Shown: in pieces, positions 1 to 64,000 of the stretch
How the letters are laid out: every line of letters starts with the position of its first letter
Numbering within the stretch: position 1 is the stretch's first letter
DNA from: Paraflavisolibacter caeni
Lineage (GTDB): Bacteria > Bacteroidota > Bacteroidia > Chitinophagales > Chitinophagaceae
Direction of reading: 5' to 3'
DNA: 64,000 nucleotides
NCBI RefSeq assembly: GCF_025628885.1
Contig: NZ_JAOTIF010000024.1
Coordinates: 1-64,000, forward strand
The notes under the pieces: model-generated
What the model was told of the DNA's origin: nothing
Seen by the model: only the letters and a program-made list of their open reading frames with translations
The model's database searches: none
Program-made: the position numbers and the translations under genes

Positions 1-875
1 GAGGAAACGATCCTGGGAACTAATATATTGTTATCAATAAATTGAATGAACCAATAAACAGCAATGATAATGATTTGCGTAGAAAAACCTGTGGTATTTA
101 TGGTCGCCGCTACTATAGATAAAAGCAAAGCGATCAACCCACCTATGTAAGGCAGTAAATTTAAAATGCCTCCAATTACCCCAACCACTATGGCAAAAGG
201 TACTCCGATAATTAATAAGGCTATGCTGTAGAGCACACAAATGATGGCTGTCTCCATCAACAGGCCGATCATGTAGCTTTGTATAGCCGTTTTGGTTTGG
301 GTCAATACCTCTGCCACTCGAAGTGAATTTTGTTCCAGGAACACCTGGAACAAAAAGTTAAGGATCAATGGTTTGTAAAATAAAAGCAGGAACACATAAA
401 TGGGGATCAGGACAATAATGCCAACAGTACCTGCTATCGTGCCTAACGTGTTTGTTAAGAGGTGCTGGCTGTTGTTGATAGCACTTTTAAGCACCTGCAC
501 CTGGCTGTCTATAGATAATCCAAAATGTAGTAGCATCCATTGCTGCAAATCGGTCAGTAAAATGGCAAACTTTTGTTTAAGCAACGGAATACTCTTTGTG
601 AATAAATATATCTGCGTAGAAAGAAAATAAAAGACACCGCTGATGACAATTACAGCCACCAGCATAGAGACTATTATGGCTAATACCCTGGGTAGTTTGT
701 GCTGCAGGCGATTGTTTAAAGGGTTAAGCAAAATGGCAGCCAATGCTGCAAGGGCCAATGGTATGATGATGTCAGCTAAAACATCCAATATATAAAAAAA
801 CAACACTAATCCAAATAAGACGAGCGTTGCTTTAATATAAAATGGATGAGCTTTAGACCCGCTCTTCGGTTCCAT
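1..875 (-). CDS. AI-2E family transporter (PF01594-type), 3' end outside window
   Basis: Reading the minus strand from an ATG at 875 gives 291 uninterrupted residues running off the window edge. The protein is very hydrophobic, with paired N-terminal membrane segments, a central soluble stretch of about 80 residues, and further membrane segments. Family hallmarks are visible near the end: NLLPYIGG, and FIDNNILVPRIV where the family usually has a DNN/P motif. Members are polytopic inner-membrane proteins, some reported to export autoinducer-2 or act as Na+/H+ antiporters; the substrate here cannot be told. The usual length is 340-370 residues, so about 50-80 are missing. It is a partial gene because of the window edge, not visibly broken. 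Confidence 0.85.
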   Translation of the reverse strand, partial: MEPKSGSKAHPFYIKATLVLFGLVLFFYILDVLADIIIPLALAALAAILLNPLNNRLQHKLPRVLAIIVSMLVAVIVISGVFYFLSTQIYLFTKSIPLLKQKFAILLTDLQQWMLLHFGLSIDSQVQVLKSAINNSQHLLTNTLGTIAGTVGIIVLIPIYVFLLLFYKPLILNFLFQVFLEQNSLRVAEVLTQTKTAIQSYMIGLLMETAIICVLYSIALLIIGVPFAIVVGVIGGILNLLPYIGGLIALLLSIVAATINTTGFSTQIIIIAVYWFIQFIDNNILVPRIVS

Positions 876-958
876 ACAGGCAAGCTTTATCCAAAGTTCT
901 TTTTTAATTTAATAATTCGCCGATGTTTCTTTTTTTGCTTATACCTCACATTACAGAT

Positions 959-1228
959 TCAATATTCATCGAAATAAAATTGCATATAGACTTCATCTTG
1001 CAACCTTGTAGCTTCTATTATGCCTTTACCTGTTATGCTATAAGTAGTTGGCGTCACACCCGACAGAATAACCAAATATCCACTCTCCGTCAGTTCGTCT
1101 AATAAAAACTGTAAGTATTCTTTATTAGCCACAATACCCATATTCTCCTCTTTACTTATATCCTGAAAAAGGAGTGTTTCATGCTTCAGCATAGTATTCA
1201 GTACTGTTGCACGGTTAAGAAATGACAT
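959..1228 (-). CDS. Small hypothetical protein, possibly winged-helix-like
   Basis: An 89-residue protein beginning MSFLNRATVLNTML from the ATG at 1228. A longer version from a TTG at 1273 would run into the terminator hairpin of the neighbouring gene, so the ATG is preferred. The pattern of helices followed by YLVILSGVTPTTYSITGKG resembles the third helix and beta-wing of small winged-helix proteins in which a wing precedes 'Y.IT..G'. No DNA-binding role can be claimed from this alone. It lies downstream of the coiled-coil secreted protein gene on the same strand but is separated from it by a terminator. Function is unknown. Confidence 0.5.
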   Translation of the reverse strand: MSFLNRATVLNTMLKHETLLFQDISKEENMGIVANKEYLQFLLDELTESGYLVILSGVTPTTYSITGKGIIEATRLQDEVYMQFYFDEY

Positions 1229-1259
1229 AGAGTTATTATTATTTAGATATGAACAAAAT

Positions 1260-1287
1260 AAAGACTCTGACAAATAGCAGAGTCTTT
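1260..1287 (-). terminator. Rho-independent-type terminator
   Basis: A perfect 10-bp inverted repeat, AAAGACTCTG and CAGAGTCTTT, with an 8-nt loop lies 16 nt past the stop of the secreted coiled-coil gene. On the minus strand it is followed by a T-rich stretch (TTTATTTTGTT). Confidence 0.7.
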
Positions 1288-1303
1288 ACAAATGGATCCA
1301 GGT

Positions 1304-1777
1304 TTATTGCTGTGTTAGTTGAACATTGATGGCATCGCGCATCGCTTGTAATTGCTCCAACCTAGCTTGCTTTTTGGCTAACTCCCCTTTTAGAGAGGCT
1401 ATTTTGTCGTCCTGGTTGCCTATATCATTATTGGCCGACCTAGCATCTTTTGCTTCATGAAAGGCTTTTTTAGATGAGCGCTTTGCTTTTCTTGCTTCCT
1501 TTACGCCGCCCTTTGTTGCTTTATCTGCCTGCACACTGCTGGTAACGGCTGCATCCTGGGCATTTGCATCTGCCGTGCTGGCTTTGTCTTTGTAGCCAGG
1601 CAGGTTGTTTTGTGTTATTGTTAACTTAGCTGTAAGGCTTGCAATATCATTGCTCACCTCTGTAAACTCTTTATTTAGTTTAGTGGTGTCTTCTGCCGAT
1701 TTATACATTTGGGCAGAAGCAGTAAATGTTGTTGTTATTAACATTAAAAAACAGACCATATAAATTTTATTTTTCAT
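1304..1777 (-). CDS. Secreted Ala/Lys-rich coiled-coil hypothetical protein
   Basis: A 157-residue protein with a clear signal peptide (MKNKIYMVCF... ending ASAQ, cleavage after about residue 22). The mature part is almost entirely polar and helical. A first heptad-like segment lies at about residues 30-60, an Ala/Lys/Asp-rich middle at 65-115, and a second coiled coil (KIASLKGELAKKQARLEQLQ) at 125-150. There are no cysteines or catalytic motifs. It is probably periplasmic; the composition suggests a structural or stress-related role, but no family is recognised. It is monocistronic by its own terminator. Confidence 0.7.
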   Translation of the reverse strand: MKNKIYMVCFLMLITTTFTASAQMYKSAEDTTKLNKEFTEVSNDIASLTAKLTITQNNLPGYKDKASTADANAQDAAVTSSVQADKATKGGVKEARKAKRSSKKAFHEAKDARSANNDIGNQDDKIASLKGELAKKQARLEQLQAMRDAINVQLTQQ

Positions 1778-2011
1778 AATTTTTCTTTTTAAAGAATTGA
1801 ATAATTGTCAACTACAAATCATATTGATTGGAGCACGGATTAGAAGCTGAAGTAAACTTTTGATTGCGACATTCAGAGAAAGCTGCTGCACAAATTGAAA
1901 TCAATGAAGTTTAAGTAGGAATAGTTGCCAGGAGCTTTGGGAGAATACATGTAAGGTACGCTATTAATCTAATACGAGCAGATATATTATTGCTTGTATT
2001 CCTCATATTCC

Positions 2012-2269
2012 TCATAAAAGTAGGTGACTGAATGATAGAATTGTGAAACAAACAAAAAGGTATTTTATAGAAAGAGACACTTGCACGATTAACTCATTAC
2101 AAACAAGATTTTCCCAGCTATCTGAATCATTTTGCAGTAAGCCCTGGATAGAATAACACACAGGAGCTTGGCCGCCTTTCTGGCGAGCCATGTAGCCGTC
2201 CTTGGATTTGTAAAAAGTACTATCACCAATAGTCTCTTGCAGTTTGATGCTACCCATTTGTTTAGTCAT
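2012..2269 (-). pseudogene. Remnant of a small Bacteroidota phage/element-associated protein
   Basis: The first 33 residues (ATG at 2269) match a pattern I know from a Bacteroidota family of about 140 residues often found near phage-like or integrative elements: M(S/T)K..GSIKL...IGD.TFYKSKDGY.AR.KGG. After the GG the homology stops in this frame. A neighbouring frame over about 2090-2150 gives IAGKIL, reminiscent of that family's GKAGK(I/V)LR segment, so an indel near 2160 is likely. The last 25 residues of the open frame are hydrophobic and unrelated. I read it as a frameshifted, truncated remnant. The family assignment is from memory and moderate. Confidence 0.45.
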
Positions 2270-2421
2270 AGGATAAAGTTTTTAATGATCATATTGAGCA
2301 TGGAGGAGGCAATTACAAGTCCAACAAGAAATGATGAATAATGATTAATTTTAAGTTCCTCACCACAAGATTATTGTACCATATTAGAAACCCAAAGTAG
2401 CGGTACCGCTATTGCAGCATT

Positions 2422-2628
2422 ATGCATGAAAATGTACCAATTCGCATAGTCATCTATGCGAAAGACATCAGCAATATAACTGGTAGGAAGGAGCGCACTG
2501 CCCGCAAGATCATTGCCCAGATCCGCCGCAAATACAATAAAAAGCCCGGCGACCTCGTCACCATCTACGAATTCTGCGAGCACACCGGCCTGAGTGAAGT
2601 AAGGGTCCGCCAGTTTCTTACCCGGTAA
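2422..2628 (+). CDS. Small conserved Bacteroidota HTH-like protein
   Basis: A 68-residue protein starting at the ATG at 2422. It contains AKDISNITGRKERTARKII followed by a basic stretch (RRKYNKK), then EFCEHTGLSEVRVRQFL. The two segments look like paired helix-turn-helix units ('DIS.ITG...RTA...I' and 'F..HTGL....V..FL'). I recognise this as a common small Bacteroidota protein of unknown function, possibly excisionase-like. It lies next to an element-derived remnant (2012-2269). A terminator hairpin lies about 190 nt downstream. Confidence 0.6.
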   Translation: MHENVPIRIVIYAKDISNITGRKERTARKIIAQIRRKYNKKPGDLVTIYEFCEHTGLSEVRVRQFLTR

Positions 2629-3376
2629 AAGCCAGGATAGAGTAGGAGTGAAGCATAGATACAGCTAGGATAGAGTATGGATAGTGTATGAAATGGTGTA
2701 GATCATCCAGCAAGATATCCAGATACAGATGCTCATAGCAGGAGCCATTCCTTCTTTAGGAACACTTTGGGGATATCCATTATAGGTAAATTAATCAAGC
2801 CTGTCTGGCCTGTAATGATTCAGCATCAAATAATTGTGAATCGATTAATTGATGCTTTTTTTGAGTTAGTCATTTAGTTGGCGATAATTAACATTTTTAA
2901 GATCTATTTACAATCAACTTTCCTGGTAAACAGTTAATATTCCTTAATCATATTACTGAAGTGTAACGAAAAGTAATTGACAATACTTCACTTGAATTTG
3001 GATGATTTTGTTTAAAAATTAGCAGTATTGAAAATCAAGCTGTTTGTTCAAAAAAACCTACGATGTAACGTAGGTTATCTCGCTCTATTTATAGAGGGAA
3101 AAAGAAGACATGGTTCGCTACAAAGAAAGACACCCAATGTTTTTACGATCATTATTTTAATCCTAACCCTTTTGAAAACTAAAAAATATCTCAATTACCT
3201 TTACAAAACTGTCCAATTGATAAGGGGTCGATACAAGACTACTGCCATACTGGAAGCTTAAGCCTTAGTTTTGCACTAGTTGAATTGTTTTTAACAGGCA
3301 ATAGTTACTGCAATCTTAGTGTACGCAACACTGATGAAAAGGTAAATAGTAATTTTTAGTTAGAATTATATAAGGA
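2629..3376. other. Gene-poor AT-rich stretch
   Basis: About 750 bp without a convincing gene. It contains a run of loosely repeated GGATAG/GTATG units (about 2635-2700), a terminator hairpin (2822-2862), and a 77-codon TTG-started open frame at 3028-3261 that has no recognisable features and was not accepted. Confidence 0.5.
2822..2862 (+). terminator. Rho-independent-type terminator
   Basis: AGCATCAA (2822-2829) pairs with TTGATGCT (2849-2856), and a run of seven T follows directly. It probably ends transcripts from the small HTH-like gene at 2422. Confidence 0.55.
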
Positions 3377-3586
3377 ATGGATATAAGAACTTTAATCATG
3401 TATTCTTCAATTGATGGGCAAACCCAAAAAATATGTCAGAGGCTTAAAGATATATTGGTTGACGCCCATCATTCTGTTGATTTAGTAACCATAGATAATC
3501 AGGTAAATGATATTTCCCTATATGACAAAGTTGTCCTTGCTTCTAGTATAAGATACGGTAAGCATAATTGGAAGATTGGTGGCTGA
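3377..3586 (+). pseudogene. Truncated HemG-like flavodoxin (protoporphyrinogen oxidase family)
   Basis: The ATG at 3377 opens a 69-residue frame with the flavodoxin start of HemG-type protoporphyrinogen IX dehydrogenases: a first strand, then the FMN-phosphate loop region SSIDGQTQKICQRLK, then the typical YDKVVLASSIRYGKHN at residues 49-64. Full-length members are about 175 residues. Here the frame ends five residues after GKHN, so the FMN isoalloxazine-binding loops and the C-terminal half are gone. No continuation was found downstream before the terminator at 3606. It is very probably a 3'-truncated pseudogene. Confidence 0.65.
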
Positions 3587-3605
3587 ATTATAATTATTTT
3601 TATGG

Positions 3606-3638
3606 GAGCCGAACAATGAGGTAATCCTTGTCCGGCTC
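3606..3638. terminator. Hairpin between converging genes
   Basis: GAGCCGAACAA (3606-3616) pairs with TTGTCCGGCTC (3628-3638) with one mismatch and an 11-nt loop. It sits 14 nt past the stop of the isochorismatase-like gene, with AT-rich flanks on both sides, so it may act in both directions. Confidence 0.55.
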
Positions 3639-3652
3639 TCATCATTATATTA

Positions 3653-4255
3653 TTAAGAAAACTGACCTACTTTTGACATTACTTCTTCAAAAAGAATTGG
3701 CAACACCTTCTGACCATCCTCTGTGGCCCAGTTGTGTACCAGTTCTGAAATCAATTGATTGATGCTCGTAGTCCGAACGCCCTGGCTTTCCCAAGTTTGT
3801 TTGGCTATATCATCAGCAATTTGGCTTGGTGAGCCTCCCGCGTCAATGACCACCTGAACATCAAACCCTTCTGCCTGCATTGAGATAGATGGCCAAACGA
3901 TACATACGTCATTGGTAAGCCCTGCCATGATAACATTTTTCCTTCCGTTAGCTGCCTTCAATACTGCTTCTTTGTATGCTTCGTCATCCCAGGCATTAGT
4001 AATCCCTGCTCTTTTTACACGGATTGCGTATTCTTCGGGAAGAATCTCTTGTAAGTCAGGAATTAGCGGGCCCTGAGCATGATCTTCCTGGCTGCTCGTA
4101 AGAACCACCGGAATGTCAAGTGCCTTTGCCAATTTTGCCAACGCTCTTGTTCTGCTCACTATCATTTCGTGAGGTCTGTTAGCACAAAAGTTAAGTGTAC
4201 CAACCTGGTGGTCTACCAACAACATCATTGTGTCGTCTTTTTTAAACTGTTTCAT
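3653..4255 (-). CDS. Isochorismatase-family hydrolase, YcaC-like
   Basis: A complete 200-residue cysteine hydrolase of the isochorismatase superfamily. The catalytic triad is visible: Asp15 in LLVDHQ, Lys81 in IRVKRAG and Cys118 in LTNDVCIVW; INAWDD-like wording after the Lys (ITNAWDD) is typical of the YcaC subgroup. Such cytosolic enzymes hydrolyse small amide or vinyl-ether substrates; the YcaC subgroup has no firmly known substrate. It is the last gene of a minus-strand run that begins with pirin (9744), and in Bacteroidota these genes often occur with HxlR regulators. A decayed relative lies at 11740-12370. Confidence 0.88.
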   Translation of the reverse strand: MKQFKKDDTMMLLVDHQVGTLNFCANRPHEMIVSRTRALAKLAKALDIPVVLTSSQEDHAQGPLIPDLQEILPEEYAIRVKRAGITNAWDDEAYKEAVLKAANGRKNVIMAGLTNDVCIVWPSISMQAEGFDVQVVIDAGGSPSQIADDIAKQTWESQGVRTTSINQLISELVHNWATEDGQKVLPILFEEVMSKVGQFS

Positions 4256-4335
4256 TTTTATTTAATTTATAGATTATTGAACTTATTTAAGTTTCGTCTT
4301 TTTTATAAGTTGTTCTTGGAAAGGCCTTTTCTGAT

Positions 4336-5061
4336 TTAGAATAGTAAAACACTCAAAAACCCGCCAAAGCTGTTTTCGTTGTGTTTCATAGGCCCGTAGT
4401 AATCAATATTAGTTCCCACTCCAAATGTGAACTCTTTATAGGTGACACCTGCCCGTGCCACCACATAACTTCTTGAGTGTTTGTCAATTGACATAGTGTG
4501 GGCATATAAACCTTGCAAGCGTGAATAAAAACGCCATTTTTCATTAATTGTCGGTTTGTATTCGACTAAAGCAAGCCCCTCTACATTGGCATCTTTGGAT
4601 ATATCTATCCTTGGATAAAATATCAACAACCAATCGGGATTGGCAAAAGAATAAATCAATCCCGCTGTCGGCCTGATACCTGTCGCCGAAGAAAGGTGGA
4701 AACCGCCATTAAGCCTTAACCGGTTTACCAAATCATAGGTAATGCTGGCCTGCGTCATATAATCATCAACGGTATAAGTACCCCATTCTCCTACCAGGTT
4801 CGTTACACTGAAAAAACCTAATCGTGGAACGCTCTGGAATTTTTTGTCCGTTAGCATCTGAAAAGTCATTCCTCTGTTGCTCAACAACACTTCAACATTA
4901 ACAGGAGGATTATGCATGGAATTTGATCCTGATTGTTGTGAGAAACTGTGAATACTGTTGAGAGTGATTAACCATGTAAGCGTAAAACGGAGAAAGTGTG
5001 TAAATGCTTTGCCCATCTGTTCAGTTGTACCTTTTGTTTTATAGGGATATGTCATTTTCAT
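4336..5061 (-). CDS. Predicted outer-membrane beta-barrel protein, unknown function
   Basis: About 241 residues from the ATG at 5061; an internal ATG at 5016 gives 226 residues and puts a signal peptide right at the N-terminus (HFLRFTLTWLITLNSIHSFSQQ). The TTG at 5127 is unlikely. The mature chain alternates polar and aromatic residues in strand-like segments, contains many Tyr/Phe/Gly, and ends in F (SVLLF), as expected for an outer-membrane barrel. No family is recognised. It is on the same strand as the stress enzymes around it, 80 nt upstream of the isochorismatase gene and 215 nt after the NmrA-like gene, so it may be co-transcribed. Confidence 0.6.
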   Translation of the reverse strand: MKMTYPYKTKGTTEQMGKAFTHFLRFTLTWLITLNSIHSFSQQSGSNSMHNPPVNVEVLLSNRGMTFQMLTDKKFQSVPRLGFFSVTNLVGEWGTYTVDDYMTQASITYDLVNRLRLNGGFHLSSATGIRPTAGLIYSFANPDWLLIFYPRIDISKDANVEGLALVEYKPTINEKWRFYSRLQGLYAHTMSIDKHSRSYVVARAGVTYKEFTFGVGTNIDYYGPMKHNENSFGGFLSVLLF

Positions 5062-5276
5062 TTTATATATCTTATGAAGCCGGTGATAACCATTTCGGTA
5101 ATTCGGGGAAACGCAAAGCTGACGCAATCCAGATCAGAATTTTAATAATAAGAACCGTACTTATAGGTTGACCTGTAATAAAGTGTACCGGAGCAAATTC
5201 GAGTGAGTAAAGAAATGGTAATAAAGGAAATTTCGGATTTGTTTTTTCTTAAATTTAAATTACAGATTGATTATCA

Positions 5277-6176
5277 TCATTCGGTAATAACTGTTTGCCT
5301 TAAATAATCAGTAACTCCGATTGGGTTCACATTAGGATACCGTTCATTCATTGGAGCCTCAAGCCTTCCTTTTCCGTTTAACATTGCACGCCAATACATT
5401 AGTGGTAACCACGCAAAAATATTTTTAGGATGAGTCTGCATACGCTGGCTGATTTCTGTGTTCAGGTCCTCTAGCGTTCCCATTTTTCGGATAGTGATTG
5501 CACTACCTAATCCAGCTTCACTACTCTTCACCAGTTCGTGAAAGTTTAACGAATCACCCGCAAAAAAGAGCTTGTCTGGTAGGGAATCGTCATCAAGTGC
5601 TGCCTCAGCTATATAAGCAGCTGTATCAGCATATGTAGTAACCTCCATTTTTTCATTACCATTACCCCACAAATAGGCTTCTCCTTTCTCTAAATTGAAA
5701 GCACCTAAAAAACCAAAAAGAACGTCTTTATCAAGGAATGCGCCGTTTAATATGTGTACGATCTCTACATTACCTTTACGATCTTCTGCCTGAAGTGCAA
5801 ATGAACGCCTCCAATCGGAATTAATGTTTGCACCTTCCTCCAAATTGAAAAAGTTGAAGCTGTAATCTGATGGTATAAATCTTTTGACTCCAGCTTCCTT
5901 CGCTGCTTGGAGCCATCGTAATTGATCATTAATAATCGTTTCTGGTCCGCCCTGTACTGCTGAAATTACAGAGTATACGTTGTTGAAAGCATTAGCTTCA
6001 TTTTCTGTTATCTCTGAAGCTTCAATAATGTCTTCGGCTAATTTTTTACGGCTGCCCGGACGTAGTAGTAACCGAAGGTTTACCCCCTTTTTTATTAATT
6101 CTCTTGCGATCATGCCTCCCAATTTGCCGGAACTGCCAATAAGCAGAACAGCTTTATTTTGATTTTGTTTTTTCAT
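5277..6176 (-). CDS. NmrA-like / isoflavone-reductase-like NAD(P)-binding protein
   Basis: A 299-residue atypical short-chain dehydrogenase-fold protein. The N-terminal dinucleotide-binding loop GSSGKLGG (residues 14-21) follows the first strand, and LRLLLRPGS supplies the basic residues that usually select NADP(H). FIPSDYSFNF is the usual central motif 'rFiPSefG'. The start at 6176 (MKKQNQNKAVLLIG) places the Gly motif at the normal distance from the N-terminus; an ATG at 6221 would overlap the preceding gene by 16 nt. The family includes redox sensors and reductases acting on small aromatic or quinone substrates. It probably belongs to the HxlR-controlled run. Confidence 0.82.
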   Translation of the reverse strand: MKKQNQNKAVLLIGSSGKLGGMIARELIKKGVNLRLLLRPGSRKKLAEDIIEASEITENEANAFNNVYSVISAVQGGPETIINDQLRWLQAAKEAGVKRFIPSDYSFNFFNLEEGANINSDWRRSFALQAEDRKGNVEIVHILNGAFLDKDVLFGFLGAFNLEKGEAYLWGNGNEKMEVTTYADTAAYIAEAALDDDSLPDKLFFAGDSLNFHELVKSSEAGLGSAITIRKMGTLEDLNTEISQRMQTHPKNIFAWLPLMYWRAMLNGKGRLEAPMNERYPNVNPIGVTDYLRQTVITE

Positions 6177-6205
6177 TTCTTTTATTGTTTGCGTTATTTT
6201 AAGAT

Positions 6206-6928
6206 TTAGAGTTTGAACCATGGAAGTTTAACTCTATAAAAGGTTTGAGCTAGTTTTTCAGGCTCTTCTACTTCACCAAAGTGGAGCTTGGCAATGTAAT
6301 CTCCAATTTCTTCCGGTGTAATCATACTGGGCCCACCAACTCTGCCTTGTTGTCTTGTTTGAATTCCTGCAATGATCAATTGAAATGCTTTTGCTCCGGT
6401 TTCCCTTAATTCAGTATTAAGAAATTCAGTCATTTTATATTGCATCCAACCAGCAATTGTGACGAGTTCGGCTCCTGGCATAGCTACAAGACCTCCCGGT
6501 CCGTTTATGGAAATGTAGGTTCCGAATCCTTGCTTTTTTAATATTGGTGAAATGGCTCTTGCAAAGTAAAAATGAGGATGAACATTTTCATTCATTACCT
6601 GGTTATAATCCTTTCCGTCAACTTCAGATAGCCTCTTTCCTTGCCACCAACTTCCTAAAGACGCAACTGCAATATCAATTACGGCATGCTGATTTTCTAA
6701 GGTTTGTTTCAATTGAACAGCTGTTTCAAAAGAACTCAAATCGGCTTTTATTGGAATAAGTTTTTGATCCAATTCTAATCCAATGTATTCCTTTAAAGAT
6801 ATCAGCTTATCCTCATTTCGATAAGGAACAAAAACTGTTGCTCCATGATTGATGAGTTGTTTTACTATTCCAATACCAATATTGCCGGACCCACCGGCAA
6901 CAATGGCAGATTTGTTTTTTAAATCCAT
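6206..6928 (-). CDS. SDR-family protein with atypical active site
   Basis: A 240-residue Rossmann-fold protein. The cofactor loop AGGSGNIGIG (residues 11-20) and the later VASLGSWW, in place of the family's NNAG, mark it as an SDR. In classical members a Ser is followed about 12 residues later by Tyr-x3-Lys. Here ISINGPGG is followed by TIAGWMQYKMTEFLN, and no Tyr-x3-Lys is visible at the right distance; Gln appears where Lys is expected. It may be a non-classical or catalytically weak member. It ends 30 nt before the NmrA-like start and is probably co-transcribed with it. Confidence 0.78.
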   Translation of the reverse strand: MDLKNKSAIVAGGSGNIGIGIVKQLINHGATVFVPYRNEDKLISLKEYIGLELDQKLIPIKADLSSFETAVQLKQTLENQHAVIDIAVASLGSWWQGKRLSEVDGKDYNQVMNENVHPHFYFARAISPILKKQGFGTYISINGPGGLVAMPGAELVTIAGWMQYKMTEFLNTELRETGAKAFQLIIAGIQTRQQGRVGGPSMITPEEIGDYIAKLHFGEVEEPEKLAQTFYRVKLPWFKL

Positions 6929-7024
6929 GTTTTTATATTTTATTTCAATCGTCTTTTGATTTATTTGGAGAATGAAATAGTAAAAGCAAGAGAAAAAAAG
7001 CTGTTAGGAATGTAGTAAATCAAG

Positions 7025-7061
7025 CCACATAATCATTTTATTTTTAAAGATAATTATGTGG
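7025..7061 (-). terminator. Hairpin after the SDR pseudogene
   Basis: CCACATAATCAT and ATAATTATGTGG pair with one mismatch around a 13-nt AT-rich loop, 12 nt past the stop of the upstream minus-strand gene. It could separate the pirin-OYE-SDR transcript from the genes below. Confidence 0.4.
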
Positions 7062-7072
7062 ATATTCTTCTT

Positions 7073-7811
7073 TTAGAATGCTGAGTCTCCAAGATCTGCC
7101 GAGATAATACTGCCTGTTATCGATTGAGCCAGATCGGTACACAGCAGTGCGATGACTCTGGCAATTTCATCAGGATAAGCAGTGCGACCCAAGGGCAGCT
7201 TGCTTCCATAAACCTTGTGAGAGTCAAAACCACCAAATGCCTTATCAAGATCAACTTTTTGTACATCCATTCCCGGGGTTTCTGTCATAGTGGGACTTAC
7301 ACCAACAACCCTGATTTCATTTGGGCCAAACTCAACGGCAAGTGCCCTGGTCAATGCCTCAATTCCTCCCTTTGATGCGATATAATGTGGAAGTCCTGGT
7401 ACTGTTTTCCAGGCCGTTGTGGAATGGATATTGATTACAACACCCCTTCTTTTTCCTTCAATCATTTTTTTAATACCTGCGCGGGCGCCTAGGAAAGATC
7501 CCAGCAATATTGCACCAGATATCAAGATGTCCGGTCTCTTTCACTGCGAACTCCGCAACATCGTTGATGCTTTGTTCGTCAGGCAATCTCACTTGGGCTG
7601 CTGAGGCTGCGTAACCTTTTTTTCTGAAAACTTCGGCTTCCTTTTGAGCTGAGTCTATGTCCATGTCGGCTAATATAACATGAGCTCCAAGTTCAGCGAT
7701 TCTTTTTGCTGTTGCTAATCCTATTCCCTTTGCACCGCCGGTAATAACAGCTGTTTTTCCTTGAAGAGAAAACAACTCATTTAATGTTTTATCTGAAAGA
7801 TTTGTAAGCAT
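7073..7811 (-). pseudogene. Short-chain dehydrogenase/reductase with internal deletion and frameshift
   Basis: Two open segments on the minus strand together make an SDR. The first (ATG at 7811) has TGGAKGIGLA and the CNIAG motif, then runs into PRRPRRY and a stop. The second, in another frame, resumes with FLGARAGIKKMIEGKRRG, then HST..., YIASK (the Tyr-x3-Lys) and ends normally with DLGDSAF. In intact SDRs about 23-27 residues separate NxAG from the 'G-(T/S)-F' helix; here they are almost adjacent. So roughly 70 bp are missing at about 7495-7515, and the frame is lost. Both catalytic halves are preserved, so the damage looks recent. Confidence 0.8.
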
Positions 7812-7857
7812 GATCTACTTATTGTAGTCTGTAAAATTTCAATATCCTTTTAAAACG

Positions 7858-8955
7858 TCAGGCTCCTGCGTATTGTTTGTGATCCAGAAAGGGATAATCT
7901 GTATATCCTTTTTCTTTCCCTCCATACATTGTTGCCCTATCTGCCGCATTTAGCTCTGCATTCAATTGAAAACGCTTTGGTAAGTCAGGATTGGCTAAAA
8001 ACAAGGCACCATATGAAATGATTTTTGCAATTCCTTTTTCAAGTTCTTCCTCTCCTGTTTCAGCATTATATCCACCGTTGGCGATGATTGTATGTCGGGT
8101 AAGTTTGCCAAAAGTTTCTAATACATTTTTAGGGTAATGAGGTAATTTATCCAATGGAAAAAGTGCGTTCATTAAATGGATATAAGCCAGAGGCATTTTA
8201 TCCAATCCGTTCATTAATTCAGTGAACTGCGCTGTAGGTTCATTATGAATAATGCTGTTGTAAGGGATAGTAGGAGATAGCTTAATTCCTACCTTGTCGC
8301 TGCCAATTGCCAGCACCATTTGCTCCATTACTTCCAATACAAACCGATTACGGTTTTCAATACTTCCTCCATATTCATCTGTTCTTTGGTTTGCGCTATC
8401 TGCTAAAAACTGGTTCGGCAGGTAGCCAAAGGCCGCATGAAGTTCAACACCGTCAAAACCTGCTTCCATAGCGTTGATGGCAGCCTGTTTGTAGTCTTGA
8501 ACAATTTGTTTTACTTCTTTAGTACTTAAGGCTCTCGGCGTTTCATAATCTTTCATTCCGTCGCCGGTGAAATGCTGCTGCCCCTCAATAGCTATTGCAG
8601 AAGGCGCTACAGGAAGTTCACCATTTTTAAGTATCGAGTGGCCTACCCGACCTGTATGCCAAAGTTGGGCATATATAACACTACCATTGTCATGAACGGC
8701 TTTAGTAACCTTTTTCCAGGCATCAATTTGTTCCTGTGTGTATAAACCCGGTGTGTAAGGGCTGCCAAGAGCTTGGTTGGAAATATTTATACCCTCGGAA
8801 ATGATTAATCCTGCACTAGCTCTTTGCGAGTAGTATAAAACAGTAACATCTGTTACCTCGCCTTTACTATTGGCACGGCTCCTTGTCATAGGTGCCATGG
8901 CCATTTTGTTTTTAAGCTTTAATTTTCCTAATGTTGTCTCACTTAAAATTTTCAT
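7858..8955 (-). CDS. Old Yellow Enzyme family alkene reductase (NemA/XenB-like)
   Basis: A complete 365-residue FMN-dependent ene-reductase. Family landmarks: AMAPMTRSRA (residues 19-28), the flavin-contact stretch GLIISEG, AQLWHTGRVGH (96-106), ELHAAFGYLPNQFL (171-184), and IANGGY near the C-terminus. Such cytosolic enzymes use NAD(P)H to reduce activated C=C bonds and nitro compounds, which fits detoxification of quinones and enones. Odd feature: the usual substrate-binding pair is His-x-x-Asn or His-x-x-His; here it is His173-Ala-Ala-Phe176, while the proton-donor Tyr178 is kept. It lies 51 nt after pirin and 46 nt before the SDR pseudogene, so these look like one operon. Confidence 0.92.
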   Translation of the reverse strand: MKILSETTLGKLKLKNKMAMAPMTRSRANSKGEVTDVTVLYYSQRASAGLIISEGINISNQALGSPYTPGLYTQEQIDAWKKVTKAVHDNGSVIYAQLWHTGRVGHSILKNGELPVAPSAIAIEGQQHFTGDGMKDYETPRALSTKEVKQIVQDYKQAAINAMEAGFDGVELHAAFGYLPNQFLADSANQRTDEYGGSIENRNRFVLEVMEQMVLAIGSDKVGIKLSPTIPYNSIIHNEPTAQFTELMNGLDKMPLAYIHLMNALFPLDKLPHYPKNVLETFGKLTRHTIIANGGYNAETGEEELEKGIAKIISYGALFLANPDLPKRFQLNAELNAADRATMYGGKEKGYTDYPFLDHKQYAGA

Positions 8956-9006
8956 TCTTTTTAATTTTGAATATTATATAATGAGGCCTGAGCGCCTCTT
9001 TTTTAT

Positions 9007-9744
9007 TTATAACTGATTACCACTATACATTCCTCCATCAAATTTTTCAGCACTTTCGTCCGTTACGAATAAAACCAGTTCAGCTTCCTTATCTAGGGTT
9101 CCAATCATAACGTCCTCATTTTTGATGATAAGGCTTTCCTTTTTATTCAATTCTATCTCTTCATTTATTTTTACGTTTCCTTTAAACACGTATAACAAAC
9201 AGGTAAGGTTATTTTTCGGAAGTTTGGGAAGCTGGATCCTTGAATTTATTAGAAGCTTTATATCATATAGCCACGTTTGGCTACTGAACTGAAACTTAGT
9301 CTCGGCGTCAGGGGAGGCAAGTAACCGCCAATTATTTTCACTGTGCATGCTGTCCAGATCATGAAAGATTACTTCTGGCTGTAAGTCTTTTTTGCCCGGT
9401 CTAATGAAAATTTGCAGTCCTTCCAACGGCTCACCCTCACCAATGATTTTTTCTTCATGAAAAAATGACCTCCCCGCTTTCATGAGCATCAACGTATTTC
9501 TTCCTATCGTCTTTACAAAACCTTCAGAGTCGCTGTGCTCTGCTTTTCCTGTTCTGAAATAAGAAAGTATTTCATCATTGATATGCGGATGCATGGCGAT
9601 GACCGTATTCCCATGAATCTCGGGATGATCGATCCTGCCGATACTTCCAATGCCTGTATCTGTCTTGGAAATAGCACGACCGGGATACAATATTTTTATT
9701 GGCCCGTTGCCGAGAAACATTGTGTTATTTATTTTCTGTAGCAT
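9007..9744 (-). CDS. Pirin family protein
   Basis: A 245-residue bicupin from the ATG at 9744; a TTG 36 nt upstream is less likely. The four metal ligands of pirins can be seen: His52 and His54 (AMHPHIND), His96 and Glu98 (FFHEE), with EHSDSEG between them. The C-terminal cupin (about 150-240) is less conserved, as usual. Several bacterial pirins have quercetinase activity or act as redox-responsive partners; the substrate here is not known. It is the first gene of the minus-strand stress cluster and is divergent from the HxlR regulator at 9879, with 134 bp between the start codons. Confidence 0.85.
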   Translation of the reverse strand: MLQKINNTMFLGNGPIKILYPGRAISKTDTGIGSIGRIDHPEIHGNTVIAMHPHINDEILSYFRTGKAEHSDSEGFVKTIGRNTLMLMKAGRSFFHEEKIIGEGEPLEGLQIFIRPGKKDLQPEVIFHDLDSMHSENNWRLLASPDAETKFQFSSQTWLYDIKLLINSRIQLPKLPKNNLTCLLYVFKGNVKINEEIELNKKESLIIKNEDVMIGTLDKEAELVLFVTDESAEKFDGGMYSGNQL

Positions 9745-9829
9745 GGTTGTATTTTTAGTAAAACCGCAAATAAGAAACAACCGTTTCTATTTATTTTTTT
9801 TGTATTAGCAAACTTAGACCAAAATGATA

Positions 9830-9878
9830 TACTTTTGTTACCTGTTACATAAAGGATACTGGTTACAAAAAGAATACT
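9830..9878. promoter_or_regulatory. Promoter and repeat operator between pirin and hxlR-type gene
   Basis: TACTTTTG at 9830-9837 fits the Bacteroidota -7 consensus TAnnTTTG on the plus strand. Two direct repeats follow: GTTACATAAAGGATACT (9844-9860) and GTTACAAAAAGAATACT (9862-9878), identical at 15 of 17 positions with 18-bp periodicity, ending exactly at the ATG of the regulator. This placement suggests binding by the HxlR protein and autoregulation. Confidence 0.5.
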
Positions 9879-10253
9879 ATGGCAAAAAAACATACTTGCA
9901 TAACTGGATTGGAAGATGAATGTGTTAAAGCAAGATTGACCATCCAGGATACCCTCGACGTTGTAGGTGGTAAATGGAAACTTATATTGATCTCCATATT
10001 AAGGGATGGCAAATTGAGGTTTCGGGAATTAGCTAGGGAGGCTGAAATCTCACCTCGAATATTATCCAAAGAATTGCAGGAGCTGGAAATGAATGGGCTT
10101 GTAAGCCGGACCGTCTGTAATACAAAGCCTGTGACCGTGGAGTATGCACTTACACCATATAGTGAAACGCTTTCTGAAGTAATTATTGCAATGCATAATT
10201 GGGGTAAGCAACATCGTGAAAAAGTTATTGAAAGGTCGAGAGCGGAATCTTAA
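9879..10253 (+). CDS. HxlR family transcriptional regulator
   Basis: A 124-residue winged-helix protein. It has the family core: DVVGGKWKLILISIL, then LRFRELAREAEISPRILSKEL (split here as helices 2-3, residues 47-67), LEMNGLVSRTV, and VEYALTPYSETL in the wing. Cys residues at positions 7 and 15, and Cys at about 85, are available for the thiol-based sensing known from relatives such as YodB and HypR; whether they sense anything here is inference. It is divergent from pirin-OYE-SDR, the arrangement typical of HxlR regulators controlling electrophile detoxification. Confidence 0.9.
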   Translation: MAKKHTCITGLEDECVKARLTIQDTLDVVGGKWKLILISILRDGKLRFRELAREAEISPRILSKELQELEMNGLVSRTVCNTKPVTVEYALTPYSETLSEVIIAMHNWGKQHREKVIERSRAES

Positions 10254-10560
10254 ATGAAAGATAAACAAAGGTCTCAGATCATACCGCGCTGCTTTCAGTA
10301 TCGGATGATTTATTGATGCCGTTCGCTTGCCCTGAAATCTGTTTGTTTGTCTGCTCACGCTCAGATTAATTCTCCCTACTGTGCCTGGGATAGAAGCAAG
10401 TACCGGAACTTGGGTTATTAAATTTTCTCTACGGTCCTCTGCCATGTTAACGTGTATTTGCCAATGACTGCATCTTAGAATATGCTCCATTCAACTTTCT
10501 GTAATCTTTTAAGCAATTCCAAAAGGTAAATGTCTTTGATCAACATACCGCTCAAAAACT
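10254..10560. other. Intergenic stretch, probably decayed sequence
   Basis: About 300 bp with stops in all frames except shadows. It continues the minus-strand pirin remnant (10561-10749) without recognisable pirin sequence, so it may be the site of a deletion or rearrangement. I see no gene, repeat or RNA in it. Confidence 0.4.
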
Positions 10561-10749
10561 TTATAGCTGCACCAAACCCACAAAACCCAACCTGCAGCCA
10601 GGTTGAAGAGTGGCATGATCCACTCTTCCCAGTGGTCCTATTCCGTTGTCGTTTGGGTTTTGCAGTTTCAGTCCTGGAGCAATCATGCGAATAATGAACT
10701 TGCCCTGGTTGATGATGTTTCGTTCGTTAGGTTGACTAATGAAGATCAT
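10561..10749 (-). pseudogene. N-terminal fragment of a second pirin
   Basis: From an ATG at 10749 the minus strand encodes about 62 residues. The segment IAPGLKLQNPNDNGIGPLGRV followed by DHATLQPG corresponds to the N-terminal part of the intact pirin at 9007 (ILYPGRAISKTDTGIGSIGRIDH). The frame ends just where the metal-binding HPH should come, and the remaining 180 residues are absent. It starts 23 nt after the DsbA-like gene, in the same direction, so cassette B once had its own pirin. Confidence 0.65.
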
Positions 10750-10771
10750 ACCATTTTTAATGTTACACAAT

Positions 10772-11683
10772 TTAGGCCTGGCAAACTCCTGTCCTGGAAT
10801 CACATGCCATAACACTTACTTTGGGGCCAATGAAGTAGCCGTTGCCCGCTTCCCGCCTGGTAATCTGATCCTTTTCATCAAGGGAGATCAGGATGCTTTC
10901 CAATTCCTGGTCACTTAAATCAAAGGCTGTCTGAATCTCCACGGGAGCTACGGAACCAAATGTAGCGATGAAGGACAGTATAGCCCCTTCGTTCACCATA
11001 AAAAGTTGTTCCCTGATTGCGCCCTCACTGAGATGGCTGATGATGGCCTTAAAGCCTTCATAACGTTGATAGCCACGCACCATCATTTCCTTTTCACCAT
11101 ACCTGATCAGAAAGGAAGGAAAGCCATGAGCGCCGTACTTTGCTGTTGTGGCCAGGTCCTGCTCAAAAGCTATTTGCGCGCCCTCACTGGTAAAATCGTT
11201 CAGAAAGCGACTAGCGTCCAGCCCTATTTCGGATGCCAGTTCTACCAGCACTTCGGTGGTATTGGTTTGTTTAGCCTCTGCCGCCGATGCTTCCCTGATT
11301 CGACGCAGGAATTTATTGGCTAGCACTTCATCTTGCATCAGGGCTGCTTTGTAAGCAATGTTTTGCGGATAGGTAGAGGGATGTTCTTTGGAGAAGAGCC
11401 TGAATCCTTCACTTTTAACGGGCATGCCGTGACGCTCCGAAGCTTCTACCCAGTGCCTGGCAATATTGCTATTGGATCTTTCCGGATCGCCACCAATGTT
11501 GTTGAAGTGGTCGTAAAAAGCGGTGATATCCTTTACAAGCCCACCCATAATAAAACTGATCTTTATCTGGTTTCCGTAGCGGGTCTCCAGTTTGCGTAAA
11601 GCTGGTTCACTACCCCAGCACCAAGTGCACACCGGGTCGGTAAACTCTATAATTTCAACTAATTTGTTCTTTTTGTTTTGCAT
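10772..11683 (-). CDS. DsbA/FrnE family thioredoxin-fold protein
   Basis: A complete 303-residue cytosolic protein (no signal peptide). The active site is Cys19-Thr-Trp-Cys22 in DPVCTWCWG, followed by the helical insertion of FrnE-type DsbA proteins and the cis-Pro loop HGFPSF at about residue 184. A C-terminal extension (about 215-303) looks like a small helical or winged domain ending in GVCQA with an extra Cys. Relatives act as thiol oxidoreductases or in organic-hydroperoxide and electrophile defence; the partner here is unknown. It lies 56 nt below the isochorismatase pseudogene, behind a hairpin, and is followed by the pirin remnant. Confidence 0.85.
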   Translation of the reverse strand: MQNKKNKLVEIIEFTDPVCTWCWGSEPALRKLETRYGNQIKISFIMGGLVKDITAFYDHFNNIGGDPERSNSNIARHWVEASERHGMPVKSEGFRLFSKEHPSTYPQNIAYKAALMQDEVLANKFLRRIREASAAEAKQTNTTEVLVELASEIGLDASRFLNDFTSEGAQIAFEQDLATTAKYGAHGFPSFLIRYGEKEMMVRGYQRYEGFKAIISHLSEGAIREQLFMVNEGAILSFIATFGSVAPVEIQTAFDLSDQELESILISLDEKDQITRREAGNGYFIGPKVSVMACDSRTGVCQA

Positions 11684-11701
11684 TTCCAGATTTTTTAAAG
11701 A

Positions 11702-11723
11702 CTCCGATGGTCATTTATCGGAG
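11702..11723 (-). terminator. Hairpin before the DsbA-like gene
   Basis: CTCCGAT (11702-11708) and ATCGGAG (11717-11723) form a 7-bp stem with an 8-nt loop. On the minus strand a short T stretch (TCTTT) follows. It lies after the isochorismatase pseudogene and before the DsbA-like start. Confidence 0.4.
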
Positions 11724-11739
11724 GCTGTTGAGAGATGAT

Positions 11740-12370
11740 TTAAACAAGGGCTTCAGTTTCTTTTGCAGCCAAAAATGAGCCGATCAAATTGCTGTAAAAG
11801 GGCAGGTGTTCACTCATGATGGCTCCCAGGTCTTGTCCAGTGGGATTACGCCAGTCACCTTGCAACTCTACACCAACAGCAACCCATGTGATCGGTATAA
11901 TGACCGCTTGAACCATATGAGCCACTGCTACTTCCTGAACCAACTTGTACCAGGTACCGCTTGCATCAATCACAGCGTACACTTCATAGCCATCCAGGAT
12001 AGCGGAGGGTGCTACAAAAGCTACACATATTTCGGTAGATACGCCAGCAATGATCAGCTTTTTACGTCCTGTAGCCCTTACCGCATCCACAAACTTTTGG
12101 TAATCCCAGGCATTGATCTCACCTGCGCAGTGGATCACTGGTGCTTCTGGGCGTGTTTTGTGATCACAGGCAGCACAGGACCATTTGGACTATTGGCTGC
12201 GCTTGTGGTAATCTTTGTAGGCAGATCAAAGGCTTTGGCCAGTTATGCCAGGGCTGTTATAGCTGTGAGGTACTAGGAACACTCTGATCCTGGATACCGT
12301 TAGAAAGTCCAGTTTGGTGATCGATGAAAAGTACGGCTACATTGTCGGCTGCTAAACGTGAAAAACTCAT
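11740..12370 (-). pseudogene. Isochorismatase-family hydrolase, decayed
   Basis: The ATG at 12370 begins MSFSRLAADNVAVLFIDHQTG with the catalytic-Asp motif. Then the frame breaks: another frame carries TAITALA-stop-LAKAFDLP, then TTSAANSPNGPVLPVI, and a third frame resumes EAPVIHCAGEINAWD and continues intact through VSTEICVAF (catalytic Cys) to the stop at 11740. At least two frameshifts and one in-frame TAA are therefore present. The family, the order of motifs and the length match the intact enzyme at 3653-4255, though sequence identity is limited. It cannot yield a full enzyme. Confidence 0.85.
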
Positions 12371-12414
12371 GATGATTATTTTTTAATGTTTTTAAATAAT
12401 GAATGAAGATTAGC

Positions 12415-12840
12415 TCAGGCTTGCTTTGCAGATAAAAGGTGAAAGGATCGGTTGTCTCTTTGTAAACTCACCAACTCTTTATTATCCTGCAGCTTTCTGA
12501 GCAAAAAGTAAGAGGTAAGTAGCAGCGCCAGAACGGCTCCGATGAACACCCCTGAACTGTAGTCACCTTTAGCGGCATGAGACCAATAGGCACCTACCAT
12601 GTCAATGGTGAAGCCTGCATAAGCCCATTCCTTCAGGCGGGGCAACTTCGGTACCAGCAGAACGATGAGTCCAATGATTTTTGCCACAGCTAAGATGTCC
12701 AGGAGATATTCTGGATAACCCAAGAAGTTGATCCCTTGAACGATTTGAGGATTTCTTGTGACATACATCACTACATTCATGGTGAATAGTGCACTCACTA
12801 AGAGTGTGGTTGTCCAATATGCTACTTTTACCTTTTTCAT
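12415..12840 (-). CDS. DoxX-like family membrane protein
   Basis: A 141-residue integral membrane protein from the ATG at 12840. Four hydrophobic segments are visible at about 7-27, 47-65, 72-90 and 100-118, with the family's LGYPEYLLDILAVAKIIG in segment two and ending in a polar tail. DoxX-like proteins lie in the inner membrane and are often linked to thiol stress or quinone handling; the biochemical role is not settled. The start is set by the MKKVKVAYW signal-anchor-like opening; an upstream TTG extension would pass through the operator. It is divergent from the HxlR gene at 13014. Confidence 0.8.
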   Translation of the reverse strand: MKKVKVAYWTTTLLVSALFTMNVVMYVTRNPQIVQGINFLGYPEYLLDILAVAKIIGLIVLLVPKLPRLKEWAYAGFTIDMVGAYWSHAAKGDYSSGVFIGAVLALLLTSYFLLRKLQDNKELVSLQRDNRSFHLLSAKQA

Positions 12841-12940
12841 TGTTTTTTCTTTTGTTGCCGACTCGTGAGTGTTACAGAAGGCGCCATTCTTTTGATCACT
12901 TTCGGCGGTTGTTTGTTTGATGACACAAAGCTCACTATAT

Positions 12941-12997
12941 TTGGTATACAAAGTATAGTAGTAGCCTCTGGTAGACTTGGTATACTTTAGTATAGTA
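12941..12997. promoter_or_regulatory. Duplicated palindromic operator for the second HxlR regulator
   Basis: Two copies of almost the same site lie 36 bp apart: TTGGTATACAAAGTATAGTA at 12941-12960 and TTGGTATACTTTAGTATAGT(A) at 12977-12997. Each contains a perfect palindrome, TATAC-AAA-GTATA and TATAC-TTTA-GTATA. They fill the region between the DoxX-like and HxlR genes, where the divergent promoters must be. Confidence 0.65.
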
Positions 12998-13013
12998 TCT
13001 AAATTGAAGTGAA

Positions 13014-13346
13014 ATGGAAAAAGAAAAGTTTATCGAAATACAACCCGTTAAGGATGCCTTTGACATTATTGGTGGTAAATGGAAGTTTCCTGTGATCTAC
13101 AGCCTGTGTTCAGGTAAGAAGCGGTTCAAGGAGTTGGAAAAAGACCTCAATGGGGTAACGCCAAAAGCACTGACAACTGTGTTGAAGGACTTGGAAATGA
13201 ACGGTCTGGTGAAAAGAGAAGTATTCCCCACCGTACCACTTACCGTCGAATACTCGTTGACCGACTATGGCAAGGATCTGAAGCCTGTTCTATTGTCCTT
13301 ACAGGAATGGGGCAAGAAGCACAGGAAAAGGATCATGGAGAAGTGA
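13014..13346 (+). CDS. HxlR family transcriptional regulator
   Basis: A 110-residue winged-helix regulator: AFDIIGGKWKFPVIYSL (helix 1-2), KRFKELEKDLNGVTPKALTT (recognition region), LEMNGLVKREV and VEYSLTDYGKDL in the wing, and a basic C-terminus. One Cys (about residue 32, SLCSG) lies at the position used for redox sensing in several HxlR proteins. It is divergent from DoxX-like and the rest of cassette B, and its upstream region holds two palindromes. It is similar in type to the regulator at 9879 but clearly diverged. Confidence 0.9.
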   Translation: MEKEKFIEIQPVKDAFDIIGGKWKFPVIYSLCSGKKRFKELEKDLNGVTPKALTTVLKDLEMNGLVKREVFPTVPLTVEYSLTDYGKDLKPVLLSLQEWGKKHRKRIMEK

Positions 13347-13781
13347 ACCGATTATTTCTGAAAACCCATAATAGTTTGAGCAATGATAGTTGATAAATCC
13401 ATTGCTGGCAGGTTAAGGCATGATTGTGGCAAAATAGTGTATGCAGTACTATAAATAACGCAAGAATAAATCAAAGTAAAAGTGCCGAAATATGTGCCGT
13501 TCAATTTCTCTTCTTCCATAATTGTTTACTAGTCTGTTATTGATCAAAATATAAAGGTCCATCAGGTCCCCAAACCAAATAGCAAGGATATTTCATTTAA
13601 CCATATCCGTTAGTAAATTTTAAGATTGATTTGGCAGAACCTGATTATTGTTTAGCCAAAATAAGATTTGAATCAAAATGTTAACTTCTGTGTTTCTTAT
13701 TTTGTAAATTTAAAGTGCAGTTCAGCTCTTCAAAATCCCATCAAAAACAATCAAAATTCGGTTACCAAAAATCACCAAAAC
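13347..13781. other. Intergenic stretch without recognised gene
   Basis: About 430 AT-rich bases. No gene, hairpin or RNA is evident. A weakly A-rich run (about 13730-13780, CAAAA/CAAAAT units) leads into the integrase remnant. Confidence 0.4.
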
Positions 13782-13904
13782 ATGAAAATTAACCAAAACA
13801 CATCAATCCTGTTTTGGCTGTTCAAACTCAAACAGTCAGAAGACGGCAAAATCCCCATTTACTGCCAGGATGCTTTAGCTTGCAGGATTAAATGGTTGCC
13901 ATGA
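13782..13904 (+). pseudogene. N-terminal fragment of a tyrosine recombinase (arm-type DNA-binding domain)
   Basis: The ATG at 13782 encodes about 30 residues with the start of Bacteroidota-type integrases: SILFWLFKLKQSEDGKIPIY, where the family reads 'FyLKkSK..kdGk.PIYlRiTv.GkR'. After IYC the frame changes to unrelated sequence and stops at 13904. The core catalytic domain is absent. It marks the remains of an integrated or conjugative element. Confidence 0.55.
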
Positions 13905-14110
13905 TGACTGTCAACTGCTTAATTGGAAGGCCGGCCGCCTTACCCTGCACCGTGTTGAAAGATCACCAGAAGAGCTCATCCTTGTTTTGGAAAGCCATTC
14001 CAAACATTGCCGCTGTCCTCTTGAAACAAGTTCAGCCACATTATCCTCAGCCACTACCAACGCATAATCATGGATCTGCCCTGCACGGAATCAAAGAATG
14101 TTCGTTCTGA
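13905..14110 (+). mobile_element. Degenerate ISL3-type transposase N-terminal fragment
   Basis: Read across frames, this region gives GRLTLHRVERSPEELILVLE, then HSKHCRCP, then HYQRIIMDLPCT. This order resembles the N-terminal zinc-finger part of ISL3-family transposases ('...CP.C......HSrY.RtL.DLPw.g'). The match is short and needs frame changes, and no terminal inverted repeats were found. It directly follows the integrase fragment, so two mobile-element genes are fused in ruins here. Confidence 0.4.
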
Positions 14111-14230
14111 CAACTTTTAAAAAATAAAGTAACAAAGTCTTATATTTCCATTGCCTGAGGTCCCAATTTTGTATTGGTAAATAGTCTCATACCTAAAACT
14201 TATGAGATTATGAAGAAACATTATTAGATT

Positions 14231-14407
14231 CATATAAATTGTGTTGATCAGCTTTTGGCCAATAAACCCGGCGGCCTCGGTTTTGGGTTAACAGCAACAT
14301 AGGATATTATCCGGTCAAATTATGTTGGAGTAAATGTAGAATCGGAGGACGAAAAGGGAAAATGTTTTAATTTTTTATTTGCTAAGAGCCAGCAGCAAGC
14401 GCTCTGA
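14231..14407 (+). pseudogene. C-terminal fragment of a sensor histidine kinase (HATPase G box)
   Basis: In one frame: LANKPGGLGFGLTAT, an in-frame TAG, then DIIRSNYVGVNVESEDEKGK and CFNFLF before the TGA at 14405. This is the classic end of a GHKL ATPase domain ('G.GLGL......I...gG.i.v.Se.gkGt.F.f.lP'). The rest of the kinase is missing and one nonsense codon is present. It ends two bases before the Omp85-like start codon. Confidence 0.55.
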
Positions 14408-14409
14408 AA

Positions 14410-16275
14410 ATGCTTGTAGGAAAAAATATTGTTCGCTTTTGTGTTATCTTTTGTTTAGCATTGCTTCCCTGTAGAAGTTTGTATCCTCAAAATAGCAATG
14501 CTAAGAGGGATGATAGCTTGCCCAAAAAACCTAATGCATTTTTACAATTTATCCGAAAAGCAATAACACGAAAAAGTGTTGATTCAACTATACAGCCAGG
14601 CATACTGATCAGTAAAAATGATGAGCCCTTTCTCTCTTATGAGGGTAAGGGTATCAGGCATATTCTTATCAGGGAATTTGGATTTGAAAAAACATTCGTA
14701 GACACGGCAAAAGAGATCAATTATTTCGGTAAAGACCTTGTAAAACACCTGCATAGGAACACAAAAGAATGGGTAATTCGAAACAATCTTTTCATTAAAG
14801 AAAAGACTGCGTTCAGGGCTAATGTTGTTGCAGATAATGAACGATATCTTCGTTCGCTGGAATACATACATGATGCACGCATCCTGGTAAATGAAATCGA
14901 AGACGAACCCGATTCTGTTGATTTGGTAGTTATCACCAAAGACTTCCTTAGCATTTATTTTCAGCTCAAAAGCGCTACCAGCAACCGGTTTAAATCAAAG
15001 ATAGGTGATGCCAATATAGTGGGAACGGCACAAAAAGTTCAGTTTACAACATTGCTCGAAAAAGGACGTGACCCCCTTTTTGGGTATGAAATTTTGTACA
15101 GGAATAACAGTATTGCCAATACTTTTATTAATACAACCATCGGCTATTCAAAGATCAATAACAACCTCAACGACAGAATTTCAGATGAACATACCTGGCA
15201 TGCAAGGATCGAAAGGCCATTGGTGTCCCAATACCTGCATGTTGCAGGCGGCATATTACTTGCCCATGGCCAAACTTTCAATAATTATTCCAGGCCTGAT
15301 ACCTTATTCTATAATTATGCTTATAATACTTTTGATGCATGGGTTGGATATAACCTTGGAGTGCGGAAATTCCTGTTCCTGAAATCTGTACTAAACCGGG
15401 AGTTTCTCAGTATCCGTTATTTCCAAAACAGGTTTTCAAGGGTTCCATACCAGGTAGGTGAAAAGTTCAATTTCCTATTTAATGACCGTGAAGCCATACT
15501 GGGCCAGTTCACTTTTTTCAGGCAAAATTTTTATAAAACCAATTATGTCTTTGGTTTTGGTATCACCGAGGACGTTCCTTATGGGTACAATATAGCTTTA
15601 ACCGGCGGCTGGTACAAACAGTTGCACCTGGAAAGAGCCTATGCTGGAGCTGACGCCAACCTCTATGTAGTAACTGGCAGGGGAAATGTGATACAGTACT
15701 TTTTGCGGACAGGGACTTTTTTAAATAAAGGCAAAATCCAGGATGCAGTTGTCTTAATAGGCGCCAGTTCCTTCAGCCGTGTTTTCAGCTATAAAAATTT
15801 AAAAATACGCCAATACCTGAGATTGAGTTATTCGAAGCAATTTAACCGCATTGGCCTGGATCCGCTTGGCATTAATAATGTATTCGGACTTCCATACATC
15901 TCCCTGGATTCAGCAAGCGGAAACCAGCGTTCTAGTTTGCACACAGAAACAATATTTTTTTTAAGGCGCAAGGTGCTGGGTTTTAAATTTGCAACTTTTG
16001 CATCAGCCGACTTTGCACTTTTTACTCCTGAACATGAAAAAACTTCTAATTCAGGCTTTTATTCTGGTTTTGGTGGTGGTATGCGTACACGGAATGAGAA
16101 TTTATTGTTCAATACAATAGAATTGCGTTTCATGTATTTCCCCCGCAAATCACAGCAACATAATACATTTAAACTCACACTTACTACCAATCTTCGTTTC
16201 AGATACAACAACAGCTATGTCAAAGCCCCGGATATTATACAGGTAAACAGCGATTATAATAACAATATTTACTGA
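14410..16275 (+). CDS. Omp85/BamA-like outer-membrane protein with a POTRA-like domain
   Basis: A 621-residue protein with an N-terminal signal peptide (to about residue 26, LYPQNS). Residues about 75-175 look like a POTRA-type domain: IRHILIREFGF, VIRNNLFIKEKT, ERYLRSLEYIHDARI and VDLVVITKDFLSI are the usual pattern of Bacteroidota surface-antigen-like proteins. From about 180 to the end the chain is made of strand-like, Tyr/Phe/Arg-rich segments of a C-terminal barrel, ending in NNNIY. Known Omp85 proteins insert or translocate outer-membrane proteins, but small Bacteroidota members with one POTRA have no assigned cargo. Its neighbours give no hint. Confidence 0.75.
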   Translation: MLVGKNIVRFCVIFCLALLPCRSLYPQNSNAKRDDSLPKKPNAFLQFIRKAITRKSVDSTIQPGILISKNDEPFLSYEGKGIRHILIREFGFEKTFVDTAKEINYFGKDLVKHLHRNTKEWVIRNNLFIKEKTAFRANVVADNERYLRSLEYIHDARILVNEIEDEPDSVDLVVITKDFLSIYFQLKSATSNRFKSKIGDANIVGTAQKVQFTTLLEKGRDPLFGYEILYRNNSIANTFINTTIGYSKINNNLNDRISDEHTWHARIERPLVSQYLHVAGGILLAHGQTFNNYSRPDTLFYNYAYNTFDAWVGYNLGVRKFLFLKSVLNREFLSIRYFQNRFSRVPYQVGEKFNFLFNDREAILGQFTFFRQNFYKTNYVFGFGITEDVPYGYNIALTGGWYKQLHLERAYAGADANLYVVTGRGNVIQYFLRTGTFLNKGKIQDAVVLIGASSFSRVFSYKNLKIRQYLRLSYSKQFNRIGLDPLGINNVFGLPYISLDSASGNQRSSLHTETIFFLRRKVLGFKFATFASADFALFTPEHEKTSNSGFYSGFGGGMRTRNENLLFNTIELRFMYFPRKSQQHNTFKLTLTTNLRFRYNNSYVKAPDIIQVNSDYNNNIY

Positions 16276-16315
16276 GCAATCAGCTAAAAACTATTAAACG
16301 GCAGATGTATGGGCG

Positions 16316-16355
16316 GGCCAGCTTTGAACTCTTACGCAAGCGACTGCTGGATTCC
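16316..16355 (+). repeat. Dispersed repeat, copy 1 (coding-like remnant)
   Basis: GGCCAGCTTTGAACT followed by CTTACGCAAG and CTGCTGGATTCC; the same sequence recurs at 28953-28995 with three substitutions and a 3-bp indel. Both copies read ASFELLRKRL(L)LDS in one frame, with silent changes, so they look like remnants of the same coding sequence. Confidence 0.55.
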
Positions 16356-16508
16356 AGCTAGTCTTCCACCAAAATTGAAGAAGAACCTAGTTGATTAGAT
16401 TTTCCAGGCTACCCAAGGGTTTCACCACGAATTGTTTGCATAGATTTCCACATAGCTTTTTCGCCAATTGCAATCAACTTATTTTCGCCTGTCAATATTG
16501 AATGAATT

Positions 16509-18650
16509 ATGAAGGTTTGTATTGCTGAAAAACCAAGTGTGGCAAGAGATATTGCGGAAGTATTGGGGGCAAAGCAGCGCAAAGACGGCTATTACGAGGG
16601 TGCTGGATACCAGGTCACCTGGACCTTTGGGCATTTCTGTACACTCAAAGAACCGCAAGATTACCAACCGGCATGGAAATTCTGGAGGCTGGAAGATCTG
16701 CCCATGATACCCGCCAGCTTCGGCATCAAACTCATCAACAACGATGGGGTAAAAAAACAATTCGGTATCATCGAAAAACTGATCCAGAATTGCGAGGAAG
16801 TGATCAACTGCGGTGACGCCGGACAGGAGGGAGAGCTGATCCAACGCTGGGTGCTGCTCAAAGCCAAATGCAACAAACCCGTAAAACGGCTGTGGATATC
16901 ATCGCTTACCGAAGAAGCCATCCGCGAAGGTTTTCAGAAACTGAAAGACAGTGAACAATACAATAACCTGTATGCAGCGGGTAGCTCCCGCGCCATTGGC
17001 GACTGGCTGCTGGGTATGAATGCCACCCGGCTCTTTACCAAAAAATTTGCCCAGTCGAAAGTGGTGCTTTCGATCGGGCGGGTGCAAACGCCCACCCTGG
17101 CCATGATCGTACAAAGGCAAAAAGAAATCAATGCCTTTGTATCGGAAGAGTACTGGGAGTTGAAGACCCTGTACCGCGAAACGGAGTTCATTGCTACGAT
17201 CGACCGCTTACGCAGCCAGGAAAAAGCAAACAAGGGCCTGGCTTACCTGAAAGAACATTTGTTCGAGATCATTGCATTTGAAAAGAAAGATGCCAAAGAG
17301 GGTAACCCGCGCCTGTTCGACTTGACGGCCCTGCAGGTGGAAGCCAATAAAAAATATGCTTATTCCGCCGATGAAACGCTGAAGCATATCCAAAACCTGT
17401 ATGAGAAAAAGCTGGTGACTTATCCCCGTGTGGATACTACTTACCTGCCCGAGGACATGTACCCCAAAATCGAAGGTATTCTGCAAAGCATGGTTTATTA
17501 TAAAGCGCTAACGGCCCCGGTGTTAGCGCAACCAATCCCAAAACCGAAGACGGTATTCGATGATAAAAAAGTAACGGATCACCATGCCATCATTCCCACC
17601 GACATATTGCCTGCGAATTTGTCGACCGAAGAAAAGCGGGTCTACGACCTGGTGGCCCGCCGCTTTATTGCCGCTTTTTACCCCGAATGTAAAGTGGCTA
17701 ATACCGCCGTGATGGGCAAAGTGGGACAGGTGGTGTTTAAAGCCACGGGCAAGCAGGTGCTGGAAGCCGGCTGGCGCGATGTGTATGCCCACGAGGCCAA
17801 AGCCAAAAAAGACAAAGAAGGGGAGGAGGCGGAAAAGATCATGCCGGTATTTGAAGTAGGAGAGCATGGGCCGCACGAACCATGGATCCACCAGGGCAAG
17901 ACCACACCACCCAAACCTTTTACCGAAGCCAGCCTCCTAAGGGCCATGGAAACAGCCGGTAAACAGGTGGAAGACGAAGAAATGCGCGAACTGTTGAAAG
18001 ATAATGGCATCGGGCGCCCCTCTACCAGGGCCAATATTATTGAAACCCTTTTCAGCCGTAAATACATTGAGAAGAAAAAGAAAAACCTTTTTGCGACCCA
18101 AACGGGTATCGACTTAATTGATACGATCCAAAACGAATTATTGAAAAGTGCAGAGCTAACAGGGATCTGGGAACGCAAACTGCGCATGATTGAAAAAGGA
18201 AGTTACGAGCCGGCCTCCTTTAAACAGGAACTGATTGACATGGTAGTGGAGCTTACCAGGGAAGTAAAGATGAGTAGCGCCAAATCGATTAGTATCGCCC
18301 CGGAACCCATGGTAAAATCGGCACCTGCCGAAAAAAATGAAATACCCAAAAAGGAGAGCAAACCAAAGACCACTAAAGAACCCTTGTCCATAGAACAGTT
18401 GCATTGCCCGAAATGTAAAACGCATTTATTGAAGAAAGGGCATAGCGCCTATGGATGCGCCAATTACCATGCGTGCGGTTTTAAAATACCCTTTGAAATT
18501 CTGGGAAAGAAATTAAGTGATAAGCAAATCATTGACTTGCTGAGCAAGGGGAAAACCGGTAAAATAAAAGGATTAAAAATACCGGGCAATGATCAGGAAA
18601 TCGAAGGAAAGCTGGTAATGGATGAAAGCTTCAATGTTGGGTTGGAGTGA
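16509..18650 (+). CDS. topB: DNA topoisomerase III (type IA)
   Basis: A complete 713-residue type IA topoisomerase. The TOPRIM domain opens MKVCIAEKPSVARDIAEVLG and has INCGDAGQEGELI (residues 99-111) with the acidic metal-binding residues. SIGRVQTPTLAMI (188-200) and the catalytic Tyr305 in TYPRVDTTYLP follow, then the GIGRPSTRA motif. A single C-terminal zinc ribbon (HCPKCK...CANYHACGF) lies at about 635-665. TopB relaxes and decatenates single-stranded regions, for example at converging forks. Extra topB genes are common on integrative elements, and this copy follows a mobile-element graveyard, but it is full length and may equally be the chromosomal gene. Its DNA is more GC-rich than the flanks. 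Confidence 0.93.
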   Translation: MKVCIAEKPSVARDIAEVLGAKQRKDGYYEGAGYQVTWTFGHFCTLKEPQDYQPAWKFWRLEDLPMIPASFGIKLINNDGVKKQFGIIEKLIQNCEEVINCGDAGQEGELIQRWVLLKAKCNKPVKRLWISSLTEEAIREGFQKLKDSEQYNNLYAAGSSRAIGDWLLGMNATRLFTKKFAQSKVVLSIGRVQTPTLAMIVQRQKEINAFVSEEYWELKTLYRETEFIATIDRLRSQEKANKGLAYLKEHLFEIIAFEKKDAKEGNPRLFDLTALQVEANKKYAYSADETLKHIQNLYEKKLVTYPRVDTTYLPEDMYPKIEGILQSMVYYKALTAPVLAQPIPKPKTVFDDKKVTDHHAIIPTDILPANLSTEEKRVYDLVARRFIAAFYPECKVANTAVMGKVGQVVFKATGKQVLEAGWRDVYAHEAKAKKDKEGEEAEKIMPVFEVGEHGPHEPWIHQGKTTPPKPFTEASLLRAMETAGKQVEDEEMRELLKDNGIGRPSTRANIIETLFSRKYIEKKKKNLFATQTGIDLIDTIQNELLKSAELTGIWERKLRMIEKGSYEPASFKQELIDMVVELTREVKMSSAKSISIAPEPMVKSAPAEKNEIPKKESKPKTTKEPLSIEQLHCPKCKTHLLKKGHSAYGCANYHACGFKIPFEILGKKLSDKQIIDLLSKGKTGKIKGLKIPGNDQEIEGKLVMDESFNVGLE

Positions 18651-18739
18651 GTGGGCGATGGTACCGGGTATTCTGCTTGGGCGCAAGGTTTTTGCTTCCT
18701 TCTTCTCAAACTTTTTCAACCGAAGAGGATATTAACGTC

Positions 18740-18747
18740 TAATTTTG
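18740..18747 (+). promoter_or_regulatory. -7 promoter element for the succinate dehydrogenase operon
   Basis: TAATTTTG is a perfect match to the Bacteroidota -7 consensus TAnnTTTG. It lies 49 nt before the ATG at 18797 and only 10 nt before a GTG at 18758, which supports the ATG as the true start of the anchor gene. No convincing -33 TTTG was found at the normal distance. Confidence 0.45.
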
Positions 18748-18796
18748 TAGCAGGTTAGTGGCGCAGGGTTTTCAAGCGGATTCTCAAAGCAATCTT

Positions 18797-19600
18797 ATGG
18801 CGGAGACCAACTATGTGGGCCCTTTTTCCCGCTTCGGATCCACCAGCAGAAAAGATGCCTGGTGGGTACAGCCTTTGCTTGTTTTTTTGGTGCTTTCTTC
18901 CTTTGTTGTTTATGCTACTTGGGCGGCCTTCCAGGGCAAGCACTACTTTTACGGGCCCTATCTTTCGCCGCTTTACTCACCGGAGCTTTTTGGTGATTCG
19001 CCACATAGCTGGTTCGGACCCCGGCCCGATTGGTGGCCCCAGTTCATACCCTGGTCACCGGCCCTGCTAATCCTGTGGGCCCCGGGACTGTTTCGCCTCA
19101 CCTGCTATTATTACCGGGGCACCTATTATAAGGCCTTCTGGGCCGATCCGCCGTCGTGTACCGTGTCGGAGCCGCGCAAAACTTACCGGGGCGAGCATTC
19201 CTTTCCGCTGATCCTGCAGAACATTCATCGCTACTTTTTGTATATCGCTTTTTTCTTTCTTATCTTTCTTTCCTATGATGTGTGGAGAGCCCTGTGGTTC
19301 ACTGATCCGGTTAGCGGTGAAAAAACCTTTGGCATCGGCATTGGAACCTTGGTTTTGGTGATCAATGTGGTGTTGTTGGGTGGCTATACACTCGGCTGTC
19401 ATTCCTTGCGCCACCTGGTGGGTGGTATCAGGGATCGGCTTTCTGGGGCTCCCGTACGCAGAACCGCCTACCGCTGTGTCTCCTGCCTGAACCGGCGGCA
19501 TATGATGTGGGCCTGGATGAGTTTATTGTGGGTGGCCTTTTCGGATGTCTATGTGCGCCTGTGTTCTATGGGGGTATGGACGGATTGGAAAATTATATAA
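18797..19600 (+). CDS. Succinate dehydrogenase membrane anchor, mycobacterial Sdh1-like
   Basis: A 267-residue inner-membrane protein with about five hydrophobic segments. It precedes sdhA- and sdhB-type genes in the same order and with similar sizes as the mycobacterial Sdh1 operon. Landmarks: LTCYYYRGTYYKAFW, NIHRYFLYIA, LGCHSLRHLVGG and a C-terminal CVSCLNRRHMMWAWM. In mycobacterial Sdh1 the anchor carries a membrane-embedded Rieske-type Fe-S cluster; the Cys and His residues in the GCHSLRH and CVSCLNRRH stretches are candidate ligands here, by inference only. It would pass electrons from SdhB to menaquinone. No classical two-gene sdhCD is present. Confidence 0.7.
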   Translation: MAETNYVGPFSRFGSTSRKDAWWVQPLLVFLVLSSFVVYATWAAFQGKHYFYGPYLSPLYSPELFGDSPHSWFGPRPDWWPQFIPWSPALLILWAPGLFRLTCYYYRGTYYKAFWADPPSCTVSEPRKTYRGEHSFPLILQNIHRYFLYIAFFFLIFLSYDVWRALWFTDPVSGEKTFGIGIGTLVLVINVVLLGGYTLGCHSLRHLVGGIRDRLSGAPVRRTAYRCVSCLNRRHMMWAWMSLLWVAFSDVYVRLCSMGVWTDWKII

Positions 19601-19677
19601 GGGAAGCTGCAAGCTTGTTTGCTCCTGGGTTTATCCCTTACAAAGTATAAAACCTGATTGAAGCTGATATTTGATCA

Positions 19678-21489
19678 ATGCCTTCTTACGATACCCATAC
19701 CTACGATGTTCTGGTCATTGGCGCCGGTGGTGCCGGTCTTCGGGCAGCCATAGAAGCTTCTGCTCACGGTGTTTCTGTGGGACTGGTGTGTAAGTCACTT
19801 CTCGGAAAAGCACACACTGTGATGGCCGAGGGTGGTATTGCCGCAGCCCTGTCCTATGTGGATGACCGTGACAACTGGAAAGTACACTTTGCCGATACGA
19901 TGCGCGGCGGGCAATACCTCAATAACGGACGCATGGCCGAACTCCACGCCAAAGAGGCTCCCGAACGGGTGCTTGAATTGGAGGCATGGGGCGCTCTGTT
20001 CGACCGCACTAAAGACGGACGAATCTTGCAGCGCAACTTCGGTGGACATAAATACCCACGGTTGGTGCACGTAGGTGACCGCACGGGACTGGAAATGATC
20101 CGCACCCTGCAAGATCATGGCATTTACCAGGGCATCGCTGTACATATGGAATGTACCATCACGACACTTTTGAAAGAAGAAGGTCGTGTAGTAGGTGCCT
20201 TTGGATACGAAAGAGAAAAAGGACGGTTCCTTGTGTTTTTTGCCAAAGCCGTCATCCTGGCTACTGGCGGCATTGGCCGGGCTTACAAGATCACAAGCAA
20301 CAGTTGGGAATATACTGGAGATGGTCATGCGCTGGCTTTTCATGCCGGGGCCGAACTGATGGACATGGAATTTGTGCAATTCCATCCTACGGGGATGATC
20401 TGGCCGCCCAGTGTCCGGGGTATCCTGGTCACGGAAGGTGTTCGAGGCGAGGGCGGCATCCTGCTCAATAACCAGGGCCGGCGTTTTATGTTTGATGATA
20501 TTCCTGCCTTGTACGTCAACCAGACCGCTGATAATGAAGAAGAAGGCTGGCGCTATACACAGGGTGACAAAAATGCAAGACGGCCACCGGAGCTGCTCAC
20601 CCGCGACCATGTGGCGCGGTGTATTGTCCGCGAGATCAAAGAAGGAAGGGGCACTGCCCATGGTGGCGTGCTGCTGGATATTTCCTGGATCAAAAAAAAG
20701 CTTCCGCACGCCGAAGACCATATCCGGAAAAAATTGCCAGGTATGTATCACCAGTTTCTGAAGCTGGCGGATATTGACATTACCCGACAACCCATGGAAG
20801 TGGGGCCAACCACTCATTACATCATGGGCGGGATCCGAGTGGATGCCGACACCCAAATGGCCACGGTACCCGGGCTGTTTGCCGCCGGCGAATGTGCCGC
20901 AGGATTGCATGGAGCCAACCGCCTCGGTGGCAATTCCCTTTCCGACTTGTTGGTGTTTGGAAAGCGGGCTGGGGAGTATGCCGCCCAATTTGCCAAAGAA
21001 AACAAAAGCGTTACCATAAGCGGGGAACACCTCGATCAATATTCCCGAGAGGCTCTGCGTTATTTTGAAACGGAGGGGGCTGACAACTCCTTCCAAGTTC
21101 AAGCTGATCTGCAGGACATGATGCAGGACCTGGTGGGTATCGTACGTAATGAGGCCGACATGCTGCGGGCTGTGGAAGAACTAAAAAAGTTAAAGGAAAG
21201 GGCTGCCAACGTGCGGGTCACAGGCAACCGCGAATTCAACCCGGGCTGGCATACGGCGCTGGACCTGCAAAACCTCCTCACCGTATCGGAAGCCGTCACG
21301 CTGGCGGCCCTGGAGCGGAAAGAAAGTTTGGGGGCGCATTTCCGGGAAGACTACCCGGATAGGGACGAAAAAAGCGGTAAATTTAATATCGTGATCAGGA
21401 AGAGTGAAGAGGGTTGGATGGAGCTCAGGCAGGAGGCGCTTCCGGAACTACCTGCTGAATTGCAACACATCATAAATGAGATGAAATGA
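19678..21489 (+). CDS. sdhA: Succinate dehydrogenase/fumarate reductase flavoprotein subunit
   Basis: A complete 603-residue flavoprotein. The FAD loop is VLVIGAGGAGLRAAIEA (residues 11-27). His46 in GKAHTVMAEGG is at the position that binds FAD covalently. HPTGM, TEGVRGEGG, the catalytic-Arg region LLTRDHVARC and the C-terminal FAD contacts HGANRLGGNSL are present. It oxidises succinate (or reduces fumarate) on the cytosolic face of the membrane. It lies 77 nt after the anchor gene and 99 nt before the iron-sulfur gene. Codon use is strongly G/C-ending compared with the genes on either side of the 16.5-22.9 kb block. Confidence 0.94.
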   Translation: MPSYDTHTYDVLVIGAGGAGLRAAIEASAHGVSVGLVCKSLLGKAHTVMAEGGIAAALSYVDDRDNWKVHFADTMRGGQYLNNGRMAELHAKEAPERVLELEAWGALFDRTKDGRILQRNFGGHKYPRLVHVGDRTGLEMIRTLQDHGIYQGIAVHMECTITTLLKEEGRVVGAFGYEREKGRFLVFFAKAVILATGGIGRAYKITSNSWEYTGDGHALAFHAGAELMDMEFVQFHPTGMIWPPSVRGILVTEGVRGEGGILLNNQGRRFMFDDIPALYVNQTADNEEEGWRYTQGDKNARRPPELLTRDHVARCIVREIKEGRGTAHGGVLLDISWIKKKLPHAEDHIRKKLPGMYHQFLKLADIDITRQPMEVGPTTHYIMGGIRVDADTQMATVPGLFAAGECAAGLHGANRLGGNSLSDLLVFGKRAGEYAAQFAKENKSVTISGEHLDQYSREALRYFETEGADNSFQVQADLQDMMQDLVGIVRNEADMLRAVEELKKLKERAANVRVTGNREFNPGWHTALDLQNLLTVSEAVTLAALERKESLGAHFREDYPDRDEKSGKFNIVIRKSEEGWMELRQEALPELPAELQHIINEMK

Positions 21490-21588
21490 GCCTTAAAAAT
21501 TTTCGAACAAATTCATACCAATAGCGATGAATCCCGCCTATGGTGGGATCATGTGGCCAAAAAACAATAAAAATTAACACATAAAATT

Positions 21589-22335
21589 ATGCCCTCAGCA
21601 ACCTTTCAGGTACAAAGGGGGGGCGCCGGTGGGGGAAGGCTGGAAACTTATACCACCGAAGTCGCCGAAGGCATGGTGGTGCTGGATGCCGTGCTGCAGA
21701 TACAGGCCGAACAGGCGCCTGATCTGGCCGTGCGGTGGAATTGCAAAGCAGGCCGTTGTGGTTCCTGCTCAGCCGAAATCAATGGAATGCCCAAACTCAT
21801 GTGCATGACCCGGCTCAGCGATCTCCCCCCCGGCAAGCCCATACTGCTGCAACCCATGAAAGCCTTTCCCCTGATCAAAGACTTGGTGACCGATGTGTCC
21901 TGGAATTTCCGGGTAAAGAAAATGATCAAAAAATTCAAACCCCGGCCACCCGACGCCGCCGACGGTACCTGGCGCATGGCGCAGGAAGATGTGGACCGGG
22001 TGCAGGAGTTCCGCAAATGCATCGAATGTTTTTTATGCCAGGACGTATGCCATGTGCTCCGCGAACACCACCTCTTCGAGGAGTTTATTGGTCCCCGCTT
22101 TTTTGTGCATGTGGCTTCTTTGGAAATGCATCCTCTCGACGTAGAGGACCGCAGGGAGGAATTAAAAAAAGCGGATGGCATCGGCTACTGTAACATCACC
22201 AAGTGCTGCACCCAGGTTTGCCCGGAAGACATCCATATTACCGACAATGCCATCATTCCACTCAAGGAAAGGGTGGTGGATAAATTTTATGACCCTCTGA
22301 AACGGTTGTTTGGGAGATGGCGAGGCAAGAAATAA
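21589..22335 (+). CDS. sdhB: Succinate dehydrogenase/fumarate reductase iron-sulfur subunit
   Basis: A 248-residue protein carrying all three cluster motifs. Cys52, Cys57, Cys60 and Cys72 (NCKAGRCGSC...LMC) hold the [2Fe-2S] cluster. Cys144, 147, 150 and 154 (CIECFLCQDVC) and Cys201, 206/207 and 211 (CNITKCCTQVC) hold the two C-terminal clusters. It transfers electrons from the flavoprotein to the anchor. The Gly-rich start QRGGAGGGRLETY resembles mycobacterial Sdh1 iron-sulfur subunits of the same length. It is third in the operon. Confidence 0.93.
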   Translation: MPSATFQVQRGGAGGGRLETYTTEVAEGMVVLDAVLQIQAEQAPDLAVRWNCKAGRCGSCSAEINGMPKLMCMTRLSDLPPGKPILLQPMKAFPLIKDLVTDVSWNFRVKKMIKKFKPRPPDAADGTWRMAQEDVDRVQEFRKCIECFLCQDVCHVLREHHLFEEFIGPRFFVHVASLEMHPLDVEDRREELKKADGIGYCNITKCCTQVCPEDIHITDNAIIPLKERVVDKFYDPLKRLFGRWRGKK

Positions 22336-22431
22336 GGGGTATTATGGCAGATGTACGATTTAGATTTTAGACTGGCGCTTGTACCTCCAATCACCATTCA
22401 CACTAATTATTCACGTTCTAAAACATGCTAT

Positions 22432-22926
22432 ATGTTGCAACTCAAAAAGATTTCAAAGGAAAGCATACCGGCTGCGCTGGAAAAAGCAGAACGGTACCGG
22501 TTTCTCAATGAACCTGCGCTGGCAGAAAGCATTTGCTCCGACATCCTGGAAGCAGACCCGCAGAATACTCGTGCTGTGGTCATCATGCTCTTAGCTATAA
22601 CGGATCAATTTGGTTCTTCTTCGGAAGGTCTGAGTCAGGCCAAACAGTTGCTGCCCCGGCTATCCAATGTATATGAGCGTTATTACTACGAGGGCATCAT
22701 TTGCGAACGGAAAGGAAAAACGGCTTTCGACAAAAACGTTCCTGATGCCGGCTTCACTGCCTTTGAATGGCTCCGTGATGCAATGGACTGTTATGAGAAA
22801 GCAGAAGCTGTCCGCCCGACAGGTAACGATGATGCCATCCTGCGCTGGAATACTTGCGCCCGCCTGATCATGCGTCATCATCTGGAGCCAAGAACGGCCG
22901 ATTTTGTAGAAACCCAGTTGGAATGA
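22432..22926 (+). CDS. TPR-like helical protein linked to the succinate dehydrogenase operon
   Basis: A 164-residue protein from the ATG at 22432 (MLQLKKISKESIPAALEKAE); an in-frame ATG at 22351 would add 27 poorly hydrophobic residues and is less likely. It consists of helix pairs: ALAESICSDILEADPQNTRA is a clear TPR-like repeat (about 24-48), and DAMDCYEKAEAVRPTGNDDA another (about 121-140). No enzyme motif is present. It lies 96 nt behind sdhB in the same direction and shares the block's GC-rich codon use, so it probably assists assembly or regulation of the complex; that is inference. Confidence 0.65.
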   Translation: MLQLKKISKESIPAALEKAERYRFLNEPALAESICSDILEADPQNTRAVVIMLLAITDQFGSSSEGLSQAKQLLPRLSNVYERYYYEGIICERKGKTAFDKNVPDAGFTAFEWLRDAMDCYEKAEAVRPTGNDDAILRWNTCARLIMRHHLEPRTADFVETQLE

Positions 22927-23426
22927 TGAAGAGAGCACTGTCTGGCCGGGATCTTCGCTTTAGAAGCATCCGATCAACAATCAGGTTTCCGTGTTTTGTA
23001 CAACCGATACAGCAGCCTATATAATCGCTTATACGGACAATTTTCAAAAGTTTTCCAACAGCCGGCTGTTAAGTTGCTATGCAGGGGTTGCGCTTTTTGA
23101 GCATAGTATTGGCACCAATATCCGAGGTAAAAGCAGAGTAAGCGATTATGCCAATAAAAAAAGCTAAACAACATAACAAAGAACTCAAAGAGGATTATCA
23201 AAGAAGAGTAGCAGAAGGAAAAAGTTAGATGAGTACACTAAATTCCCGGATCGCCCATTCTCGAACCTCTCCATTGCTTCACCGGAAAACCTTACGATTG
23301 AATCTTTAGCATATAGCAAGCTCCGGCCAATTATTATCAGCGCTGTTGCATAAAGGCAGGCTTGTAATGCAAGCCTGCCTTTATGCAATTTCAGATATTG
23401 GGTATGTATTAGCTTTAGTTCAATAG
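22927..23426. other. Intergenic stretch between the GC-rich block and the next gene
   Basis: Five hundred bases with only short open frames of no recognisable content (for example a 26-codon lysine-rich frame near 23146). The strong hairpin at 23346-23388 is the only clear structure. Confidence 0.5.
23346..23388. terminator. Strong 19-bp stem terminator
   Basis: A perfect inverted repeat of 19 bp (arms 23346-23364 and 23370-23388, left arm TTGCATAAAGGCAGGCTTG) with a 5-nt loop. It lies 38 nt past the minus-strand stop at 23427; it could also end read-through from the plus strand. Confidence 0.7.
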
Positions 23427-23942
23427 CTAATCATTATCTTTTGTTTGTTCACTCATATCTGTCGCCTGGTTTGATCTATTACCAATACTATTTTGTGCTG
23501 TAGATCCACTCCTGATCTCGGTATGTCTAATTTGTCCGCCTAAATGTGCTGTTTGCGCTAACAAGCCACCTGATGAAAATGCCAAAAGCAAAACAACACC
23601 TTTTATGATCTTGGCAACTGCACTCCTCTTAAATAAGAAAAGCCCAATGAATGCTCCTAAACCTGCAACTGCCATACTAATCATGGCCATTTTAGCAATT
23701 TCTTCATGCCTTTCAATGATGGTTTCTGAAACGCCAGGAAGCCGTTCCACTAGTTCTTCAGTACCCTCACCACTCAAATACACCGGTATGGCTGCCAATC
23801 CGGCTATGAATAAAATAAAATAGGCGGTCTTAACAAGAGCGTTATTTTTTTTAATAAGGGAAACAATTAATATAACAAGTCCTGTCAATGATAAGATCAC
23901 AGGCACATGTGTTAACGCTAAATGAATTTGTGCGCTATTCAT
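23427..23942 (-). CDS. Four-helix membrane protein, DUF2231-like
   Basis: A 171-residue membrane protein. Segments at about 12-30, 38-57, 83-104 and 112-130 are hydrophobic. Between segments two and three lies LSGEGTEELVERLPGVSETI and then ERHEEIAKMA, and the N-terminus has LALTHVPVIL; this is the usual look of small Bacteroidota DUF2231-like proteins with conserved His residues (LTHVP, ERHEE, AHLGGQIRHTEI) that could bind heme or metal. The last 30 residues are polar and low in complexity. It is probably co-transcribed with nothing else; the gene upstream (23988) is 45 nt away in the same direction. Confidence 0.6.
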   Translation of the reverse strand: MNSAQIHLALTHVPVILSLTGLVILIVSLIKKNNALVKTAYFILFIAGLAAIPVYLSGEGTEELVERLPGVSETIIERHEEIAKMAMISMAVAGLGAFIGLFLFKRSAVAKIIKGVVLLLAFSSGGLLAQTAHLGGQIRHTEIRSGSTAQNSIGNRSNQATDMSEQTKDND

Positions 23943-23987
23943 AAACTAAAATTTTAGGTTTGTAAATTCTGATAGAAAGCAAAATAG

Positions 23988-24365
23988 TTAGCTTATGAAA
24001 TCCTGAGGAGGGTGAAAAATGCTGTGAAAAATCTGGGGTAAATGGTGTAATTCATTCAGTAAGTAATATTTATTCAATACACTTTTAAATGACCTTTGGG
24101 GAAGTGCAGTTGAAGAAACAATTGCAATAATGGGCGGTTGTGATATAGACGAAAGAAATGGAAGCTTGCTGTCTTCTTTTTGGTCCTGATCCTGGTGACT
24201 CCTTGAATAATGATCTTTTAAAAAACCAATGAATGATAAAGCGTTATTCTGTTGGTGGTGCTTACTATAATGTTCAAACAGGAAAGGCAGCTTCAATAGT
24301 TGTCCCAGTTCCGTTTGGGTTACAGAAAAAATGAAAAGTAAACATATGGTTAATGCCTTTATCAT
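23988..24365 (-). CDS. Secreted hypothetical protein of Bacteroidota metal/efflux loci
   Basis: A 125-residue exported protein with a signal sequence (to about residue 19). It has the pattern I know from many Bacteroidota genes near metal-efflux systems: TELGQLLKLPFLFEHYSKH, then FIGFLKDHYS, then a charged DQDQKEDSKLPF motif. His and Asp residues are frequent, so metal binding is possible. It lies upstream of the DUF2231-like gene. No biochemical role is known. Confidence 0.6.
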   Translation of the reverse strand: MIKALTICLLFIFSVTQTELGQLLKLPFLFEHYSKHHQQNNALSFIGFLKDHYSRSHQDQDQKEDSKLPFLSSISQPPIIAIVSSTALPQRSFKSVLNKYYLLNELHHLPQIFHSIFHPPQDFIS

Positions 24366-24498
24366 ATGTGGTTACGTTCAATTTACGACACCGGCTGTTG
24401 CTTTTGTATGATTTCGATCTTTTTGCGGTTAAATATTTGTAAAAGTCAATGTATCTTACTGGTCACCTGACTGTACTGCAATAATTAACTCTTATGAA

Positions 24499-25593
24499 AT
24501 GAAAAATAACAATATTCAAACCGAAGTAGATGCCGCTTATCTCTATCAAAAGCTAGCAGAGCATGAAACAGATGACACAATTGCCAATGTATTCCGGCAA
24601 ATGAGCGACATTGAAAAAGGCCATGCTTTAGCTCTTGCCAGGAAAAGCAATATAAATAGTGAGCAATTATTGCAGCCTTCCTGGAGGGCAAAAACGTTGA
24701 ACATCATTGGGAAAATATTTGGGTATGATTATGTTTTGGGTGTACTAATGGAGACTGAGAAAAGTATTTCCAATGCAATGATCGCCACAAAGAAAAGGAA
24801 CCATCAGTCCATCTCTGGTACAGAAACCACCCATGTAAGCATTCTCCGGTCCATTCTTGAAAAAGAGGGAAAGGTGAGCGGAGCGCAAATCTCCAAATTT
24901 GAGAAGAGGCACCGTTCTGTTGGTGGCAATGCCATTAGGGCTGCTGTTTTAGGCGGTAATGATGGGTTGGTTTCCAATTTTTCTTTGATCATGGGCGTTG
25001 CCGGCGCTACAGCAGGGCAGCAAGGTGTTTTGTTGGCGGGCATTGCGGGGATGCTGGCCGGTGCCTTGTCTATGGCCTTGGGTGAATGGATATCGGTAAA
25101 AAGTTCACAGGAATTATATGAAAACCAGATGCAGATCGAAATGGAGGAAATTGAAACTGATCCCGAAGGAGAGCTGAAAGAATTAGCTTTGATTTACATA
25201 GCCAAGGGCCTTCCTGAGCAACAGGCCTACAGGATGGCCGCAGATCAAATGAAAGATAAGCAGCTTGCTCATGAAGTTTTGGTGCGAGAAGAGCTAGGCA
25301 TTAACCCGGAAGAACTCAAGGGGTCTGCCCTAGAAGCAGCTGTTTACTCTTTCATCTTATTTTCCATAGGTGCTGTCATTCCTGTCTTACCATTTATGTT
25401 TACAGGCGGTATGAAGGCGGTGTTGATCAGTGTTGTTTTAAGTGCTTCAGGACTTTTTTTAATTGGGGCTGCAATCACCTTGTTTACAGGCAGAAGGGTT
25501 CTTTATTCAGGTCTAAGACAAGTGCTTTTTGGCATATCAGCAGCAGCTATCACCTTTTGCATTGGTAAACTGATTGGAGTTTCTATTTCATGA
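24499..25593 (+). CDS. Ferritin-like domain fused to VIT1/CCC1-type metal transporter
   Basis: A 364-residue fusion. Residues about 1-140 form a ferritin-like helical bundle with Glu/His motifs (AEHETDDTIANVFRQMSDIE, EKGHALAL, and later ETEKSISNAM). Residues about 145-364 are a VIT1/CCC1 domain with IRAAVLGGNDGLVSNFSLIM, ALSMALGEWISV and four to five membrane segments. The layout matches membrane-bound ferritin A (MbfA)-type proteins, which export iron or manganese and protect against peroxide. It uses the second of two close ATGs (24494 is out of frame). It lies 92 bp before tauE but without the palindromic operator of the sulfur genes. Confidence 0.82.
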   Translation: MKNNNIQTEVDAAYLYQKLAEHETDDTIANVFRQMSDIEKGHALALARKSNINSEQLLQPSWRAKTLNIIGKIFGYDYVLGVLMETEKSISNAMIATKKRNHQSISGTETTHVSILRSILEKEGKVSGAQISKFEKRHRSVGGNAIRAAVLGGNDGLVSNFSLIMGVAGATAGQQGVLLAGIAGMLAGALSMALGEWISVKSSQELYENQMQIEMEEIETDPEGELKELALIYIAKGLPEQQAYRMAADQMKDKQLAHEVLVREELGINPEELKGSALEAAVYSFILFSIGAVIPVLPFMFTGGMKAVLISVVLSASGLFLIGAAITLFTGRRVLYSGLRQVLFGISAAAITFCIGKLIGVSIS

Positions 25594-25624
25594 TCATTCG
25601 CGCAGCAGAGAATAAGATTACTGG

Positions 25625-25669
25625 CGTGACCCAAGTCACGATTCTTTTTCTTGCTTCCATTGATATTTG
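25625..25669 (+). promoter_or_regulatory. Crp/Fnr-like palindrome and -7 element upstream of tauE
   Basis: CGTGACCCAAGTCACG (25625-25640) is a perfect palindrome. TTTGCA begins at 25666, exactly 25 nt after its end, and the ATG is at 25685. If TTTG is the end of the -7 element, the palindrome is centred near -41.5, the class II activator position of Crp/Fnr proteins. The same arrangement recurs at 26508 and 28006. Confidence 0.7.
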
Positions 25670-25684
25670 CAAAAACGAAAATCA

Positions 25685-26485
25685 ATGGAGCGTTTTGGAT
25701 ATGTTGCATCAGCTTTGGTAGGTATTTCATTAGGTCTTATTGGCGGAGGAGGTTCTATACTTACTGTTCCGGTAATGGTTTACCTTTTTGGTCTGCACCC
25801 CCTGCTAGCTACTTCTTATTCGCTGTTTATAGTAGGTTCTACCAGCCTTGTAGGTGCAATCAACAATTATCGTAAGGGTTTAGTCAATATCAGGGCAGCA
25901 CTTTATTTTGGTGCAGCTTCCATCATTACTGTTTTTATTACCCGTAAGTTTCTCATTCCCCTCATTCCCAAAAATATAGTTACCATTGGCGGCTTTACCA
26001 TTACAGAATCGCTGCTTACCATGGTGCTCTTTGCAGTTTTGATGCTGCTGGCATCAGTGAACATGATAAAGGATCGCCGAGAAAAAGCTCCGGAAAAAGA
26101 GTGCATGGACTGTGTCAGATTCTTCAAACTGGTTGGTTATGGTGTATTGATTGGTCTGATTACCGGGCTTTTGGGAGCCGGTGGCGGCTTTTTACTGATT
26201 CCTGCCCTGGTCTTTCTGATTAAAATGCCTATGAAAAGGGCTGTAGGTACCTCACTGCTCATTATAGCATTGAATTCTTTAATGGGTTTTGCTGGTGACA
26301 TTGGTCACTTTCAAATCAACTGGTCCTTTTTGATCTTTATTAGTTTGATTGCTATAGCCGGCATCTTTGTCGGAGGTCTTCTGAGTAAAAAAATACCTGG
26401 TGAAAAGTTGAAAAAGGGTTTTGGATGGTTTGTGCTCATCATGGGTATATACATCATCGTTAAGGAAGTATTTCTAAAAAGTTAA
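25685..26485 (+). CDS. TauE/SafE family permease (probable sulfite/sulfonate-type exporter)
   Basis: A 266-residue inner-membrane protein of the TauE/SafE family from the ATG at 25685; a TTG at 25667 lies inside the promoter. The two-fold repeat is evident: SLGLIGGGGSILTVPVMVYL near the start and GLLGAGGGFLLIPALVF near residue 168, each the family's Gly-rich signature, with eight hydrophobic segments. A CMDC pair sits in the central loop. Members export sulfite, sulfoacetate or related anions. It is followed by the MBL-rhodanese gene with 91 bp between, so sulfite produced by that enzyme is a plausible substrate. Confidence 0.85.
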   Translation: MERFGYVASALVGISLGLIGGGGSILTVPVMVYLFGLHPLLATSYSLFIVGSTSLVGAINNYRKGLVNIRAALYFGAASIITVFITRKFLIPLIPKNIVTIGGFTITESLLTMVLFAVLMLLASVNMIKDRREKAPEKECMDCVRFFKLVGYGVLIGLITGLLGAGGGFLLIPALVFLIKMPMKRAVGTSLLIIALNSLMGFAGDIGHFQINWSFLIFISLIAIAGIFVGGLLSKKIPGEKLKKGFGWFVLIMGIYIIVKEVFLKS

Positions 26486-26507
26486 CGTCTATCAATATAG
26501 TAAATGT

Positions 26508-26552
26508 CGTGACTCATATCACGAAATAAGGCGGACACAATCATCAATTTTG
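26508..26552 (+). promoter_or_regulatory. Crp/Fnr-like palindrome and -7 element upstream of the MBL-rhodanese gene
   Basis: CGTGACTCATATCACG (26508-26523), palindromic in CGTGA-N6-TCACG. TTTGCA starts at 26549, again exactly 25 nt after the palindrome, and the ATG is at 26577. The presence of its own copy shows that this gene is controlled separately from tauE, although both lie in the same direction. Confidence 0.7.
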
Positions 26553-26576
26553 CACAACGAAAAACAAACGATAAAT

Positions 26577-27998
26577 ATGAAAATAGAGCAGATATATACA
26601 GGTTGTTTAGCACAAGGTGCTAACTATATTGAGAGTGAAGGTGAAGCGGTAGTCATTGATCCGCTCAGAGAAGTGGAGCCTTATCTTCAGAAAGCTGAAA
26701 ACAACAATGCAAAAATCAAGTATGTTTTCGAAACGCACTTTCATGCAGATTTTGTATCCGGCCACGTAGACCTTTCAAAGAAAACTGGCGCTCCGATTAT
26801 ATATGGACCAAATGCCAATCCAAGCTTTAAAGCTCATATAGCAGCAGACGGAGAAGAATTCAAGGTAGGTAAAATAACGTTTAAGGTATTGCATACCCCT
26901 GGTCACACTATGGAAAGCACCTGTTATTTATTTAAAGACGAAAGTGGAAAGGAAGTGGCTTTGTTCTCTGGTGATACCTTATTCATCGGTGATGTAGGCT
27001 GGCCTGACTTGGCCCAGAAAGCAGCCCACATGACAAAGGAAGAATTAGCAGGTACTTTATTCGATTCTTTGAGGTTTAAGGTTATGACTTTGCCGGATGA
27101 AATTGTCGTTTACCCGGCTCATGGTGCAGGCAGTGCCTGTGGCAAGAACATAAGTAAGGAAACTACCGATACCCTGGGGCATCAGAAACAAACCAACTAT
27201 GCTCTACGGGCCAATATGACCAGGGAAGAATTCATCAAGGAAGTTACCACTGGGTTAACACCGCCTCCATTATATTTCCCACTGAACGTCATGCTTAACA
27301 AGCAAGGTTATGAAAGCATAGACGAAGTGATGAAGAGGGGGCAGCATGCACTTGATCCGGATGAATTTGAAGCTGCAGCCAATGAAACTGATGCTATTCT
27401 ATTAGATACCAGAAATCCTCAAAGCTTTGCCAGGGGCTATATTCCTAACTCTATCAATATTGGTATTGATGGGAACTTCGCCCCTTGGGTAGGTGCTCTG
27501 ATTCCCGATATCAAGCAACAGATCCTGATTGTGGCAGATGAAGGCAGGGAAGGGGAAGTAATCACACGTCTGGCTAGAGTAGGGTACGATTATACCATAG
27601 GGTATTTGAATGGTGGAATCAAAGCATGGAAAGCCGCTGGAAAAGAAATAGACACCATTCAGTCGGTTTCAGCAGAGGAATTGGCTCATCGTATACTGGG
27701 AGAGCCTGTTCATATTCTGGATGTGAGAAAAGAGGGCGAGTACATCAGTGAACATGTAGACGGAGCAGAAAATGCACCTTTGGATTACATCAATGAAATC
27801 ATGGTACAACTCGATAAGGATAAAACTTATTTCGTGCATTGTGCTGGTGGGTACAGGTCCATGATCTTCACTTCAATTTTAAAAGCAAGGGGTTTTGAAA
27901 ACTTAATTGATGTGCAGGGAGGATTTAAAGCTATCAAAGAATCTGGGCAGTTGTCCGTTACAGATTATATATGTCCTACTAAACTCAATAAAAAATAA
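26577..27998 (+). CDS. Metallo-beta-lactamase-rhodanese fusion, probable persulfide dioxygenase
   Basis: A 473-residue protein from the ATG at 26577; a TTG at 26550 lies in the -7 element. Residues 1-250 are an ETHE1/PDO-like metallo-beta-lactamase domain with THFHADFVSGH, HTPGHT, SGDTLFIGD and YPAHGAGS. Two rhodanese domains follow. The first (about 265-355) has LLDTRNPQSFARGYIPNSI but no catalytic Cys in its loop (VADEGREGE); the second (about 370-460) has the full VHCAGGYRSM. Such proteins oxidise glutathione persulfide to sulfite and may combine this with sulfur transfer. With tauE and yeeE it points to handling of sulfide-derived sulfane sulfur in the cytosol. Confidence 0.88.
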   Translation: MKIEQIYTGCLAQGANYIESEGEAVVIDPLREVEPYLQKAENNNAKIKYVFETHFHADFVSGHVDLSKKTGAPIIYGPNANPSFKAHIAADGEEFKVGKITFKVLHTPGHTMESTCYLFKDESGKEVALFSGDTLFIGDVGWPDLAQKAAHMTKEELAGTLFDSLRFKVMTLPDEIVVYPAHGAGSACGKNISKETTDTLGHQKQTNYALRANMTREEFIKEVTTGLTPPPLYFPLNVMLNKQGYESIDEVMKRGQHALDPDEFEAAANETDAILLDTRNPQSFARGYIPNSINIGIDGNFAPWVGALIPDIKQQILIVADEGREGEVITRLARVGYDYTIGYLNGGIKAWKAAGKEIDTIQSVSAEELAHRILGEPVHILDVRKEGEYISEHVDGAENAPLDYINEIMVQLDKDKTYFVHCAGGYRSMIFTSILKARGFENLIDVQGGFKAIKESGQLSVTDYICPTKLNKK

Positions 27999-28005
27999 AT
28001 AGTAG

Positions 28006-28050
28006 CGTGACAAGTATCACGAACCCTCTTCTCTTCAGTGGTCACCTTTG
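28006..28050 (+). promoter_or_regulatory. Crp/Fnr-like palindrome and -7 element upstream of yeeE
   Basis: CGTGACAAGTATCACG (28006-28021). TTTGCA starts at 28047, exactly 25 nt after its end; the ATG is at 28069. This third copy completes the set for the three sulfur-related genes. Confidence 0.7.
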
Positions 28051-28068
28051 CATTCAAAATTAAAAACA

Positions 28069-28632
28069 ATGATTGAGCTATTGAAACAACCCTGGCCATG
28101 GTATGTCGCGGGAGCTTTTGTAGGCTTGACAGTGCCGGCCTTATTAATATTAGGCAACAAGCACTTTGGCATTTCAGCTAATCTTCGGCATGCCTGTGCA
28201 GCCTGCCTGCCTGCAAACATCAAATTCTTTAAATACGACTGGAAAAAGGAAATATGGAACTTCTTTTTCGTAGGCGGTATCCTGCTTGGTGCATTTCTTG
28301 CCACTCAGTTCTTATCCAGTCCTGATCCAATACAGGTAAGTCCAAAACTTGTAGAAGAACTTAAAGGTTATGGCATCAATGATTACAGTCAGATGATTCC
28401 GTCCCAGATTTTCAGCTTTGAAAGCCTGTTTTCCCTCAGAGGCTCGGTGCTTTTAATTGGAGGTGGTTTACTGGTAGGTTTTGGCTCCCGGTATGCAGGT
28501 GGCTGCACCAGTGGTCATTCTATAATGGGACTAAGCGATCTGCAAAAACCTTCCCTCATTGCAACCCTCAGTTTTATGGTGGGCGGTTTTATTATGGCTA
28601 ACCTGCTTTTACCTTTTATAATGAAACTATAA
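28069..28632 (+). CDS. YeeE/YedE family sulfur-compound transporter (first half type)
   Basis: A 187-residue membrane protein from the ATG at 28069. It shows the YeeE/YedE signature GSRYAGGCTSGHSIMG (about 142-157) with the Cys that in TsuA-type proteins lines the thiosulfate path, and a second Cys region (HACAACLPA, about 42-50) near the N-terminus. Four to five membrane segments are visible. In Bacteroidota this protein is usually followed by a second YeeE half (DUF6691). Here only a remnant of it is left (28675-28888). Together with MBL-rhodanese and TauE it suggests uptake or recycling of thiosulfate or persulfide sulfur. Confidence 0.85.
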   Translation: MIELLKQPWPWYVAGAFVGLTVPALLILGNKHFGISANLRHACAACLPANIKFFKYDWKKEIWNFFFVGGILLGAFLATQFLSSPDPIQVSPKLVEELKGYGINDYSQMIPSQIFSFESLFSLRGSVLLIGGGLLVGFGSRYAGGCTSGHSIMGLSDLQKPSLIATLSFMVGGFIMANLLLPFIMKL

Positions 28633-28674
28633 CTCTGGAACTATAACATTTAATATCATAAAAATACTAATGTA

Positions 28675-28888
28675 ATGATTGACACTTCTCATCAACATAA
28701 AGCTCATCAACCCATAGCATTGGAACAACTTCCTGATATTGACTACGAAGTGCGTGCTCAGGATACTATATGTGTCAATGAATCTCATTTACAACACAAA
28801 TGGTATCATAACATCAAATACGCTATAATTAAGTGCTGTTGCAGGTACTTGGGTATATGGCTACTTCAGAGAAAGACTGCCGCATTAA
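28675..28888 (+). pseudogene. Remnant of the second YeeE half (DUF6691-like), internal deletion
   Basis: From the ATG at 28675 comes a polar leader (MIDTSHQHKAHQPIALEQLP and onwards) ending WYHNIKYAI, where second-half YeeE proteins begin their first membrane segment. The coding then breaks; at 28832-28888 another frame gives SAVAGTWVYGYFRERLPH and a stop, which is the typical C-terminus of that family. About 100-130 residues of membrane core are missing. The C-terminal match is clear in type; that the leader belongs to the same gene is inference. Confidence 0.55.
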
Positions 28889-28952
28889 TGAACTTATCAG
28901 GTGTTGTTGCCGGGAGGGGTTAGTACAGCCTTCCGAACTTCTTCAAACAGCT

Positions 28953-28995
28953 GGCCAGCTTTGAACTTTTACGCAAACGCCTCCTGCTGGATTCC
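28953..28995 (+). repeat. Dispersed repeat, copy 2 (coding-like remnant)
   Basis: GGCCAGCTTTGAACT, then TTTACGCAAACGCCTC and CTGCTGGATTCC. It matches 16316-16355 apart from three substitutions and one 3-bp insertion. Both encode ASFELLRKRL(L)LDS. Confidence 0.55.
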
Positions 28996-29029
28996 CCACT
29001 TTCGGCAAGCCGCAAACCGTTCACTTCAA

Positions 29030-29980
29030 TTAATTTTGTTTTATAAACGTAATTGGACGATCAACTGTTGCCATGTAAAAGATTGCGCTGTAAATATAGT
29101 CACATACCCTTTTTTCACCCTTTATGTTAATTAATGCTGCCACGTCTTCGGGTGTATGATATTGCGGATGCCCACCGGTATGCAATCCTAACACCGAAAT
29201 ATTCTTTTTATAGAAAGACACATGATCAGAGCCTCCCACCTCTCCCGCATGTACCACCGGGTTTAAATTAAATTGAGGGCCCAAATTTTTCATCAACTCC
29301 ATACCTCCATCAAATGTTCCGGCACCACCCATATAAATTTGATTTTCCCCATTCAAGCGGCCTACCATATCCATATTGATCATCAGTTTGATTTTTTCTA
29401 AAGGAACCGGAGGATGATTGGTAACATATTTAGAACCTAAAAGTCCCTGTTCTTCGGCACCAAAAGATATAATGAGAATACTGCGCTTTAATTGCTTTCT
29501 GTTGGCGCTTAACTTTTCAGCAATCTCAAGCAAGGCTGCAGTGCCACTGGCATTATCATCGGCGCCATGATGAATGGCTATGGTATCCTTCTTGGAAGAA
29601 GGTCCGCCCATGCCCAAATGATCATTGTGGGCACCAACAACAATGTATTCTTCTTTTAATTTGGAATCAGCCCCTTCAATTAATCCGATCACATTCCATG
29701 TTTTTACAATCGGTGTATCGGTTGCTCCCTTAGGAACTTTAAGTTTGGCTTCAAAAGGTTGAAGATAAGTTCCTTTTATAGTGGCCAAACCGGCATTTTT
29801 AAATTGTTTGGAGATGTATTTAACCACTTTCCAATTTCCCTTCGTTCCCGGAAAGCGACCTTTGTTTTTATCAGAGGCCAAAAAATCAATATGATCTTTT
29901 ATTTCTTTTTCTGTAATTTCTGTCTGGGCAAACAGAGGTTTAACAAAGAGTATAAAAGCCAGGCAAATCAAAATTCTCAT
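29030..29980 (-). CDS. M28 family zinc aminopeptidase, secreted
   Basis: A 316-residue exported peptidase from the ATG at 29980 (MRILICLAFILFVKPLFAQ, signal peptide); an upstream ATG at 30064 would bury that signal behind 28 residues. Zinc ligands and catalytic residues typical of M28 are visible: VGAHNDHLGMGG (His), GADDNASGTAALLE (Asp and neighbour), SFGAEEQGLLGS (Glu pair), MINMDMVGRL (Asp) and PQYHTPED (His). It would cut N-terminal residues from peptides in the periplasm or outside. It lies 114 nt below the GH20 gene in the same direction, perhaps sharing its transcript. Confidence 0.88.
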   Translation of the reverse strand: MRILICLAFILFVKPLFAQTEITEKEIKDHIDFLASDKNKGRFPGTKGNWKVVKYISKQFKNAGLATIKGTYLQPFEAKLKVPKGATDTPIVKTWNVIGLIEGADSKLKEEYIVVGAHNDHLGMGGPSSKKDTIAIHHGADDNASGTAALLEIAEKLSANRKQLKRSILIISFGAEEQGLLGSKYVTNHPPVPLEKIKLMINMDMVGRLNGENQIYMGGAGTFDGGMELMKNLGPQFNLNPVVHAGEVGGSDHVSFYKKNISVLGLHTGGHPQYHTPEDVAALINIKGEKRVCDYIYSAIFYMATVDRPITFIKQN

Positions 29981-30094
29981 GCCGCGAAAATAGTAAACAG
30001 TAATTAGTAAACTGTTAATAGTAGATAAAAACCATAAGCAGTAATTATTCATTTCAAGTATCAAATCTTACTAAACCCTATAGATATCTAGGAG

Positions 30095-32383
30095 CTAATT
30101 TCTTAACCATCTTCCTGGGATGTCTTGAGCTTCGGTGTTTCCCTTACCATATTTTAACTCGAGTTTGAAGCCGCCACCTCCTTCTATGAAAGCAAGCCTG
30201 AGGGGATACTGGCCTTTTTGCAAAGCCACTTGTCCTGTTTTTTGAATGGCAGAATGAAGTCCATCATTATTCACTACTTCTTTGTCACCTATGTAAAGTA
30301 TACCTCCATCATCACAGGTCAGGTAAAAACTATAGATGCCTGTTTCCGGTATTTGGATATATCCTTCATACTGAAGTCCGAAGGAAGGAGCCGTGATTGA
30401 AGAGGGTACAATGAAATCTTTTGATACAAAAATGCTATCAGGATCTTGCCCATCTAATAGAGTGGCCGATTTAAAGTATTTTTTATAATATGAAGTTTTT
30501 AATCCCTCTTTATTCGTTTGTACAACTACTGGTTTTGCAAACGTTTCTTTTCTGTATTGGATGGTATAAATTTCCCCTCTTACGCCTTGCTCATTAAATG
30601 CGGCCATTTTTATTGTCAGAGGCTTTGTGATTGTATATCGCCCGGGTAAAACCGGAGATGTAGCAGCTGGTATACTGCCATCAAGTGTATAGCGGACATT
30701 TAGTGTAGGCAGCTCTTTTTGAACCTGTAAAATGGCTTTATCTGTAAAGACATTTTGTTGTGTAAAGCCGGTAAGGTCTGGCTGGCGGTAATTTATTTTT
30801 AAAGCATCCAGGCGAGGGTAATGTTTGATGAGTCTTCCGCGATAGGACGTATAATCGAGTTGTTTGCTCCATAAACGTTCGGCAAGAGCTGTCATTCTCG
30901 GCATGTACATAAAATCAGCTCTTTTTTCAGAAGGAATGTATTCTGTCCAAATGTTGGCCTGTGCACCCATGATGAACTTTGCTTCGTTTGCGTTCAAGGC
31001 AGCAGGTACGACATTAAAGCTGTAAATATTTTTCAGGGAATGAATATCTGGTGGATAATCAAAATATAAAGGATTGCCTGGTGTCATGATCACATAATTG
31101 CCGCTCTTTGCTGCTTTTACCGGTGCCTCAGGAACCCAGCTTTGCCAATACATTACATAAGCCGTTTTGCTAACACCACCTTCCAAGATTTCATCCCAGC
31201 CAATGAGCTTTTTCCCTTTTGAATGGAAAAATTTTTCCATACGTTTTACGAAATAGCTTTGCAAATCTTCCGGACTTTTCAGGCCCTCCTTTTCCATCAA
31301 CTCTTTGCATGCCTGCGCATTCATCCAGGTTTTTCTGTCCACTTCATCTGCTCCCAGGTGCACATATTCAGAAGGGAAGAGTTCAAAAATTTCATTGAAA
31401 ACGTCTTCCGCAAATGCAAAGGTGCTTTCCTTGCATGGGCAAATTGGTGTAGAAAACAGTGCTCCCCATTGACTGCCACCTTCACAGGATAGATTGGGAT
31501 AAGCATATATGGCGGCCATCATATGTCCAGGCATATCTATTTCAGGAATAATATCGATATGCCTGGATGTTGCATAAGCTACCAGCTCTTTGATTTGCTC
31601 CTGTTTATAAAATCCTCCATACAATGTTTTGCCATTCTTGTGTATGATATGCATCGTATCAATTGCCATATCAGGATTTTCTTTTGCCAATTTCATACAT
31701 GCCGAATCCTGATTATTGAATGTTCGCCATGCACCCTCTTCGGTTAATTTTGGATATTTTTTGATCTCAATCCGCCAACCCTGGTCATCAGTAAGATGCA
31801 GGTGGAGTTTGTTCATCTTATATAAGGCCATAACATCCATGAACTTTTTCAGATAGTCGATGGAGAAGAAATGTCTTGATACATCCAAATGCATTCCACG
31901 CCAGTGATATACCGGTTCATCCTGAATTTCCAATGTCGGTAAACTAATTGCTTTTTTGGTTGTGTTATTTGTTTCAACATTATAGGGCAGTAATTGTCTT
32001 ATCGTTTGCAAGGCACGGTATATGCCAGTATTTGTTTTCGCAGTAATGAGGATGGTTTCTGGTTTTATAGAAAGATAATAACCTTCTTCATTTGATAAAT
32101 TGTTGTCTTGTTGCAGGTTGATGGTACCCTTAGCCTGGAGCTTGGTTTCTTTTATGGAGTAGCCGCTTGCATTTCGCAATAATTCCTTTAGAAAGCTTAC
32201 TTCTCTTTCGAAGATGTTATCGGCGTTTATTTGTGTATGTTCATTAATTATGAAAGAGCCTTTACCTGGTTTGAGATATGATGGATAAGGTATGATTGGA
32301 TAATCAGTTATTTGCTGAGCTGTGCTATTTGTTACAACAAATACGGAACAAATCATTAGCAATAAAAGCATTAATGTTCTCAT
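30095..32383 (-). CDS. GH20 beta-N-acetylhexosaminidase with C-terminal PA14-like domain
   Basis: A 762-residue exported protein (signal to about residue 22, STAQQ). A GH20b domain lies at about 25-150, followed by the GH20 barrel starting WRGMHLDVSRHFFS, with DDQGWRIEIKKYP and the catalytic pair in HLGADEVDRKTW (Asp-Glu). The barrel ends near 535 (MTALAERLWS). A small chitobiase-type sandwich (RYTLDGSIPAATSP) follows at about 570-625, and a PA14-like domain at about 640-762 (YEGYIQIPETGIYSFYLTCD, DGGILYIGD). It releases terminal GlcNAc or GalNAc from glycans. The PA14-like part may help bind sugar. Confidence 0.92.
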   Translation of the reverse strand: MRTLMLLLLMICSVFVVTNSTAQQITDYPIIPYPSYLKPGKGSFIINEHTQINADNIFEREVSFLKELLRNASGYSIKETKLQAKGTINLQQDNNLSNEEGYYLSIKPETILITAKTNTGIYRALQTIRQLLPYNVETNNTTKKAISLPTLEIQDEPVYHWRGMHLDVSRHFFSIDYLKKFMDVMALYKMNKLHLHLTDDQGWRIEIKKYPKLTEEGAWRTFNNQDSACMKLAKENPDMAIDTMHIIHKNGKTLYGGFYKQEQIKELVAYATSRHIDIIPEIDMPGHMMAAIYAYPNLSCEGGSQWGALFSTPICPCKESTFAFAEDVFNEIFELFPSEYVHLGADEVDRKTWMNAQACKELMEKEGLKSPEDLQSYFVKRMEKFFHSKGKKLIGWDEILEGGVSKTAYVMYWQSWVPEAPVKAAKSGNYVIMTPGNPLYFDYPPDIHSLKNIYSFNVVPAALNANEAKFIMGAQANIWTEYIPSEKRADFMYMPRMTALAERLWSKQLDYTSYRGRLIKHYPRLDALKINYRQPDLTGFTQQNVFTDKAILQVQKELPTLNVRYTLDGSIPAATSPVLPGRYTITKPLTIKMAAFNEQGVRGEIYTIQYRKETFAKPVVVQTNKEGLKTSYYKKYFKSATLLDGQDPDSIFVSKDFIVPSSITAPSFGLQYEGYIQIPETGIYSFYLTCDDGGILYIGDKEVVNNDGLHSAIQKTGQVALQKGQYPLRLAFIEGGGGFKLELKYGKGNTEAQDIPGRWLRN

Positions 32384-32447
32384 GGTAAAAGCCTATGGTT
32401 GGCGTGCAAGTTATTGATTTGATGTCTATGCTGGGCAGAAAGCCTGC

Positions 32448-32473
32448 AACTCCTAACTTCTAACCCCTAACTG
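32448..32473. repeat. Short CTAACT-type degenerate repeat
   Basis: AACTCCTAACTTCTAACCCC followed by TAACTG, a tandem of CTAAC(T/C)-like hexamer-heptamer units, in the 219-bp gap between GH20 and the cyclase gene. Such low-complexity spacers are frequent in Bacteroidota intergenic DNA. Confidence 0.4.
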
Positions 32474-32602
32474 TTTACTCCCGACTCCATTTCTCCCGGC
32501 GAGCCAGCTCAGCACAAAGCTAAAAAATCCGGTTAACTCCAACAGGGTGTGGTTGTGACAATTGTAGAGGTACCTACATGGAATTCTACTTTTCATTTTT
32601 AA

Positions 32603-34516
32603 TCAAATAGATGCGAAAGAACCCTCTATAAAAAACATATCAATTTCTCCTTTATTCTTTGCCAGTATTTTTCCTCTGTGAACACATTTGAATTTGTCTT
32701 TTACTAATTCATAAGTACTACCACTAATGTTTATCTTTCCGGCTTCTGAATTTTGTTCCATTCGCGCAGCAACATTCACGGTATCACCCCAGATATCGTA
32801 AGCATATTTTTTTACGCCTACTATTCCGGCAACTACGGGTCCGGTGTGAATTCCAATGCGCATTTCAAATGGAATTTCACCTTTCGATTCCTTTTCTTTT
32901 TTACGCTCCAGCATAAAGTTGCGTATTTCAATGGCTGCACTTACCATATCGGTGGCATGTGTGAAACTGGAAATAGGCAGTCCACTTGCACAGATGTAAG
33001 CATCGCCGACAGTTTTAATCTTCTCAATCTTGTATTTCTGTACCATTTTGTCAAAAGCGCTGAAACAATAATCCAGTTCAGCTACTAATAATTCCGCGCT
33101 TATATTTTGACTTACACGGGTAAAGTCTTTAAAATCGGTGAACATAACCGTTACCATGCTGAAGGTTTTTGGCATGGAACGCCCGTTCAGTTTTATTTCA
33201 TTCGCCACTTCATGCGGAAGGATATTGAGCAGCAATTCATCGCTGCGCTTTTTCTCCTTCTTTATTTTGTTGCGCTGGCCCAGGAACAACATTGCAAAGA
33301 GCAGAACAACGGCAAAGCCACCTACAAAGCCGTTTCGTAGCAGCTTTTGTCTCTGCAGCTCTTTTTTTGTCACGGCCTGCTCTGCTCTTGACTGAGTTTC
33401 TTTTTTGTCAAACTCGTACTGCATTTTCTGCTGTACTATTTTCTCAGTGTTTTCTTTGTTGGCAATACTGTCGCGATATACAATGTACATCTTGTAATAC
33501 GCATAGGCATCTTTATAATTACCTAAGGCGCTGTCAGCAGCGGCAAGGCTCAGGTAAGAATCCTGTATCGTAGTTTTAATTCCGATCTCTTTTGCAAGTT
33601 GCAGGCCCTTCATCAACCATTCCATTGCTTCGCGTGCTTTACCGTCTTCCAAGTGTGCAGTTCCGATATTGGTGTATGAAACGGCAATACCTTCTTTATC
33701 ACCAATTTCCTCTTGTATATTTAATGCGGCAAAATAATTTTTCAATGCCTCGACATATTTCTGCTGGTTTTTGTAAACTACTCCGATGTGGTTGTAAGCT
33801 AAAGCGACTTCGTTTTTATCTCCAAGCTCTTCATACATTTTCTTGGCTTCAAAATAATTTTTCAGTGCCTCAGCATAATTGCCTCGTTCGAAATAGATAA
33901 TTCCAATGTTAAGAAATGAACCGGCAATGCCTCTTTTGTCTCCGTTCGCTTCGCGAATTTTTTTCGCAGCAACATGATTTTTCAACGCTTCGTCATAATT
34001 GCCCATATCGGTATATATAAGCGCAATGTTGTTATATACGCTGCCAATTGCTCTTTTATCACCGGCTTCCTCAAATGCTTTCAGCCCGGTAAAATAATTT
34101 TTCAATGCCTCCGGATAATTACTCATTTCATAATGATTAATCCCAATGTTGACATAAATTTTTGCCGTTGTTAATTTGTCGGTGCTGAAGGCAAGTGCTT
34201 TTGATAAGTATAACTGCGACTGGTCATAGCTTCCCAAGTTATTATATGCCTGGCCTAACCTTAAATATGCTGAGGCAGTGCCCCTGGTATAATTCAATTT
34301 TTCGGAAAGATCTTTTGCCAGGGTGGCATAGTAGATAGTTGTGTCGGTATTGCTGTACAATAATTCATAAGAGAGGGCATTCAGAATATTTACTTTATTG
34401 GTATCCTCGCCAGCAGTTTTTAAAATTACCTGGAGAGAATCAATAGTATTGTTCTGCGCTGCAGAGATATGCTGCAATGCAAGCACCAAACTAAAAAGAA
34501 GAATACTTTTTTTCAT
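32603..34516 (-). CDS. TPR-repeat class III adenylate cyclase
   Basis: A 637-residue protein. After a signal peptide (to about 20) come seven to eight TPR units (about 40-360), several nearly identical (for example NYAEALKNYFEAKKMYEELG and KYVEALKNYFAALNIQEEIG). A coiled coil, one membrane segment (about 395-415, GFVGGFAVVLLFAMLFLG) and a class III cyclase domain (about 450-637) follow. The cyclase has MFTDFKDFT (metal Asp), IKTVGDAYICASG (Lys and metal Asp) and YDIWGDTVNVAARME (Asp, Asn, Arg). The Lys/Asp pair that reads the base is the ATP type, so cAMP is the expected product. The TPRs lie outside the cytosol and may sense an envelope partner. Confidence 0.88.
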   Translation of the reverse strand: MKKSILLFSLVLALQHISAAQNNTIDSLQVILKTAGEDTNKVNILNALSYELLYSNTDTTIYYATLAKDLSEKLNYTRGTASAYLRLGQAYNNLGSYDQSQLYLSKALAFSTDKLTTAKIYVNIGINHYEMSNYPEALKNYFTGLKAFEEAGDKRAIGSVYNNIALIYTDMGNYDEALKNHVAAKKIREANGDKRGIAGSFLNIGIIYFERGNYAEALKNYFEAKKMYEELGDKNEVALAYNHIGVVYKNQQKYVEALKNYFAALNIQEEIGDKEGIAVSYTNIGTAHLEDGKAREAMEWLMKGLQLAKEIGIKTTIQDSYLSLAAADSALGNYKDAYAYYKMYIVYRDSIANKENTEKIVQQKMQYEFDKKETQSRAEQAVTKKELQRQKLLRNGFVGGFAVVLLFAMLFLGQRNKIKKEKKRSDELLLNILPHEVANEIKLNGRSMPKTFSMVTVMFTDFKDFTRVSQNISAELLVAELDYCFSAFDKMVQKYKIEKIKTVGDAYICASGLPISSFTHATDMVSAAIEIRNFMLERKKEKESKGEIPFEMRIGIHTGPVVAGIVGVKKYAYDIWGDTVNVAARMEQNSEAGKINISGSTYELVKDKFKCVHRGKILAKNKGEIDMFFIEGSFASI

Positions 34517-34676
34517 ATTCAGAATTACTGGATAAGGAAATACAAGATGGTTTAACAGGGACGGAGTCTTGAAGGTTGTGGAAATTAAGATAGGAAAATT
34601 CTATAATATTTGCAAAATGGAACTTAATAATTTTATAATAGCAAGATTGGCAAACTTTGAAAGGTTTCAATAATAG

Positions 34677-35084
34677 ATATTTGTTCTAGAAAGCCAAACA
34701 AATGCAGACCCTCAAACCGAGCGCGACAAACTGGATAGAGAAACTTTAAATACTGTGAAACTAATAGATGTTCTATGGTTTGAAAAAGGTACCAGCAATG
34801 TAATTGCAGCCTTTGAGGTGGAGAAAAGTACAAGCATTTATTCAGGTATCTTACGGTTAACAGATTTGTGTTATTCCATTGCTGAAAGCGATAACGTCTT
34901 TTACCTGGTTGTACCCGAAAAAAGAGAGAAAGATGTAATACTTCAACTCTCCAGGCCTGCCATCAAAAACATTCATACACCTATAAAATATATACTTTTT
35001 TCTGAATTGAGGCAGCATTGCGATGCTTTGTGCAGGTTTGGTGATAGCCACAAGATTATGGAAAAAATTGCCCGCTCGGTTTAG
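34677..35084 (+). pseudogene. C-terminal fragment of a restriction-endonuclease-like protein
   Basis: An open frame without a start codon begins after a stop at 34676: ESQTNADPQTERDKLDRETL, then KLIDVLWFEKGTSNVIAAFE with VEKSTSIYSGILRL, and ends SHKIMEKIARSV. I know this as the end of longer Bacteroidota proteins with a nuclease-like fold (the 'D..W......AFEVE.S' pattern resembles PD-(D/E)xK). The first part is missing. A short frame at 34618 (MELNNFIIARLANFERFQ) may be its old N-terminus joined by a deletion. Family function is not established. Confidence 0.5.
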
Positions 35085-35136
35085 TTACTGAAATCATCAA
35101 AAGACCTGATAGTCGTTATCTATTTTGGAAAAATCA

Positions 35137-35159
35137 ATACTTACCTTAAAAGTAAGTAT
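35137..35159. other. Inverted repeat before the GH13 gene
   Basis: ATACTTAC (35137-35144) and GTAAGTAT (35152-35159) form a perfect 8-bp inverted repeat with a 7-nt loop, 22 nt before the first possible start of the GH13 gene. It could be a terminator for the fragment upstream or an operator. Confidence 0.35.
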
Positions 35160-35180
35160 CGTCGGTGGTGATATTTTCTT

Positions 35181-36773
35181 TTGGTTGACCGTTTTCATGA
35201 CAGCCATAGCAGGCAAACTGCTGAATTTGAAGTGCGGCACCATGGTTTTGGATCTGGGGAACAATTAACAAAATTATGTGGCGGAACATTGCGTGGTATA
35301 ACGCAACATCTCGACTATATTAATCAGCTTGGATGTACTGCCATTTGGTTAAGTCCCGTTTTCAAAAACAATCCTGAATCGTATCATGGTTATGCTATTG
35401 AAAATTATTTGGAGGTAGATGAACGTTTTGGAACTAAAGCTGATCTGGAAGAACTGGTGGATAAAGCTCATAGCTATGACATGCGGGTGTTTCTCGATAT
35501 TGTATTACACCACAGTGGCAACAACTGGGGCTATGCAGAAGGGAAGGAATATTTTTATAATGGTGGACTGGAGTTTCCTTTTGGACAGTGGAGATACCCT
35601 GACAAGCCTGTTGTACCCATTGAGCTGCGCAATCCTGCTTTGTATAGCCGTAAAGGCCAGATCAAAAATTTCGATGCTTATCCTGAAACCCGTGAAGGAG
35701 ATTTCTTTACCCTTAAAGCTTTCAGGAGCGATGAATCCTGGGAGGCCATATATGTACAGCAAATCCTAACAGCGATTCATTGTTATTGGATCCGGGAAAC
35801 AGATGTGGATGGTTTTCGCTTGGATGCCGTAAAGCATATGGGAGCATTAGCTATCAGCCGCTTTTGTTCCAATATACGTGAGTATGCTTATTCGCTTGGT
35901 AAGAGAAACTTTTTCCTGTTTGGAGAAGTTGTGGGAGCTGATGACGTTTGCAACCTTTATGTAGGCCCTAAAACACTCGTCACCTATAATGATCAAAACA
36001 TCTATTATGGCCTGAATTCTGTACTTGATTTTCAATTGTATTTTTTATTGGAAGGTGTCATCAAAGGAAAAGATTCTCCTGGAAGGCTCATAGACAGGTA
36101 TGTACAGCTACAAAAAAATGCAATAGAGCGTGGAGAATATGGTGAATTCCTTATCACCTTTATTGACAACCATGACCAGATCGGCTTCGACTTTAAAAAG
36201 CGCTTTGGGAATAATGCCGCTCCTGAACAGATTATAGCAGGCATAGCTTTCCTGTTATGTGCTTTAGGTACCCCTTGTATTTATTATGGAACCGAACAGG
36301 GCTTTGATGGTTGTGGCGAAAATGATAGTGCAATTAGAGAATGCATGTTTAACCTGGAAGATAAAAATACCAACCTCCTAAATACACAATCCGCAATTTA
36401 CCAGGCCATTGCTGCTATCGCCAGATTCAGAAATGAAAGCAATGTGCTACGGTTTGGCCGAATGTTCGTTCGTGAACTTTCCAATGATGGCATACACTTT
36501 CATCTACCTAATTGCCATAAATGCACGCTGGCTTTTTCCAGGGTATTGTTTGATCAGGAGGTTGTATTTATTTATAATTCATCCAATAGTGAAGCAAAAG
36601 AAGAATGCATTTTAATAGATGGTCAACTGAATAAAACCCGGAACCTTATGAAAACTGTATATGGTAATAAATGCCATGTGCCTATACATCATTGTGATCA
36701 ACCAGGTATCGAAATCAGTTACATAAAACTTCACTTAGATCCTATTGAGTTAGTCATTTTGAAAAACTTTTAG
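35181..36773 (+). CDS. GH13 alpha-amylase family enzyme
   Basis: A 530-residue glycoside hydrolase without signal peptide. The conserved regions of family GH13 are present: DIVLHHSGN (region I), GFRLDAVKH with the nucleophile Asp (region II), FLFGEVVG with the acid Glu (region III) and FIDNHDQ (region IV). It starts LVDRFHDSHSRQ, where relatives have about ten residues before 'VDRF', and the only start codon is a TTG at 35181 just after an in-frame TGA. The N-terminus may thus be slightly truncated. It would act on alpha-glucans in the cytosol; specificity is not evident. Confidence 0.8.
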   Translation: MVDRFHDSHSRQTAEFEVRHHGFGSGEQLTKLCGGTLRGITQHLDYINQLGCTAIWLSPVFKNNPESYHGYAIENYLEVDERFGTKADLEELVDKAHSYDMRVFLDIVLHHSGNNWGYAEGKEYFYNGGLEFPFGQWRYPDKPVVPIELRNPALYSRKGQIKNFDAYPETREGDFFTLKAFRSDESWEAIYVQQILTAIHCYWIRETDVDGFRLDAVKHMGALAISRFCSNIREYAYSLGKRNFFLFGEVVGADDVCNLYVGPKTLVTYNDQNIYYGLNSVLDFQLYFLLEGVIKGKDSPGRLIDRYVQLQKNAIERGEYGEFLITFIDNHDQIGFDFKKRFGNNAAPEQIIAGIAFLLCALGTPCIYYGTEQGFDGCGENDSAIRECMFNLEDKNTNLLNTQSAIYQAIAAIARFRNESNVLRFGRMFVRELSNDGIHFHLPNCHKCTLAFSRVLFDQEVVFIYNSSNSEAKEECILIDGQLNKTRNLMKTVYGNKCHVPIHHCDQPGIEISYIKLHLDPIELVILKNF

Positions 36774-37106
36774 TGCATTAAACTCATCATCTTACAATTG
36801 AATGTTAGCAACTTAATCTGTTTCAATTCTACCTTGGAAACTAAATCTGGTAGTTTTTATAGTCACATTTAAATTTTGTAATTATAATTTTTAATTATTT
36901 GTATTTCAATTAGTTAGGTTTAAACATTTTCAATTATTGTATCTTATTTAATAGGTCAGAATAAAATATAACTTTTTGCAAAATTCTGTAATGTTCAAAT
37001 CTAGGTTATCGTTTACTTTTGCCTTTAAAAGAATGTTTGTCTAAACTTTGATCTGAAGAATCAAATATCCATTTATCCGGTTTCTTTAAGCATAACTTTT
37101 ACCCTT
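36774..37106. promoter_or_regulatory. AT-rich spacer with candidate promoter of the copper locus
   Basis: Three hundred and thirty very AT-rich bases without a gene. TACTTTTG at 37014-37021 matches the -7 consensus TAnnTTTG perfectly and would give a leader of about 80 nt before the TTG start at 37107. No -33 TTTG is at the normal distance. No copper-sensor binding motif was recognised. Confidence 0.35.
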
Positions 37107-37499
37107 TTGAAAAAGTTTTTAGTTACCATATTAGCAATTTTGTATTTCGTAGCTTCCACAGGAGCTACGGTGCACATACATTATTGTATGGGTGAAATGG
37201 TTTCCTGGAAACTATGGCATAAAGTAGACCCAAAGAAAAAATGCTCCAAGTGTGGAATGACCAATAAAAAGGGTTGCTGCGAAGACAAACATCAATCCTT
37301 AAAGATTGAAAAAGATCAGGTTGCGCCGATACCAAAGTTTGAATATACAGATCTGCAAATTCATGTTGCAGCGCCAACTTATTCCGATTCACCTTCTGCA
37401 GTCATACCTTCTTTTGCAATTACAAATCCCAACGCCCACGCACCACCGCGAACAGGTAAAGTGGCCGCTTTTATACGCAACCGCGTTTTCCGTATTTAA
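37107..37499 (+). CDS. HYC_CC_PP family protein, first gene of the copper locus
   Basis: A 130-residue exported protein with the three family marks: HIHYCMGEMVSW after the signal peptide, the CSKCGM...KGCCEDKH cysteine cluster, and the late APPRTGKVAAFIR (Pro-Pro). The signal peptide runs directly from a TTG at 37107 (MKKFLVTILAILYF), and no ATG lies upstream in frame, so TTG is the likely start. These small periplasmic proteins are restricted to Bacteroidota and are typically next to metal-efflux genes. The Cys, His and Met residues suggest copper binding, by inference. Confidence 0.8.
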   Translation: MKKFLVTILAILYFVASTGATVHIHYCMGEMVSWKLWHKVDPKKKCSKCGMTNKKGCCEDKHQSLKIEKDQVAPIPKFEYTDLQIHVAAPTYSDSPSAVIPSFAITNPNAHAPPRTGKVAAFIRNRVFRI

Positions 37500-37633
37500 A
37501 TCTTTCTCTTTGATTGAGCCGGACAATACATGTCTGGCTAAAGGCATCTCTATTTGCCTTATTTCCACCTTTTAATGTTGATTATAATCTCGCTTTAGAG
37601 CTATTAAAGAATAGCTTAATAATACATAGAATA

Positions 37634-40600
37634 ATGGTACATCGAATTATAGAATGGTCTTTACGCAACCGGTTTATTGTACTGGTGCTGACGGCAGCTT
37701 TGTTCGTCTGGGGCTTCCTCAGTGTTCGTAAAAATCCCATTGATGCAATCCCCGACCTTTCAGAAAATCAGGTGATTGTATTTACTGAATGGATGGGCCG
37801 CGCACCGCAGTTGATTGAAGACCAGATTACCTATCCTCTTGTAACCAACCTACAAGGAATGCCCAGAATTAAATATGTTCGTGGCACTTCCATGTTTGGT
37901 ATGAGCTTTATCTACGTCATTTTTGAAGACGATGTAGATATTTATTGGGCCAGGTCACGGGTACTGGAACGCTTAAGTACAATTTCACAAACCCTGCCAC
38001 AGGGGGTAACTCCTCAATTAGGTCCTGATGGTACTGGTGTTGGTCATATCTTATGGTATACTTTGGATGCCCCGGGGCTTGACCTTGGAGAGCAGCGGGC
38101 CGTTCAGGACTGGTATGTAAAATTCGCTTTACAGAATGTCCCCGGAGTAAGTGAAATCGCTTCCTTTGGAGGATTTCAAAAGCAATATTCCATTACGCTG
38201 GATCCCAATAAACTGCTTTACTACAAATTGCCGGTAACCAGTGTCATTAATGCGGTAAGAACCAATAACAATGAAAGTGGTGGTCGAAAGTTTGAAATGA
38301 GCGAAATCGGCTATATCATCAAAACCTCAGGTTATTTACAATCAATAGAACAGATTCAAAACATCCCCATCAAAAATGTAGGAGGTGTTCCTGTTCGTAT
38401 TGCTGATGTGGCTACTGTTCAAATGACGGGGGAAACACGTCTGGGCATTTTTGATCAGAACGGTGAAGGTGAAAGGGTAGGAGGAATAGTCGTGATGCGC
38501 TATGGCGAAAATGCAGATAAGGTGATCGATGCAGTTAAAAAGAAGATGAACGAAATCGCAAAGGGCTTACCAGAGGGTGCAAAGTTTGATATTGTTTATG
38601 ACCGTGGTGAGCTGATCAAAGACTCAATAAGTTCTATCAAGAGAACCCTTATAGAAGAAATGATCGTGGTTTCTTTGATCGTGATCATTTTCCTCTTTCA
38701 CTGGCGCAGCGCATTAAGTATCGTGATCCAGATACCTATTACGCTCGCTATTAGCTTCATTTTGCTCAATGCATTCGGTATATCCTCCAATATCATGTCG
38801 CTTACAGGTATTGCCCTGGCTATTGGGGTGATTGTCGATAACGGCATTATCATGAGTGAAAATGCCTATAAACATTTAGCGGAACGGTATGCCCTATGGC
38901 AAAAGGAACAAAAAAATAAAACTATTTAGCGATATGAATTTTTTTAAAAGACTTTTTCGAAGGCCAGAACAATGGATCTCAGAAGAAGAAAGGATTCAGG
39001 TGATCGAAAAGTCCAGCAAACAGGTCTCGCGGGGCGTTTTCTTTGCCACCGTTATTATCATTACTTCCTTTCTGCCGGTATTTATGTTAACAGGCCAGGA
39101 GGGTAAATACTTCCATCCTGTAGCATTTACCAAAACCTTCATCATGATTGTCGATGCTCTTTTGGTAATAACCTTGGCGCCGGTGCTCATTTCTTTTTTT
39201 ATGAAGGGAAAGTTCAGGCCAGATCAGGCGAACCCTATCAATCACTTTTTAGAAAAGGCATATACCCCTCTGATCAAAGGTGTATTAAAATGGCGAAAAA
39301 CGACTCTGGCAGTTAATATTATTGCCTTACTGGTAAGTATCCCACTCTTGATGAGTCTGGGTAAGGAGTTTATGCCTCCGCTTGATGAGCAGACCATTTT
39401 GTTCATGCCAGTAACGCTTCCGGATATCTCTAATTCAGAAGCAAAAAGAATATTACAGGTTCAGGATAAGATCATCAAATCCGTTCCTGAAGTAGACAAA
39501 GTCTTAGGAAAAGCAGGTCGTGCCAGCACCGCTACCGATAATTCCCCCATCAGCATGATTGAAACAATCATTACGCTGAAGCCAAAAGACCAATGGCGGG
39601 AAGGCATCACTAAAAAGGATATCATCGCCGAGCTGGATCAAAAACTGCAGATACCTGGTGTCGTAAATGGTTGGACGCAACCTATTATCAATCGTATCAA
39701 CATGCTTTCTACTGGTGTTAGAACAGATGTAGGGGTAAAAGTGTACGGACAGAATCTCGACACACTTGCATCTGTTTCAGAAAGAGTGAAAACGGTTTTG
39801 GAAGGAACACCGGGCATCAGTGATTTATATGTTGAACCTATAACAGGTGGTAAATACTTGAGTATTGATGTAAAGCGTCCTGAACTAAGCCGCTATGGGT
39901 TAAGTGTTGATGATGTGAATCAGACTGTAGAAACAGCTTTGGGCGGTGCATCTATTGGTACAACAATCGAAGGCCGCCAGCGTTTCTCCATCAATGTACG
40001 CCTGGCACAGGAATTCAGAAACAGTGTGGAAAGAATTAAACGCATTCCTCTTCAGTCCCCTGTTTTTGGTGAAGTGCCGCTTTCTGCAGTAGCAGATGTG
40101 AAATTCGAAGACGGTCCACCAATGATTAACTCCGAAAATGCTTTATTGCGCGGTGCTGTATTATTTAATGTAAGGGACAGGGATTTGGGTAGCACTGTGG
40201 AAGAAGCTATTCGGAGAATGAATAAACAGAAAGGTGTTTTACCGGAAGGTTATTTCCTGGAGTGGAGTGGTCAATATGAAAACTTGATCAGCGGCCAGCG
40301 CACTTTAATGTGGATTGCTCCTGTGGTGCTCATCATTATTTTCTTTTCTTTATACTTTGCTTTTCACTCTGTTCGAGAGGCATTTTTAAGCCTCATTACA
40401 GTTCCCTTTGCTTTAATTGGTGGAGCCTATATTATTTACTTCTGGGGAGTCAATCTTTCGGTGGCTGTAGCAGTGGGTTTTATTGCTTTGTTTGGTATTG
40501 CTGTGGAGACCGGTATTGTCATGGTAATTTATCTCAATGATGCCATGCACCAACTAATAAGACTTAAAGGGAATTCAAGCGAAACGATCACAAAAGAAGA

Positions 40601-40868
40601 CATAAAGGAATATGTCATTCATGGCGCAGCGAAACGCTTACGTCCTAAGCTCATGACGGTCTGCGTTTCATTGTTTGGTTTGGTACCTGTTCTTTGGTCC
40701 ACTGGCGTAGGTACAGACGCCATGAAGCCCATTGTGCTCCCTATGATTGGTGGTGTATTGACGTCGGCTGTGCATATCCTGTTGGTGACGCCCCTTATCT
40801 TTTTAATGGCAAAAGAATACGAATTACGCAAATATGGAAAACTGGAGGTGTATGATGTTCCTCACTAG
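37634..40868 (+). pseudogene. CusA/CzcA-type RND metal efflux pump, frameshifted
   Basis: From the ATG at 37634 (MVHRIIEWSLRNRFIVLVL) a heavy-metal RND pump of about 1,078 residues is encoded in two frames. The first ends at 38929 after IALAIGVIVDNGIIMSENAY; the second carries on with FFKRLFRRPEQWISEEER through the C-terminal half to 40868. The break is in a run of seven A at 38910-38916. With six A the reading is WQKEQKIKLFSDMNFFKRLF, without any missing residue. All domains are otherwise present, including the conserved Asp in membrane helix 4. It may be a real mutation, slippage at the A run, or a homopolymer assembly error. It would pump Cu(I)/Ag(I) from the periplasm. Confidence 0.85.
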
Positions 40869-42102
40869 AAAAATAGCCTGGATTTTAATGTTGCTGCCTT
40901 TGCAGCTTTTTAGCCAGCAGGTGCCTGTATTATCACTTGATTCAGTACTGCAAAGAATTGATCAAAATAATGTACTTCTTCAAAGCTACGGCCTCCGTGC
41001 CAAAGGCTATAAATATAGTGCAGAAGCAGCTACAGCCTGGATGGCACCAATGGTGGGCGTAGGTACGTTCATGACGCCTTATCCGTTCCAAAAAGTAATG
41101 GAAGATAGGGACAAGGGATCCATAATGCTGAGGGCTGAACAGGATATTCCAAACAGGGCAAAGCTAAATGCCAAGAAGAATTACATCGCATCCCAAGGTA
41201 ATGTTGAATTGGCCACAAGAGCCGTAACCCTGAATGATTTTAAGGCCCAGGCCAAAAGCCTGTACTATAACTGGCTGGTGGCTGAGGAACGCATCAAAGT
41301 GCTGCAACAAAACGAAAGGATAATGATAACTATGAAAAAGATAGAAGAGGTGCGTTATCCCTACAATCAGTCTCAATTAGGCAATGTATATAAAATAGAT
41401 GCACGCATAGAAGAGAACAGGAACATGATCCGGATGCAGGAAGGGGAAATAGCCAAGGCAAGGGCTTGGTTAAATAGCCTGATGAATAAACCTGGTAATG
41501 AAGAATTTGCAATTGATACCAGCTATGCCCCTGTATTTAATCCTGCTTCTCATGATACATCTTCTCTGGCGAATGTTCGCGGGGATGTATTCAAAATGAA
41601 TGAAAGCATTCGTTCCATGCAGTTAAATATCGAGTCCATGAAACAGGAAAGGAAGCCTGATTTCAGGGTCCAGTTCGACCACATGAGTCCGTTTGATAAC
41701 ATGATGCCTAGAGCCTTTTCTGCAATGGGTATGATCTCTATTCCCATCGTGCCCTGGGCTTCAAAAATGTATAAGTCAGAAGTAAAGGCCATGCAATACA
41801 ATGTACAGGCAATGGTAAAAGAGAAATCATCTATGTTACAGGAAACACAGGGAATGCTATACGGAATGCAGGCTGAAATCCAATCCATGCAAAAGCGAAT
41901 CCAGGGGTTAGAAACCAAGGTGATTCCCTCAATGCAAAAGTCTTTGGATGCCAACTTCATCAATTACCAGGAAAATAAACTGCAGATACCAGTAGTCATA
42001 GATGCCTGGGAAGCATTAAACATGCTGAAGATGGACCTGCTCAATGAAAAACAAAAATTGTATCAAATGATCGTTGATTATGAAAAAGAGATCTATCGTT
42101 AG
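40855..42102 (+). CDS. TolC-family outer-membrane protein, CusC-like and Met-rich
   Basis: A 415-residue exported protein. The start at 40855 (MFLTRKIAWILMLLPLQLFSQQ, signal peptide) follows a Shine-Dalgarno-like GGAGG at a 6-nt distance; ATGs at 40852 and 40834 are possible. It overlaps the end of the pump gene by 14 nt. The mature protein is built of long helices with heptads typical of TolC proteins. It is rich in Met (for example DNMMPRAFSAMGMI, and EIQSMQKRI), which is unusual and fits copper or silver. It would form the outer-membrane channel of the tripartite pump. Confidence 0.82.
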   Translation: MFLTRKIAWILMLLPLQLFSQQVPVLSLDSVLQRIDQNNVLLQSYGLRAKGYKYSAEAATAWMAPMVGVGTFMTPYPFQKVMEDRDKGSIMLRAEQDIPNRAKLNAKKNYIASQGNVELATRAVTLNDFKAQAKSLYYNWLVAEERIKVLQQNERIMITMKKIEEVRYPYNQSQLGNVYKIDARIEENRNMIRMQEGEIAKARAWLNSLMNKPGNEEFAIDTSYAPVFNPASHDTSSLANVRGDVFKMNESIRSMQLNIESMKQERKPDFRVQFDHMSPFDNMMPRAFSAMGMISIPIVPWASKMYKSEVKAMQYNVQAMVKEKSSMLQETQGMLYGMQAEIQSMQKRIQGLETKVIPSMQKSLDANFINYQENKLQIPVVIDAWEALNMLKMDLLNEKQKLYQMIVDYEKEIYR

Positions 42103-43426
42103 ACTATGCATATTCTTTTTGTTCGCTGTGACGGCACTTGCTGCTTGTAAAAGCAAGGACAATAATCAAATTGCCAGTGAACACAATCATAAAGCAAAAC
42201 AGGAGTATACCTGTCCTATGCATCCCCAGATTGTTCAGGACAAGCCTGGCAAATGTCCAATATGTGGCATGACCTTAGTGCCCAAACATATTCCTGGTAC
42301 AGAAACTAAAATTGACAGTGGCCTTGCACACCTTATAAAACCAGTCAATGAGCTGGTCGTTGCAAATATTTCAACTATAAAGCCAGAGAGCGGTACACGA
42401 ATTTTCTCCATGCAGGTACAGGGTTCAATTACTTATGATACCCGAAGTCAAACAAGTATATCAAGCCGTGTTACTGGTAGGGTAGAAAGGTTGTTAATTA
42501 AATACAATTATCAGCCTGTTCAAAAAGGACAATTGATCATGGAGATTTATTCCCCTGATTTAGCTGCAGCACAGAGGGAGTTATTGTTTATTTATCAAAC
42601 CGATAGGAACGATAACATGTTTCAAAAAGCAAAACAAAGATTGCTTTTACTAGGCATGCAGGAAGCCCAAATTCGCGGGATCCTGAAAACAGGAAAGATT
42701 TTATACCGCATACCTGTTTACAGCAATACAAGTGGTTACATCTTGGAAAAGTCAACAGCTACTGGTGGTACTGCGCCTACCCCAGCTATACCCTCATCTT
42801 CAGCTGCTACCACTGGTGGAGATGGAATGAGCGGAATGAGTTCAGGAAGTAGCTCTTCTCGCAGTGTTGGTAGCAGTCCGGTTTCTAATGAAAATACCCC
42901 AGTACTCTTGCGTGAAGGTCAATATGTCAATGCAGGGCAAACCTTGTTTACCATTTATAATAACATTAGCCTTGTGGCTGAATTTTCTTTTGATCCATAC
43001 TTAGCGTCACAGATTAAAAAAGGGCAAAAGCTGGTTTTTTATAAAACCTCAGATCCGGAAACTGTTTATTCCGGGTCCATTGGTCTGATACAACCCACTT
43101 TTCGGGCAGGTAGCAATTTCACCTTAGCAAGAGTTTATTTAAAAGACCCACGCTTTCAGGTCAGTCAGTTGGTTACAGCCAACATTCCTGTAGTCAACAA
43201 AGGCTGGTGGGTTCCACAAAGTGCTGTACTGGTATTGGGTAGCCGGTCTATTGTGTTCAAGAAAGAAAACGGAGTATTCACACCAAAAACAGTACAAACG
43301 AAAATGAATGCTGAAGGAATGGTCTTAATCAATGATGATGTCAGTGGGTGGGATATCGCAAGAAATGCAGCTTATTTAGTGGACAGTGAAAGCTTCATTA
43401 AACTCAATTCCAATAATCTAAAGTAA
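42080..43426 (+). CDS. CusB-like periplasmic adaptor with heavy-metal-binding domain
   Basis: A 448-residue lipoprotein (lipid Cys23 in ALAACKSK) from the ATG at 42080, overlapping the TolC gene by 23 nt. Right after the lipobox is a metal-binding motif, YTCPMHPQIVQDKPG then CPICGMTLVP. The adaptor core follows: RVTGRVERLLIKYNYQPVQK (lipoyl-like), helical hairpin, beta-barrel and a membrane-proximal domain. Odd feature: a low-complexity insertion of about 45 Gly/Ser/Thr/Met residues (around 231-275, GDGMSGMSSGSSSS). It would link the pump to the outer-membrane channel and offer Cu/Ag to it. Confidence 0.87.
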   Translation: MKKRSIVRLCIFFLFAVTALAACKSKDNNQIASEHNHKAKQEYTCPMHPQIVQDKPGKCPICGMTLVPKHIPGTETKIDSGLAHLIKPVNELVVANISTIKPESGTRIFSMQVQGSITYDTRSQTSISSRVTGRVERLLIKYNYQPVQKGQLIMEIYSPDLAAAQRELLFIYQTDRNDNMFQKAKQRLLLLGMQEAQIRGILKTGKILYRIPVYSNTSGYILEKSTATGGTAPTPAIPSSSAATTGGDGMSGMSSGSSSSRSVGSSPVSNENTPVLLREGQYVNAGQTLFTIYNNISLVAEFSFDPYLASQIKKGQKLVFYKTSDPETVYSGSIGLIQPTFRAGSNFTLARVYLKDPRFQVSQLVTANIPVVNKGWWVPQSAVLVLGSRSIVFKKENGVFTPKTVQTKMNAEGMVLINDDVSGWDIARNAAYLVDSESFIKLNSNNLK

Positions 43427-43434
43427 CAGTAGCC

Positions 43435-44649
43435 ATGAACAGGAAAGACTTTCTTAGAAATATATCCATAGCAGTGTTGGTGCCATCTGTCTTGCTTGCT
43501 GCTTGCGTAGATAAAAAAACAAATACTGCTGCAGGTAGCAAAGAGCAAACCTACACTTGCCCGATGCACCCGCAAATTGTTCAGAATAAACCAGGCACTT
43601 GTCCTATCTGCGGAATGGACCTGATTCCATTCGACAAAAGCAGTCCTGCGGATGTATTAACATTAGGAGCAAGCCAGCAGGCCTTAGCGAACATAACAAC
43701 AATAACCATTGGCACAAATGAGTTTTCCAGCTTCACACAATTGAATGGCCGCCTGACCATCAATCCCGAGCAGACAACTTATGTATCTAGCCGTGTTCCG
43801 GGCAGAATTGAAGTATTATATATAAAGGAAACTGGTGTCCGGATTATTAAAGGTCAGCCACTTTATAAAATATACTCAGAACAACTTTCTACCTTGCAAC
43901 AGGAATATATGTTAATGGCAGACCAGGCTGCCTCTTTTCCAGGCGACCAGCGCTTCCAACAAATGGAAAAAGCAGCCAGGCAAAAATTGTTGCTCTATGG
44001 CCAAACCGAGGCACAGTTAAGTGCACTTGTCAGAAGCAAAAAGACAGATCCGTTCGTAACCTATTTTGCTCCTGAATCAGGAGTTGTTGCAGAACTTTCA
44101 ATTGCAGAAGGTCAATATGTACCAGAAGGTGGTACCATAATGAAGCTGGAAGCTTATAATCAACTATGGGTAGAAGCCGACGTATACCCATCTGAAGCTG
44201 ACAAGGTGAAAACCGGCCAGCAGGTGAAAGTGATTGTTGCCGGGTATGAAGACCGGCCACAAGCCATGACCATTAGCTTTATTACTCCGTCTTTACAGGC
44301 TGGAAGCCAGGTTATGCAAATACGTGGTACAATACCTAATCCAAACAATCAATGGCAACCTGGCTTACAAGCCATTGTTTTACTTTCTTCAACCAATAAA
44401 GGAAAAGCTTTGACCTTACCTATGGATGCCGTGATCAGGGATGGCAATGGTGCCCATGTATGGGTAGAGAAGGATAAAAACAAGTTTCAGTCTAAGATGG
44501 TTACAACTGGAATGGAAAATTTCGACCAGGTAGAAATTACAAGCGGGTTAGAAGAAGGTGAAAAAGTTGTCGTTACCGGCGCCTATCTTTTAACCAGCGA
44601 GTTTGTACTGAAAAAAGGTAAAAACCCCATGGCAGGGCATAATCATTAA
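43435..44649 (+). CDS. Second CusB-like periplasmic adaptor with heavy-metal-binding domain
   Basis: A 404-residue lipoprotein (lipid Cys24 in VLLAACVDK), only 8 nt after the first adaptor. It has the same metal-binding motif, YTCPMHPQIVQNKPG then CPICGMDLIP, and a normal adaptor core without the low-complexity insertion (RVPGRIEVLYIKETGVRIIK; YFAPESGVVAELSI). The C-terminus has a Met/His tail (NPMAGHNH). Two different adaptors for one RND gene suggest a hetero-oligomeric ring or a division of work. The cores are only distantly alike, so this is an old duplication. Confidence 0.87.
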   Translation: MNRKDFLRNISIAVLVPSVLLAACVDKKTNTAAGSKEQTYTCPMHPQIVQNKPGTCPICGMDLIPFDKSSPADVLTLGASQQALANITTITIGTNEFSSFTQLNGRLTINPEQTTYVSSRVPGRIEVLYIKETGVRIIKGQPLYKIYSEQLSTLQQEYMLMADQAASFPGDQRFQQMEKAARQKLLLYGQTEAQLSALVRSKKTDPFVTYFAPESGVVAELSIAEGQYVPEGGTIMKLEAYNQLWVEADVYPSEADKVKTGQQVKVIVAGYEDRPQAMTISFITPSLQAGSQVMQIRGTIPNPNNQWQPGLQAIVLLSSTNKGKALTLPMDAVIRDGNGAHVWVEKDKNKFQSKMVTTGMENFDQVEITSGLEEGEKVVVTGAYLLTSEFVLKKGKNPMAGHNH

Positions 44650-44685
44650 AAACTTTATATAACGCTAAACAAAAAACCAAACAAA

Positions 44686-45249
44686 ATGAAACATTTAATC
44701 AGAGTGGCATTGCCTCTAGTTGCAGCTTTTACTTTAGCTGCTTGCGGAAATCAAAACAGCGAAAGCAAAGAAGAAAGTCAAGAAGGCCATGATCATGCCG
44801 CAATGGAAAAAGAACAAGCTACTACTCAACAACCAACCGGTCCTGTAAAAATCAAAGACGACAGGCTCAATGCAGTGTATCAACACTACATTCATTTAAC
44901 CACTGCACTCACCAATAGTGATGCTGCCGAAGCTAAAATTGCAGCCAATGCTATAGAAGCAGGTTCCAAAGAGTTGGATGGAGGTTCTTCAATTGCTTCC
45001 TCAGCAGCTAAAATCACCGCTGCCTCAAATATAGATGCGCAAAGGACAGCATATTCCAAGCTAAGTAATGACATGATTGCTTTAGTAAAAAAGTCTGGTT
45101 TATCCGGTGGAGAGCTGTACGTAGATTTCTGTCCAATGGCTCTTAATGAAAAAGGTGCCAACTGGATCAGTGCTAGCAAAGAAATCCGTAATCCTTATTT
45201 AGGAGAAAAAATGATGAAATGTGGTGAAGTAAAAGACACAATAAAATAA
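44686..45249 (+). CDS. DUF3347 lipoprotein of the copper locus
   Basis: A 187-residue lipoprotein (Cys20 in TLAACGNQ) with a His/Glu-rich linker (EGHDHAAMEKE). Residues about 55-187 form a DUF3347 domain: DDRLNAVYQHYIHLTTAL at its start, and VDFCPMALNEKGANW, then NPYLGEKMMKCGEV at its end. The paired CPM and MMKCG motifs can bind Cu(I). The domain is common in Bacteroidota next to CusABC-like genes and is thought to be a periplasmic copper-binding helper; direct biochemical proof is not known to me. It is followed by a terminator. Confidence 0.82.
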   Translation: MKHLIRVALPLVAAFTLAACGNQNSESKEESQEGHDHAAMEKEQATTQQPTGPVKIKDDRLNAVYQHYIHLTTALTNSDAAEAKIAANAIEAGSKELDGGSSIASSAAKITAASNIDAQRTAYSKLSNDMIALVKKSGLSGGELYVDFCPMALNEKGANWISASKEIRNPYLGEKMMKCGEVKDTIK

Positions 45250-45262
45250 ATGCTTGAATAAA

Positions 45263-45291
45263 AAGCAGAACCTATTAACCAGGTTCTGCTT
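45263..45291 (+). terminator. Terminator hairpin after the DUF3347 gene
   Basis: AAGCAGAACCT (45263-45273) and AGGTTCTGCTT (45281-45291) form a perfect 11-bp stem with a 7-nt loop. It lies 13 nt after the stop. The T stretch after it is weak, so some read-through into the ATPase gene is likely. Confidence 0.6.
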
Positions 45292-45314
45292 AACTCCTCA
45301 TTCAATAAAACTGA

Positions 45315-47414
45315 ATGCTCATGGACCATAATCATCACCATAACCAGTATAAAAATCACCAAAAGCAACCAGAACACACATCTCCAGTGCACCATAACAG
45401 CCATCAGCATCCTGCCATGAACCACGATCATTCTGCTGGTAAAGATACTCTGGGCCATATGCACGACAAACACGCCGGTCATCATACAGAAGACTTTCTA
45501 AAGCGTTTTTGGGTTTGCTTGATTGTAACCATACCCATCTTGCTCTTATCCCACATGATCCAGCAATGGCTGGGTTTTGAATTGAGATTCACCGGCGATA
45601 AATATGTTCTGTTAATCCTGGGCACTTTTGTCTATTTCTATGGAGGCATGCCCTTTCTTAAAGGCATGGTTTCTGAAATAAAAGACAACGCTATTGGCAT
45701 GATGACCCTTGTCGCTTTAGCAATCAGCGTTGCATTTATCTATAGTGGTGCAGTTGTGTTTGGTCTTCAGGGAATGGATTTCTTTTGGGAGTTAGCTACT
45801 TTGATCGATATTATGCTGTTGGGCCACTGGTTGGAGATGCGTTCCCAGATGGCAGCTTCCAGGGCACTAGAAAGTTTAGTTGCCTTGTTACCTTCCAAAG
45901 TTCACTTAGAAAGAAATGGAAGTGTAGTAGATATTGATCTAAAGGACCTTAAGAATAACGATGTCGCTTTGATTAAACCAGGAGAAAAGATCCCGGCAGA
46001 TGGAATGGTTCTGGAAGGTAGTTCTAATGTCAATGAAAGTATGCTTACCGGTGAAAGTGTACCTGTAAGGAAAGAAAAAGAAGCAAAAGTGATTGGTGGT
46101 TCCATCAATGGAGATGGTTTTTTAAAAGTAAAAATCACTGGTGTTGGTTCAGACAGTTACCTCAACAAGGTAATCAATATGGTACAGTCGGCGCAAAACG
46201 CGAAATCAAGGACTCAGAACCTTGCAGATAGAGTAGCAAAATGGCTTACTATTATAGCAATCATTATAGGCGCAGCAACATTCATTTACTGGTTCACTGC
46301 AGGAAGGGATCTGGCATTTGCCTTGGAAAGGATGGTAACAGTTATGGTCACAGCTTGCCCCCATGCCTTAGGCGTTGCAATTCCACTGGTTGTAGCCTTA
46401 TCCACAAGCCTGTCAGCAACGCATGGCCTGTTGATCCGTAACCGCACCGCCTTTGAAAATGCAAGAAAGTTAACGACCATTATTTTTGACAAAACTGGCA
46501 CACTCACAAACGGCTCTCACGAAGTACAAAAGGTGATCCCTCTAAATAACCAATACAGTGAAAATGACATTTTGCAATACGCCGCTGCCGTACAGCAAAA
46601 TTCAGAACACCACATTGCCCATGGTATTTTAAGAAAGCTAAAAGAAAAAAACTTGCCATTATGGAGAGTTGAAAATTTTAATTACATGCAGGGTATAGGT
46701 GTCGGTGGTACTGTAAATGGTAGATCAGTATTGTCTGTTGGTCCTAACTATTTCAAGCAAAATAATACAACGTCCCCTGAAGTCCCAAGTTCTATCGATC
46801 AGAATGTAGAAACCATTAGTTTCCTAATAATCGATAACCAACCAGTAGGAATTATTACTCTTGCTGATGCTATTAGGGAAACATCAGCGGAAGCGGTTCA
46901 GGAATTAAAAGGAATGAACATCAAATCATTCCTGCTAACAGGGGACAATGAAAGAATTGCCAGTGCAGTATCTTCCAAATTAGGCATGGATGGTTACCTG
47001 GCCAATGTGCTCCCGCACGACAAACAGAATAAATTAAAAGAGTTCCAGGACAAAGGTGAAATAGTGGCCATGACTGGAGATGGTGTCAATGATGCTCCAG
47101 CGCTATCCCAGGCAGATGTTGGAATTGCAGTTGGCTCTGGTACCGATGTAGCTGCCGAGACTGCAGATATCATATTGGTCAATAGCGATCCAAAAGACGT
47201 AGTCAATATGATTGCCTTCGGCAGAGCAACCTACCGGAAAATGGTGCAAAACCTATTCTGGGCGGTAGGGTACAACGTAGTTGCCATTCCACTGGCAGCA
47301 GGTATCTTGTACCCAACATTTATCCTAAGTCCAGCAATGGGTGCTGTGCTCATGAGTTTAAGCACTGTCGTTGTAGCTTTAAATGCACAACTATTGAAAG
47401 GACAGTTTAGATAA
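45315..47414 (+). CDS. copB: CopB-type copper/silver-exporting P1B ATPase
   Basis: A 699-residue P-type ATPase. Instead of an HMA domain it has a His/Met-rich N-terminus of about 60 residues (HNHHHNQ, HQHPAMNHDH, HMHDKHAGHH). The transport site is Cys348-Pro-His350 in TACPHALGVAIPL, the CPH signature of the CopB (P1B-3) class. LTGESVPVRKE (actuator), phosphorylated Asp392 in DKTGTLTNG, HHIAHGI and TGDGVNDAPALSQADVG are all intact. It would export Cu or Ag from the cytosol with ATP. It lies directly behind the cus-like genes after a terminator, so it is partly independent. Confidence 0.92.
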   Translation: MLMDHNHHHNQYKNHQKQPEHTSPVHHNSHQHPAMNHDHSAGKDTLGHMHDKHAGHHTEDFLKRFWVCLIVTIPILLLSHMIQQWLGFELRFTGDKYVLLILGTFVYFYGGMPFLKGMVSEIKDNAIGMMTLVALAISVAFIYSGAVVFGLQGMDFFWELATLIDIMLLGHWLEMRSQMAASRALESLVALLPSKVHLERNGSVVDIDLKDLKNNDVALIKPGEKIPADGMVLEGSSNVNESMLTGESVPVRKEKEAKVIGGSINGDGFLKVKITGVGSDSYLNKVINMVQSAQNAKSRTQNLADRVAKWLTIIAIIIGAATFIYWFTAGRDLAFALERMVTVMVTACPHALGVAIPLVVALSTSLSATHGLLIRNRTAFENARKLTTIIFDKTGTLTNGSHEVQKVIPLNNQYSENDILQYAAAVQQNSEHHIAHGILRKLKEKNLPLWRVENFNYMQGIGVGGTVNGRSVLSVGPNYFKQNNTTSPEVPSSIDQNVETISFLIIDNQPVGIITLADAIRETSAEAVQELKGMNIKSFLLTGDNERIASAVSSKLGMDGYLANVLPHDKQNKLKEFQDKGEIVAMTGDGVNDAPALSQADVGIAVGSGTDVAAETADIILVNSDPKDVVNMIAFGRATYRKMVQNLFWAVGYNVVAIPLAAGILYPTFILSPAMGAVLMSLSTVVVALNAQLLKGQFR

Positions 47415-47563
47415 ATAAAACTTATTAATACTCTATTCAGCAAGAAAGTATTAGCTGGAAAAAACATAGAGCGAGACCACAATGAGCATGGCAATAGCAG
47501 GGGACCATCGCTATCTTTAAACAACAAAACAAGATTCAAAGGAAAAAGGTAGTATTAGTGCTA

Positions 47564-48352
47564 TTACTCCGCCTTAGATTTCAAACTTCTTCCAGATAAT
47601 TTACTATTCATGTATTCAGTAGGTGTCATTTTGAATTGCTTATGAAAGTCCCTTGTAAAGTTTGACTGGTGATGATAACCGATCATGTCAGAAACTTCAT
47701 AAATTTTATATTGACCATCAATCAATAGTTCTGCTGCTTTTTTTAGCCTTGTGAGTGTGATCAATTCATAAGGTGTCATATTTGAAATAGCCTTGATCTT
47801 TCTGAATAAGGTGGGCCTGCTCATATTCATGATTTTGGCCAGCTTTTCCACATCCAGATCTACATCTTCTATGTTTTTGTATATTATTTCATGTAAGGTT
47901 TCAAGAAAACGTTCATCTGTTTTCGAATGAGCTATACTCTTTAAATGTACGAGCGGTGAACTTGCAAAATACTCCCTGATCATATTCCGGTTAGAAAGCA
48001 AACTTGCAATTTGTGCTTGCAAATGCTCTTTTGAGAAAGGCTTTTCAATATAAGCGTCCGCCCCAAGTTCCAGGCCGTCTACTTTCGATTGAATGGTATT
48101 TTTTGCAGTAAGTAATATAATGGGGATATGACAATATTCTAAGTTCGACTTGATGGTTTTACACAACTCAAAGCCATTCATTTCCGGCATCATAACATCA
48201 CTGATAACCAGATGAACTGCTTCCTTATTTAATATTTGCAAAGCTTCCTGTCCATTATCTGCTGTCAATATGGAATATTTTTTACTTAATATCAAGGTCA
48301 GGTATTCTAAGATATCTTCTTCGTCATCTACAAGCAATATTGGCGGTAACAT
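47564..48352 (-). CDS. Response regulator with AraC-type DNA-binding domain
   Basis: A 262-residue regulator. The receiver domain (1-120) has the acidic pocket VDDEED, the phosphorylated Asp52 in VISDVMMPEMNG, Thr in LLTAKN and Lys in EKPFSKE. An AraC domain (about 155-255) follows with LAKIMNMSRPTLFRKIKAIS and VSDMIGYHHQSNFTRDFHKQF as its two helix-turn-helix units. It starts 11 nt after the sensor kinase and is certainly its partner. In most Bacteroidota PULs this receiver-AraC part is fused to the kinase in one protein. It would activate the susCD operon at 51762. Confidence 0.9.
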   Translation of the reverse strand: MLPPILLVDDEEDILEYLTLILSKKYSILTADNGQEALQILNKEAVHLVISDVMMPEMNGFELCKTIKSNLEYCHIPIILLTAKNTIQSKVDGLELGADAYIEKPFSKEHLQAQIASLLSNRNMIREYFASSPLVHLKSIAHSKTDERFLETLHEIIYKNIEDVDLDVEKLAKIMNMSRPTLFRKIKAISNMTPYELITLTRLKKAAELLIDGQYKIYEVSDMIGYHHQSNFTRDFHKQFKMTPTEYMNSKLSGRSLKSKAE

Positions 48353-48363
48353 AGTTTCAATGT

Positions 48364-51300
48364 TTATTTGATCAGTTGGTTTTTAATTTTGTCATTTTTC
48401 GAATATTGATAACTTTCAGGTTGTAGTGGTAAGTTAAGTATAAAACAGTTCATTCCGTTTTGGGAATCTTTCACGTATAAGTTCCCCTGATGTAATTCTG
48501 TTAACGACTTTGCAAGAGATAATCCGATCCCGGTACCTTTCTGCTTCCTGTTTTCTTTCAGCCGGAAAAATGGTTCAAATATTTTTTCTTTCATTTCAGC
48601 GGGTATAAGATATCCATCATTTTGAAACTCTATGGAGATCAATTGATCATTTTGCTGTAATGGGTAAAGTTTAATATTTACTGCATTGTCGGCATATTTT
48701 ACTGCATTGCTGAAAAGATTGCTCAGGATTTTATTTAAGGCTTCTTCATCAGCAAATAAATATAGATCACCAGGTGGGATATCGAGCGTGAAACGTAAAT
48801 TTCTTTTTAGGGCAAGATGTTGAAAATTCTCGGATGTTTCAATTAATAGTTGCGTCATATTTACTTTAGAAAAATCAATGCTGAAGCTATTGATTTCTAA
48901 TTGCCTGAAGTCAAGAATTTGAGTAACAAGATCAAGTAGCCGCTTTGTGTTTTTTTCCAGGATCATTACCATTCCTTTTAACCCAGGCATTTCATCCTTC
49001 ACTTCAATCAAATGATCAACTGGTCCCTTGATCAGTGTAAGAGGTGTTTTTATTTCATGAGCTACATTGGTGAAAAAATCAATTTTAGCTTCATAAATTT
49101 CCTTTTCTTTCTTTTCTTCAGTTCTGCGATGATAACTGCGTATTAGGTAGAATAATAAGGCACATATAATGAGTGTATATAAACTTTTAGCCCATATAGT
49201 TGCCCAGAAAGGCGGTAGTATTTTGATCATTAATTTCACTTCTTCTGCACTCCAGTTTCCCCCGAATATGGCTGCTTTAACTTTGAATGTATAGGTTCCT
49301 GGTAACAGTTCTGTGAAATAAACCTTCCTGTTGGTCTTTAGATAAGTCCAGTCCTTATCAAGTCCTTCCAGTCTGTAAGCATAATTGGTCATTTCAGGGG
49401 CTGTGAAACTTAAAGCTGCGAAGTCAATGCTAAACGATGATTGGTTGTATTTCAATTCAATTTCTTTGGTGTAGGAAATAGACTCTTTCAAAGGTGATCC
49501 TTCATTCCGGGCAAAGACTTCTTTATTATTCAATTGAAATCCTGTAATGTATACAGGAGGTGTAAAGGTGTTTGGAATGAATTGTGATGGCTGGAAGCTG
49601 ATAAAGCCAGATACATTTCCGAAATACAGCCTTCCATCAGCATCCTTATAAGCAGAGTTATAATTGAACTGGTCACTTAAAAGTCCATTCGATTTACTGT
49701 AAACCACAATTTCTCCGTTACCAGGATTAAAAGCGACCAATCCTTTTGAAGTACTGAGCCATAATTTTTTATAGTTATCTTCAAGTATCCCATACACAAC
49801 ATTACTGGGCAATCCTTCCTTTGTAGTATACCTGGTAAAGTTTTTAAGGGTTGGATTGTATTTACTGAACCCGTTTTCAGTTGCCAGCCAGAGGTTTTGA
49901 TTGCTGTCTTCATACAAATCGTTGATCCTGTTTCCATTGATGCTGTTTTTATTGAAGGCTTCATTTTTAAAGTTTCCCTGCGCACCTGTCCGTGGATTAT
50001 AGTAATAAACTCCATCTCTATAGGTGCCAACCCATAAGGTATGGTCATTACGCTCCAATATTTTAGTATAAAATAAATAATCCGGAAACCCGGTCATTGT
50101 GGAAAAACTTCCATTGTTCCTGTTATACCGGTATAAGCCTCTTGCAGTTGCTATGATGATTTCTCCCGACTTTGTAAGGTGTATATCATGAATAAAATTG
50201 TTTTTTAGTGAGTATCTCTTATTGCTTGCATCGTAGTGCCTGATCACTTTCCCCGTTTTAATATCCATTACATCCATTCCATGCTCAAAAGTCCCGATCC
50301 AAAGTTCATTTCCGTTTGCAAACAATCCGTGAATATTGGAATAGGATATACTGCTTTTAGAACCGGTAGGTTGAAAATGTTCATAGAATCCTGTTTTTGT
50401 GTTCAGTTTATTCAGCCCTGCATCCTCAGTGCCTATCCATAAATTGCCATACTGGTCTTCGCAAAACTCCCGCACTACTTTTCCCATCAAGGAGTTTTTA
50501 CTGATGGTAGGATAAGCTTTATGAAATGAATTGAACTGTTTGGAATAGTAGTTAGCCCCGCCAAAATAGGTGCCGGCCCAGATACCGCCTTCTTTGTCCT
50601 TGTATAAAGTATAAACCGCATTGTCTGAAACAGAATATGGATCCCCGAACTTGTTTTTGAGATTGATGATACCCTTTGTTTTTAAATTGTAAATGAATAT
50701 TCCACTTTCTGTTGCAATCCAATATTCCTTGTCATTACTCTTGATGAAATCCCTTACGAAAATTCCTGTTTTATCAGCATTGTAGGTAAGGATATCGGTA
50801 TAAGCACCTGATTTTACATTGAATGATTTTACACCCTGGTTCGAAGTGCCTATCAATAGCATCGTGTCATTTATAGCATAGATTTCTTCAATCCATTTTG
50901 ATACACTCTTTTTGGAATGTTCAAAAACATCATAACTGTAAAATGAATCATGTAAAGGATCATACTGTTTGATAGTGCCATCATCTGATGATACCCAAAT
51001 AGATCCGTTCGGTGAAGAGCAGATAGAAGTCGCATTGAAGAATTGATTCGTTGGATAGGTTTGATGCAACTTCTTTTCTTTATGATACTTGTGAATCGTT
51101 AATCCTGAAATGAACCAGATATTTCCTTGTTTATCAATTTCTATATCCCTGATTTCATTATCTGTTCCTTTCAGCAAACTGAAGCTTTCGGAATTGGCAT
51201 CATATTGATACAGGCCATTACTACTGCCTACCCACAATACACCATTGTTATCTTCATGGAGACTTAAAATAAAGTTATTGCCAATACTAGCTTTATCATC

Positions 51301-51519
51301 CGGATCATTTCTAAACACCTTGAATGTATAACCATCAAACCTGTTTAATCCATCTTTTGTTCCAAACCATAGAAAGCCATTTTTATCCTGCAAACTGCAG
51401 AAAACAGAATTATTGGAAAGCCCGTTTTCAACTTTGTAATGTTTGAAATAATAGTTCTGTGCAGAGGCACATGCATTGGTAATTATTAAGAAGAATACTA
51501 AAAATAGGCTCTTATTCAA
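48364..51519 (-). CDS. Two-component sensor with beta-propeller periplasmic domain (HTCS-type kinase)
   Basis: A 1,051-residue sensor kinase. After a signal peptide (to about 20) come some fourteen propeller repeats with the motif (L)W(I/V)GT..GL..(Y/F)... (for example NGFLWFGTKDGLNRFDGYTF), then a Y_Y_Y domain (about 690-770, YAYRLEGLDKDWTYL). One membrane helix, a HisKA domain (FFTNVAHEIKTPLTLIKGPV, phospho-His) and a HATPase domain (GTGIGLSLAKSL) end the protein. It lacks the receiver and AraC domains of full hybrid sensors; these are in the separate gene at 47564. It is divergent from susC (242 bp), and probably senses an oligosaccharide in the periplasm. Confidence 0.9.
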   Translation of the reverse strand: MNKSLFLVFFLIITNACASAQNYYFKHYKVENGLSNNSVFCSLQDKNGFLWFGTKDGLNRFDGYTFKVFRNDPDDKASIGNNFILSLHEDNNGVLWVGSSNGLYQYDANSESFSLLKGTDNEIRDIEIDKQGNIWFISGLTIHKYHKEKKLHQTYPTNQFFNATSICSSPNGSIWVSSDDGTIKQYDPLHDSFYSYDVFEHSKKSVSKWIEEIYAINDTMLLIGTSNQGVKSFNVKSGAYTDILTYNADKTGIFVRDFIKSNDKEYWIATESGIFIYNLKTKGIINLKNKFGDPYSVSDNAVYTLYKDKEGGIWAGTYFGGANYYSKQFNSFHKAYPTISKNSLMGKVVREFCEDQYGNLWIGTEDAGLNKLNTKTGFYEHFQPTGSKSSISYSNIHGLFANGNELWIGTFEHGMDVMDIKTGKVIRHYDASNKRYSLKNNFIHDIHLTKSGEIIIATARGLYRYNRNNGSFSTMTGFPDYLFYTKILERNDHTLWVGTYRDGVYYYNPRTGAQGNFKNEAFNKNSINGNRINDLYEDSNQNLWLATENGFSKYNPTLKNFTRYTTKEGLPSNVVYGILEDNYKKLWLSTSKGLVAFNPGNGEIVVYSKSNGLLSDQFNYNSAYKDADGRLYFGNVSGFISFQPSQFIPNTFTPPVYITGFQLNNKEVFARNEGSPLKESISYTKEIELKYNQSSFSIDFAALSFTAPEMTNYAYRLEGLDKDWTYLKTNRKVYFTELLPGTYTFKVKAAIFGGNWSAEEVKLMIKILPPFWATIWAKSLYTLIICALLFYLIRSYHRRTEEKKEKEIYEAKIDFFTNVAHEIKTPLTLIKGPVDHLIEVKDEMPGLKGMVMILEKNTKRLLDLVTQILDFRQLEINSFSIDFSKVNMTQLLIETSENFQHLALKRNLRFTLDIPPGDLYLFADEEALNKILSNLFSNAVKYADNAVNIKLYPLQQNDQLISIEFQNDGYLIPAEMKEKIFEPFFRLKENRKQKGTGIGLSLAKSLTELHQGNLYVKDSQNGMNCFILNLPLQPESYQYSKNDKIKNQLIK

Positions 51520-51761
51520 TGGTATACAAAAGTTTAGATATATAAATGTAGCTGCAATACATATATTCTGGTCTTTAAAAATACTTCTAACTGGTGGTAG
51601 AAAGATTGATATTTTTTGATAAAATTCTGATACTTATTGATCAAAAGATCTTCTGCCATATTCTTTCCTTTACACAAGTAATTTAAAAGACAGGCCCTTA
51701 AATCTAGTGACATTGACCCTTTGGAGGGTTATTATTCTATAAAAACGATTAAACAGCCAAA

Positions 51762-54758
51762 ATGAAAATGAAAAAACGATTGTTTCACTATGCCATGGGA
51801 ACATGTGCTGCGCTTTTATTCAGTATGCAGTTACTTGCCCAGCATTCGATCAAAGGTCAGTTGCGCTCAGCCAACGGAGAACCTCTAAGTGGCGCAACAA
51901 TTATCCTCAAAGGAACCAATAAGTCTGTAGTTACTGATGAAAAGGGGGCATTTTCCCTTGATGTTCCTGTTGGAAGTACGTTGGTGGTGAGTTATGTTGG
52001 TTACACTCCACAGGAAATTAAGGTAACAAATCAGTCTGCACTTGATGTACAGTTGCAGCCATCAACAGCACAGGATTTACAACAAGTGATCGTAGTTGGC
52101 TATGGAACCCAGCAAAAAAAGGACCTGACTGGTGCCATATCATTGGTTAAAGCTTCTGAAGTTCAAAAAAGGCAAGCAACTACCGTTGCTGAAGCGATGC
52201 AGGGATTGGCTTCCGGAGTATATGTCAGAGGTGGAGGCCGTCCGGGTTCTGAGGCAAATATTCAGATCAGGGGAATCAAGAACCTGAGCAACAGCAATCC
52301 TTTATATGTGATCGATGGTATGATCACAACGGCAAACCGCGACTTCAATCCCAACGATATAGAATCCATCCAAATCTTAAAGGATGCTTCTGCAGCTGCC
52401 ATTTATGGCTCTAGGGCTGCTAACGGCGTGATCATTATTACCACTAAAAAGGGGCGCCAGGGACCAATGAAAGTTGAGTTCTCCGGCAAAAGCAGCTTAG
52501 AGGTAACGCCTCGATTTGAGCTTGCTGAAACAGAAGAGTTTGCCCGGCTGAACAATATGGCATATGACAATGCAGGCAAGCCCAGGCAACAATTGGATAT
52601 GTCTGTGAATACAGACTGGCAGGATGAAGCCTTCCAGGTGGGAAATATGCATGATTATAACCTGGCTTTTTCCGGTGGAAGTTCCAACGGAAGTTATATG
52701 GTATCGGGGGGCTATTTTGGTAACAAAGGAACAGTTATTAGCACAAACTTCGACCGTTTAAGTTTCAGGGTCAATACGCAGGGCTCAAAGGGGATTTTCA
52801 GTATCGGTGAAAACCTGGCGATCTCAAATTCCAAGACTGATGAAATGTCCGGAAATCCTTATGCAGACGTAACCCGGCTGCTTCCGACAATTCCGGTTCA
52901 TGACCCCGCTAACCCGGGTGGCTATGGTTATGGCAATGAAGCAAAAGCAAGAACATTTGGTACCAACCCTGTGGCGATTGCAAATCTTGAGGACAGGACC
53001 AATGAGAACTTCCGGGTACGTGGTAACCTCTGGTCCGAATTGAAATTTTTACCATTCCTCAAATACAGGTTGAACCTGGGTTACGAAACCAGTAATGATC
53101 ACTACGACTATTTGAGAAAAGAGGGCAACTGGACACTCAATCAGCCTTATGATCCTGCCATTGCCGAAGAAAACAGGGCCAGATGGCAATCCGGGCTGGT
53201 TGAAAATACTTTATCCTTTAATAAAACATTTGGCAGTCATTCAGTGAATGCGGTTGTTGGACAAACGTATCAAAGGGATGATTACGCCAGGATTTCCGGA
53301 AGGAAACGTAATATCATCAGGAGTTCAACTGGTGAGTTCATCGATGTTTTGGATCAGGGCAACGAACCCCAGACCGGAGGCTATAACCAACGTGCTGTTT
53401 TGCTTTCCTATTTGGGCAGGGTAGAATATAACTATGCCGATAAGTATTTATTAAATGCAGTCATTCGCAGGGATGGAACATCAAGATTAAGTACCGCAAA
53501 TCAATGGGGCAACTTCCCTTCTGTTTCCGCTGCGTGGAGGATATCTAAAGAGTCTTTCTTTAATGTAGATTGGATCAACGACCTGAAATTAAGAGCAAGT
53601 TATGGTACGTTGGGAAGCAGCAATATCGGTTATTGGGATTACCTCGCTACGATCAATACCTTTTCTACGATTGCAATGGGCGCCGACCAGCATATCGAAT
53701 CGGGAGCTACCGTAGTTCGCTTGGTCAACGATGATCTGAAATGGGAAAAGTTAACGCAAAAGAACATTGGTATCGATGCTACATTCTTGAATAACAGGTT
53801 GTCATTGACTGCTGAATATTACATTGCAGATACGAAAGATGTCCTGACCGCAATGCCTATTGCCTATACTACTGGTAATGATGGAGGCAATCCAGTTGTG
53901 AATGCTGCCAGCCTGAGGAACAAGGGTTTTGAGTTATCGGCAACATATAGGGAGGACCTCAAGCCCTTTAAATACTACGCTACAGCCAACATAACAACTT
54001 TGAAAAATAAAGTATTGGAACTGGGCTACGGCAGAAACAACATTTATGTGGGCAACACAGTAACCGAGATTGGCAAACCTATAGGCATGTGGTATGTGCT
54101 GGAAACCGATGGCCTTTTCCAAAGCCAGCAAGAGGTAGATAATTATAAAAATAAGGATGGCAAGGTTATCCAGCCCACTTCAAAACCCGGCGATATCCGT
54201 TTCAAGGATAACAATGGCGATGGCCAGATCACCAATGCAGATAAAGCTTTAGTGGGTATTCCCTGGTCCGATTGGGAGCTGGGCTTGAATTTGGGTGCTT
54301 CTTACAAAAACTTTGAATTGTCCATGAACTGGTTTGGCGCTTTTGGAGCTACTGTGTATAACGGAATGAAAAGCCTGGTCGACCGTTTTGACGACAATAG
54401 CAATTACAGGAAAGGAATTCAACCTTGGACTCCGGAGAACACGAACACCGATGTTCCAAGGGCCTATTATGGATCAACACTCAATTCAAGGGGTGATACC
54501 AAAAGGTTCCTGGAAAATGGCAGCTTTATGCGTTTGAAATACATTGGCATTGCCTATAACCTTCCACCTTCATTGACCAATAAGATAGGTTTCTCTAATG
54601 CTTCAGTAACACTGTCAGGACAAAACCTGATCACATTTACAAAGTATGATGGATTAGATCCGGAGTTTAACAACTCAAGCATCTACGAAAGGGGCTTTGA
54701 TAACTACTCATTCCCTAATTTAAAAATGTACTCCCTGGGCTTGCAATTTGGTTTCTAA
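51762..54758 (+). CDS. susC: SusC/RagA family TonB-dependent transporter
   Basis: A 998-residue outer-membrane transporter. After the signal peptide (LLAQH) a carboxypeptidase-D-like domain lies at about 27-105 (IKGQLRSANGEPLSGATIIL). The plug domain has the TonB-box-like VIVVGYGTQQKKDLTGAIS, NIQIRGI and SNPLYVIDGM, KDASAAAIYGSRAANGVIII. The 22-strand barrel continues to the Phe end (SLGLQFGF). With its SusD partner 19 nt downstream it takes oligosaccharides through the outer membrane. It is the first gene of the polysaccharide utilization locus and is divergent from the sensor kinase. Confidence 0.95.
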   Translation: MKMKKRLFHYAMGTCAALLFSMQLLAQHSIKGQLRSANGEPLSGATIILKGTNKSVVTDEKGAFSLDVPVGSTLVVSYVGYTPQEIKVTNQSALDVQLQPSTAQDLQQVIVVGYGTQQKKDLTGAISLVKASEVQKRQATTVAEAMQGLASGVYVRGGGRPGSEANIQIRGIKNLSNSNPLYVIDGMITTANRDFNPNDIESIQILKDASAAAIYGSRAANGVIIITTKKGRQGPMKVEFSGKSSLEVTPRFELAETEEFARLNNMAYDNAGKPRQQLDMSVNTDWQDEAFQVGNMHDYNLAFSGGSSNGSYMVSGGYFGNKGTVISTNFDRLSFRVNTQGSKGIFSIGENLAISNSKTDEMSGNPYADVTRLLPTIPVHDPANPGGYGYGNEAKARTFGTNPVAIANLEDRTNENFRVRGNLWSELKFLPFLKYRLNLGYETSNDHYDYLRKEGNWTLNQPYDPAIAEENRARWQSGLVENTLSFNKTFGSHSVNAVVGQTYQRDDYARISGRKRNIIRSSTGEFIDVLDQGNEPQTGGYNQRAVLLSYLGRVEYNYADKYLLNAVIRRDGTSRLSTANQWGNFPSVSAAWRISKESFFNVDWINDLKLRASYGTLGSSNIGYWDYLATINTFSTIAMGADQHIESGATVVRLVNDDLKWEKLTQKNIGIDATFLNNRLSLTAEYYIADTKDVLTAMPIAYTTGNDGGNPVVNAASLRNKGFELSATYREDLKPFKYYATANITTLKNKVLELGYGRNNIYVGNTVTEIGKPIGMWYVLETDGLFQSQQEVDNYKNKDGKVIQPTSKPGDIRFKDNNGDGQITNADKALVGIPWSDWELGLNLGASYKNFELSMNWFGAFGATVYNGMKSLVDRFDDNSNYRKGIQPWTPENTNTDVPRAYYGSTLNSRGDTKRFLENGSFMRLKYIGIAYNLPPSLTNKIGFSNASVTLSGQNLITFTKYDGLDPEFNNSSIYERGFDNYSFPNLKMYSLGLQFGF

Positions 54759-54777
54759 TCCTTAAAAATTTCTGACA

Positions 54778-56313
54778 ATGAAAAAGACTTTATATAAAGT
54801 AATATACTTCATAATGCCTCTGCTCATTCTTGTATCATGCAAGAAGGAGAAATTGAACGTGGAAAATCCAAACGTAATCACGGAAGACCAGTTTTGGAAA
54901 ACGGAATCCGATGCGCAACAAGGTTTGAATGCGGCCTATGCCATGTTTTATAAACCTGGCTTATGGTCCCGTTGGATATATTTTCGTTTGGATCTTACCT
55001 CCGATGAAGGGTTTAGTAAAAGTCCATGGGTAGAACTGGCCGACTGGACAAGGTTTCAATACATCAATTATAATTTCTGGGAAGGTAATGTGCAATCCTG
55101 GCGCGATACCTATAAAGCTGTATTCAGGACCAACCAGGTGTTGGCGAATGTAGCGGCCATAGAGTTTGCTGATCAAACCAAAAAGGACAAAATATTAGCA
55201 CAGGCCAAGTTTTTACGGGCGCTTCATTATTATTATGCTGCCATTATGTGGGAAAACGTTCCATTAGTACTGGAGCCTTCAAAACCCGATGATCTGCCGG
55301 TACAAAGTACGTTGGCTCAAGTATGGGCACAAGTGGAGAAGGATCTGACTGAGGCTGCCCAGGTACTTCCGGTTGAATGGGATGCTCCAAATGTAGGCAG
55401 GCCTACCAAGGGTTCAGTTATGGCTTATTTGGCAAGAGCCTATATGCAACAACGTAAATGGCAGGAAGCAAAAACAGCATTGGACTATTTCTTTACCGGG
55501 GCTGGTGCAGGTAAGTACGATTTGGTGGCTAACTACAAGGATAACTTCACGCATACCAACGAGAATAATAAAGAATCGGTTTATGAAATTCAGTTCTCCG
55601 ATGTCAATAAGGGTGGTGATGGCGATGATCCTAATGCAACAATGAGTACCAACCGTCCTCAATTTTTTGCACCTCGTAGCATTGGTTGGTCCGATGGACA
55701 GGCAAGGTATTGGCTGGTGAATGAGTTCAAGAAAGAAAAGACAACAGAGGGGAAAATAGATCCTCGATTACAACACAGCCTGTTTTATCCTGCTTTGGAG
55801 GCAGATTTCAATGATAAGATCTACGGCCGTTCCTGGCAGTGGGATAGTGATGAAGCCTGGTTCAGGAAATATGCCCGTGATTATTACCGCAATAATGAAG
55901 ACTACTTTGCACAAAATAACTTCAGGTTGGTTCGTTTTGCTGATATCCTGCTCATGTATGCTGAAGTATTGAATGAGTTGGGCCAAACAGCAAATGCATA
56001 TCAATATGTTGATAAGGTGCGCTCACGTGTAAAGATGGCAAGCCTTGCAGTAGCTTACCCAACAATTGGTATGGATAAGGATAAATTCAGGGACCGCCTG
56101 AAAATGGAAAGAGTCTTGGAGTTAAGCGGTGAAAGTGTAAGATGGGCCGACTTAAAGAGATGGGGAGATTTGGAAACAGCGGAAAAAGTAGCGAAAGTGG
56201 CCGAACGCGATCCTGATTTTAATAACTTCCAGGTAGGCAAACATATACGTTTACCGCTTCCCCAGATTGAAGTACAGAACAATTCAAACCTGACCCAAAA
56301 TCCCCAATATTGA
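54778..56313 (+). CDS. susD: SusD/RagB family nutrient-binding lipoprotein
   Basis: A 511-residue lipoprotein with lipid Cys21 (LILVSCKKEK). It shows the SusD pattern: an N-terminal part with VITEDQFWKTESDAQQGLNA, TPR-like helices (AQAKFLRALHYYYAAIMW), and the C-terminal RLVRFADILLMYAEVLNELG and MERVLELSGESVRWADLKRW. SusD proteins bind glycans at the cell surface and form the lid of the SusC barrel. The sugar specificity cannot be read from sequence; many Trp residues (e.g. WVELADW, SWQWDSDEAW) offer stacking sites. It is the second gene of the locus. Confidence 0.95.
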   Translation: MKKTLYKVIYFIMPLLILVSCKKEKLNVENPNVITEDQFWKTESDAQQGLNAAYAMFYKPGLWSRWIYFRLDLTSDEGFSKSPWVELADWTRFQYINYNFWEGNVQSWRDTYKAVFRTNQVLANVAAIEFADQTKKDKILAQAKFLRALHYYYAAIMWENVPLVLEPSKPDDLPVQSTLAQVWAQVEKDLTEAAQVLPVEWDAPNVGRPTKGSVMAYLARAYMQQRKWQEAKTALDYFFTGAGAGKYDLVANYKDNFTHTNENNKESVYEIQFSDVNKGGDGDDPNATMSTNRPQFFAPRSIGWSDGQARYWLVNEFKKEKTTEGKIDPRLQHSLFYPALEADFNDKIYGRSWQWDSDEAWFRKYARDYYRNNEDYFAQNNFRLVRFADILLMYAEVLNELGQTANAYQYVDKVRSRVKMASLAVAYPTIGMDKDKFRDRLKMERVLELSGESVRWADLKRWGDLETAEKVAKVAERDPDFNNFQVGKHIRLPLPQIEVQNNSNLTQNPQY

Positions 56314-56358
56314 TAAATAACCTTCAACACCATAATCACAAGTTCTAAATCTCTTAAA

Positions 56359-57498
56359 ATGAAAGTCAGGATTCATGTTCTTATTGTATTGATCTCACTG
56401 TTTTTTTTCAACTGTTCTACACAGAAGACTTCCATTGTTCAACAAAGAGAGATATGGACTTCTGAACAAGCGAACAATTGGTACGCAAAACAAGGGTGGT
56501 TGGTAGGTGCCAATTTTATACCGAGCAATGCGATCAACCAGTTGGAAATGTGGCAGGCAGAAACTTTTGATACGGCAACCATTAACCGCGAACTGGCCTG
56601 GGCAGAATCAATAGGAATGAATACCATGCGTGTATTTTTGCACGACCTTTTACATCAGCAGGATTCCATAGGGTTGTATCAGAGAATGGATGTCTTTTTG
56701 CAAATAGCCCAACGTCATGGTATCAAACCTTTATTTGTTCTATTTGATTCTTGCTGGGATCCTTTCCCTAAGCCTGGAAAACAGCGCGAGCCGAAACCCC
56801 ATGTGCATAATTCAGGATGGGTGCAAAGTCCGGGGCAGTACGCCTTGAAAGACTCGACCCAATATCCACGGCTCGAAAAATATGTAAAAGGTGTCGTATC
56901 AAGGTTTGCCAATGATGAAAGAATCCTGGGCTGGGATATCTGGAATGAACCTGATAATATGACCGGTCCTTCTTATGAAAAGGTAGAAATTCCCAATAAA
57001 GTAGAATATGTTATGCCATTATTAAAAAAAGCCTTTGCCTGGTCCCGCTCTGTCAACCCTTCTCAGCCATTGACTTCCGGTATATGGGTGGGAGATTGGT
57101 CAACTCACAATGTGATGAAGCCAATTGAAAAACTGCAGATAGAAGAATCTGATATCATATCGTTTCATAACTATGATAACGCACAGGAATTTGAAAAGCG
57201 GATCCTGCTCATGAAAAGGTATAATAAACCAATCATATGTACTGAGTATATGGCCAGGCCCAATGGAAGCACTTTCCAGGGTTCCTTGCCTGTTGCCAAG
57301 AAATACAACGTCGCCATGTACAACTGGGGATTTGTGAATGGTAAAACCCAAACTATTTATCCATGGGATAGCTGGACGAAAACATATTCATCTGAGCCAC
57401 CGGTATGGTTTCATGATATTTTTCAGAAGAACGGTACTGCCTACAGAACAGAAGAAGTTGAAGTTATCCGGAAACTGGCTAATAATAAACAATTATGA
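56359..57498 (+). CDS. Clan GH-A glycoside hydrolase (GH5-like), surface or periplasmic lipoprotein
   Basis: A 379-residue protein with a lipobox (FFFNCS, Cys19). The barrel begins GWLVGANFIPSNAINQLEMW; the acid/base Glu is in LGWDIWNEPDN (about residue 198) and the nucleophile Glu in IICTEYMARP (about 295), the pattern of (beta/alpha)8 clan GH-A enzymes. It is close to Bacteroidota proteins annotated as cellulase-family or '1,4-beta-xylanase'; the exact GH family is unsure. It lies 45 nt after susD and overlaps the next gene by four bases (ATGA), so the genes are translationally coupled. Confidence 0.85.
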   Translation: MKVRIHVLIVLISLFFFNCSTQKTSIVQQREIWTSEQANNWYAKQGWLVGANFIPSNAINQLEMWQAETFDTATINRELAWAESIGMNTMRVFLHDLLHQQDSIGLYQRMDVFLQIAQRHGIKPLFVLFDSCWDPFPKPGKQREPKPHVHNSGWVQSPGQYALKDSTQYPRLEKYVKGVVSRFANDERILGWDIWNEPDNMTGPSYEKVEIPNKVEYVMPLLKKAFAWSRSVNPSQPLTSGIWVGDWSTHNVMKPIEKLQIEESDIISFHNYDNAQEFEKRILLMKRYNKPIICTEYMARPNGSTFQGSLPVAKKYNVAMYNWGFVNGKTQTIYPWDSWTKTYSSEPPVWFHDIFQKNGTAYRTEEVEVIRKLANNKQL

Positions 57499-60314
57499 AG
57501 AGGTTTGATGAAATGAGCCTTTATTGGATATTCATTCTATGTATCATAGGCACTGTCCGGGTTCATGGCCAAAAGATAAATATTGATAACCCTGTTCTTC
57601 CGGGGGTCGCAGATGCAGGTGTGATCAAATACAATGGTGAATATTATATTGGAGGTGTTTTTACTAATGGAGGCTTTTATATTTCAAGAGACCTTGTAAA
57701 ATGGGAAGGACCGGTACATGTATTTTCAATGAATAATAACTGGACTACAGGTCCCTCCGCAGAGGATCGCCAGATCCATGCGAATGACATTAATTACATC
57801 AATGGAATCTTTCACATGTATTGGTCTGTGAATTATTGGGGGAAGGATAGAAATGCGATACATATTGGACATGCTGTTGCTTCTAATGTGCTCGGGCCAT
57901 ATAAAGAACCTGTTAAAGAGACATGGTTGGATAATAGGATCGATCCGGAATTGTTTATTGATGATGATGGAAAAATGTACCTGTATATGGTGAAGTTTAC
58001 AGATGGTAATACGATCTGGGTACAGCCTATGAAGGATCCTGGTACACCTTCTGGCGAACCCAGGTACATGTTTTCCTCCTTACCCAACACATGGGAAACA
58101 TTGGATAATAGGGTAGAAGAAGGTCCCTGGGTGATTAAATACAGGAACCGGTATTACCTGATGTACAACGCCAACCATACATCACCCAGCTGGGGTAATT
58201 ATTCTTTAGGAGTTGCGGAAGCGGAATCTCCATTGGCATTCAACCATGGCAATAAATATTCCTATCCATTGGTGGAATCAAACCAGTTCGATATGGAAGA
58301 TTCTTTGGTGGATGTATTAAAGTATACAGGAAAAGAGCCCGGTGTTTTTGACTTTACTTTTGATGATCCTGGAAATAACGGGTTCTTGCCTGTTCATAAT
58401 AGTACCACCTGGAAAAAAGGAAAAGGCGGATTCGCTTCCTCTGTGATCAGGAATTCTTATACCAGGAAGGTTGGTACCATTTGGAATACGCCACAGATTT
58501 GGCTGAAGCGCACATTTATGATTGACAAAAAAAGAGTGGGCAACCTGATGCTCCGAATTCAGCATGATGGTGATACAAGGGTTTTCCTGAACGGGCAGTT
58601 GATTTATGATCAAAAGGGGCAACAGTATACTACCTGGAACTTTGATCATAAAGCTGCCAGCCTCCTGAAGCATGGTGAGAACTTGCTGGTGGTACATAGT
58701 AAGCAAGGGGTTCGTTCCAATTACCTTGATGTTTCTCTGTTTGACACCAGGGGCCAGAAGGGCGATGATATTTTATTTTCTCCTGGCCAGCCAAACATAT
58801 TACGTGGTCCTAATGGCTTTGAATGGTGGCTGATCTATATGGCAAATAAGAATAGGGACAGGAGAGGACAATACATTAACCGGGTTCATTTCTTTAACAA
58901 GACAATGTTCGTGGAAGGCATTACATCCAATAATACGCCGGGATATCATCCGGCTCCGGCAGTTCCTACATTCAGCGATTTATTTGATAGCACAGATGCA
59001 CGAAAATGGGAGGTGAGATCAGGTGATTGGTCTGTAAGCAGTAAAGAGCTTGTCCAGGTAGGCAATAATAAGGCAATTAACCTGGTGAAAACTATTCCGG
59101 CTACTCATTACTTGTTTGAAGCCAACTTAAGCATAATAGATACGGCTAATGGCAAAGCGGGTGTACTAGCCTGGTGGAAAGATGAATATAACTGGTTGCA
59201 GATCGTGTTGGACCCACAAGGCAAAACCTGGACATACAAACTAAAGGAAAATGGCGCGGAGAAAACTGTTTCCACTCCATTATATTCTGGTTTTAATTTC
59301 GGTGTTTACCATAAGCTTTCCATTTTTAAAAATGGAACAACGTTTACAATCAAATTGGATGATTTGCCTGTACCGGGTAATGCGGTTATGAAAACAGGCT
59401 TTGAGGAAAAGGGAATTCCCGGCTTATATTCAGAAGGTGGAAAGTCTTCATTTGATGGGGTCTTATTTACCATAGGTTGGGATGAATTTGACAGTAACAT
59501 AACCGCATGGCAGCCGCAAGCGGAGCAAAAAGGTAGAAAAGGATCATGGATGGTAGCAGAAGATGGCATCACGGCACCAGCAAATAATGCCAATTACGAC
59601 ATATTCAAGGGAGATCCTTTATCAGCTTATGAATTCAGTGTACAGGTAAACACAAGTGGTACCAGGGGAAATGCAGGTATTTATCCGGTTTATGTAAACA
59701 AAGAAAATTACCTGAAAGCTGTATTTGATATGCAAAAGCAGCGCTTTGTGATTACTGGTAAATTAAAGGGTAAAGAATTGGAACAAAAAGAACTTGTCCT
59801 GGAAAGAAGTCTGGACTACTATGTAGATATGAAATACACAGACTTTTTTGAAAAGCAGTTTACCTTTTCTACGCCAACAATGATCAATGGATTGAGGCTG
59901 AATAAAACGCCTCATGCACAGCCAGATACGGTTATTGAAAATATAGATCAGAAAATGAACATATTGTATAAACAGGCTGGTCAATGGTTACCCTTGGAAG
60001 GTGGCCAGGAATTAAGATCAGGCCATCCGGGCATTGAGCTGTTAGCTTGTAAACCTGTAGTGGCCGAAGCGTTGAAGTTCGTCAATAAAGACCCGGAAGA
60101 TCAAAACTTTTATCTCAATAAAATATGGGTAAATGAGTTGTTCCGTTCATCGTATAATATCAGGGTCGTAAAACAGGAAAAAGAAATCATTTTCCTGATC
60201 AATGGTAAAGAAGTGATACGCCTGAAGAATGAATTTCCCGCATCCCGGGTAGGTCTCACAACAACAGATACCAGGGCGGGGTTCAATGGAATTACTTTAT
60301 TTCACCTGCCATAA
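57495..60314 (+). CDS. Multidomain GH43-like protein with inserted beta-sandwich and C-terminal LamG/DUF1080-like domains
   Basis: A 939-residue exported protein. Residues about 28-290 form GH43-like propeller blades (PGVADAGVIKYNGEYYIGG; RIDPELFIDDDGKMYLY; EEGPWVIKYRNRYYLMYNAN), with the three acidic residues at usual places. Residues about 300-425 look like a GH2-type sugar-binding sandwich (MLRIQHDGDTRVFLNGQLIY; HGENLLVVHS). The propeller resumes at about 435-490 (GPNGFEWWLIYMANKNRDRR), so the sandwich is inserted in it. Two jelly-roll domains (about 495-670 and 680-939) complete the protein. It probably cleaves or binds arabinose- or xylose-containing glycans. Confidence 0.82.
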   Translation: MKRFDEMSLYWIFILCIIGTVRVHGQKINIDNPVLPGVADAGVIKYNGEYYIGGVFTNGGFYISRDLVKWEGPVHVFSMNNNWTTGPSAEDRQIHANDINYINGIFHMYWSVNYWGKDRNAIHIGHAVASNVLGPYKEPVKETWLDNRIDPELFIDDDGKMYLYMVKFTDGNTIWVQPMKDPGTPSGEPRYMFSSLPNTWETLDNRVEEGPWVIKYRNRYYLMYNANHTSPSWGNYSLGVAEAESPLAFNHGNKYSYPLVESNQFDMEDSLVDVLKYTGKEPGVFDFTFDDPGNNGFLPVHNSTTWKKGKGGFASSVIRNSYTRKVGTIWNTPQIWLKRTFMIDKKRVGNLMLRIQHDGDTRVFLNGQLIYDQKGQQYTTWNFDHKAASLLKHGENLLVVHSKQGVRSNYLDVSLFDTRGQKGDDILFSPGQPNILRGPNGFEWWLIYMANKNRDRRGQYINRVHFFNKTMFVEGITSNNTPGYHPAPAVPTFSDLFDSTDARKWEVRSGDWSVSSKELVQVGNNKAINLVKTIPATHYLFEANLSIIDTANGKAGVLAWWKDEYNWLQIVLDPQGKTWTYKLKENGAEKTVSTPLYSGFNFGVYHKLSIFKNGTTFTIKLDDLPVPGNAVMKTGFEEKGIPGLYSEGGKSSFDGVLFTIGWDEFDSNITAWQPQAEQKGRKGSWMVAEDGITAPANNANYDIFKGDPLSAYEFSVQVNTSGTRGNAGIYPVYVNKENYLKAVFDMQKQRFVITGKLKGKELEQKELVLERSLDYYVDMKYTDFFEKQFTFSTPTMINGLRLNKTPHAQPDTVIENIDQKMNILYKQAGQWLPLEGGQELRSGHPGIELLACKPVVAEALKFVNKDPEDQNFYLNKIWVNELFRSSYNIRVVKQEKEIIFLINGKEVIRLKNEFPASRVGLTTTDTRAGFNGITLFHLP

Positions 60315-60334
60315 CAAACCCAGTTTCTAATCAA

Positions 60335-61354
60335 ATGAAAAAAGTATTTCTTGAAAATTGTTCCGCAATAATAGTCCTCTTGATCATTTCCTTTCTGCTC
60401 CCTATTAAGTATGTTTCTGCAGGTACAGTAAATACGCAACAGGAAAAAGTTTCAGATACATCCGTACTTGAACTTGCTGACCCCACTATATTTTACCACA
60501 AAGGAACTTATTACTTATACGGCACAGGAGGAAAAGTGAATAAGGGGTTCCTGGTATATACTTCTTCAGACCTGAAATCATGGCAAGGTCCAAAAGGAGT
60601 GGATAGCGGTTATGCTTTAGTGAAGGGTAATACATTCGGTACCGCTGGGTTCTGGGCCCCCCAGGTATTTCATTACAAGGATAAGTTTTACATGGCATAT
60701 ACCGCCAATGAAAATATTGCAATTGCTGTAAGTGATAGTCCGCTTGGACCTTTTCAACAAAAGGAAATGAAACCGGTGTCTGGTGAGGGAAAACAAATAG
60801 ATCCTTTTGTATTCTTCGACAAGAATAGTAAGATCTATTTATATCATGTTCGGCTTAAAGAAGGGAACAGGATTTTTGTGGCTGAATTAAAAAATGATTT
60901 ATCCGATATTATACCAGGTACTATTCAACCATGCATATCCGCAACAGAGCAATGGGAAAATACAGCTAGTGCACCCTGGCCGGTTACTGAAGGACCGACA
61001 GTAATCAAACATAAGGATTTATATTACCTTTTCTACTCTGCAAATGATTTCCGCAACATTGATTATGCTGTTGGTTATGCTGTGAGTAAAACACCTGTTG
61101 GCCCCTGGACAAAGTATGCGCACAATCCAATTATCAGCAGGCAGATAATTGGGATCAACGGAACGGGCCACGGAGATTTTTTGAAAGACAAGGATGGAAA
61201 ACTTGCCTATGTTTTTCATACACACGCTTCTGATCAAAAAGTTCATCCCAGGTTAACCGGTTTGGTTAAGGCTGCTTTCACTGTTGAAAACCAAGGAAAG
61301 GATCAAATAGTAATTGATCTGGATAGTTTTCATTATTTGAATAAAAACCCATAG
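60335..61354 (+). CDS. GH43 family glycoside hydrolase
   Basis: A 339-residue exported five-bladed propeller enzyme (signal peptide to about 31). The three GH43 acids are visible: ELADPTIFYHKGTYYLYGT (base Asp), KQIDPFVFFDKNSKIYLYH (pKa-tuning Asp) and PVTEGPTVIKHKDLYYLFYS (acid Glu). A late NGTGHGDFL holds the family's His that binds a metal in many members. Substrates of GH43 are alpha-L-arabinofuranosides, beta-xylosides or galactans; the exact one is not evident. It is last in the PUL, 20 nt behind the large protein, and followed by a strong terminator. Confidence 0.9.
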   Translation: MKKVFLENCSAIIVLLIISFLLPIKYVSAGTVNTQQEKVSDTSVLELADPTIFYHKGTYYLYGTGGKVNKGFLVYTSSDLKSWQGPKGVDSGYALVKGNTFGTAGFWAPQVFHYKDKFYMAYTANENIAIAVSDSPLGPFQQKEMKPVSGEGKQIDPFVFFDKNSKIYLYHVRLKEGNRIFVAELKNDLSDIIPGTIQPCISATEQWENTASAPWPVTEGPTVIKHKDLYYLFYSANDFRNIDYAVGYAVSKTPVGPWTKYAHNPIISRQIIGINGTGHGDFLKDKDGKLAYVFHTHASDQKVHPRLTGLVKAAFTVENQGKDQIVIDLDSFHYLNKNP

Positions 61355-61430
61355 CATTCATTCAAAATCCAGAGGTCAACAGTGATTTTGGTGATTCAAT
61401 ATTCAGTAGTCATATCGCAATTCAAAATGG

Positions 61431-61472
61431 ACGAAAAATCCCGTAAAAACTACATTTTACGGGATTTTTCGT
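61431..61472 (+). terminator. Strong terminator of the polysaccharide utilization locus
   Basis: ACGAAAAATCCCGTAAAA (61431-61448) and TTTTACGGGATTTTTCGT (61455-61472) are perfectly complementary, an 18-bp stem with a 6-nt loop, 77 nt past the GH43 stop. Confidence 0.75.
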
Positions 61473-61593
61473 ATACAAACAAGATCAAATTGTTTAAACA
61501 CTCAAATCCCAGGATGAAAGATCGAGTGCTGAATAGGAGATAAGGGCCTGATTTCCAGTATGTTCAGTAGGAATATATAGAATGTCCATTTCC

Positions 61594-61841
61594 TTATTTT
61601 GAAACATCTTTTGCCGATTCATCCCTTACCTGTTTCTTCCCGGTGTGGTCATAGCCCTGGATTCTTTCATAGTCAATCATAGCCTGGGGGCAGAAATTGG
61701 TGATAAAAGCACGCGGTCTGAGATGGGTGGAATTTCCACGACTATAATGTAATGTGCCCCCATGTTGTAACACGGTACAACCACGTAACCATTTTCCTCA
61801 AAAAATTGAACTTGTTCTTCGGAAATCATAAACTTACTCAT
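61594..61841 (-). pseudogene. Phytanoyl-CoA dioxygenase (PhyH) family gene with large internal deletion
   Basis: From the ATG at 61841 the start of a PhyH protein is read (SKFMISEEQVQFFEENGYVV). After VVP the frame is lost, and in a second frame VLQHGGTLHYSRGNSTHLRP continues to FITNFCPQAMIDYERIQGYD, then HTGKKQVRDESAKDVSK and a stop at 61594. These are the two ends of a family of about 260-290 residues. The whole middle, with the iron-binding His-x-Asp, is missing. The join lies near 61770. It cannot be active. Confidence 0.75.
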
Positions 61842-61904
61842 CATAGTATTTTTTACTAAATGGCAAGTTTCCAATTATATACTGTTTAGGAAAGTATTAT
61901 AGTA

Positions 61905-62753
61905 TTATTTTGAAAGTAAGAAGCTGGGGGATTTACCTGTATATTTTTTGAACACGGTACTGAAATACTGTGGTGAAGAGAATTCAAGTTCATAAGCAAG
62001 TTCAGAAAGGGAAATGTCCGGATCATTCTTAATCTTTTCAATGGCAAATTCAACTTTTTTGCGTTGTATAAAATCGCCAGGTGTGAACCCCGTTACCTCT
62101 TTGAAAAAATTTTTAAATCGTGACTCCGAAAGGTGTATCTCATTGGCCAATTGGATGATGGAAATATGACCTGGAATATGATTATCAATATAATTCAAGA
62201 CTCTCTGTAATCTCAAATTATCCGTTTCATTTTTGTTGTTTTCCATGTAATCCAACAATGAAAGTATAAGCGACTGAATAGCCAGAGAAATGCGTATTTT
62301 TTTCAAATGCTGTGGTTCTTTTTTGTCTAGGATCAGGAAGATGTCTTCCAGTATTTTCTTAAGCTTTTTCCCGCCTTTAAAATGTCTAATATTCATCGCA
62401 ATCAAGTATTTACAAAGCAAAGCGAGATTGTCTGAAGAATTAGTATTGACTTTGATGATCAGCCAGTATAAAACTCCTTTTTCCTCGGGATGCTCGCCTG
62501 AACCATGTTCCTCTCCGGGATAGTTAATAAAAATATCTCCTCCTTTTACCAGGTATTTTTCACCGCTTACTTCAAAATATTGGCTACCCTTGTCATAATA
62601 ACAAATTTCAATCATGTCCTTATGCACATGGCTGGGTAGTTTGCTTTCAGACCTGTTGTAATTATATCTTCCCAGTACCTGCAGATCATTAAAGCCAAAT
62701 TTCCTGAAGTCTATGATTCGCCGGTTGCGGGTTGATTTAATATCGAGTTGCAT
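61905..62753 (-). CDS. AraC family regulator with cupin sensor domain
   Basis: A 282-residue regulator. The N-terminal cupin domain (about 25-105) has LPSHVHKDMIEICYYDKGSQ and GGDIFINYPGEEHGSGEHPE, the arrangement of sugar-sensing AraC proteins. The C-terminal DNA-binding domain (about 185-282) has two helix-turn-helix units: IQLANEIHLSESRFKNFFKE and LSELAYELEFSSPQYFSTVF, ending KYTGKSPSFLLSK. It is divergent from the GH89 gene at 63086 and lies 63 nt before the PhyH remnant in the same direction, so it may regulate both. Confidence 0.9.
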   Translation of the reverse strand: MQLDIKSTRNRRIIDFRKFGFNDLQVLGRYNYNRSESKLPSHVHKDMIEICYYDKGSQYFEVSGEKYLVKGGDIFINYPGEEHGSGEHPEEKGVLYWLIIKVNTNSSDNLALLCKYLIAMNIRHFKGGKKLKKILEDIFLILDKKEPQHLKKIRISLAIQSLILSLLDYMENNKNETDNLRLQRVLNYIDNHIPGHISIIQLANEIHLSESRFKNFFKEVTGFTPGDFIQRKKVEFAIEKIKNDPDISLSELAYELEFSSPQYFSTVFKKYTGKSPSFLLSK

Positions 62754-63085
62754 ATAAAGGATTAAAAAGAATCTTTAGCGTTCTATCATTTATAATTTAG
62801 TACTACGATACAATTATATACAATCTTTTATTGTCAGAAAATTTAAATTCGCCCCGATTTTTCAATTTTTATATCAACGATATGCTTAAAGTATGTGAAT
62901 GAGTTCTACAGCTTTTAATGTTCTGAATTTTTATGATACTCATCTAACACTAAAATATTCATATCTTCCTGTAAAGGTGTTATAAACATTGATATACTGT
63001 TTGGTAATATGGCTGCCCAAACTATTGTATTATCACATGCTTGTGAAAATTGAAACTTAATTAAATATTTATTCAATTATCAAAA
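62754..63085. other. Divergent intergenic region between araC-type and GH89 genes
   Basis: Three hundred and thirty AT-rich bases that must hold the promoters of both genes. I could not identify a convincing -33/-7 pair or operator palindrome. Confidence 0.4.
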
Positions 63086-64000
63086 ATGAAATTCCGGAAA
63101 GTTATTATCTCCTTCATTGTTTTTTTCTTCTTCGTGGCTGCCGCAAAAGCTCAACCTGTTTATGAATCGGTGAAAGAGTTAGCACAGCGACGTGTGCCCT
63201 GGCTGGCAGAAAAAATTTTATTTTCATCTATACCGAAAGAAAATGGGAGGGATGTTTTCATTCTGCAGACAAAAATAACCGGCTTACTATATCTGCGTCG
63301 GGAGCAAATGCAGCCGCCAAAGGGCTTGGATATTATCTTAAAAATTATTGCCATCGATCCATGTCGCACATGGGAGACAATCTTGCGCCTGTTGTAAATC
63401 TTCCAGAGATAACTGAACCGGTTAAAATTGTATCCAATGCGGAAGTTCGTTTTGCATTGAACTATTGCACCATTAATTATACCATGAGTTTTTATGGATG
63501 GAAGGACTGGGAGCATGAACTGGACTGGATGGCCCTGAACGGAGTAAACCTTTTATTGGCACCAACAGGCATGGAAGCAGTTTGGCAAAGCACTTTGAGA
63601 AAGTTAGGTTATAACGAAAAAGAAATTTTGCAGTTTATAGCAGGGCCTGCTTTTACAAGCTGGTGGCTTATGGGAAATTTAGAAGGTTGGGGCGGACCAG
63701 TCACACAAGGCATGATTGATCAACAGGTGGTTTTGCAGAAAAAAATATTGGGAAGAATGAAGACATTGGGCATGCAACCGGTAATGCAGGGTTTTTATGG
63801 TATGGCGCCAACTACTTTAAAAGATAAAGGAATTAACGTGTTGGAGCAGGGCAAATGGGCAGGTGGTTTTCAACGTCCCGCTTTTTTAAAACCTGATGAT
63901 CACTTTAAAAAGATCGCAGGCATTTATTATGATGAGATGAAAAAGTTATATGGTAGTAATCTACACTATTTCGCCGGTGATCCTTTTCATGAAGGCGGAA
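63086..64000 (+). pseudogene. GH89 alpha-N-acetylglucosaminidase (NAGLU family), frameshifted and cut by window end
   Basis: The ATG at 63086 opens a signal peptide (to about 22, AKAQP) and the N-terminal domain, VKELAQRRVPWLAEKILFSS. In frame one it ends at 63397 after nonsense sequence. From 63271 another frame gives the normal continuation, LTISASGANAAAKGLGYYLK, then MSHMGDNLAPV and the barrel (YTMSFYGWKDWEHELDWMAL; GMQPVMQGFYGM) to the window end. Adding one A to the AAAAA run at 63271-63275 restores QTKNNRLTISASGANAA exactly. It is a real frameshift or a homopolymer error. It would hydrolyse alpha-linked GlcNAc in the periplasm. Confidence 0.82.

Follow-up and report, generated by a model that had tools for sequence, protein, structure and literature searches.

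A candidate Crp/Fnr-family activator of sulfide and persulfide handling genes in Paraflavisolibacter caeni and other Bacteroidota

CstR, SqrR/BigR and FisR control sulfide and persulfide genes, such as those for persulfide dioxygenase and rhodaneses, by thiol-based sensing, and belong to the CsoR, ArsR and Fis families, respectively. In the 64,000-nucleotide stretch of Paraflavisolibacter caeni DNA analyzed here (the window), genes of this kind follow palindromes that an earlier note had assigned to a Crp/Fnr-family activator. That note held the known regulators of persulfide dioxygenases to be of other families, in agreement with what a review, as excerpted, says of CstR and FisR (PMC9774590). 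Neither a named regulator of sulfide or persulfide handling in Bacteroidota nor a paper describing such a Crp-type sulfur regulator was found in the open-access literature searched. The protein that we propose, P0001, shares with Escherichia coli CRP the fold, an R-E-x-x-x-R recognition helix, a site of the GTGA-N6-TCAC type and the class II centre at -41.5, whereas it has few sites in its genome, mostly at sulfur genes, and a Bacteroidota -7 box, and its family has an invariant Cys79 in the pocket where equivalents of CRP Glu72 and Arg82 are absent. Its best solved sequence match, the Crp/Fnr protein 3dv8 of Eubacterium rectale (E 2.2e-30 with the family profile), comes from a different phylum, shares a Cys-x5-Cys stretch with P0001 and carries no function in its entry title. 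HcpR of Porphyromonas gingivalis, known for nitrosative stress, is likewise a Crp/Fnr-family regulator of Bacteroidota and a structural neighbour (9day), although the two are 16% identical in the Foldseek alignment.

On the evidence of sites, spacing, recurrence, gene neighbourhood and the match between helix and half-site, all of it from sequence, we put at roughly 82% the probability that the palindromes are operators of P0001 as a dedicated activator of sulfide and persulfide handling. Unlike CstR, SqrR/BigR and FisR, it would probably activate transcription from sigma-A promoters. The analysis names one protein, one site and one spacing, each of which can be tested directly.

Palindromes and promoter geometry

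Exact copies of CGTGA-N6-TCACG lie at the three positions claimed for them (Table 1), each exactly 25 nt ahead of TTTGCA and each with an A three bases 5' of TTTG. The ATG starts follow 15-24 nt past TTTG, again as claimed, or 13, 22 and 16 nt past TTTGCA. Allowing two mismatches, a scan of the window for the motif gave 10 matches against 10.9 expected, no excess over chance; the signal comes from the exact copies of the palindrome, together with their spacing.

Table 1. Predicted operators, promoter elements and genes of the sulfur cluster in the window
Feature	Coordinates	Strand	Remarks
Palindrome 1, CGTGACCCAAGTCACG	25625..25640	+	predicted Crp-type operator, centre -41.5
Predicted -7 box AnnTTTG, TauE promoter	25663..25669	+	TTTGCA 25666-25671; consensus position as excerpted from PMC9723704
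TauE/SafE family sulfite exporter	25685..26485	+	PF01925
Palindrome 2, CGTGACTCATATCACG	26508..26523	+	
Predicted -7 box, persulfide dioxygenase promoter	26546..26552	+	TTTGCA 26549-26554
Persulfide-dioxygenase-like protein: Metallo-beta-lactamase fold and two rhodanese stretches	26577..27998	+	PF00753, PF00581; function inferred from domains
Palindrome 3, CGTGACAAGTATCACG	28006..28021	+	
Predicted -7 box, YeeE promoter	28044..28050	+	TTTGCA 28047-28052
YeeE/YedE half-transporter	28069..28632	+	PF04143, Sulf_transp
Second YeeE-type (DUF6691) gene, truncated remnant	28675..28923	+	

When palindromes were pooled across loci, TTTG stood at 25 nt in 96 of 310 placements, while every other offset from 0 to 60 held a mean of 1.98 and at the largest 8. 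Start-site mapping in Flavobacterium psychrophilum places TAnnTTTG at -12 to -5 (PMC9723704, as excerpted); together with the 25-nt gap, this puts the palindrome centre at -41.5, the position that defines a class II Crp-dependent promoter and the geometry that had been suspected. The sequence logo of the sites has no conserved TTTG at -33. A promoter-bound repressor freed by sulfur species, as SqrR is, would need no fixed 25-nt spacing. CstR is a repressor too (PMC9774590, as excerpted), but the strict -41.5 centre and the unconserved -33 region are what class II activation needs, and we consider repression by P0001 improbable. Activation of the sulfur genes by P0001 binding is in our view quite probable: a P0001 dimer, bound with its centre at -41.5, would activate class II promoters that have no conserved letters at -33.

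The 7.0-Mb genome holds 8 exact copies of the palindrome, and 3 of the same pattern read backwards. Seven of the 8 sit in three paralogous TauE/persulfide-dioxygenase/YeeE clusters and the eighth, at C16:53692, lies 5' of a SAM-methyltransferase gene; in 8/8, TTTR stands 25 nt past the palindrome and is oriented toward a gene start. The genome-wide scan for palindrome plus 25-nt box, which had been put forward as a check, returned, when the box was required to be AnnTTTG, 6 zero-mismatch matches, all in sulfur clusters, and 8 one-mismatch matches (2 for the backward-read control). The one-mismatch matches at C1:397216 and C9:78591 were set aside as falling in open frames. The spaced pattern gave 11 matches at 10 palindromes (control 0), nine of which face gene starts, including that of the CoA-disulfide-reductase/rhodanese gene beside the Crp gene; the match at C4:113303 was rejected as a promoter, as it falls inside a coding gene. 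The DUF6691 gene is full-length in the other two clusters. The idea of an SQR in this genome was dropped, as the best match had 24% identity.

Chance, or the copying of sites along with paralogous clusters, could also yield repeated palindromes, and the C17 and C45 dioxygenases are, among the matches listed, 93% identical. However, each of the window's three palindromes stands before a different gene and their centres differ, and sites recur across the phylum with the 25-nt peak where the control matches 0 or 1 times; this explanation is hardly credible.

SAM-methyltransferase genes were considered as a general target and rejected: 31 loci held 2 strict and 4 relaxed sites (the strict included), or 1 strict and 2 relaxed among 29 loci once the window genome's two copies were left out, which makes this gene a target in one lineage at most.

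The candidate regulator and its recurrence in relatives

As had been supposed, the likely binder is a Crp-family protein encoded outside the window. P0001, of 217 residues, is encoded on another contig, C5 (G000:C5:107665-108318, minus strand, equivalent to L046:9666-10319), convergent with the CoA-disulfide-reductase/rhodanese gene, which has the same promoter pattern, and its homologues often adjoin the sulfur cluster. It has the cNMP-type beta-barrel and HTH_Crp winged helix of the Crp/Fnr superfamily (PF00027, 36 bits, cut-off 27.5; PF13545, 35.7 bits, cut-off 27). The Pfam scan found cNMP_binding, HTH_Crp_2 and HTH_24 only, and no CsoR, ArsR or Fis-family domain. Against the CRP equivalog NF008732 it scored 45.1 bits, below the cut-off of 266, and its predicted structure (pLDDT 92) has the CRP fold and matches CRP structures.

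Homologues were sampled as 60 regions from the homologue matches listed (mostly by score down to ~40% identity, some skipped), 20 further loci from weaker homologue matches and 40 from matches outside the family, both hand-picked for spread, and 80 named loci, found partly by a peptide pattern, which overlap the 60. The set of 190 non-redundant homologues excludes 10 loci with identical Crp proteins. Crp/Fnr genes beside similar clusters, which the earlier note had suggested seeking, were found in 34/60 of the relatives' stretches: a TauE, persulfide dioxygenase, YeeE or DUF6691 gene starts ≤400 bp past the Crp stop there, as it does in 56/80 named loci. Strict-pattern sites numbered 58 against 1 for the backward-read control in the 60 loci (present in 39) and 58 against 0 in the 80 (present in 31). 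Around the 190 homologues, sites of the GTGA, mixed and GTAA kinds together came to 193, against 1 for the backward-read control. Recurrence near orthologous genes, on which the earlier note had let its reading depend, therefore holds, though not everywhere: 55/190 loci (34/152 with Glu at residue 185 of the regulator and 21/38 with Val) lack a full site over 6 kb, or over as much sequence as was retrieved where that was shorter, and 80/152 and 31/38, respectively, have none within 150 bp past the Crp stop. Regulators of the P0001 type are found in many Bacteroidota bacteria.

The association also extends to genes distant from the regulator. In 19 genomes with an at least 48% identical Crp, 17/20 dioxygenase genes have, at the 25-nt spacing, a site in which one or both GTGA arms are complete (8/20 a strict site), and 19/20 lie on another contig or at least 10 kb from the Crp homologue, the exception being L277, at ~1 kb. 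Genomes without a Crp of at least 45% identity had one-arm sites at 4/20 and strict sites at 2/20; the relaxed GTAA pattern matched 1/20 backward-read sequences of set B. Counting the spaced pattern per genome was discarded as evidence: 103/147 relatives match, but the backward-read control matches many too, and only sites near Crp or sulfur genes were therefore used.

P0001 would turn on the TauE exporter, the persulfide dioxygenase-rhodanese, the YeeE/DUF6691 transporter and the CoA-disulfide reductase-rhodanese, with small rhodaneses, OsmC proteins, SQR-like oxidoreductases, SoxA/TsdA-type cytochromes and outer-membrane efflux proteins as putative extra targets in some relatives. Twenty of the 26 listed proteins downstream of sites other than TauE, persulfide dioxygenase, YeeE and Crp were Pfam-scanned, and 1/20 had no match; 5 sites had no ORF in reach or short reading frames only. 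The genes called SQR-like are presumably so, on Pyr_redox_2 matches and recall.

Residue 185 of the recognition helix and the half-site

E. coli CRP contacts bases through Arg180, Glu181 and Arg185 (PMC12531629, Table 1). The P0001 family has the GTGA-reading residues Arg184 in 61/61, Glu185 in 59/61 and Arg189 in 61/61, and position 185 aligns with Glu181. Among the 190 homologues, the half-sites (GG for GTGA, AA for GTAA) are 101 GG, 67 mixed and 4 AA with Glu185, and 0 GG, 1 mixed and 20 AA with Val185. The Glu counts are inflated, since the peptide pattern used for the 80 named loci contains that Glu. Forty of these loci were chosen from a table after the Glu/Val idea had arisen, without sight of their sequences; they gave 7/1/0 for Glu and 0/0/13 for Val (GG/mixed/AA), with 21 loci lacking a full site and all 19 with full sites in agreement. 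Counter-cases are the Glu proteins L298 and L299, which face GTAA sites, and L251, which has a GTGA arm though the examined homologue of its genome, L294, is of the Val type. On the tree the switch took about 4 events, at least 4, and an independent-pair test (3 pairs, 2-3 as expected, 0 opposite) was not significant (p 0.25-0.5). In mutant work on E. coli CRP, Val for Glu181 reportedly goes with A for G in the half-site; the matched changes are nature's version of that classic test of specificity, in which regulons follow a single residue.

These tests, made on the P0001 family, bear on whether another Crp-family protein of the genome, such as L008 on C25, binds the sites, the P0001 family then acting on some other target. 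L008 also reads R-E-x-x-x-R and the motif is near the general CRP motif, yet 8 exact sites with 7 at sulfur genes fit a global regulator poorly, and it is the P0001 family that adjoins the sites in relatives and whose residue 185 tracks the half-site. We judge such a binder very unlikely, and the pairing of P0001 with CGTGA-N6-TCACG, as read from sequence, highly probable.

Cysteines at the former cAMP pocket

CRP holds cAMP through Glu72 and Arg82. In the profile alignment, the P0001 residues aligned with these are not Glu and Arg; the 61 homologues have Ala (56) or Ser (5) at position 80, near Glu72, and mostly Glu/Gln at 90 and Thr/Ala/Lys at 91, near Arg82. Cys79 is present in 190/190 homologues and Cys85 in 163/190. 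An invariant cysteine where cAMP would sit in CRP is suggestive of a thiol or persulfide sensor, and we lean slightly towards a sulfane-sulfur or thiol-reactive species at Cys79 as the signal. Reactive sulfur building up in the cell would then act on Cys79, in most homologues accompanied by Cys85, at the place that cAMP occupies in CRP.

P0001 may also bind the sites and answer to something other than persulfide, with Cys79 holding haem or another metal, or sensing oxygen or NO, and the sulfur genes forming a downstream programme. Cys85 is missing in 27/190 homologues, the title of 3dv8, with its identical Cys-x5-Cys stretch, names no sulfur role, and HcpR is among the structural neighbours. 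Against this, the recognised targets are mainly sulfur-handling, and we hold such a signal possible, though the less likely case. FNR uses four cysteines for its [4Fe-4S] cluster; P0001 has two, and 160 homologues have one (12), two (94), three (21) or four (33), which excludes a four-cysteine iron-sulfur site as the mechanism common to the family.

It is an even call whether, throughout Bacteroidota, the Cys79-bearing Crp branch senses persulfide and activates sulfide oxidation and detoxification from class II promoters, with repeated natural changes from Glu to Val having moved regulons from GTGA to GTAA. With its invariant cysteine at what was once the cAMP pocket, the family hints at how a nucleotide sensor could have turned into a sulfur sensor.

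Predicted sulfur-gene promoters in the window and across the genome

Re-scanning the window recovered exactly three copies of the palindrome CGTGA-N6-TCACG (16-mer) and bore out the promoter arrangement described in the earlier note: TTTGCA lies exactly 25 nt past each copy, with an A three bases before TTTG, and the ATG starts that follow belong, as claimed, to a TauE/SafE exporter, a metallo-beta-lactamase/rhodanese protein of the persulfide dioxygenase (PDO) type and a YeeE half-transporter. The DUF6691 gene in the window is a remnant, unlike the full-length copies in the paralogous clusters L006 and L007, and the window cluster may be decaying.

We ran the proposed full-genome scan for palindrome and spacing over 7.01 Mb in 89 contigs. 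The exact 16-mer was found in eight places, compared with three for the backward-read pattern. The window and a second cluster (contig C45, L007) have three each, a third cluster (C22, L006) has one, and the last precedes a SAM-methyltransferase gene on C16. TTTR stood 25 nt on, toward the gene, at all eight. In the third cluster the 16-mer precedes TauE only, with gaps of 29 and 70 bp ahead of the next two genes. Relaxing the pattern to GTGAY-N4-RTCAC with TTTR 23–25 nt past the 16-mer gave 11 matches at 10 palindromes (backward, 0); one of these palindromes lies inside a coding gene, and the other newly found one, TGTGACTTTAGTCACA, precedes a gene for a CoA-disulfide reductase (CoADR)-rhodanese on contig C5. 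AnnTTTG at the fixed spacing gave six exact matches, all in sulfur clusters, and eight with one mismatch (backward, 2). The latter include the CoADR site, the C16 site, the third C45 site, a C4 site preceding a paralogue of the C16 methyltransferase and a C42 site ahead of a frame 493 codons or longer, which seems to resemble formate acetyltransferase; one match is that within the coding gene and two others fall in open frames. Among 29 copies of the SAM-methyltransferase from relatives there was one strict and one relaxed site; at a guess, these small enzymes could methylate sulfide or thiols.

Coordinates of features in the window, elsewhere in its genome and in relatives
Feature	Stretch	Position	Remark
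VIT-family protein	window	24499-25593	N-terminal rubrerythrin match below threshold; ends just before first palindrome
16-mer palindromes	window	25625, 26508, 28006	
Dioxygenase	window	26577-27998	GDVGWPDL; GDVGRPDL in both paralogues of same genome
DUF6691 (second YeeE-type) gene	window	28675-28923	truncated; no Pfam match
TPR protein with adenylate/guanylate cyclase domain	window	32603-34516	
One-mismatch site	C4	151352	
One-mismatch site	C42 (L352)	12722	
Small SAM-methyltransferase	L005	5336-5959	same-geometry site
Small SAM-methyltransferase, paralogue	L350	1549-2157	same-geometry site, one arm changed
OEP/TolC-type protein	L117	11318-12652	
OEP/TolC-type protein	L121	13668-14978	
OEP/TolC-type protein	L127	7349-8668	
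OEP/TolC-type protein	L176	5754-7097	

A candidate Crp-family regulator

The gene convergent with the CoADR-rhodanese gene encodes a Crp-family protein, P0001. The earlier note had postulated an activating Crp/Fnr protein encoded outside the window and, to the extent that sequence can show it, this was right, with P0001 as the candidate. P0001 carries both Crp/Fnr domains (Pfam), its predicted structure shows the CRP fold at high confidence, and it passed none of the curated NCBIfam cut-offs. Its recognition helix, S-R-E-V-I-S-R, has the residues corresponding to Arg180, Glu181 and Arg185, which are listed as base-contacting for Escherichia coli CRP in Table 1 of PMC12531629. Homologues at E ≤ 1e-15 occurred in at least 110 of 147 sampled genomes of the same family, many at 30–43% identity among the matches listed, and across the phylum at least 117 of the 296 genomes sampled had profile matches at E ≤ 1e-25. 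This candidate identity, its spread and the apparent match of helix to half-site go beyond the earlier note.

Conserved neighbourhoods, spacing and proposed action in trans

The earlier note had suggested looking for Crp/Fnr genes beside similar clusters, and homologues of P0001 often lie there. A TauE, PDO, YeeE or DUF6691 match was present in 41 of 60 homologue stretches and 68 of 80 named loci, two overlapping sets, and in 34/60 and 56/80 such a gene began no more than 400 bp past the Crp stop, on its strand. The 60 stretches held 58 sites (control, 1) over 1.00 Mb, at 39 loci; the named set, again overlapping, held 58 (control, 0) over 1.39 Mb, at 31 loci with titles from Chitinophagaceae, Aquirufa, Spirosoma, Pedobacter, Mucilaginibacter, Pontibacter, Saprospiraceae, Flavobacterium and unplaced Bacteroidota. 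Named-set sites faced TauE (20), the dioxygenase (13), CoADR/rhodanese (2) and YeeE (1), and for 22 of the 58 no match to the six query proteins lay within 200 bp. Small rhodaneses and OsmC are among the genes behind the other sites in both sets, as are SQR-looking Pyr_redox_2 proteins, SoxA/TsdA-type cytochromes, a YgaP-type membrane protein, DUF6132, an OprD porin and OEP efflux proteins. The OEP/TolC-type outer-membrane proteins, behind same-geometry sites at four loci, were an unexpected target class. Among 28 Flavobacterium-labelled loci the strict pattern fails in many that keep the 25-nt geometry and differ in one arm, as in TGTGATAAATGTTACT and TGTAACATTAGTCACT; some gave no clear site in the scan for such sites.

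Counted from palindrome placements without conditioning on spacing, TTTG peaked at 25 nt: 51/174 placements in the 60 stretches taken together with those of the window genome (no other offset between 0 and 55 exceeded 4), 47/140 in the named set (at most 5 elsewhere) and 96/310 in 152 Glu-type loci (mean 1.98 elsewhere, largest 8). Since TAnnTTTG occupies -12 to -5 in Flavobacterium psychrophilum, according to the start-site mapping in PMC9723704, the 25-nt spacing would place the 16-mer at -49 to -34 and its centre at -41.5, in agreement with the earlier note.

Association of site and regulator was also seen at a distance. We examined 20 dioxygenase genes in 19 genomes that have a Crp at least 48% identical among the matches listed: upstream, 8 carried a strict site and 17 a site with one or both GTGA arms complete. 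Of the 20 genes, 19 lie on another contig or at least 10 kb from the Crp homologue; the exception, L277, is about 1 kb away from a second homologue. For 20 dioxygenase genes in genomes lacking a Crp of at least 45% identity among the matches listed, the counts were 2 and 4. GTAA-type sites showed the reverse, 6/20 in the latter vs 0/20 in the former. Five of the six backward-read control tests gave 0, and the sixth, the GTAA test of the Crp-bearing group, gave 1/20.

Residue 185, half-site and possible sensing

In several more distant homologues residue 185 is Val, and the sites they face are GTAAC-N4-GTTAC-like, at the same 25-nt spacing. Across 190 non-redundant loci, the 152 Glu-type loci had 101 sites with two GTGA arms, 67 mixed and 4 with two GTAA arms, and the 38 Val-type loci 0, 1 and 20 (control, 1 in 1.94 Mb); no full site was present at 34 of the Glu and 21 of the Val loci. 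The named loci favour Glu because the peptide pattern used to find them contains it. Forty of the 190 loci were chosen from the hit table without sequence, and the 19 of these with full sites split 7/1/0 for Glu and 0/0/13 for Val. Residue 185 and half-site change together, and spacing shows the same split: GTAA placements fell at 25 nt in 16/56 cases in Val loci vs 2/48 in Glu loci, and GTGA placements in 0/4 in Val loci. In E. coli CRP, altering Glu181 shifts preference at the corresponding half-site base. Contrary to the rule, L298 and L299, from one genus, pair Glu-type proteins with GTAA sites; L173 and L228, also Glu-type, each have one GTAA site beside a mixed one, and L251 is a further exception. 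A tree that excluded the helix shows at least four Glu/Val changes; of three independent pairs, too few for significance, two to three agree and none disagrees.

CRP binds cAMP through Glu72 and Arg82, which by alignment are not kept in the P0001 family, and we therefore claim no link between P0001 and the cyclase-domain TPR protein in the window. Cys79 is invariant (61/61 and 190/190 homologues) and aligns just before CRP Gly71-Glu72, where a predicted helix begins; Cys85 is present in 163/190, and 12 of 160 proteins have a single Cys. Our best guess is a thiol or persulfide switch at Cys79. Sensing of haem, NO or a metal is a possible alternative, in keeping with the same Cys pair in 3dv8, a solved relative whose role is unstated.
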